Origin: a virus
DNA length: 21,243 nucleotides
Reading direction: 5' to 3' (one strand)
IMG/VR virus record: IMGVR_UViG_3300032331_000877
Coordinates: 1 to 21,243 of that record
In this document: positions 1 to 21,243 of the stretch, piece after piece
How positions within the stretch are numbered: position 1 is the first letter of the stretch
How the letters are laid out: each line of letters opens with the position of its first letter
Position numbers and translations under genes: made by a program
Notes under the pieces: model-generated
The model's database searches: none
Seen by the model: the letters and a program-made list of their open reading frames with translations, nothing else
What the model was told of the DNA's origin: nothing

Positions 1-903
1 CATTTCTCCACTTACTTCATCAAGCATAAGGTAAACACCGTCAACAAAAACAATGTCTGGTTTTGTTTGTTCAATTTTTGCTGCTAATGCAGATACGGTG
101 ATGCCATTTACAGCGTCTATTAAGTGAAAAGACGGTTCGGTTTCCATTTTATTTAAAACATCAATGTATCTACTTTCTTCTGCTGGTAAAAGTTTTCCAC
201 GTCTTAACCTGCCGTGAGAAACGTTTGCCCGCATTGCATCGTGACGTTGTTGTTGTTCATGGTTATTCATTTCAAAAGATTGAAACATTGGAATAAATCC
301 TTGAGCATGAACGTTCAAAGCCATCTTTAAAGCAATTTGAGACTTACCAGTTTTAGGTGGAGCAATTATAGTTATTAATTGACCGCCCTGTAATCCCGCA
401 GTTGCTTCATCAATTTTTGAAAAACCAGTAGGTATACCTAAAAACTCTTCATTTTGTAATGCTTGATAATCTTTATATCGTTGTTCAGTATTTTTAGTTA
501 AATCTATTTCATGTGTACCAAGGATTCCTTGCTCGTTAACCTTGGTAATAGTTGCTTCCATTGCAAGCAATGCCGCATCATGGTTGTTGTCTTGTAGTTG
601 TCCTACTGCTGTCTCTAAACCTTGACGAGTAAGAAGGCGGCGACGAAAGTCAACCATTGTGTCCAATAGATATTCAATGTTGTCTTGGACATCTAAAACT
701 TTGTAATTTGGATAATGATCTTTGACAGTAACTGCAGTAGGTACTTCGCTGTACTCTCCATAGTGTTTGCGAACAAAAGACCAAGCCTTGCGGTTATCGT
801 CATCTAAAAACCAAGATTCATTAACACCACGTTGTAGTGCTGGAACTATGTCTCGATCACGAATGACCTTGCTGACTAAACGATGTTCGTTGTCAGATGC
901 CAT
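1..903 (-). CDS. DnaB-like replicative helicase, C-terminal part missing (cut by window edge)
   Basis: This is the ring helicase that would unwind the phage replication fork. The frame is open from an ATG at 903-901 to base 1, giving 301 residues without a stop, so the 3' end lies outside the window. The first ~150 residues fit the helical N-terminal domain of DnaB. They are followed by a RecA-type ATPase core with a Walker A motif, APPKTGKS (bases about 340-365), preceded by GLQGGQLITI, and a hydrophobic Walker B strand, IVFVDG, near the window edge. The sequence LGIPTGFSKIDEATAGLQGG just before Walker A is typical of DnaB/RadA-type ATPases. The start has a good ribosome site (GAGGGGG about seven bases upstream). 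It is the last visible gene of the replication module, downstream of a DnaC-like loader. A RadA-like or other RecA-fold ATPase is less likely because of the N-terminal region. Confidence 0.85.
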   Translation of the reverse strand, partial: MASDNEHRLVSKVIRDRDIVPALQRGVNESWFLDDDNRKAWSFVRKHYGEYSEVPTAVTVKDHYPNYKVLDVQDNIEYLLDTMVDFRRRLLTRQGLETAVGQLQDNNHDAALLAMEATITKVNEQGILGTHEIDLTKNTEQRYKDYQALQNEEFLGIPTGFSKIDEATAGLQGGQLITIIAPPKTGKSQIALKMALNVHAQGFIPMFQSFEMNNHEQQQRHDAMRANVSHGRLRRGKLLPAEESRYIDVLNKMETEPSFHLIDAVNGITVSALAAKIEQTKPDIVFVDGVYLMLDEVSGEM

Positions 904-916
904 TTAATGCCCCCTC

Positions 917-1333
917 TTACAAGTTATCTAGTTCTATTCCTGCTGATCCGTATCGTGCAACTCGCCATTGAACATCTACCACGCCTCGAAGATTAGCACG
1001 GTAAGGAAGTTTTCTAACCAACTCACCTGGGTCTGCGTATAGATGCCAGTAGTTAAATGGGTTAACAACTTCCCTCTCTAATTTTTCAAAAGCCTTCTCA
1101 AGTAAATCTTCAGTCCAACCTTGGTCTGCATAACCTGCTAACTCTAAAGAAATCCCATAGTTATTTGATAGTAACCAAAGTTTGTTTGCACTCTGAAGAT
1201 TGATCTCCCCCAAAGTTAGGTTTACTTTTGTAGTCAGTAACCTCTTAGTAACTTCTTCTACTAGTGGAACAACTACATCTGTTACACACACAACTTGCGG
1301 AGAGGAGACGTTTGATATGTCTCCGTTTTTCAT
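917..1333 (-). CDS. Hypothetical protein in replication operon
   Basis: This 138-residue protein has no motif I recognise. The N-terminus (to about residue 45) is hydrophobic and beta/alpha mixed. The centre contains GISLELAGYADQGWTEDLLEKA, followed by an acidic helix and a Trp/Tyr-rich stretch (NPFNYWHLYADPGELVRKL). No Cys pairs, nucleotide-binding loops or membrane segments are visible. The ATG overlaps the TGA of the SWIM-finger gene by four bases (ATGA) and has GAGG four bases upstream, so the two are probably translationally coupled. It lies 14 bases from the helicase start. Context suggests an accessory of helicase loading or replication, but that is inference from position only. Confidence 0.8.
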   Translation of the reverse strand: MKNGDISNVSSPQVVCVTDVVVPLVEEVTKRLLTTKVNLTLGEINLQSANKLWLLSNNYGISLELAGYADQGWTEDLLEKAFEKLEREVVNPFNYWHLYADPGELVRKLPYRANLRGVVDVQWRVARYGSAGIELDNL

Positions 1334-1623
1334 AGTACCTCGACTTTAGCATACCTAACTACAAAGTCACGAAACGTCTTTGGATCTATGTTTGCTTGTG
1401 AGGCTAACTCTTCAGGAACTTCACTAGGGACCAAGATAGAATAGTGTCCGTTATTAAGTTTCATTTTTTTATTCACAAAATTTACGTGCTTGCATTTCAG
1501 AGTCTTTTTCCACACAGGACAATTGCACCTAACCCTCTTTGTTCCTGTATCAACTTCAACCTCAAACACACCCGCAGCCTGAGAAGAGATAAAGAGTTGA
1601 ACTGTCCGCCAAGGACTCTCCAT
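1330..1623 (-). CDS. Small SWIM-type zinc-finger protein
   Basis: This small protein has one clear motif, C-x-C-x8-C-x-H (CNCPVWKKTLKCKH), which matches the SWIM zinc-finger signature CxCx(n)CxH. SWIM fingers occur in SWI/SNF ATPases, MuDR transposases and DNA-repair factors such as the RecA-paralogue-associated Sws1, and mediate DNA or protein contacts. Nothing enzymatic is visible. The first ~30 residues form predicted beta strands leading into the finger, and the rest is a short alpha/beta tail. The start is uncertain: an ATG at 1638-1636 overlaps the stop of the loader gene (ATGA), giving 102 residues. The ATG at 1623-1621 is preferred because AAGGGA sits six bases upstream of it; that gives 97 residues with the motif at residues 33-46. 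It is co-transcribed with the helicase and loader, so a role in replication or recombination is a fair inference. Confidence 0.8.
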   Translation of the reverse strand: MESPWRTVQLFISSQAAGVFEVEVDTGTKRVRCNCPVWKKTLKCKHVNFVNKKMKLNNGHYSILVPSEVPEELASQANIDPKTFRDFVVRYAKVEVL

Positions 1624-1634
1624 GCTCATTCCCT

Positions 1635-2357
1635 TCATTGTGCTGCTCTCAAATCTGCTCCGACTATAGGTACCCGTATGAATGCTTCCTGAGCAAAACT
1701 TGCCATTGCTTCCCTATACTCTGCTTCCCAATTTTCTAGGCGCACATTAGTGGTAACAATTGTTGGCAGAGCCTTGTCGTATCTAAGCCTAAGTATCTCA
1801 TCAAATGATGTGTCATCGTACTTTGAACCATATTCTTTTCCTAAGTCATCTATAACTAGTATTCGAACATTTAACCAATCAAACTTAGATCTGCCATGAA
1901 AGCCATCTATCTCATAGACGGCCTGCTTCTTATCCTCAAAGTCAGAATCAAAGGTTGCTTTCTTTCTAGATAAGAATTCTGGGTAAGTCATGTAGTACAC
2001 AGGCCTTGCGCCAAGACCAAAGTCAGATGCACTCATGCCCAACACCTTTGCAGCCTCTGCATCATTGTCTGGAAGATTGCGAACAAACTCCATTGCAGCA
2101 ACTACTGCGTGAGTTGTCTTACCAATTCCAGGTCCTCCATCAAATAAAAGACCAACACCATTAACTCCGATATGGCCAATTTGTTTTATGACTTGGCCAT
2201 TAACGCAGTCATCTATCCACGTAGTCACCTCGTTAGGAAAGGATCCCGCTCTGTCCACAAGGTCTTGTGGCTCAAGGCCGAGGAAGCGACGTGGGATGTT
2301 TGAGTTACGAAGTAGCCAGTGCTTCTTTAAGGCCGATAGTTGATTAATGTCATACAT
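1635..2357 (-). CDS. DnaC/IstB-like AAA+ helicase loader
   Basis: This AAA+ ATPase is of the type that loads DnaB onto single-stranded DNA. A Walker A loop (GGPGIGKTT, residues 74-82 from this start), a Walker B strand (RILVIDDLG, about 165-173) and a sensor-like TIVTTN (about 199-204) occur in the correct order. The C-terminal end, FIRVPIVGADLR, fits the final strand and arginine region of DnaC/IstB proteins. The N-terminus (LSALKKHWLLRNSNIPRRF) resembles the helical segment before the ATPase core in this family. The start at 2357 overlaps the stop of the upstream 48-codon ORF (ATGTATGA). The frame is open to ATGs at 2381 and 2393, which would add 8 or 12 residues; neither has a good ribosome site. 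Together with the phage DnaB it makes a self-supplied loader-helicase pair. The transposition protein IstB is the alternative family, but no transposase is present. Confidence 0.88.
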   Translation of the reverse strand: MYDINQLSALKKHWLLRNSNIPRRFLGLEPQDLVDRAGSFPNEVTTWIDDCVNGQVIKQIGHIGVNGVGLLFDGGPGIGKTTHAVVAAMEFVRNLPDNDAEAAKVLGMSASDFGLGARPVYYMTYPEFLSRKKATFDSDFEDKKQAVYEIDGFHGRSKFDWLNVRILVIDDLGKEYGSKYDDTSFDEILRLRYDKALPTIVTTNVRLENWEAEYREAMASFAQEAFIRVPIVGADLRAAQ

Positions 2358-2496
2358 CGTCTTCGTCAAACTCCACTTCATACATGCCGCCATAGCGCAT
2401 ACCTACGTGGTCAAACCAACTACCGATGAGTAACATTACATCGCCAAAAAATCTAAGAAACTTATTAGTCGTTGGATAAACTAATCTACTTTTCAT
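2350..2496 (-). CDS. 48-residue microprotein
   Basis: This short ORF begins with an ATG at 2496-2494 preceded by an excellent ribosome site (GGGGGGAAGT). It encodes 48 residues starting MKSRLVYPTTNKFLRFFGDV. The middle is hydrophobic (FGDVMLLIGSWFDHVG) and the C-terminus is acidic (VEFDEDDV). The hydrophobic part is short for a membrane span, so an amphipathic or peripheral helix is as likely. It overlaps the zinc-ribbon gene upstream by four bases (ATGA), and its stop overlaps the preferred loader start. I do not recognise a family. The strong ribosome site and double coupling support it as real. Confidence 0.65.
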   Translation of the reverse strand: MKSRLVYPTTNKFLRFFGDVMLLIGSWFDHVGMRYGGMYEVEFDEDDV

Positions 2497-2639
2497 ACTT
2501 CCCCCCTATCAACAATTACCTTTTCCCAATCAGCATTACAAGAATAACACTTAAGATCTAAACTCATACTATCTCGTTCAGTTGCAACTCCTTGAACTTT
2601 CTTTTTACAACTTGGGCAGAAGAAACTGAACTCGAGCAT
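2493..2639 (-). CDS. 48-residue zinc-ribbon microprotein
   Basis: This is a short ORF with two CxxC pairs, CPSC at residues 8-11 and CYSC at 31-34, separated by 19 residues. That is the layout of a treble-clef or rubredoxin-like zinc ribbon. Phage microproteins of this kind often bind DNA, RNA polymerase or other proteins, but the target cannot be told from sequence. It starts with ATG three bases after the upstream gene's stop and ends in a four-base ATGA overlap with the next ORF, so it sits inside a coupled chain. No strong ribosome site is visible, which fits coupling. Confidence 0.7.
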   Translation of the reverse strand: MLEFSFFCPSCKKKVQGVATERDSMSLDLKCYSCNADWEKVIVDRGEV

Positions 2640-2642
2640 TAT

Positions 2643-2924
2643 TTAAGATTTAAAAGTTACAACGCCAACAAATAGAGTCGGCTTTCCTTTGGCGTCTCTT
2701 CCTTGACCTGCAATCATCTTCACGCTCTTGCGTGGTGTAAGTGCTTGCACTTGGCTCTTGATCCAACGCTTGCCTGCTGATGCGTTTGACCATGCAGCCA
2801 TGTTAACTACGTTAGAACCTTCGATGCCATCTGTTGTTACATTTACTATAGCCATCCATGCGCCACCTTTTTCAAGGTTCTTATTTAGATTTGCGGTAAA
2901 TGTCTTTACTACTTTTTTAGCCAT
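2643..2924 (-). CDS. Small basic protein, possible DNA-binding factor
   Basis: This 93-residue basic protein starts with MAKKVVKTFTANLNKNLEKG and is probably a beta-rich fold: a string of short strands (WMAIVNV, NVVNMAAW, KSVKMIA, TLFVGVVTF) joined by charged turns. I do not recognise a named family. A single-strand DNA-binding or initiator-accessory role is possible given its place between initiator and loader genes, but no OB-fold signature is definite. The start at 2924 is chosen because AAGGAG lies seven bases upstream; an in-frame ATG two codons earlier is only one base from that site. The 5' end overlaps the initiator gene's 3' end by eight bases. Confidence 0.8.
   Translation of the reverse strand: MAKKVVKTFTANLNKNLEKGGAWMAIVNVTTDGIEGSNVVNMAAWSNASAGKRWIKSQVQALTPRKSVKMIAGQGRDAKGKPTLFVGVVTFKS
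2738..2760. repeat. 23-base near-repeat with palindromic core, copy 1
   Basis: The core AAGTGC-TT-GCACTT lies within a 23-base stretch that recurs at 14781-14803 with one mismatch. This copy lies inside the small basic protein gene and codes QVQAL in frame. Confidence 0.5.
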
Positions 2925-3903
2925 TTGCATTCTCCTTTAGTCGTTTTTCGTATCGTGCTAGTTGTGCTCTACCAGAAAGTGAATTCTGGAAAGTGCGTCC
3001 ATCGCTTGCTTGTAACGTTCCCATCTTAACTGCTGTATCTAATGGGGCGTTAATTTTACTTAGTCCAAGATTTTCTCGGGCTTGGTTCATCTTCTTTCCA
3101 AAAGAAGCAAGGAACATCTTATACAGCATTGGGGCTTCGTCGCCAATGTTCTGGAAGTTTCGCTCATCCGCCATAAAGAGTCTGAGCAACTCTAACTCAA
3201 TTAATGCGTTGGTGTCGTATTGCTTTCTGAATTTGGCAAGGGCTCCACTAAGTTGCTTGACGCTAACTGTTCCAGGGAGTAGAGGGTACTTGCGCCCGAC
3301 ACGAAAAGAAAACTCTGCAGCGACATCCATTGGGGTCCACTCGTGCTCTGCTCGTCGTCCCCTAGTCTTAGGATCGGATTTGCGGATCTTAGGTTGCGGT
3401 GCATCCTTCGGTTCGACCAATCCAAAGCCTGCAAGATTGTCTCCATCATCTTGATATTGTCTCATAGGTACTCGTATCTCTTTCATTAGAATCCCTTTGG
3501 ATTCAGAATCTTTTAATTTATTACTATCTAGACTATTAGGTACTAATGACTTATTAGTCATACTGCTACGTGACTTATAGTCATGTGAGGTGCGGTAATT
3601 TACAGTGCGGTAATTTTCAGCATCTTTTTCTGTAGTGCGGTAATTTTCCACCACTTCATACCAGTCCATTCCTTTAAAACCATTAGCCCTCTTGCTAGGA
3701 GTTCTGATTATCAGTCCATGTTTTTCTAACGCCTTGAGTGCAGTTCTAACGGTTCGGTCCGAAGTTTTGTTAGTCTGTCTACATAACTCCTCTACAGATG
3801 TCTTAAATCGGCCCTTGGAGCCCGCTAAGTGGCAGATTACAGCCAGCAGTCGGAACTGAAAATCGGTAAGAGGAGCAGAGTAAGCCTCTAGAGGTATTTT
3901 CAA
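2917..3903 (-). CDS. Winged-helix replication initiator (lambda O / DnaD-like), TTG start
   Basis: This 328-residue protein has a winged helix-turn-helix at about residues 12-72 (LTDFQFRLLAVICHLAG, then SVEELCRQTNKTSDRTVRTA as recognition region, then a wing). That is the layout of phage replication initiators that bind origin iterons. A charged, low-complexity linker (about 85-195) follows, with the motif NYRT repeated three times at residues 87-105. A C-terminal helical domain (about 195-328) could contact the loader or helicase. The DNA coding the NYRT repeats forms iterons, so the origin probably lies inside the gene, as in lambda O. The start codon is TTG (3903-3901), overlapping the upstream stop by four bases (TTGA), and no nearer in-frame ATG keeps the winged helix. 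A transcription regulator is the main alternative, but the gene neighbourhood argues for replication. Confidence 0.8.
   Translation of the reverse strand: MKIPLEAYSAPLTDFQFRLLAVICHLAGSKGRFKTSVEELCRQTNKTSDRTVRTALKALEKHGLIIRTPSKRANGFKGMDWYEVVENYRTTEKDAENYRTVNYRTSHDYKSRSSMTNKSLVPNSLDSNKLKDSESKGILMKEIRVPMRQYQDDGDNLAGFGLVEPKDAPQPKIRKSDPKTRGRRAEHEWTPMDVAAEFSFRVGRKYPLLPGTVSVKQLSGALAKFRKQYDTNALIELELLRLFMADERNFQNIGDEAPMLYKMFLASFGKKMNQARENLGLSKINAPLDTAVKMGTLQASDGRTFQNSLSGRAQLARYEKRLKENANG
3542..3583. repeat. Paired palindromes beside the iterons
   Basis: Four half-sites of TGACT/AGTCA lie in 37 bases. ATGACT-TATT-AGTCAT (3546-3561) is a perfect six-base inverted repeat, nested with ACTAAT-GACTT-ATTAGT (3542-3558). 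TGACT-TAT-AGTCA (3571-3583) is a second copy. They sit immediately beside the iterons, with AT-rich sequence (about 3490-3545) on the other side. They may be further protein-binding sites of the origin or an operator. Confidence 0.5.
3590..3647 (-). repeat. Three iterons, candidate phage origin binding sites
   Basis: The word gtgcggtaattt (plus-strand reading) occurs at 3590-3601, 3605-3616 and 3635-3646. Starts are 15 and 30 bases apart, i.e. in steps of 15. The last two copies extend to gtgcggtaatttt. The repeats code the NYRT peptides of the initiator's linker. Evenly phased direct repeats inside the initiator gene, next to AT-rich sequence and palindromes, are typical of iteron-type phage origins. 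Binding by this initiator is inference. Confidence 0.6.
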
Positions 3904-4484
3904 AGGTTGTCATCCTTAAACGGGGAGATGTCTTTGTTCCCCTCTTCAATGTGTTTTGCTACCTCAAGAGCCAATACATCTAGGACCGTAGTCATTATGT
4001 AGTCAGCCATGTGTTCCACAAAGACAGTCATACTACTCATCATGGCATTGTACAGATCATCGGTACTGCCTTCAGAGTCGTCAAACTCCACCTTGTCTAG
4101 TCCCTCAGTTATATCCCAGACCTCAATACCAAAGTCTTCAACAGCATTAAGGATTATGTGAGCCTGGGTTGAGTTGTCCCAAACCATTCCTAGTACATCG
4201 TTGGGGGTTATTTGACGGATGATTTCTTTTACGGGGTTGTCTGTAATCACTATGTCGTCTGCAGAGATAAGTAAGTGATCTATATCCAAAGCATTGACTA
4301 TAAAGCACGTTATCTTTACTGAGTGACTCTTACACACCTCAATAACGTTTTCAACAAAGTGGTTTTCATTTCCCGTTACTGGAATAAATACAGTTAACTC
4401 ATTACTTGCGCCGTATTTATTAATGAGGGCTTCCATACCCTCATCAACACACACGTCTTCAAATGAGATTATTGCAAGATTCAT
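3900..4484 (-). CDS. Unknown alpha/beta protein, possible Rossmann/SLOG-like fold
   Basis: This 194-residue acidic protein starts MNLAIISFEDVCVDEGMEAL. Its alternating hydrophobic strands and helices (LTVFIPV, VKITCFIVN, DDIVITDNP, VLGMVWDN, FGIEVWDITEGLD) suggest a Rossmann-like sheet. The pattern of a glycine-free loop after strand 3, then DVLGMVWDNSTQAHIIL and then GIEVWDIT, loosely recalls SLOG-type nucleotide-binding proteins. That fold call is tentative. The C-terminal ~45 residues are helical (MSSMTVFVEHMADYIMTTVL). The start at 4484 is chosen because AGGAG lies four bases upstream; an open extension to 4526 has no ribosome site and runs into the upstream gene. The stop overlaps the initiator's TTG start, so it probably belongs to the replication transcript. 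Confidence 0.75.
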   Translation of the reverse strand: MNLAIISFEDVCVDEGMEALINKYGASNELTVFIPVTGNENHFVENVIEVCKSHSVKITCFIVNALDIDHLLISADDIVITDNPVKEIIRQITPNDVLGMVWDNSTQAHIILNAVEDFGIEVWDITEGLDKVEFDDSEGSTDDLYNAMMSSMTVFVEHMADYIMTTVLDVLALEVAKHIEEGNKDISPFKDDNL

Positions 4485-4491
4485 ACTTCTC

Positions 4492-4770
4492 CTATAGTTG
4501 AGATAAACGAGTAGGTGACTTAACAATTACAGGTCTATTAAGATACATCCCGATTGCTAAAGAGACAAATGTTGCTGCAGGAACCAAAACAAAGAAATCA
4601 TAATACAAATCTATTTGCGCCCAAAGACCTAAAAAACTTAATGGAAGTGCAAAGTATTTGTTTAGTGTTGGCTTAGTAATAAAGCCAGAGATAAATAAGT
4701 CTAGAAATTCAATTACGTAAGTAACTGCCATTCCTGTGAGTAGTACGGATATAACTATGTCTGTAGTCAT
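4492..4770 (-). CDS. Small multi-pass membrane protein
   Basis: This 92-residue protein is dominated by hydrophobic segments. About residues 5-28 (VISVLLTGMAVTYVIEFL) and 59-77 (FVLVPAATFVSLAIGMYL) look like clear membrane spans, and 40-57 is a weaker third. A basic tail (NRPVIVKSPTRLSQL) suggests a cytoplasmic C-terminus. Size and topology are compatible with a holin, but no endolysin lies next to it and no dual-start signature is seen, so a function cannot be assigned. ATG at 4770 is preferred (AGGA nine bases upstream) over the in-frame TTG at 4776. The stop codon is seven bases from the next gene's start and lies beside that gene's ribosome site. Confidence 0.75.
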   Translation of the reverse strand: MTTDIVISVLLTGMAVTYVIEFLDLFISGFITKPTLNKYFALPLSFLGLWAQIDLYYDFFVLVPAATFVSLAIGMYLNRPVIVKSPTRLSQL

Positions 4771-4781
4771 AACCAAGGATC

Positions 4782-6743
4782 CTACACCGTTAGGCTGTCA
4801 TACTCCACTCCGTCATAAGTACGGATGCGCCAAAAAGCATTTTGGGGAATCCAGTCTCCGATGGTTTTTGCCAGTCGTGGAACCTTCTTTGGCTTACCTG
4901 GATACAGGTAGGTATAAGACTCTCCTACCACACCCGCCCAAAGTGCTCCGTATTCAGAAGGTAAATCTCCATCAAAGTAATCGCTTGCAAATTGAGCCTG
5001 CTCAAATTGAATCAAATCTAAGAAAATTGTTCCCGCAGTAGTTCCGTAAAATGAAACCTTAGCATAGGTAGCGTCTGATTGAGAATCGGTTAATCCAGTA
5101 AGGGTAGCCGTAGCAAAAGATGTGGTCACTGAAACTGGGGCTGTTATTGTTTCTACAATCTGGTCACTATCATTATAAAAATTAATTTTCATAGTTAAAG
5201 ACAACGCAGACGATGCCTTAAGTGAACAAGAAAGAGTGTAATATTTTCCAACTGTTACAGGAATTTCATAGTTTGTTGTAATACTCCATGGATTTGTAAC
5301 AACAAATTTTCCACTATAAGAACCTGAATACCCATAAGTTGGCACACTTGCATCTTGTGAAAACGTTGCCCCACTCAAAGCCCAAGTTGTTGAGTTAATT
5401 TCAAAAGAAGGATTTTTAATATAATTTATTTTTGACGCATCTAAAAAGATATCTATAGCACGGGCTTCGTCGTAAGCAACGGTGGCGCCCTCTTGCATAC
5501 AAACTTGGTCTACATAGTAAGTACCAGCAGCGCTATATGCAATAGTTATAATTGCGTATGAAGAACTAGCATCTGATGTTACAGTTTTGCTTGCAGACTT
5601 CCAAGTATTATTAGCAGCAACAGCAGTAGCGGTATTTGCTACAGAAGTTGCTGTTCCATTTTTGTCATAAAATCTTACTGATAAAGTTATATTACCCGCA
5701 CTTGCAGGGGACTTTAATTTGCACGAAACTATATATGCGGTGCTAGGTAATACTGGAACACCTTTTGTAATTATGTTTGTAGCACCTAACACCATACTTC
5801 CAGAGTTAGATGCAACTATCTTGCCAGTTTTTGTTGTATCTATTTGATTTGTATTTGAGTCAGGAACTTGTTCAGTGCTAGATGTTAAGACGGCATTACT
5901 AGCAACCCAATTACCAATACCACCATAGAAAGTTGAGTCTTGAATTGTAAGCAGTAGGTTTTCAGAAACAGTTATGGTTGGAGCAAATCCAGTTAAAGAT
6001 TCGGCATACGTTTCAATACCACTCTTTGTTCCTTTATGACTGTACATGTACAGTGCTTCACGTACTAACCTCTTTTGATTTTTAGTTGGTAAAGCAGATT
6101 CAGAAACTAACCCATAGTTTAAAACTTCTGCAGGTAATAATTCAAAAGGAGTTTCTAATCCAGTGTGTCTTGGTTTTAAAAGATCAATTAAAGTGTAGAA
6201 CTCTTCTTGAGCAAAAGTTAATCCAGAAACAAATTTGTATAAATCTGAAGCAGAGTCTACTGCTCCTAATGAACCTTGTTCAGCACTAGTAAATACTCGA
6301 GGAATAGTTGCCATAAATTTATCCTGTATTCCATGGTCAGAAGGAACAATGGCTGTAATAGAACCCGCGTTTTTCCATACTTTTGTTTCCTGTGTAAACA
6401 AAAACATTCTGTAATAGACCTGACGTCCAGGAACTAATGGAATGTCATTTGGATTTTCTTCACCATCAATGATTGAAGTTCTACTAACTGTTCCTTCTGT
6501 AGCAAACTCTTCATAAATAATGACGCCATCTTCAGATGTTTCAGGAAACCCTGCTTGATTTCTTACTAATCTAATTCTAGTAAAATCACCTCTTGGTGTT
6601 TGCCAAGTAACATAGACTTTTGCAAATTCAGATGTAGTAGACAACTCTGTTGCCAATACCGCCATAGGTTGAACAGAGAATCTAAGCGCAACAAACGAAC
6701 CATATTTAGATGAACCATAATAATTTATACCATATTTAGCCAC
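4782..6743 (-). CDS. Baseplate/tail protein: fn3-like, gpI-like and two jelly-roll carbohydrate-binding-like modules
   Basis: This 653-residue protein is modular. Residues ~35-135 look like a fibronectin-III-type domain (VYVTWQTP near the start, RQVYYRMFLFT near the end). Residues ~150-258 resemble the P2 tail protein I family: PAEVLNYGLVSES, KNQKRLVREALYMYSHKGTK and GIETYAESLTGF match its helical core and its typical HKGT turn. Two beta-sandwich modules follow, ~270-430 and ~441-605, each with an aromatic- and Asp-rich jelly-roll pattern like CBM4/9-type domains (second copy: NPSFEINSTTWALSG, GKYYTLSCSLKA). The C-terminal ~45 residues are separate. gpI forms the outer baseplate wedge that attaches fibres, so this protein would anchor to the baseplate and bind host surface glycans directly. 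Ligand and polarity are inference. Confidence 0.85.
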   Translation of the reverse strand: MAKYGINYYGSSKYGSFVALRFSVQPMAVLATELSTTSEFAKVYVTWQTPRGDFTRIRLVRNQAGFPETSEDGVIIYEEFATEGTVSRTSIIDGEENPNDIPLVPGRQVYYRMFLFTQETKVWKNAGSITAIVPSDHGIQDKFMATIPRVFTSAEQGSLGAVDSASDLYKFVSGLTFAQEEFYTLIDLLKPRHTGLETPFELLPAEVLNYGLVSESALPTKNQKRLVREALYMYSHKGTKSGIETYAESLTGFAPTITVSENLLLTIQDSTFYGGIGNWVASNAVLTSSTEQVPDSNTNQIDTTKTGKIVASNSGSMVLGATNIITKGVPVLPSTAYIVSCKLKSPASAGNITLSVRFYDKNGTATSVANTATAVAANNTWKSASKTVTSDASSSYAIITIAYSAAGTYYVDQVCMQEGATVAYDEARAIDIFLDASKINYIKNPSFEINSTTWALSGATFSQDASVPTYGYSGSYSGKFVVTNPWSITTNYEIPVTVGKYYTLSCSLKASSALSLTMKINFYNDSDQIVETITAPVSVTTSFATATLTGLTDSQSDATYAKVSFYGTTAGTIFLDLIQFEQAQFASDYFDGDLPSEYGALWAGVVGESYTYLYPGKPKKVPRLAKTIGDWIPQNAFWRIRTYDGVEYDSLTV

Positions 6744-6755
6744 AGGCTAGAACTC

Positions 6756-7205
6756 CTAACAACCAGAAAGTAAAAACTGACTAAAATTATCTGATTGAGT
6801 ATTTGCAGGTGCCCAAGAAGCGGCTGTTCCATTAGTGGTTAGATAATAACCACTATTCCCTGTTTGAGAAGGTAACGCATTAATTGTAGTCCAAGAAGTT
6901 GCGTAGTCACTACCAGAAGATTTAGTTAATACTTGTCCAGTACTACCGCCACTTGGAACAGCGGTCCACACATCGGTTAATCCATATTCAATATTTGCAA
7001 GACGGTCTTTTAAAGTATTCCATGCCGTAGTTACAGCATCGTAATTACCAACTCCACCAGAACCTGTTTTAATAAAGGTTCCAATATTTGCTTGTAAAGC
7101 GTTTACTTCTTCTTGGAGAGTGTTTACATGCTCGGCAAGAACGGTATCGGTAAAGTCAACTTTTGTGCTAAAAGACTTTACGGCTGCTGGATATGCTGCT
7201 GTCAC
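6756..7205 (-). CDS. Small tail-fibre-like protein, GTG start
   Basis: This 149-residue protein has a helical N-terminal part (FTDTVLAEHVNTLQEEVNALQ, residues ~18-38) that probably forms a trimeric coiled coil. A repeated short-strand region follows (GQVLTKSSGSDYATSWT, GYYLTTNGTAASWAP), typical of phage tail fibre shafts. The end, SQFLLSGC, carries a terminal cysteine. The start is GTG (7205-7203) with AGGA six bases upstream; no ATG gives a full domain. It lies between the spike and the gpI-like gene, so a short fibre or fibre connector at the baseplate is likely. Confidence 0.8.
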   Translation of the reverse strand: MTAAYPAAVKSFSTKVDFTDTVLAEHVNTLQEEVNALQANIGTFIKTGSGGVGNYDAVTTAWNTLKDRLANIEYGLTDVWTAVPSGGSTGQVLTKSSGSDYATSWTTINALPSQTGNSGYYLTTNGTAASWAPANTQSDNFSQFLLSGC

Positions 7206-7271
7206 TTAACTTCCTCTCAGACCTAACGGTCTATTTTCTCTGGTTTGCCCCTGATTTACTGTCTTAACTAC

Positions 7272-7745
7272 CTACCCATTAGTTGTATGGCTGTGAATAG
7301 TGGATGACCTTGTTCCTAACGTGGTCTTTAACCCACTTACAGTAGTTTCTAGTGTTTTAACTTTATTAGCCAAAGCCATAATAGTGGCAATTAAGTCAAC
7401 CTCTGTAGTTCCATCAGACTGTTTTACAGTAATTACATGTGCGGTTAACCCAGTTAAGGATACTGAATTAGCCAATGGTTTAATAAATATTTTTTTATTC
7501 TTACCTTGATTTTTACCAAAAGATCCTACCCATACAGGATAACCAGTATCTCCTCCAACATAGGTAATCCACACTCCTTGGCCCACCGTTGGTACATCAA
7601 CGCTTATGTTAGATGGCTCAAGGGGAAGAATCCAATCACTTACTTCTGTACCAGTAATTTGTGGAACAGTAACTTTTAATCTTTTTTGTTTTTTAGGATC
7701 AGCATTGTTTTTAACAATTCCCCTATAGACTCCTAAGTACTCCAT
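7272..7745 (-). CDS. Baseplate spike protein, T4 gp5 / P2 gpV-like OB fold
   Basis: This 157-residue protein is an OB-fold spike. The family pattern is present: GVYRGIVKNNADPKKQKRLK at the N-terminus, PQITG, the WILPLEP strand, VDVPTVGQGVWITYVGGD, and YPVWVGSFG. A short helical region (VDLIATIMALANKVKTLETTV, residues ~116-136), probably a trimeric coiled coil, follows. The end has a His-Ser-His triplet at 151-153. In P2 gpV and phi92 gp138 an HxH at the tip binds iron and sharpens the spike. The protein has no lysozyme domain, unlike T4 gp5. The start ATG overlaps the TAA of the J gene by one base. The gene stands after gp6/J, not next to the hub as in P2-type orders. Confidence 0.88.
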   Translation of the reverse strand: MEYLGVYRGIVKNNADPKKQKRLKVTVPQITGTEVSDWILPLEPSNISVDVPTVGQGVWITYVGGDTGYPVWVGSFGKNQGKNKKIFIKPLANSVSLTGLTAHVITVKQSDGTTEVDLIATIMALANKVKTLETTVSGLKTTLGTRSSTIHSHTTNG

Positions 7746-9301
7746 TAAATCTCACTAAGATTTATGTTTGCTTCTTGAAAACGGAAAATTTCATCTGCAT
7801 CACCTGTTAAAGTATTTAAGCCAGAACCACCAGACCTGTACAAAGCAGTCACTGTAACAGTCTCAATTCCAGGTGCTTGTTGAGTAACGAACTCAATATC
7901 TCGTGGATAAATTTTATCCGCAAAGTTCATGTTTACATAACCAAATCCAGTTAACAAAGCATTCTTTAGGCTTTCTTCTGCTTCATCAACTGTGTAAGTT
8001 TCTAACTTTGTGTATTGGAGTGTTACAACCACATCTATGTATGTTGGCGGTTCAATTGTTACCGTTGTTCCTATCAATACTTTATCAGTTAAATATTCTG
8101 CAACATCTGATTCAATTCTGTCGTATTCAGCAGTGGGATCGTCATTGTCGTCTAAACCAGGAGCAATGTCTGTATCTTCTGCTGTTCTAGTTGGCGCTAT
8201 GTAAAGGGTTACTGATGTCCACACCGCAGCAGTAGCATTTGCTTTTCCAACACCACTTACAGAAACGGCAAGATCAGCAAAATCTTTTAGTGTTATAGCC
8301 CTGTTTCCAGAACGTAATGCCGACGGTGCTGCAATACGTATCTGTTGATTACTCTCTGGATCAGAACCGCCTAACCCAACAACAGCATTTGTAACAGTAA
8401 CTACTCCTTGAATTGCGGTAGTTTCTCCTTCAGACAATCCAGGAATATAATCAATAGTATCTAAAGTACTAGTTGAAATATTTCCTAGTGTTCCCCCACC
8501 AACCGTATACCGTACTCTTATTTCTGAGTAATTAGTTGGGATTGTTCCAGACACACCGTCACCAAATCTTATTGACACAACATTGCTAGAATCAGAAAAA
8601 ACTGAATAAACTAAATTTGTTGGACCATAATCTATGATGTGTTGAACTTGAGTCCATTTTGAAAATATATCTCCATCTTGCACAAACACTTCAATAGAAC
8701 CATCTACTACAGGAGTCTCTCCTAATTCAAAAAACATGTTTGGAGAACCGTCAGAAGTTCCAACTAATTCTCCATAGGTAGTGGTGTTGTCTCCAACTAA
8801 AATAACTGATCTACCTTCACCAGCGCTGACGGTGTAACTTCCTGGAGTTTCACCTGTAATGCTAGGAACCACTGCTTCTGCATCTGTTGTAAAGTAAACA
8901 GTTTCAGCAGTATCTCCAATTACAACGGTTCCAGTTACAACAGTTCCAGCAGGAATAGTAACGTTTGCATCAGATGAGTTTGAAAAAACAACATCAACCG
9001 TTGCGGCTCTATACCCCGCAGGAGTATACCCATAGGTTAGAGCAATATTTAAAAGACTCTCTCGTTGAGTTGCAGTTGTAATAAAAGATTCATTTGCAAC
9101 CCTATCAATATAGTAAGACATTAAATCTCCCATATATGCAAAGGCTTCAACTAAAGCAACTCCAAAATCTGCAGGATCTGAAGCGGTCCATTCAGGAATT
9201 CTGGTTTGAATTCTGGCAATTAATTCATCACGAAGCGAATAGTAGTCTCGACCAGTATAATCAATTGATACTGGAATATTAGATACTGGGGCTATGGTCA
9301 T
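7745..9301 (-). CDS. Baseplate wedge protein, T4 gp6 / baseplate J family
   Basis: This 518-residue protein is a baseplate J-type wedge. The N-terminal motif YTGRDYYSLRDELIARI, then WTASDPADFGVALVEAFAYM and DLMSYYIDRVANESFI, is the classical gp6/J start. The middle is beta-rich, and the region from ~290 onward (GLGGSDPESNQQIRIAAP, GNRAITLKDFADLAVSV) is the conserved J core. gp6 dimers form the ring that holds the baseplate wedges together and rearranges upon sheath contraction. The ATG overlaps the gp25-like gene's stop by four bases (ATGA) with a strong GAGGAG site five bases upstream. Confidence in the family is high. Confidence 0.93.
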   Translation of the reverse strand: MTIAPVSNIPVSIDYTGRDYYSLRDELIARIQTRIPEWTASDPADFGVALVEAFAYMGDLMSYYIDRVANESFITTATQRESLLNIALTYGYTPAGYRAATVDVVFSNSSDANVTIPAGTVVTGTVVIGDTAETVYFTTDAEAVVPSITGETPGSYTVSAGEGRSVILVGDNTTTYGELVGTSDGSPNMFFELGETPVVDGSIEVFVQDGDIFSKWTQVQHIIDYGPTNLVYSVFSDSSNVVSIRFGDGVSGTIPTNYSEIRVRYTVGGGTLGNISTSTLDTIDYIPGLSEGETTAIQGVVTVTNAVVGLGGSDPESNQQIRIAAPSALRSGNRAITLKDFADLAVSVSGVGKANATAAVWTSVTLYIAPTRTAEDTDIAPGLDDNDDPTAEYDRIESDVAEYLTDKVLIGTTVTIEPPTYIDVVVTLQYTKLETYTVDEAEESLKNALLTGFGYVNMNFADKIYPRDIEFVTQQAPGIETVTVTALYRSGGSGLNTLTGDADEIFRFQEANINLSEI

Positions 9302-9699
9302 AACAACTCCTCATAAATAGGTTTAGTACCTTGAATAAGCACCAATCCAACGACGGTACTTACTACTTCGCTGTTTGGTAATCCATAAATTACTTCTACG
9401 GTTAATACATTTGAATATTGATCACTTGTTACATTTACTTTTTGAAGACTTAATAGAGGTAATTGCCCTACAAAAGCCGAATTAACTTCAGAAGTTATTT
9501 CAGCAACAGCACTTGTTTCTGAATTAAACAATGAATAAGGAATTAGTGTACCAAAATTTGGACGCATTACTCGCTCTCGCAAAGTTGTTCCTAATACGGA
9601 TTTAACTTTATCAGACCAAATTTTTGATTGGAGTTGTGTTGAAGATACTCGTCCATATGGATCAACAGAAAAAGGAAGAGAGATTGCTCTTTCAGCCAT
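9298..9699 (-). CDS. Baseplate wedge protein, T4 gp25 / P2 gpW family
   Basis: This 133-residue protein matches gp25/gpW in length and pattern: LPFSVDPYGRV near the N-terminus, then the diagnostic GTTLRERVMRPNFGTLIPY, then a C-terminal beta sheet (NVLTVEVIYGLPNSEVVSTVVG). gp25 joins the wedge to the central tube and may nucleate sheath assembly. The name 'lysozyme' sometimes given to this family is not supported by function. The ATG overlaps the upstream hub gene's TAA by one base. Confidence 0.93.
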   Translation of the reverse strand: MAERAISLPFSVDPYGRVSSTQLQSKIWSDKVKSVLGTTLRERVMRPNFGTLIPYSLFNSETSAVAEITSEVNSAFVGQLPLLSLQKVNVTSDQYSNVLTVEVIYGLPNSEVVSTVVGLVLIQGTKPIYEELL

Positions 9700-10955
9700 T
9701 AGTTACCTTTCCATTGTCTTGGAGACACTTTATATCCCGCAGATCCTTGAGATACAAGGGGTGACTTAGCGCTTAGTTTAGTTGATTTAGGTCTACCTTG
9801 GGGATTTGTAACCATGTCGTTTGCAATGTTTTTGTACGGAATGGCATCAGCACCTGCTGGTCTAAACACACTTGATTTGTTTTGTCCTACTCCGTCTGCC
9901 AAACAAGAAAACTCTACTTGATATCTTCCATCAGCATGTAGATAATGTTGAACTTTTTTAATAATCCAAAAACCATCACCATGACTTCCAATACCTCTAA
10001 CCTCAATGGTTCTCCAAGGAGCCATTCTAGGGTCCCCTTGTCCACTTCCAGTTGCAGGTATTGTTAGTCTACCTAGATGTGATGCTGCCCCAGACAGTGA
10101 CCTAGCCATTGCTGCACTGTTTGCTACAGTTGTTGTTTTATTACTTATAAATAATGGATCTTTAGTATCTTTTCTTAAAGATTTACCAACTTTATTTGGA
10201 GATGTTTTTTCAGAAATTAATTTACCAGTTACAGGATCAACTCCACTAACCGTATTTGTAGTTCGAGTGTACTGTCCTCCTTCAATGTAATCTCCAATTT
10301 TTGGTTCAAAAGCGTCTAAAGTAGGAGAGTTAAACAAATTTGAAGGAGATGTTAACGGATCTTTAAAAGCCATTATTGGAATAGTTGTCATAAATTGATC
10401 TATCATTTTATCTATAGGATGAAAGTGTAATTCTGTTCCAGAAACCTGTAGTCCATAACCAATTTGATCTGCAAGTTCATTTAACTTTTCCCAATAAGAT
10501 TTTCCATTTAAAGACTGTTGTGTAAATCTAGTTGGATGAGAAGTTACCATAGGTTTTAATTTTGTTTTGTTTGCAATATCAATTGCAATTTCTGATGCTG
10601 TTTTATTACTCCAAATTTTGTACCCCCCGTCTTTTAAAGGATAAGATGCCCCTACACACATAACTTTAACCTCATCATATTGTTGGTATTTTGTAGGAAA
10701 AGAAACCGTTGTTGTGTAACCCCAAAACGTTCCAGATGCTTTAACATTCTTCCAAGAAATTTTAACTGGAACACCAGTTTTTATTCCTTTATAAATTCCA
10801 GAAGTTAAAGTTCTATATTTAATTTCTACAATATCATGTTTACCCATTTCTTGATGAATAGTTATACTTCTTGGTAAAACTGTAATAGAAGGAAAATCTG
10901 GATAAGAAACGGTAAAAGAACTACTGAGTCTATTTTGAAGTTCTGCGTTAAGCAT
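9699..10955 (-). CDS. Baseplate hub protein, P2 gpD / T4 gp27-like
   Basis: This 418-residue hub protein fits gpD/gp27. Strand-rich N-terminal domain 1 (ITVLPRSITIHQEMGKHDIV, KTGVPVKISW) precedes the insert YKIWSNKTASEIAIDIANKT and the domain with NGKSYWEKLNELADQIGYGL and HFHPID. The C-terminal part (DPRMAPWRTIEVRG) resembles the second hub domain. The last ~60 residues are basic and low in complexity. The trimer would form a pseudohexameric adaptor between tube and spike. Its start overlaps the preceding small gene by eight bases. Neighbours gp53-like and gp25-like agree with the hub role. Confidence 0.88.
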   Translation of the reverse strand: MLNAELQNRLSSSFTVSYPDFPSITVLPRSITIHQEMGKHDIVEIKYRTLTSGIYKGIKTGVPVKISWKNVKASGTFWGYTTTVSFPTKYQQYDEVKVMCVGASYPLKDGGYKIWSNKTASEIAIDIANKTKLKPMVTSHPTRFTQQSLNGKSYWEKLNELADQIGYGLQVSGTELHFHPIDKMIDQFMTTIPIMAFKDPLTSPSNLFNSPTLDAFEPKIGDYIEGGQYTRTTNTVSGVDPVTGKLISEKTSPNKVGKSLRKDTKDPLFISNKTTTVANSAAMARSLSGAASHLGRLTIPATGSGQGDPRMAPWRTIEVRGIGSHGDGFWIIKKVQHYLHADGRYQVEFSCLADGVGQNKSSVFRPAGADAIPYKNIANDMVTNPQGRPKSTKLSAKSPLVSQGSAGYKVSPRQWKGN

Positions 10956-11223
10956 TTGGAATCCTTATTTGTGTTCCTGGTTCAATAATTTGTGGATTAA
11001 TAATTTCAGGATTCATATCTAAAATTTGCCACCACAAACCAGAGTTGCCTAAAAATTTAATTGCTAATAGGTCTAAACGGTCTGTTTCAATCCATTCATA
11101 AATAAAATAAGACTGTATTAGTTCAGGATATTGTCTAAAAACAGTTAGATGATACTCTTGTTTATTTGCATGCCAAGCCTTGAATAAGGTTCCATCAACA
11201 TATCTGCTATCTAAAAAAATCAT
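10948..11223 (-). CDS. LysM-like baseplate protein, T4 gp53 / P2 gpX type
   Basis: This 91-residue protein begins FLDSRYVDGTLFKAWHANK. Its C-terminal half matches the minimal LysM-like core of gpX and gp53: WIETDRLDLLAIKFLGNSG, then WWQILDMNPEI and the end PGTQIRIPN. In contractile tails this small protein clamps baseplate parts together. It is too short for a cell-wall enzyme. AGGGGGAG lies upstream of its ATG, which overlaps the upstream stop by one base. Confidence 0.88.
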   Translation of the reverse strand: MIFLDSRYVDGTLFKAWHANKQEYHLTVFRQYPELIQSYFIYEWIETDRLDLLAIKFLGNSGLWWQILDMNPEIINPQIIEPGTQIRIPNA

Positions 11224-12539
11224 TATCTATCTCCCCCTACTGGAATATCAACATACCTATGACAACTTATTTGCACATTTGAAACAAGGGGAACCATTCG
11301 ATCATTAAATAACGTGTGGTTAATACTTATATTTCCAACTCTAACTTGATACCTAAGTCCATCACCTAAATGCAATTCAACCATTGCACCCGTCAAATAA
11401 CCACGATCTGCAGTTTTACCATTTAAACCAGAATCATAAATTGCACTTGGTCCATTTAAAGTTCTAAATAAATACTCTAAGTCATACATTGTGCCTTTTT
11501 TATAAATCATTTGTAAATCTTCAGCAGTATTAAAATTATTTGGATAAGGATTAATAGATGGACTTACTAATCCATTAGAATCAAGGTAAGACATATCTCC
11601 AATTCGGTTTAACAAGAGAGTAAAGTCCACAGTACTTTGAAACATACCAGCACCAATAGTACCAAACCCACCATCAGCGCCAGACTGAATAACTTCTGGG
11701 TTAAAACCTTCAGCAATTCCCCAACCCATACTGACTTCGTTTGGGTTGTATAAAAATTTAAATCCGTACATTGTTAAATCTTGATTGCTTATTTCTTTTT
11801 TATTATAAAATTGAGTTGAATCTTGAAACTTACGGGACATTTGAATTGTTCCTTTTGCTGTTTCACTTGTTATTCCAAACGCATTTCTAGCATCAGGATA
11901 ATTTCCTGGACCTGATACGCTACTAGATGCAGTATTGCCTTGAGGCGCCTTGTCTCTAAAGTATGCGGATTGAACCATTGGAGCGTTATAGGTATAAGGA
12001 GGTAGAGGAGGATTTTTTAGAGGCGGAGCAGTTTCTGTTCCTGCAGGTTTTATTTGAGTGCTACCTTTACCCTTACCCTTACCTTTATTAACAACTGGCT
12101 TTGTTTTATCTAAAACTTTTTTTGCATCAGCAGTAGATGCTGAGATTAGTTGATTCTGAATTGATTTCTTTAAAGTGTCAGCAGTATTTATTCTAGATGT
12201 AAGTGTTGCAATTGCTGACTTCATTGCATTTATATTTGTAATTGCATTATTTAAATTTGATTGTTCACCACCAGTGTATGGAGGTGGTCCATAAGCAACG
12301 TATAAATTTCTTAACGTAGTTTCTAATCCAGCCAACTCAACGTTTCTTGCTTTTTTTGCAGTTGTTAATACGTCAAACTCCCGCACCGCTTCTTGCAATG
12401 CTTTTTGTTGTTTTGCTTTTTCAGCATTTATATTTTTTTCATTCCGAACTCGTTGTTGTTCATTTTGAATGTTTGAAATAATTTGTGAGGTTGTTAGAGT
12501 GGTTCCTGGTCTAGCATACCTATCAGGAGTTTCAGCCAT
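11223..12539 (-). CDS. Tube/baseplate initiator (CIS tube-like) with long N-terminal coiled coil
   Basis: This 438-residue protein has two parts. Residues ~20-150 are a charged, mostly helical coiled coil. A Lys-Gly repeat (KGKGKGKG, ~152-159) and a Pro-rich linker (to ~185) follow. The C-terminal domain (~255-438) resembles the contractile injection system tube family: YGFKFLYNPNEVSMGW, DFTLLLNRIG and VELHLGDGLRYQVRVGNISI fit the strand order of tube-like proteins. Its position between tape measure and LysM/hub genes suggests the gp48/gp54 place, where the first tube ring joins the baseplate. The long coiled coil is unusual for this fold and may contact the tape measure. The domain call rests on motif pattern only. 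Confidence 0.78.
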   Translation of the reverse strand: MAETPDRYARPGTTLTTSQIISNIQNEQQRVRNEKNINAEKAKQQKALQEAVREFDVLTTAKKARNVELAGLETTLRNLYVAYGPPPYTGGEQSNLNNAITNINAMKSAIATLTSRINTADTLKKSIQNQLISASTADAKKVLDKTKPVVNKGKGKGKGSTQIKPAGTETAPPLKNPPLPPYTYNAPMVQSAYFRDKAPQGNTASSSVSGPGNYPDARNAFGITSETAKGTIQMSRKFQDSTQFYNKKEISNQDLTMYGFKFLYNPNEVSMGWGIAEGFNPEVIQSGADGGFGTIGAGMFQSTVDFTLLLNRIGDMSYLDSNGLVSPSINPYPNNFNTAEDLQMIYKKGTMYDLEYLFRTLNGPSAIYDSGLNGKTADRGYLTGAMVELHLGDGLRYQVRVGNISINHTLFNDRMVPLVSNVQISCHRYVDIPVGGDR

Positions 12540-14488
12540 TATTTACTCCCTACTGTTTGAAGATCTTTATCATTTAATAAAATTTCTTTTACTTTTTTAG
12601 CAAGAACGTTTGCTTCAGAAACTGAGGCATTGGCTAAATTTACATTTATGTTAACTGTTTTATTTCCAATTGAACTAGAAATAGAACTAGAACTAGAACT
12701 AGATCCAGATTTAAAGGTACCCCAAGGAGAAGCAGACACTTCGTTTAATACTTTCTTTGCATCTTTGCCTTCGTATAACGCTTTTCTAACATTTGCATAA
12801 TAATCCATGTTTAAAGTTTGAGCAGTTGCTGATAGTCCTCCCTCGTAACTAGAATACTTTTGTACCCCAACACTATTCATGCTTCCAGCAGAGGCACTTG
12901 TTTCAAGTGTTGTATTTAACGGATTATAGGTTGCACTATTTTTCCAATGACCGCCTTCATAAGCCATCCAAGTTGTCATTGCTTTTAAATTTTCAGAAGT
13001 TAATGGAGCGCCAATTTTAGTTAAAAGATCACTAGCAAATTTTTGTTGTTCTGTATTTCCCGTTATTAATTTATCAGGTACGTTACCCGAGATTGTTGAT
13101 TTTTCTTGAGGTGCTTGTGCCGCATTAGCAGGAGTTCCAAACATATTTTTTCCTAAAAACTTTAATCCCTCATAAGCAAGTAATGCGGTACCAACACCAG
13201 GAACTGCTCTTAATGCGGCTTTCATTCCAAATTTTGCAACAGTACTTGCTGCAGCGCCACCACCACCAGCAAGAACATTTGTTGCTCCTTTGGCTGCTAA
13301 TCCTGCAAGAGCCTTACGAGCACCAGCGCCAATTGCAAGTGTTGATACGCCCGCAGCAATTCCTCCAGCAATACCACCAACAAGAGAACCAGCATTTGTA
13401 TTAGACATTCCTTGAACAAGTCCTCTTGCTTTAAAGAACCCATCAGGTAATTTTTCTAACTGTGCGTTTAATGCGGCGGCTGCTGTTGCAGCATCATTAA
13501 ACCCAGCAATCATTGGCGTTGTTCCACGCTCCATTAAGGATGTCATAGATGTAGCAATTGTCATCTGTGCGTTTGTTGGATTGTCAGGATTAAATGGCGC
13601 ATTTTCTAAATCAAACTTTTTACCAGCAGCCTTATCAAGTAACCCTTGTCTAACAATTGAGATTTGATTATCAGATAAACCAGCGGCTCTCATGTATGCA
13701 CCAGCGCCACCAGAACGTATTGCTAAATTTATTTGTTCAGAGGTGTATTGTTTTCCTGGTTGAGCAAACCGAGCATAAAATTGATTAACAATATCGCCAG
13801 TAGATCTAGCCTTACCAGTTGCTGGATCAAAGGTACTGATACCTAATCCATATAATCTTCCGCCCATTGAACCAGTTTGAAATCCGCCAATTGCTTGTGC
13901 TGCTGCTTCATTGCCCATTCCAAGATAACGAGCAGCGCCACCAACTTCTTTTACTGCTCTATTAAAATCTGAAGTTCCTGGCATGTAGCCGTAGCCTTGA
14001 GTAAGTATCGACGCAACATACTGATCAGAACCAGGACTAGTTACGCCGCCACCTAATGCACTAAAGGTTGCTTTAGCCACACCAGCACGGTTCATTTGAC
14101 CGCCAGTAGATAAAGCGCTCTGGTAGAAACCAGTTGCACGAGCAACTGTTAATCCAAGATCTGGCATTGCATTGTAGGCTCCGCTAGCAGCACCTAAACC
14201 AAACTGAACTCCACCAACTGCGGCTGCGCCTTTTTTAGAGTAGAGCCAAGGCATCATTCCGCTTTGGCTGCCACCAGTTCCATTACTAAACTGAGCGCCA
14301 CTTGTTCCAAGTCCCATGCTGGTACTCTGACCAACACCTGGAGTTAGAAGCGATGTAACACCTTTCAAGGTGGTGCCAGCAAGTCCGCTTAATTTTTTTA
14401 AGGATGATTCAATAAGGTTTAATTTTTTTACAGTATTATCTAAACCTGCGTTCAGCCCAGAAACTTGGGAGATGGGATCTTTAGCCAT
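12539..14488 (-). CDS. Tape measure protein with embedded lysozyme-like domain
   Basis: This 649-residue protein lies between the chaperone and baseplate genes, where the tape measure is expected. It is rich in Gly, Ala and Ser. Hydrophobic segments occur at ~365-390 and ~423-442. Residues ~479-593 look like a peptidoglycan-hydrolase domain of the type found in tail proteins: LKAMTTWMAYEGGHWKNSA with candidate catalytic Glu511, then YNPLNTT, GVQKYSSYEGG and a helical end. A Ser-rich linker (594-608) and a C-terminal coil (NINVNLANASVSEANVLAKK) follow. At the usual ~1.5 angstrom per residue, a 649-residue ruler predicts a tail near 97 nm or less. The ATG overlaps the frameshift ORF's stop by eight bases, with AAAGG nearby. 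Confidence 0.85.
   Translation of the reverse strand: MAKDPISQVSGLNAGLDNTVKKLNLIESSLKKLSGLAGTTLKGVTSLLTPGVGQSTSMGLGTSGAQFSNGTGGSQSGMMPWLYSKKGAAAVGGVQFGLGAASGAYNAMPDLGLTVARATGFYQSALSTGGQMNRAGVAKATFSALGGGVTSPGSDQYVASILTQGYGYMPGTSDFNRAVKEVGGAARYLGMGNEAAAQAIGGFQTGSMGGRLYGLGISTFDPATGKARSTGDIVNQFYARFAQPGKQYTSEQINLAIRSGGAGAYMRAAGLSDNQISIVRQGLLDKAAGKKFDLENAPFNPDNPTNAQMTIATSMTSLMERGTTPMIAGFNDAATAAAALNAQLEKLPDGFFKARGLVQGMSNTNAGSLVGGIAGGIAAGVSTLAIGAGARKALAGLAAKGATNVLAGGGGAAASTVAKFGMKAALRAVPGVGTALLAYEGLKFLGKNMFGTPANAAQAPQEKSTISGNVPDKLITGNTEQQKFASDLLTKIGAPLTSENLKAMTTWMAYEGGHWKNSATYNPLNTTLETSASAGSMNSVGVQKYSSYEGGLSATAQTLNMDYYANVRKALYEGKDAKKVLNEVSASPWGTFKSGSSSSSSSISSSIGNKTVNINVNLANASVSEANVLAKKVKEILLNDKDLQTVGSK
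12672..12701 (-). repeat. Tandem hexamer GAACTA in the tape measure gene
   Basis: The unit gaacta (plus strand) occurs in five tandem copies, the second being gaaata. It codes for a serine linker between the lysozyme-like domain and the C-terminal coil. Slippage at this repeat could change linker length in steps of two residues without shifting the frame. Confidence 0.6.
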
Positions 14489-14657
14489 TCATCATCCTTT
14501 CGTTTCGAACTCGGGCAATCTCTAACCAATTACTTCTCTCTCTTCGAGACATATCCTTTATCTCTGAGAGAGACCAACTGCTATAAAACTCGCTTATGGA
14601 AGACCATTCATAGAACAATCTGACATAACCAATTACATTAGAACTGAAATAAGGATC
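14481..14657 (-). CDS. Frameshift extension of tail assembly chaperone
   Basis: This open frame lies +1 (equivalently -2) to the upstream chaperone gene and has no convincing start of its own. Its first codon lies just after a TAG (14660-14658); the chaperone's own stop is at 14640-14638. In between, only UUU-C (14649-14646) lets the P-site tRNA re-pair after +1 slippage. The tail would be 54 residues, from SSNVIGYVRLFYEWSSISEF through SEIKDMSRRERSNWLEIARV to a stop at 14483-14481, inside the tape measure's start. The fused product would be ~319 residues. A short chaperone plus a frameshifted long form, upstream of the tape measure, is a conserved feature of long-tailed phages. The helical, Trp/Tyr-rich tail with MSRRERSNW fits such extensions. 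Confidence 0.68.
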   Translation of the reverse strand, partial: DPYFSSNVIGYVRLFYEWSSISEFYSSWSLSEIKDMSRRERSNWLEIARVRNERMMNG

Positions 14658-15441
14658 CTAAATTAATAGGAACCGTTACCTCACTTCCTGTTTCTGGATC
14701 AATAATGACCACATCTTCAAACTGAGGACCTGGCGCTCTCTTATTAATTTCTTCAATGATAGTTCTGCGATCAACAACGCTAAGTGCTTGCACTTGGTTC
14801 TTGCTATACACAGGGCTCTCTCCAATACGAACTACCGTATTTTCTAGAACGATAGTACTTAGTTCTGCAGAGGTCTTATCCATGTTATTGATCATTTCTC
14901 TTTGAACAACTCCGTTAGGAAGTTTTACTGTGTACTCAAGGCTCTTACCTTTAACAGTAAACATTCGTCCATTGATTGGATCAGTAAGGATCTTGGTTTT
15001 AATATCAGTAGTGATATCAACCTCTACTAATTTCTCTTCTCCATTAGTGAATACTGGAATCTTAACTTTGCTACCAAAGGTGGCTTTTAAAATTCCAAGA
15101 AGTATTGCATCTCTATCTCCTACTAGTAACTCATCTAATATCTTATCTGTGGCTAATTCATTGCCAATTCTTACAGTTCCTAGTTGTAGGATTGTAAGTA
15201 TTGCTTTACCTAAGTTAGTAGTTTTTGAGATGAGTTCTTCATCTTTACCAGTAAGTTCACGTACTTCTGCAGTTCTGATGATCTCCCCAGCGGCGTTTAA
15301 ATAGCCGCCAGGAAGTTCAACAGTTGTATCTGAAGGAGATACGATTTCAGGAGTTCTTTCTTTTGGCGTTTCAGTTAACGCCTTGTTTAACATTTGGTTT
15401 GCTAATGCGGGATTAGCCGCTGCACTAATTGTGTTCGTCAT
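14638..15441 (-). CDS. Tail assembly chaperone, short form
   Basis: This 267-residue protein sits between the tube and tape measure genes, the standard place of the gpG/gpE-type chaperone. The N-terminal half has VELPGGYLNAAGEIIRTAEV then RELTGKDEELISK, a pattern common to chaperones of myophages (a polar sheet then helices). The rest is alpha/beta (KILDELLVGDRDAILLGILK, DRRTIIEEINKRAPGP) and ends in VTVPINLGSLFQF. The chaperone binds the tape measure and recruits tube protein; it is not in the mature particle. The ATG has AAAGGA five bases upstream. A +1 slip near the end would join it to the extension listed separately. Confidence 0.8.
   Translation of the reverse strand: MTNTISAAANPALANQMLNKALTETPKERTPEIVSPSDTTVELPGGYLNAAGEIIRTAEVRELTGKDEELISKTTNLGKAILTILQLGTVRIGNELATDKILDELLVGDRDAILLGILKATFGSKVKIPVFTNGEEKLVEVDITTDIKTKILTDPINGRMFTVKGKSLEYTVKLPNGVVQREMINNMDKTSAELSTIVLENTVVRIGESPVYSKNQVQALSVVDRRTIIEEINKRAPGPQFEDVVIIDPETGSEVTVPINLGSLFQF
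14781..14803. repeat. 23-base near-repeat with palindromic core, copy 2
   Basis: This is the second copy of the stretch at 2738-2760, inside the tail assembly chaperone gene, with the same palindromic core. It also codes QVQAL, although the two proteins look otherwise unrelated. Confidence 0.5.
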
Positions 15442-15464
15442 TATGTTCCTTTGTTAGATTAGGC

Positions 15465-16088
15465 TTAGAATGCTGCTGCTGAAGTTGTTAGATTTGCTGC
15501 CCAGTTAACATCAAAGCCCTCATGGACTAGAGTCATTTGTTCAACAAACAATGCGTTATCACCAGCGTTTAGATCTGAGTATGCCACAGCAGTTGGCCAG
15601 CAGTTATACACATTAAAGCGCATCGCTACATGGTCGGTTGCTGCTGGACTATTTTGAGCAGTTTCACCTGCTGATGGAATTGGATGAGATAGAACAGCAA
15701 TCTCTAAATCGCAACGGAAGTTATCGGTTCTAGCACGAGTTGACCCGCCACCTTGAACTGTTGCAAATAGATTACGCATCCATTCATAGTTCTGATTACT
15801 TCCTAGGATTACACCACGTTGCAACGTAATTGGAGCAAATGTGGTTTGTCCTGGAATCTGGTGAACAGTGGTGTTGTACCCACCTTCACGGTAAGGAATG
15901 GAGTCAGTTGTAACAGCCATTCCAGAGACTGATGTAAACCCAAAGGTTGTTGCATTACCAAGGGCGGTTGTTGCAGCACTGGTAGGTGCTCCTCCAACGC
16001 TAGTCAGCGGTTTAAACGTAACTAAAAATCTAAAGTTACGTAATGGATCGGTAAGTAAATTTGACCGATTATTAATGATTGTAGGCAT
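15465..16088 (-). CDS. Tail tube protein, T4 gp19 family
   Basis: This 207-residue protein follows the sheath gene, as tube genes do. The N-terminus NLLTDPLRNFRFLVTF and the region FGFTSVSGMAVTTDSIPYRE, then HQIPGQTTFAPITLQRGV, match the gp19 tube family. A short insert (GGAPTSAATTALGNATT) occurs at ~32-48. Hexamer rings of this protein would form the inner tube. AAGGAG precedes the ATG by eleven bases, a little far. Confidence 0.93.
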   Translation of the reverse strand: MPTIINNRSNLLTDPLRNFRFLVTFKPLTSVGGAPTSAATTALGNATTFGFTSVSGMAVTTDSIPYREGGYNTTVHQIPGQTTFAPITLQRGVILGSNQNYEWMRNLFATVQGGGSTRARTDNFRCDLEIAVLSHPIPSAGETAQNSPAATDHVAMRFNVYNCWPTAVAYSDLNAGDNALFVEQMTLVHEGFDVNWAANLTTSAAAF

Positions 16089-16109
16089 TTATTTATTATC
16101 TCCTTCGGG

Positions 16110-17621
16110 TTAGTTCAGCGTCTTTTGGCTGAGATCGATGACGATGAACTCTGCTGGGTATTGAAGGGCAACACCAACCTGAATGTGAACTTCACCATTT
16201 GCAATATCTGCATCTGAGTTGTTCTCTGCATCGCACTTTACAAAGTAAGCCTGGGTAGCAGTTGCTCCACGAAGTCCACCTTGGTTGCGATACTCATTTA
16301 AGAATGATCCAAGATTTGTGTTTATACGTGCCCACAATCTTTCATCATTGTTTTCAAATAATGCAAACTCTGTTAGGTTCTTTAAATTCTTACGAATGTA
16401 AATTAAAGAACGACGCATGTTTACATACTTGTTTGCAGTTCCATCTTGCTTAAGTGTACGAGCACCCATTACAGAAAGCCCAGCGCCAGGAATCTGACGG
16501 ATTGGGTTTACTGGAGATGTGCTTGCGTTCATAGTATCTAGTTCAGTTGATGTAAATGATTTCTCTACAGAAACAATTCCTAGTACTGGAGTTGAAATAC
16601 CAGCAGGTGCTTTAAACACTCCACGGCTGGCATCTATTGATAGGTAAAGACCAACAACGGCACCCGCAGGTTCAATTTTGCGAAGTGCTCCAGAACTACG
16701 TCCTAGTGGATCAGAGATGTACACGTTTGGATAGTAGACAGCAGCATTGCTTGTATCTGTAAGAGAACCAGCAAAAGAAACAGCATTTGCAACTGTTAAA
16801 TCTGGATCAGTTCCAATTACAACAAAGCCGTTATTATCTTCTGCCCAAGAAGTTGCTGCATCAAAGACTGAAACGGTTCCAGATGCTAATGCATTTGCGT
16901 CAGGAATAAAGACCACTAATGGACGGTCTAGTGAAGTAAAGCGTTCAAATACTGAAGCGCCACCAGCCTTATAGTTAGTGTAATCAGTAGCAGCAGTTGC
17001 TGTTCCGTTTGTTCCACTTGTTAATGGATAGGTAGCACTTACTATTCCTTGACCAGCGTAACCAGCAATAACAGCAACTGAGATATTTGGTGAAATATTG
17101 TTGATTACTGTTGGAGCATAATCACTTGAAGCAGCGTCATCAAATACAACATTTGAATATCTTTCAAGAAGAATATCATCAGTAATATCATTTGCTACAC
17201 CAGACTCTTTGTAAAGAGTAAGTGTGTAAGTACTTGCAACTTCACCAGCAGTAACAACAACACGAAGATTATTTCCATCTGTTCCAGCATTTTTTGATGT
17301 AACAGTTACTCGTGCAGTGCTGCCTGAATCTACTAAGTTTCTAGATGCAGCAACAGCATTAGCCGCAAGCAAACGTTGAACATAAAGTTCACGTCCACCA
17401 TTAGCAAAGAATGAACCAACCTGGAAGGTTGCTGGATAGGTTGCGTTGTAACCTCCGAAGTACTTGGTAAATTCATACCAAGAATTAACAAGGGTTACTG
17501 TTTCTGGGCCTTGTGCAAAAGGTGCAACAACTGCGCCAGCAGCATTTGCAGTAACTCCACTTGGAAGTACTGGCGGTAGTAAGCGTTCACTTATGTAAAC
17601 ACCTGGACGGCTATAAGCCAT
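16110..17621 (-). CDS. Contractile tail sheath protein
   Basis: This 503-residue protein is the sheath subunit. It begins AYSRPGVYISERLLPP, the usual N-terminal strand that links neighbouring subunits, then NGGRELYVQRL near residue 80. The central part (~90-320) is a variable beta-rich insert exposed on the outside. The C-terminal domain contains GVFKAPAG, PIRQIPGAGLSVMGARTL, YVNMRRSLIYIRKNL and the final strand PAEFIVIDLSQ, all typical of the family. The strong site AGGAG lies five bases before the ATG. The presence of a sheath proves the contractile tail type. Confidence 0.96.
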   Translation of the reverse strand: MAYSRPGVYISERLLPPVLPSGVTANAAGAVVAPFAQGPETVTLVNSWYEFTKYFGGYNATYPATFQVGSFFANGGRELYVQRLLAANAVAASRNLVDSGSTARVTVTSKNAGTDGNNLRVVVTAGEVASTYTLTLYKESGVANDITDDILLERYSNVVFDDAASSDYAPTVINNISPNISVAVIAGYAGQGIVSATYPLTSGTNGTATAATDYTNYKAGGASVFERFTSLDRPLVVFIPDANALASGTVSVFDAATSWAEDNNGFVVIGTDPDLTVANAVSFAGSLTDTSNAAVYYPNVYISDPLGRSSGALRKIEPAGAVVGLYLSIDASRGVFKAPAGISTPVLGIVSVEKSFTSTELDTMNASTSPVNPIRQIPGAGLSVMGARTLKQDGTANKYVNMRRSLIYIRKNLKNLTEFALFENNDERLWARINTNLGSFLNEYRNQGGLRGATATQAYFVKCDAENNSDADIANGEVHIQVGVALQYPAEFIVIDLSQKTLN

Positions 17622-17652
17622 TTTTTCTCCTAACTAGTTTGGGGGAGGGACC

Positions 17653-18552
17653 TTATGGTGCCGATTGAGTATACGTATCGATGGCAGTAAACTGAGAGCG
17701 ATCTATGATCTGACTTCCAGTTGTGCCTGTGACGTTTAGTTGCAACACTTTGTACATCTGTTTGAATGTTTCAGCCGCAATCTCACTGGAGACACGGACT
17801 GTTATTGCATTTACAAATAGTCTCTTTCCTTGTTCTGTGATATCTCTTTTAGAAATATCAAGAACATCCAAACGGCGAGTTGTACCTTGGACTGTATTAC
17901 TTCCTACAGTAAGTACGGCAAACCGTAATGGAATCTTTGAGTACAGTAACTGTGCCAATAACTCTCGATCATGACGAGGTTGACGGGCATAGGTAGTAAT
18001 CTGATAGTCAATGTTTACTGGAATTGGCCAGTTAATTTCCCAGTCATGTTTATTTGTATTCCAAGCAGTACTGTCACCAATAATAGATGGGTTACTTAAA
18101 TACGCTGGTTTTGCTTTTCCACGCATTGCACGGGAGAAATCTTCTGCAATATCAATTAAATCAATAGTTACATATGGATAAGACTGTGATCTTATTTCCT
18201 GGTCAGGTTGCCCAAACCATACGCCAACTTTTCTAGTTGTACCTGGGGTCACTGTGCCACCTGAAGCAACGCTAGCAATATTTGCGTTTACTTTTGCATA
18301 CTTTAAAGAGGTGGGCGAAGGTATTGCAGTAATAATATATGAGCCATTAAAAGGAACGCCTACACCAGAAACGGTAATGGTATCGCCAACCTCAAACTCG
18401 TGTGCAACAGAGGTTGTTAGAGTCACTACATTAGTAGCAAGTGCCTTTCGTGTTACTGTCTTAGCAGTAGCAGAGGATGCCTTTTGATCTGTAACAGTCA
18501 TCTCTTTTAAAAGATTACGAAGTGCTTCATCCTCACTTAATATGAATGTCAT
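17653..18552 (-). CDS. Probable tail terminator/neck protein with inserted beta domain
   Basis: This 299-residue protein has a short helix (DEALRNLLKEM) at the N-terminus and then, at ~28-104, a beta-sandwich insert of the kind repeated in phage structural proteins (VVTLTTSVAHEFEVGDTITV, FNGSYIITAIPSPTSLKYA). The host fold resumes at RKVGVWFGQPD, YPYVTIDLIDI and a region resembling tail-completion proteins (NIDYQITTYARQPRHDRELL). Position directly before the sheath suggests the sheath/tube terminator that seals the tail's head-proximal end. The function is inferred from place and fold pattern, not from a certain family match. The ATG overlaps the preceding stop by four bases. Confidence 0.75.
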   Translation of the reverse strand: MTFILSEDEALRNLLKEMTVTDQKASSATAKTVTRKALATNVVTLTTSVAHEFEVGDTITVSGVGVPFNGSYIITAIPSPTSLKYAKVNANIASVASGGTVTPGTTRKVGVWFGQPDQEIRSQSYPYVTIDLIDIAEDFSRAMRGKAKPAYLSNPSIIGDSTAWNTNKHDWEINWPIPVNIDYQITTYARQPRHDRELLAQLLYSKIPLRFAVLTVGSNTVQGTTRRLDVLDISKRDITEQGKRLFVNAITVRVSSEIAAETFKQMYKVLQLNVTGTTGSQIIDRSQFTAIDTYTQSAP

Positions 18553-18869
18553 AGGTGTCCATTCAAGTGACTCATAGTACGAGCCAATAGAAATTTCTCT
18601 GCCTCTGTTTGACGATTATTAAATCTACGAATTGCAGCGGTTGGCTGAGTATCTGGAGTACCGTATTCAAGGTTTTCAATTTCAGCCTTGTGTTTTGGAT
18701 TACCGTGAATGGTAAATGCGCCACCGCTATGTCTAACATGAAGGTGCTTTACAATTTTTTCAGGCCAGCCTGAAGCGCGAGCCTCTGAACGCAGGTGTGC
18801 ACCCATGAAGCGGGTGGTTTCTACACTGGCTCTATTTAAAGATTCTTTGGCTTTTTTTAAATATGTCAC
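18549..18869 (-). CDS. HK97 gp10-like neck/tail completion protein, GTG start
   Basis: This 106-residue basic protein has an N-terminal helix (SLNRASVETTRFMGAHLRSE) and the motif NLEYGTPDTQPTAAIRRF, close to the E-F/Y-G-T...P-x-R motif that ends HK97-gp10-like proteins. These lie at the head-tail interface. The start is GTG (18869-18867), overlapping the previous gene's stop by four bases (GTGA). Place and size agree with a connector or tail completion role. Confidence 0.75.
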   Translation of the reverse strand: MTYLKKAKESLNRASVETTRFMGAHLRSEARASGWPEKIVKHLHVRHSGGAFTIHGNPKHKAEIENLEYGTPDTQPTAAIRRFNNRQTEAEKFLLARTMSHLNGHL

Positions 18870-19072
18870 TTCTTTTTCTTCGCTTTCGACTTTGCCTTAG
18901 AAGTAACATAGACAGCACCAGCAAGATAGGCTGCGGTTGTACCTGCAAGAATCGATGCGATAGCGGGACGTTTTTCTGTAGGGCGGAATCCAAACACACC
19001 CCGAACAAACTCTTCACGTTCATTGATATTAGATATCTCAATGGCTTGTTGCCACCATGGTTTTAAAGCCAT
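18866..19072 (-). CDS. Small basic protein with hydrophobic helix and poly-Lys tail
   Basis: This 68-residue protein begins MALKPWWQQAIEISNINERE, then a hydrophobic segment (SILAGTTAAYLAGAVYV, ~43-59) and a Lys-rich end (KAKSKAKKKK). A single membrane span with a basic tail is possible. The start at 19072 is preferred: a longer open frame to 19144 runs through two hairpins and has no ribosome site. It is the first gene after the terminator and hairpin leader. I do not recognise a family. Confidence 0.65.
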   Translation of the reverse strand: MALKPWWQQAIEISNINEREEFVRGVFGFRPTEKRPAIASILAGTTAAYLAGAVYVTSKAKSKAKKKK

Positions 19073-19094
19073 AATAAGTAACCCCTTTATCGCA

Positions 19095-19135
19095 ACCTGT
19101 GGGACACAGTAGTCAGACACCGCAGCGGTGTTCTG
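19095..19135 (-). promoter_or_regulatory. Two hairpins in the leader before the tail genes
   Basis: Between the terminator and the first tail gene lie two inverted repeats. ACACCGC-A-GCGGTGT (about 19119-19133, plus strand) is a perfect seven-base palindrome with a one-base centre. CTGTG-GGA-CACAG (about 19097-19109) has five-base arms. They could be an operator or an RNA processing or attenuation element. I could not identify a convincing promoter here. Confidence 0.4.
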
Positions 19136-19157
19136 ATAATGCAATGATAAAGAAGAA

Positions 19158-19175
19158 AGGCCCCTTTCGGGGCCT
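19158..19175 (-). terminator. Intrinsic terminator after the Lys-rich cassette
   Basis: On the minus strand, AGGCCCC-GAAA-GGGGCCT forms a seven-base GC-rich stem with a GNRA tetraloop, followed by the U-rich tail TTCTTCTTT. It lies seven bases after the last cassette stop codon (19182). It should end or weaken transcription before the tail genes, implying that these have their own promoter or that readthrough is controlled. Confidence 0.85.
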
Positions 19176-19181
19176 AACTCT

Positions 19182-19433
19182 TTACTTCTTTTTAGACTTT
19201 GCTTCTCGCTTGTCTTCAGCCTTCTCGCCCTTTTTACCTTCTTTGGCTTCGTGCTTCTTAGACATAGCCTTAATCTTTTTTACATTAGCAACATCCATCT
19301 TGCGGTCATCCTCTTGGGATTTAGGCTTGCGATGTTTCTTATCCATCTTTTCAAACTTGGCCTTCTCTTCTTTATCCAATCCCTTTGTGGTCTTGGCATC
19401 CTGCTTCTTGTCAGAGGCCTTGGTGTACTTCAT
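19182..19433 (-). CDS. Highly charged Lys-rich small protein
   Basis: This 83-residue protein is about 35% lysine (29 of 83), with Glu/Asp spread between, and nearly no hydrophobic core. It is probably disordered or a single long charged helix. The end is KREAKSKKK. No family is recognised. Its ATG overlaps the upstream stop by one base (TAATG), and its stop is followed at once by the terminator, making it the last member of the cassette. Confidence 0.7.
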   Translation of the reverse strand: MKYTKASDKKQDAKTTKGLDKEEKAKFEKMDKKHRKPKSQEDDRKMDVANVKKIKAMSKKHEAKEGKKGEKAEDKREAKSKKK

Positions 19434-19549
19434 TAAACTACTTTTTTCTTCTTCTTTTTAAGCGCCTTGAAATCTGCGCCAGTAATTTTGTCGACAGGCT
19501 TTGCAGCACCAGCGATCTTCTTCTGCTTAGGGGTTAATGACTTCTTCAT
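19433..19549 (-). CDS. 38-residue poly-lysine microprotein
   Basis: This short ORF encodes MKKSLTPKQKKIAGAAKPVD then KITGADFKALKKKKKKVV. Fourteen of 38 residues are lysine, including six in a row. The pattern LTPKQKKIA..P.DKITGADFKAL is one I know from other phage genomes as a small protein without assigned function. It is coupled on both sides by one-base TAATG overlaps. Confidence 0.65.
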   Translation of the reverse strand: MKKSLTPKQKKIAGAAKPVDKITGADFKALKKKKKKVV

Positions 19550-19641
19550 TACTTCTTACCACCTGAGCAAGTGGAACACTTGCACTTACAGCCCTTGACC
19601 TTCTTGGTCTTGGTGCACTTACAGCCACATGATTTGCACAT
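19549..19641 (-). CDS. 30-residue cysteine-rich, metallothionein-like microprotein
   Basis: This short ORF has eight cysteines in 30 residues. They are at 2, 5, 7, 9, 18, 20, 22 and 25, giving CxxCxCxC-x8-CxCxCxxC, a mirror-symmetric spacing. Lysines fill most of the gaps. The density of CxC pairs suggests a metal-binding cluster peptide; a disulfide-bonded peptide is unlikely in a reducing cytoplasm. It is coupled downstream by a one-base overlap, with AAAGG nine bases before the ATG. Function in the phage is unknown. Confidence 0.65.
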   Translation of the reverse strand: MCKSCGCKCTKTKKVKGCKCKCSTCSGGKK

Positions 19642-19643
19642 AT

Positions 19644-19814
19644 CTATTTACCTTTCTTCTTGGCTTTTTTAGCCACTGCGGCATTATCCACGAGGTTGGG
19701 ATAAGGACGTCCTGCTGCCTTGGCTCTCGCCTTAGCCGCAGACTTCTGAGATGAGGATAACTTCTTATCCTTGCCTGATGGGTCTTTAGTGTCCCAAAAC
19801 TTTTTAGCAGCCAC
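19644..19814 (-). CDS. Small conserved phage protein (AGRPYPNLVDN motif), GTG start
   Basis: This 56-residue basic protein starts with GTG (19814-19812), nine bases after AAGGG. Its central motif AGRPYPNLVDNAAVAKK is one that recurs in small proteins of other phages, next to similar Lys-rich genes. The N-terminal half (KKFWDTKDPSGKDKKLSSSQ) is charged and the C-terminus is KKAKKKGK. The stop is two bases before the Cys-rich ORF. It overlaps the previous gene's 3' end by 11 bases. Role unknown. Confidence 0.7.
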   Translation of the reverse strand: MAAKKFWDTKDPSGKDKKLSSSQKSAAKARAKAAGRPYPNLVDNAAVAKKAKKKGK

Positions 19815-20064
19815 AGTCCCACGCCCTTAATGACTTGTTGATACGGCTATCTGGATCACGAGCAGTTTTGGCTGAAGTGTTCTTTGCCTTCATACCCTTC
19901 ATTCTTTTACAAAATGCTTTATGTCTTTTGTTCTTAGGGTCTTTACTTGGCGCCTTTAAATCTGATCCTGGGTTAGCCTTTTCGTAAGACTTGCGGCCCT
20001 TTTCATTAAGGCCACCTTTTTGATTCTTACCTTCTTTGCGTTGCCATGCTGCTGTCTTTGCCAT
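19804..20064 (-). CDS. DUF6321-like small protein
   Basis: This 86-residue protein carries a pattern I recognise from phage proteins of the DUF6321 type: AAWQRKEGKNQKGGLNEKGR, then SYEKANPGSDLKAP, FCKRMKGMKAK, and SAKTARDPDSRINKSLRAWD ending in CGC. Three cysteines are present. Its biochemical role is unknown. The ATG overlaps the upstream TAA by one base, so it is in the coupled chain. Confidence 0.78.
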   Translation of the reverse strand: MAKTAAWQRKEGKNQKGGLNEKGRKSYEKANPGSDLKAPSKDPKNKRHKAFCKRMKGMKAKNTSAKTARDPDSRINKSLRAWDCGC

Positions 20065-20315
20065 TAGCGTCCCTGACTTCTATGAGGATTGTTCTTGTGC
20101 CAACTCTTTACAGCCTTGACACCTTGCTTAACAGTCTTTGATCCGCCCATTTTTGTAAGGTTAATTTTATCCCATTTACCTTGATTGCTATTGGTGTGCT
20201 CAACAACAATATCGCCCTTTTTATTTTTAGAAACTTTATGAATTACCTTGGCTTTCTTCTTAGGAACACCAATAGCCAGAGTTACTGGTTTTTCTGCTTT
20301 CTTTTTATCTGCCAT
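20064..20315 (-). CDS. Lys-rich small protein, unknown
   Basis: This 83-residue basic protein starts MADKKKAEKPVTLAIGVPKK. A likely beta-hairpin core (AKVIHKV, GDIVVEHTN, KWDKINLTK) is followed by a basic helix (SKTVKQGVKAVKSWHKNN). It could contact nucleic acid, but no family is recognised. Start and stop both overlap neighbours by one base. Confidence 0.7.
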   Translation of the reverse strand: MADKKKAEKPVTLAIGVPKKKAKVIHKVSKNKKGDIVVEHTNSNQGKWDKINLTKMGGSKTVKQGVKAVKSWHKNNPHRSQGR

Positions 20316-20497
20316 CAGGTCACCGATTTCTTATGTTTATAACGGATTGGGGCTTTAGGTTTTCTTACCGTTCCACCCTTTTTCCTCTTTAATTTTGCGC
20401 CACCAGACTCATACTTACTCTCAGTAATATTAGTTTGAATGTTCTTTTGGGGTTGCTTACCAGCCCGTGCTCCAATTGATGAACGGCGTTTGTTCAT
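20315..20497 (-). CDS. Lys/Arg-rich small protein, unknown
   Basis: This 60-residue protein is strongly basic (MNKRRSSIGARAGKQPQKNI to KAPIRYKHKKSVT) and probably disordered. No family or motif is recognised. It is coupled by one-base overlaps at both ends (TAATG upstream, TGATG downstream). Confidence 0.65.
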   Translation of the reverse strand: MNKRRSSIGARAGKQPQKNIQTNITESKYESGGAKLKRKKGGTVRKPKAPIRYKHKKSVT

Positions 20498-20673
20498 TAC
20501 TTCTTCTTTGACTTCTTTGACATACCCGCTTCACTCATTGCAATTGCAACCGCCTGCTTCTTTGATTTAACAACTGGTCCTTTACCAGGACCCTTCTTAC
20601 CTGAGTGCAACTTTCCTTCTTTGTACTCTTTCATAACTTTTTCAACTTTTCCTTTTGATCTTTTAGTTGCCAT
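20497..20673 (-). CDS. DUF6496-like small basic protein
   Basis: This 58-residue protein matches a pattern I know as DUF6496: VMKEYKEGKLHSGKKGPGKG, then PVVKSKKQAVAIAMSEAGMS and a KKSKKK end. The function of the family is unknown, and it is frequent in phages and in some bacteria. Three ATGs stand in a row (20679, 20676, 20673); the last is chosen because AGAGG lies six bases upstream. Confidence 0.78.
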   Translation of the reverse strand: MATKRSKGKVEKVMKEYKEGKLHSGKKGPGKGPVVKSKKQAVAIAMSEAGMSKKSKKK

Positions 20674-20758
20674 CATCATCCTCTTCTACTTGGTCATCTA
20701 ATTCTACCGCATCAAACTCAAAGAGAGAGGGGTCTAATAACTCCTCAAAATTTCCCAT
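20663..20758 (-). CDS. 31-residue acidic microprotein
   Basis: This short ORF from ATG 20758-20756 encodes MGNFEELLDPSLFEFDAVEL then DDQVEEDDDGN, which is strongly acidic and the reverse of its basic neighbours. It begins three bases after the connector gene's stop and overlaps the DUF6496-like start by 11 bases. No strong ribosome site is visible. It could be real through coupling; its composition suggests a partner or mask for a basic protein, which is speculation. Confidence 0.5.
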   Translation of the reverse strand: MGNFEELLDPSLFEFDAVELDDQVEEDDDGN

Positions 20759-20760
20759 GG

Positions 20761-21240
20761 TTAATTTGCGTAGGTTTGGAATTGAGGATCGTTTACTAAC
20801 TCTTCTGCATTGATTAAATTGCAGTCTATAGTTATTACTGAATAACGTTCGGCGTATCTTCCACGAGGCAAGACTCTTGTAGGAACAAATACTTGATCTT
20901 GAAACACCACACGGTCCTTAATGTGTTGGTTTGGATCGGTAACCATTGCTGGCAGTAATCTATTTATATCTGCTACAGATACTACAAGGCGCAGAGTATC
21001 TACTACGTAGAAGCCTCGCTCATTCATTATGTTGGTACCACGCATTAACTGCGCCAAAATTACTGGAAGTTCAAAAGGGTCATTCCATCTGCGACCTTTA
21101 GTCGGGTCTTGATTTGATACATCATAAATTGGATCTACGTAGTTTGCGTAATCTGCAGCAAGTGCTGCATCATCCCAACTCCACCAATCAACAATAGTTC
21201 CAACAGGATCACGGAGTTCATCAACCATGCCTTCATCCAT
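20761..21240 (-). CDS. Probable head-tail connector/neck protein, 5' end uncertain
   Basis: This 159-residue frame is open to the window edge. The ATG at 21240-21238 is only one candidate, so the true start may lie beyond 21243 and the protein may be longer. Sequence features are WWSWDDAALAADYANYVDPI, RGFYVVDTLRLVVSVADINR and DRVVFQDQVFVPTRVLPRGR, a beta-rich pattern typical of small phage structural proteins. Its place before the cassette and tail genes suggests a neck or head completion role; I do not recognise a family with certainty. Confidence 0.6.
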   Translation of the reverse strand: MDEGMVDELRDPVGTIVDWWSWDDAALAADYANYVDPIYDVSNQDPTKGRRWNDPFELPVILAQLMRGTNIMNERGFYVVDTLRLVVSVADINRLLPAMVTDPNQHIKDRVVFQDQVFVPTRVLPRGRYAERYSVITIDCNLINAEELVNDPQFQTYAN

Positions 21241-21243
21241 AGA

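Follow-up and report, generated by a model that had tools for sequence, protein, structure and literature searches.

In this report, we propose that the replication origin of a phage lies inside the linker-coding part of its own initiator gene, at positions 3489-3648 of the window (the whole stretch of DNA analysed, an IMG/VR virus fragment of 21,243 bases), and we put the probability of this reading, drawn from comparative sequence analysis, at about 0.9. A sequence-only reading had already suggested a candidate origin within this gene, and comparison among relatives now supports it through constraint acting on the DNA itself, a repeat class that follows the winged helix of the initiator, and an AT-rich block with an adjoining hairpin. 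The interval first suggested, 3542-3647, has to be widened, as the conserved element reaches past 3542 to about 3489. Besides tail genes, the fragment carries a minus-strand replication block, in which the initiator, loader and DnaB-type helicase genes follow in this order with three small genes interspersed:

2917-3903, minus strand: initiator gene, 328 amino acids, TTG start in this frame; winged helix, probably disordered linker, C-terminal domain
1635-2393, minus strand: DnaC-like helicase loader gene, downstream of the initiator (phrog_50, E 8.5e-22)
1-903, minus strand: DnaB-like replicative helicase gene, cut by the window end (DnaB_C, E 3.1e-19)

The loader, which Pfam and PHROG describe as DnaC-like or IstB-like, is found downstream of the initiator in 89 of the 90 relative loci with room for it, and the DnaB-like helicase gene is kept in 49 of 49. 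The genes on either side of the initiator (2643-2930 and 3900-4526), for which Pfam and PHROG gave no match up to E 0.1, are retained in 112 of the 115 loci with room for the first and in all 116 with room for the second, and are conserved unknown proteins of the replication region. Between the loader and helicase genes, 1330-1638 encodes a small protein, possibly containing a SWIM zinc finger (PF04434, E 0.018, below the cut-off) and kept in 74 of 74 loci with room, and close to the end of the window (19182-20679) there is a series of very short lysine-rich open reading frames.

The initiator itself falls into two domains on either side of the linker:

3676-3891, minus strand: winged-helix coding part, codons 5-76; a predicted helix at 49-61 includes residue 54, which tracks the iteron class
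2917-3480, minus strand: C-terminal domain coding part, which does not track the iterons

The N-terminal winged helix is assigned to HTH_36 (pfam13730; E 5.3e-7, above the curated cut-off), and the PHROG matches of the protein include the replication initiation protein phrog_270 (E 3.7e-12) and the O-like phrog_678 (E 2e-7). A structure model built from 38 sequences is confident for residues 1-84 and falls below pLDDT 50 for residues 87-193 (mean 57.9 overall); this low-confidence stretch, which the model suggests is probably disordered, includes the part coded by the proposed origin. The C-terminal part is modelled as helical and poorly, so that the usable portion is the winged helix; searches with the C-terminal part up to E 0.1 matched neither a Pfam family nor a PDB sequence. 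The model had no fold match at E 0.001 or better; its best matches, weak at E 0.007 and above, include an initiator and a DnaD N-terminal domain, and among the weak ones 4pql and 4pt7 are listed as the N-terminal domain of a DNA-binding protein and as an initiator, both of which we take to be plasmid RepA proteins.

Within the linker-coding part, the window contains three iterons and two palindromes:

3634-3648, minus strand: iteron 1, GAAAATTACCGCACT, class A, the class of 48 of 123 relatives
3604-3618, minus strand: iteron 2, GAAAATTACCGCACT
3589-3603, minus strand: iteron 3, GTAAATTACCGCACC, merging into the conserved block
3571-3583, no strand: palindrome TGACTTATAGTCA, in the same form in 19 of 64 distinct segments
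3547-3560, no strand: palindrome TGACTTATTAGTCA, retained in only part of the relatives

Exact copies of GTGCGGTAATT (minus strand AATTACCGCAC) lie at 3590-3600, 3605-3615 and 3635-3645, and a search of the whole record for AATTACCGCACY within one mismatch returned just these three iterons, which by inspection are not inverted repeats. Their imprint on the protein, a peptide NYRT occurring three times in the initiator of this record, was confirmed. The sequence-only reading had described three iterons in steps of 15; the three copies stand, but the steps along the minus strand are 30 and then 15. Its further argument, that a uniform 15-base phase would place successive sites on opposite faces of the helix, does not survive comparison: among 55 distinct segments with at least two ATTACC sites, spacings of 15 (29), 30 (22), 33 (17), 24 (7) and 21 (5) occur, together with 42, 17 and 16, and therefore no single helical phase is kept. 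Both TGACT palindromes were found in the window, but the exact form TGACT..AGTCA is present in just 22 of 64 distinct segments, and we rejected these palindromes as a general element. When the linker was recoded synonymously 20,000 times with the peptide held fixed, 102 recodings gave three identical 11-mers; thus, the window alone offers only modest evidence, and the case rests on relatives.

We scanned IMG/VR for relatives of the initiator in six scans with single proteins and one with an alignment (A1), and obtained 321 sequences (320 loci and the window) that reduce to 130 distinct coding sequences, 128 of them longer than 800 bases. The codon alignment holds 126 of these, a sequence with an insert (L162, described below) and one row removed by a filter on unreadable codons having been omitted; comparisons of winged-helix and iteron classes, trees and residue 54 used 123 of the 126, with three partial rows dropped. 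In a sample of 37 aligned relatives, identity to the window's initiator is 66-93%. A tblastn search of the cultured-phage collection at 1e-5 found no relative of the initiator, and none was confirmed in bacterial (species) genomes.

Across the 126 initiators, the linker stands apart from both domains that it joins. The AT-rich part of it and its conserved pieces are as follows:

3505-3600, minus strand: block constrained at the DNA level, codons 102-133; same-residue codon differences 0.055 in the alignment of relatives
3533-3548, minus strand: near-invariant core CATTAGTACCTAATAG, from the alignment of relatives
3508-3519, minus strand: conserved AAATTAAAAGAT, adjoining the hairpin

In codons 102-133, which also include a near-invariant AAATTAAAAGA, residues differ at 0.341 per pair and the codons of shared residues at 0.055, compared with 0.385 and 0.42 in the winged helix and 0.182 and 0.498 in the C-terminal domain; because residues vary more than codons here, the amino acid sequence drifts but the DNA sequence is maintained. 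Over most of the gene, silent diversity amounts to 0.3-0.6; it drops to 0.015-0.14 in 12-codon windows across codons 97-140 (3484-3615), at least two of which reach a family-wise p of 0.001 by permutation within amino acids. The impression that the linker is free to vary thus applies to its amino acids but not to its DNA. An alternative origin of such low codon diversity is recent homogenising recombination with no DNA-level selection, an idea to which the AT block, as the likely crossover zone of cassette swaps, lends some plausibility; homogenisation would lower residue and silent differences alike, however, whereas the block combines high residue differences (0.341) with low silent ones (0.055), a ratio of 6.2, and the adjoining hairpin changes both arms together across 17 stems. 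We therefore disfavour homogenisation and regard it as extremely unlikely.

It could also be argued that the NYRT motif is kept in the linker for the function of the protein and that the DNA repeat is its by-product, since 137 copies of the peptide occur in 71 of the 126 sequences. In all 137, the coding DNA is AATTACCGCA with CT or CC after it; from codon usage in the rest of the gene, such coding is expected at about 1.9% per copy, odds that cannot simply be multiplied since the copies are related. A peptide kept while synonymous changes break the DNA repeat was the pattern named beforehand as counting against an origin, and it was sought and found in none of the 137; one DYRT copy, in L012, has a synonymous change. 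In L055 and L061, the repeats follow one another at 17 and 16 bases, and the middle copy of the three falls in a different reading frame, so that the DNA repeat is retained though the peptide repeat is lost. The motif is wholly replaced in other types, and the linker is predicted to be disordered. Selection for the peptide has, on these grounds, next to no chance of being the explanation, and constraint on the DNA is the reading that we carry forward.

Types without NYRT have other repeats at the same place. L223 and others carry GGTAA-N4-TTACC (type G), L057 and L083 carry two copies of CCAGACTGTCACC, L171 and L173-L177 two copies of GTCCACCC, and GGAC half-sites occur in several layouts. In a test of exact 7-mer repeats, 49 of 55 AATTACC segments, 2 of 2 CAGACTGTC segments and 2 of 5 GTCCACCC segments passed; the GGAC-type repeats are degenerate, with only 8 of 33 distinct segments beating synonymous recoding at p 0.05.

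The sequence-only reading had asked whether the linker repeat moves with the type of winged helix, and it does. The partial correlation between iteron and winged-helix distances, with the C-terminal domain held constant, is 0.62 (0 of 500 permutations as high), compared with 0.015 between iteron and C-terminal distances with the winged helix held constant. The seven repeat classes, which need at least 6 changes, take 7 on the tree of winged helices and 16 on that of C-terminal domains (both quick trees, with no support values shown); some linkage of class and winged helix is expected because the class labels were drawn from adjoining DNA, and it is the conflict with the C-terminal tree that is informative. 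Since iteron class follows the winged helix and not the C-terminal domain, we conclude that winged helix and iterons are exchanged as a cassette. Counting against the reading proposed here, as do the degenerate GGAC-type repeats, AATTACC-type winged helices are up to 56% different, with a core common to all. A single exchange can be seen in L118 and L055, whose C-terminal domains differ by 9.4% of nucleotides and AT blocks by 2%, as against 33% of amino acids in the winged helix and different iterons; identity is as low as 23-28% over the iterons and recovers to 90-100% once the AT block is reached. Judged from these sequences, the pair is a swap of winged helix and iterons, and the AT block is likely to be the crossover zone for such swaps.

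Within the winged helix, the stretch at 3736-3768 (codons 46-56) contains residue 54, which separates the AATTACC type from all other repeat types: within the AATTACC type, 71 of 71 sequences have S, T, N or A at this position, and each of the 52 others has R, an association that may reflect few independent events. This residue of the predicted recognition helix is a candidate specificity residue. The sequence set aside from the codon alignment, L162, encodes at 3001-4272 of its own record an initiator of 424 residues with an in-frame HNH endonuclease domain (PF01844, E 6.5e-7) in the linker. The insert, at roughly 3290-3530, has the winged helix on one side and the conserved AT block on the other, and adjoins another inverted repeat, ATTTTGTCC / GGACAAAAT; it may reflect the entry of a mobile endonuclease into the origin, or an initiator that cuts its own origin.

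The conserved block is also physically distinctive. Positions 3508-3567 are 75% AT, and 3507-3547 is among the least stable 0.05% of 40-base windows. AT-rich flanks had been predicted for the repeats; a tract of this kind is present, but on one side only. The core CATTAGTACCTAATAG, searched within 2 mismatches, matches exactly once per record in 10 of 10 relative records of 65-100 kb. The block 3505-3600 is likely the unwinding element. DnaA boxes, within one mismatch, occur near the element in 17 of 126 sequences, and were rejected as a general part of it on that count.

Directly after the AT block, and overlooked by the sequence-only reading, lies a third feature:

3489-3504, minus strand: hairpin GAATCC-AAAG-GGATTC, structure kept while its sequence changes

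Every one of the 55 distinct segments has a hairpin; the stems are perfect over 6-10 pairs, and 17 different ones occur. The mean best stem is 7.2, compared with 4.0 (sd 0.12) under synonymous recoding, and the arms pair at 99% in register as against 15-44% when slid. Most loops are of three bases, with the sequences GAA (18), AAA (9), GTA (4) and GGA (1), so that 23 of the 55 have GNA loops on the coding strand, and loops of this kind are especially stable in single-stranded DNA. Because the stem differs within one iteron class, the hairpin is unlike a further site for the same winged helix.

On the plus strand, the hairpin at 3489-3504 is followed by AGAATCTTTTAATTTATT, and together they pass a terminator-like scan; with TTTTAATTT conserved among relatives, hairpin and T-rich flank might be an antisense transcription terminator or a primer-RNA signal and no DNA element of an origin. 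We consider this unlikely, though with an appreciable chance of being correct: one such site was found where 1.4 are expected by chance, the T-run begins six bases past the stem, nearby genes of annotated type are on the minus strand, and the GNA loops (23 of 55) are on the coding strand. As an observation in its own right, 3489-3519 on the plus strand, with the hairpin and then TCTTTTAATTTATT, resembles a weak antisense terminator, and its conservation could serve that role. We tentatively suggest, at rather less than even odds, that the hairpin is a third working element of initiator-embedded origins, kept purely as structure and with a counterpart in lambda; it would form once melting exposes the strand, and would govern the placement of helicase or primase. 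If this is true, such origins would be read as sequence in the iterons, as instability in the AT block and as shape in the hairpin.

The extent of the element also bears on whether the repeats are simply operators through which the winged-helix protein regulates its own gene, in a region that is not an origin. Winged-helix domains are common in repressors, and some initiators do autoregulate. The sites are, however, some 250 bases into the gene, with no promoter-like site found near the iterons; the constraint extends through the unstable AT-rich block and the hairpin, and loader and helicase genes follow. Autoregulation as the sole role of the repeats is accordingly very unlikely, and an origin accounts for the element as a whole with the probability given at the outset. 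The genome may hold another origin elsewhere, since the 21,243-base record is a fragment. In three long relative records (99,750, 99,864 and 86,892 bases), the minimum of GC skew is near the gene in one (36,000 vs 36,621), and we treat skew as uninformative because the coding strand probably dominates it.

Our data suggest a model in which the winged helix, by analogy with its families, would bind the iterons, and the bound array would strain and melt the AT-rich block. The C-terminal domain would then recruit the DnaC-like loader, which would put the DnaB-like helicase on the opened strand, and the hairpin might either bound the opening or fold on the strand so exposed, thereby positioning helicase or primase. 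Because the reader and its site adjoin each other, winged helix and iterons would be swapped as a matched cassette by recombination in the conserved AT block.

Together, these results place an inferred origin, almost to the base, in a phage group for which the cultured-phage collection searched gave no match, and they indicate that metagenome data alone can suffice to locate an origin through codon constraint in the initiator gene. The 126 natural variants, with seven repeat classes, cassette swaps and a residue 54 that splits two classes from the rest, are a ready-made set on the joint change of a winged helix and its DNA site. In addition, a hairpin conserved in shape and not in sequence raises the question of the role played by its counterpart in lambda.

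An origin embedded in the initiator gene is a known design, represented by lambda O, SPP1 gene 38 and pSK41 rep; within the collections searched (open-licence papers only, for the literature), the novelty lies in the phage group and the protein family, in the sequences of the repeats, in how large the natural swap series is and in a hairpin that covaries. The earlier suggestion of a lambda-like layout with different sequences holds, here for a large group of uncultured phages that is unrelated to lambda. The lambda origin likewise lies in gene O, with iterons between the parts coding for the DNA-binding and C-terminal domains, an AT tract on the C-terminal side and then a hairpin; its four iterons are at steps of 20, 24 and 23. 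The lambda hairpin, GTCAGAGAATTC-TGGC-GAATCCTCTGAC, has 12-base arms with 92% pairing, and 0 of 300 recodings were as good. Over 15 O genes, the mean hairpin score is 6.1 compared with 4.5 by recoding, and because p is below 0.05 in four of the 15 (lambda, Edno5, mEp043 and P22) and not in the other 11, the hairpin is present yet not universal among O genes; in P22, the stem may belong to the iterons. A comparison of lambdoid origins in 1979 reportedly noted inverted repeats. In two published accounts, the lambda initiator binds the iterons and the loader gene follows (PMC7466680; PMC6022878). The differences are equally clear: the four lambda iterons are 18 bases long and each an inverted repeat, whereas those in the window number three, are about 14 bases long and are not inverted; the match between lambda O and the window initiator is limited to 20 residues (E 0.017), and the latter had no Phage_rep_O family hit among Pfam up to E 0.1; and the lambda loader is P-like, whereas the one here is DnaC-like, and a DnaB-like helicase is encoded by the phage itself.

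SPP1 oriL within gene 38, as described, shares the plan, and genes 38, 39 and 40 have the same order of initiator, loader and DnaB-type helicase; SPP1 differs in having a second origin, oriR. Origins inside initiator genes are also described in reports on repC of repABC plasmids (PMC3155836) and on P1 oriL in repL (PMC9948254), where function is lost or reduced when an AT-rich stretch is altered silently. The repC origin is described as being without iterons, and the repC and repL protein families differ from that of the window initiator. A further parallel comes from the staphylococcal plasmid genes pSK41 rep and pPR9 rep, whose origin, according to one report, lies mid-gene and encodes the linker between a winged-helix N-terminal domain and a C-terminal domain (PMC5703833). 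These are plasmids and not phages, and their C-terminal domain is described there as binding host primase; by sequence, no known domain was found in the C-terminal part of the window initiator. In pPR9, by the same account, the N-terminal domain (pfam13730) and the origin have been swapped together on a nearly identical C-terminal domain (PMC5703833), so that pPR9 rep shares with the window initiator and its relatives both the N-terminal Pfam family, HTH_36, and the same kind of domain-plus-origin swap.

Follow-up and report, generated by a model that had tools for sequence, protein, structure and literature searches.

The stretch of DNA analysed here at its full length, referred to below as the window, is a virus record of 21,243 bases (IMG/VR IMGVR_UViG_3300032331_000877). 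Its minus strand carries a contractile-tail module, in which the genes of a sheath protein, a tube protein, a 267-aa protein and a product of 649 codons follow each other in that order (Table 1). The sheath and tube proteins are recognised by family. Family searches with the 649-codon gene gave no clear match, and we consider it the probable tape measure gene from its position and length and from annotated relatives, the records of Listeria phage LIS04 and of Flavobacterium phage immuto naming a tape measure gene at the same place. The gene for the 267-aa protein, a putative tail assembly chaperone, sits between the tail tube and the tape measure.

Table 1. Positions in the window of the tail genes and of the elements around the proposed slip site.
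Feature	Position	Strand	Basis or remark
Tail sheath protein	16110..17621	-	phrog_23, E 5e-45
Tail tube protein, T4 gp19 family	15465..16088	-	PF06841, E 3e-26
Putative tail assembly chaperone, 267-aa short form in the zero frame	14638..15441	-	ORF and PF12322
GAGGUA, kept at synonymous positions	14677..14682	-	may pair with 14655-14646 as an outer stem or be an SD-like element
Upstream RNA hairpin UCCUA-UUAAUU-UAGGA	14656..14671	-	-5.2 kcal/mol, z -2.7; compensatory changes
Last upstream +1-frame stop, TAG	14658..14660	-	5' limit of the shift
E-site codon UUA (Leu)	14650..14652	-	bias to purine-ending Leu codons
Putative slip codon UUU (Phe, P site)	14647..14649	-	re-pairs to UUC with C 14646
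Zero-frame A-site codon CAG	14644..14646	-	starts with the C that completes the slip tetranucleotide
Zero-frame stop of the short form, TAA	14638..14640	-	
+1-frame extension, 55 residues (Phe to Gly) and stop	14481..14648	-	selection in the +1 frame; model
Probable tape measure gene, 649 codons	12539..14488	-	position and length; start overlaps the extension stop

The zero frame of the 267-aa ORF ends ...GGA TCC TTA TTT CAG TTC TAA and is overlapped by a +1 frame that is open for 58 codons, from 14657 to 14484, between the TAG listed in Table 1 and a TAA at 14483-14481, which falls within the start of the tape measure gene (ATG at 14488). A previous sequence-only reading of the window had proposed that ribosomes pass from one frame to the other by a +1 step. 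Every coordinate given in it was right in our ORF and frame check, and reading the overlap (GGA TCC TTA TTT CAG TTC) codon by codon bears out its statement that TTT is the sole codon whose tRNA can re-pair one base further on. When TTTC is translated as one Phe, the fused product has 319 aa, as had been estimated. The length of the frame is by itself weak evidence, given that 58 open codons are expected in about 6% of cases by chance if 3 of 64 codons are stops; it is conservation that takes this frame far beyond chance.

Relatives were gathered by scanning viral contigs four times, using the chaperone or its profiles as query, and six Streptomyces phage records were added (BRock, twice, LuckySocke, Alone3, pSt2308 and GiJojo), making a set of 325 loci in which some contigs were fetched twice and one distant record, LR756508, is included. 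A search of bacterial genomes found no chaperone relatives there. The zero frame of each locus was traced to its stop without presupposing any motif, five of the 325 being cut off before it. Grouped by chaperone identity, the 320 loci that reach a stop amount to 138 groups below 90%, 82 below 70% and 19 below 50%, and the lowest pairwise identity is 27% in an earlier subset of the loci. An in-frame TTT_C lies inside the last 12 codons in 319 of the 320; the exception, L077, keeps TTTCGC and the extension, its stop TAA having become TAT. Conservation of the UUU-C in related genomes, which had been suggested as a check on the proposal, is therefore without exception. TTT_C is the sole element that never changes, and the zero-frame stop usually follows 3 or 4 codons on, up to seven.

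Codon choice points in the same direction. The slip codon is TTT in 31 of the 31 representatives above 60% G+C, the remaining Phe codons of the same genes being TTC 231 times and TTT 6 times. Given the Phe usage of each gene, the log10 probability of TTT in all 82 representatives would be about -32 on the assumption that these are independent, an assumption that holds only in part. TTT is followed by C in 82 of 82 and never by U, the codon which this C begins being CGN, CAR, CTN or CCN. These counts bear on the idea that the shift takes place at a different codon of the overlap and that UUU_C is kept merely since both frames encode Phe there. The extension does open with an invariant Phe in the +1 frame, as this idea supposes, but dual coding would permit UUU_U, which 0 of the 82 representatives show, and no other overlap codon re-pairs after a +1 step (YUR_U, GGN_N, CNN_N) or is conserved as DNA. 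We give hardly any credence to it.

The codon preceding the slip site is constrained as well. The Leu codon that would occupy the E site has a purine as its last base in 128 of 130 cases (26 of 28 among the G+C-rich ones), compared with 2144 of 3868 (55%) elsewhere in the same genes; by this measure a purine-ending Leu codon in the E site is under selection, an observation that is new here. UUU_C occurs in frame 14 times in the main genes of the window, where 24 cases are expected, so it is insufficient alone and context must matter. None of the 13 other sites is preceded by a purine-ending Leu codon.

Among the known types of recoding signal, the site corresponds to the UUU_C +1 slip motif, with UUU in the P site followed by C and the extension in the +1 frame. 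We found no -1 slippery heptamer (X_XXY_YYZ) leading into the extension frame, the extension being in +1 and the -1 frame short. The strict UUU_CGN motif is absent from the window, where the A-site codon is CAG, CGN being found in 81 of 137 representatives. The usage of CAG is 8 per 1000, which is not very rare, so a hungry-codon trigger is not obvious. An arrangement like that of RF2, with a stop in the A site and a Shine-Dalgarno (SD) sequence directly upstream, was not found either, the stop usually lying 3-4 codons past UUU. The E. coli prfB (RF2) site resembles the present one in the forward direction of the slip, in the YUU at which it occurs and in an element located on the 5' side, whereas it has the A-site stop and the adjacent SD where the group of the window has a stop at least 3 codons away and a hairpin instead.

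A -2 slip of the ribosome would reach the same frame as a +1 step, and the chaperone gene of phage Mu does shift -2 (PMC3498833). However, the codon two bases back is UAU or UGU in most relatives, so that Phe-tRNA would mispair there, and this extends to the relatives the remark made previously for the window that no -2 re-pairing is available. Slippage during transcription would lead to the same product, but most relatives have three consecutive T only, too few for the polymerase. In our opinion it is highly improbable that either process takes the place of the +1 step.

The extension itself behaves as coding sequence. Among 20 distinct extensions of close relatives the median pN/pS is 0.18 in the +1 frame and 0.16 for the chaperone, whereas the two remaining frames of the extension have 1.19 and 0.99; judged by these ratios, purifying selection acts on the extension in the +1 frame only. 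The slip Phe, two Trp, one Glu and one Arg (in the order F, W, E, R, W) are invariant across 47 distant relatives. Chaperone and extension were modelled apart, and the AlphaFold2 model of the extension consists of three helices with a mean pLDDT of 93. The extension gave no match by tblastn against phage records and weak matches only against Pfam, such as P2 GpE (E 0.05).

In public records the extension is annotated as a separate CDS (BRock gp135, LuckySocke 91, GiJojo 83) or left unannotated (pSt2308). It might thus be a small gene of its own, translated by re-initiation or from its own start past the chaperone stop, and 26 of 138 representatives do have an ATG 13 codons ahead of the conserved Trp. 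The annotated starts, however, are differently placed, and no conserved start emerged from the comparison: 63 of the 138 representatives are without any in-frame ATG, GTG or TTG ahead of that Trp, and 105 are without ATG in the first 28 codons of the extension. Besides, every locus has a frame free of stops right from the slip site on, the first residue of the extension being the slip Phe, and a separate gene accounts neither for the invariance of UUU_C nor for the TTT kept in G+C-rich phages nor for the hairpin described below. We think that a separate gene is very unlikely. The conserved UUU_C, the selection on the extension and the lack of a conserved start support instead the +1 frameshift put forward in the sequence-only reading.

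As for the identity of the proteins, the 267-aa form matches PF12322 (T4_baseplate) with E 4e-4, below the curated cut-off of the family, and 44 of 44 relatives match it at E <= 0.01, the best at 1.7e-12. The model of the short form (pLDDT 89) finds its best fold match in the PDB in the HK97 tail assembly chaperone 2ob9 (prob 0.90, E 0.25), and among viral models it matches T4-like baseplate hub assembly proteins with E down to 1e-17. For the profile of the fused family, the alignment with T4 gp51 takes in the extension (WSLSEIKDMSRRER versus YSLNSISKMIPAER) and has E 5e-5; the extension profile alone gives E 0.06. T4 gp26 and gp51 are tail chaperones according to Vladimirov et al. 2022, as that work is cited in PMC10885494 and PMC12846349. 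From the family matches and the alignment with gp51, the short form would correspond to gp26 and the fused form to gp51, so that fold and family match, gene order and homology together suggest a chaperone function. The likeness to T4 includes membership of the PF12322 family and an alignment that takes in the C-terminal end of gp51; the difference is that T4 has two separate genes and no frameshift.

RNA structure was scanned over about 430 nt around the slip site in 27-nt windows compared with synonymous shuffles. One clear peak was obtained, in windows beginning at -33 to -21 relative to the slip codon, with a mean z of -1.4 (background -0.17, sd 0.19, 128 windows), and it is present in low and high G+C phages alike. 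The stem pairs -22..-18 with -11..-7 around a 6-nt loop, its 3' end lying 7 nt ahead of the slip codon. Counted from the outside, the fourth pair joins the third bases of a Pro codon and a Leu/Val codon; among 81 sequences it is G-C in 23, U-A in 15, C-G in 11 and A-U in 5. It has the highest covariation among 171 third-position pairs (z 8.4, the next 3.7, with shuffles within G+C bins) and at least 18 changes between Watson-Crick types on a tree built without the hairpin region, covariation counts being inflated by kinship of the sequences and stem registers being different among them. Pairing and covariation of the stem lie above those of 500 out of 500 shuffles and of every slid register. 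The strict four-pair stem is absent in both tested registers in 25 of the 81 sequences. RNAalifold gave no consensus structure for the full alignment of 81 sequences, since the stem registers differ and some phages are without the stem in the given form. By these comparisons a covarying RNA hairpin is placed just 5' of the slip codon; it is new here and had been overlooked in the sequence-only reading.

GAGGUA lies five bases further upstream of the hairpin. Its Glu codon is GAG in 118 cases and GAA in 2 (46% GAG elsewhere) and its Val codon is GTA in 77 of 130 (59%, versus 27% elsewhere); in the window it closes a longer stem over UUUC, with -12.8 kcal/mol and z -3.9. An outer stem of GAGGU with -6..-2 or with the slip site, for which the codon choices fit and covariation is none, was set aside. 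The same was done with a downstream stimulator, as the z of -1.7 found by raw folding at 60-140 nt downstream is gone against synonymous shuffles, and with an SD-like stimulator, as the dip in mean anti-SD pairing at -12 to -9 is due to a conserved Gly codon, a GGN codon without synonymous preference.

Hairpins placed upstream against the shift site cut -1 and raise +1 shifting in engineered constructs, both in yeast and in E. coli 70S extract; in the extract a stable hairpin reached about 60% of what an internal SD achieved (PMC3639245, PMC6321510). By analogy, the placement of the present hairpin fits the +1-stimulating constructs. The hairpin might be real and serve mRNA stability, pausing or codon context in place of shift stimulation, a reading which we regard as possible although rather unlikely. 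The other UUU_C sites of the window are consistent with it, as they show that some context is needed, not which, and so is a second +1 group, found with phage immuto and GXN1 queries, in which a structure scan gave no upstream hairpin peak at the same place. Against it, this is the strongest structure peak of the scanned region, it ends within a few bases of the slip codon, and its placement is close to the stimulating one in the test systems (PMC6321510).

We think that a programmed +1 frameshift very probably yields a minor, longer tail assembly chaperone of this contractile-tailed phage. The majority of ribosomes would terminate at the zero-frame TAA and give the 267-aa short form; in a minority, the Phe-tRNA on UUU would step one base forward onto UUC. 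The anticodon of bacterial Phe-tRNA is GAA, for which UUC would be a better match than UUU, with a G-C pair in place of the wobble G-U. The shifted ribosomes would then read the +1 frame and make the 319-aa form, whose added helical C-terminal domain of 55 residues would be the counterpart of the C-terminus of T4 gp51. By refolding in the wake of the ribosome, immediately 5' of the slip site, the hairpin probably makes the forward step more likely. We infer the occurrence, the direction and the efficiency of the shift, together with the role of the hairpin, from sequence comparison.

Regarding precedents, Listeria phage PSA, which had been named as a parallel, is a wrong one, since its +1 shifts concern capsid and tail-shaft genes and take place at proline codons there (PMC5009743). 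The nearest parallel is the chaperone of HF1-group haloarchaeal viruses, for which TTT-CGC was proposed as a +1 site in 2020 (PMC7230728); the TTT_CGC site and the +1 extension of HF2 (HrrHF2_550/545) were confirmed in its sequence. The HF1 group (HF2, HSTV-2) shares with the window a chaperone ahead of the tape measure, a +1 extension and a proposed TTT_C site, TTT_CGC in that group, just before the stop (PMC7230728), but the host is archaeal, HF2 has no hairpin directly 5' of the site, and the A-site codon is CGC, compared with the four codon types of the relatives of the window. The HF2 chaperone as query matched haloarchaeal viruses only and gave no match to the chaperone group of the window.

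An ordinary Phe codon as slip site is likewise no novelty, contrary to what had been supposed, because UUU_C is a known +1 motif, established for influenza A PA-X (UCC_UUU_CGU) and proposed for plant amalgaviruses (UUU_CGN) (PMC3498833, PMC5052127). The likeness lies in the +1 slip of P-site Phe-tRNA from UUU to UUC, and the differences in the eukaryotic ribosomes, the RNA viruses and the unrelated products, as well as in the A-site codon, which is free beyond its first C in the relatives of the window. Neither is this phage a single rare example, since hundreds of phages share the site. Lambda gpG/gpGT, P2 E/E' and Mu also make a short and a long chaperone from one gene before the tape measure, the shift adding a T-type C-terminal domain, but lambda and P2 shift -1 and Mu -2, and there is no sequence likeness except the weak P2 GpE match mentioned above. 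In the open-access literature, to which the search was confined, no paper was found on such a frameshift in Streptomyces phages or other bacterial phages.

Distant chaperones with a +1 extension were found in Flavobacterium phage immuto (TTT_CTT TGG), Streptococcus phage GXN1 (TTT_CGT), Bacillus phage SP-15 (TTT TTT_CAC) and LR756508 (TTT_CTA), and with runs of T, UUU_U, in Listeria phage LIS04, Rhodothermus phage RM378 and Microcystis phage Mel-JY01. A +1 extension of at least 35 codons is present in 77 of the 80 stop-reaching loci found with the immuto and GXN1 queries, in which the slip could be at UUU_C, UUU_U or CUU_U. In Atu_ph07, Phosso, MT835482 and LR756511 the extension is in the -1 frame, in most cases at TTTTTTC or adjacent to it. 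Relatives whose hosts belong to several phyla would accordingly shift +1 and others -1 at UUUUUUC, which is new here.

We see about even chances for a joint reading, in which a covarying mRNA hairpin that refolds against the E site naturally stimulates UUU_C +1 shifting in a large, at least partly actinobacterial group, and in which +1 shifting is old and widespread in the gp26/gp51 family, with hosts in Streptomyces, Flavobacterium, Bacillus, Listeria, Streptococcus, Rhodothermus and Microcystis, being swapped elsewhere for -1 at UUUUUUC or for two genes. The +1 signal is apparently very strongly conserved in bacterial viruses, and its presence in cultured Streptomyces phages makes it accessible to study. 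Annotators are advised to join genes that are now recorded as orphans or omitted. If the hairpin works as proposed, it would be a naturally occurring instance of what is known from engineered constructs, and we think that related families with +1, -1 or two genes for one protein pair are a good system for the evolution of recoding direction.

Because distant relatives of the tail assembly chaperone carry the extension in the −1 frame, namely at the viral loci L167 and L335 (Phosso, Atu_ph07), L334 and L419, in most cases at or beside TTTTTTC, the direction of the shift seems to have switched during the evolution of this family.

A second group of contractile phages with the chaperone extension in the +1 frame was also observed (loci L336-L415, L331 and L420), including Microcystis phage Mel-JY01 and phages similar to Flavobacterium phage immuto. 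At their +1 extensions TTT-YTT-TGG-CCT-GAC is almost strictly conserved, and the slip could take place at UUU_C, UUU_U or an RF2-like CUU_U.

Locus L077 is a natural stop-loss variant: at the 3' end of its chaperone gene (locus position 6790 onwards), the zero-frame stop that follows TTTCGC TTT is changed from TAA to TAT, so its short form is longer by some codons. Its slip site and extension are not altered.

The GAGGUA element may be a candidate partner in an outer stem around the upstream hairpin or a candidate SD element.

Position and conservation of the GAGGUA element
Feature	Position	Location	Conservation
GAGGUA	14677-14682	~28 nt 5' of slip site	At synonymous positions (Glu codons GAG:GAA, 118:2, among representatives of related phages)

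Downstream of the tail module and on the same strand, genes for a DnaC-like helicase loader and a replication initiation protein are found at 1635-3903 of the window.
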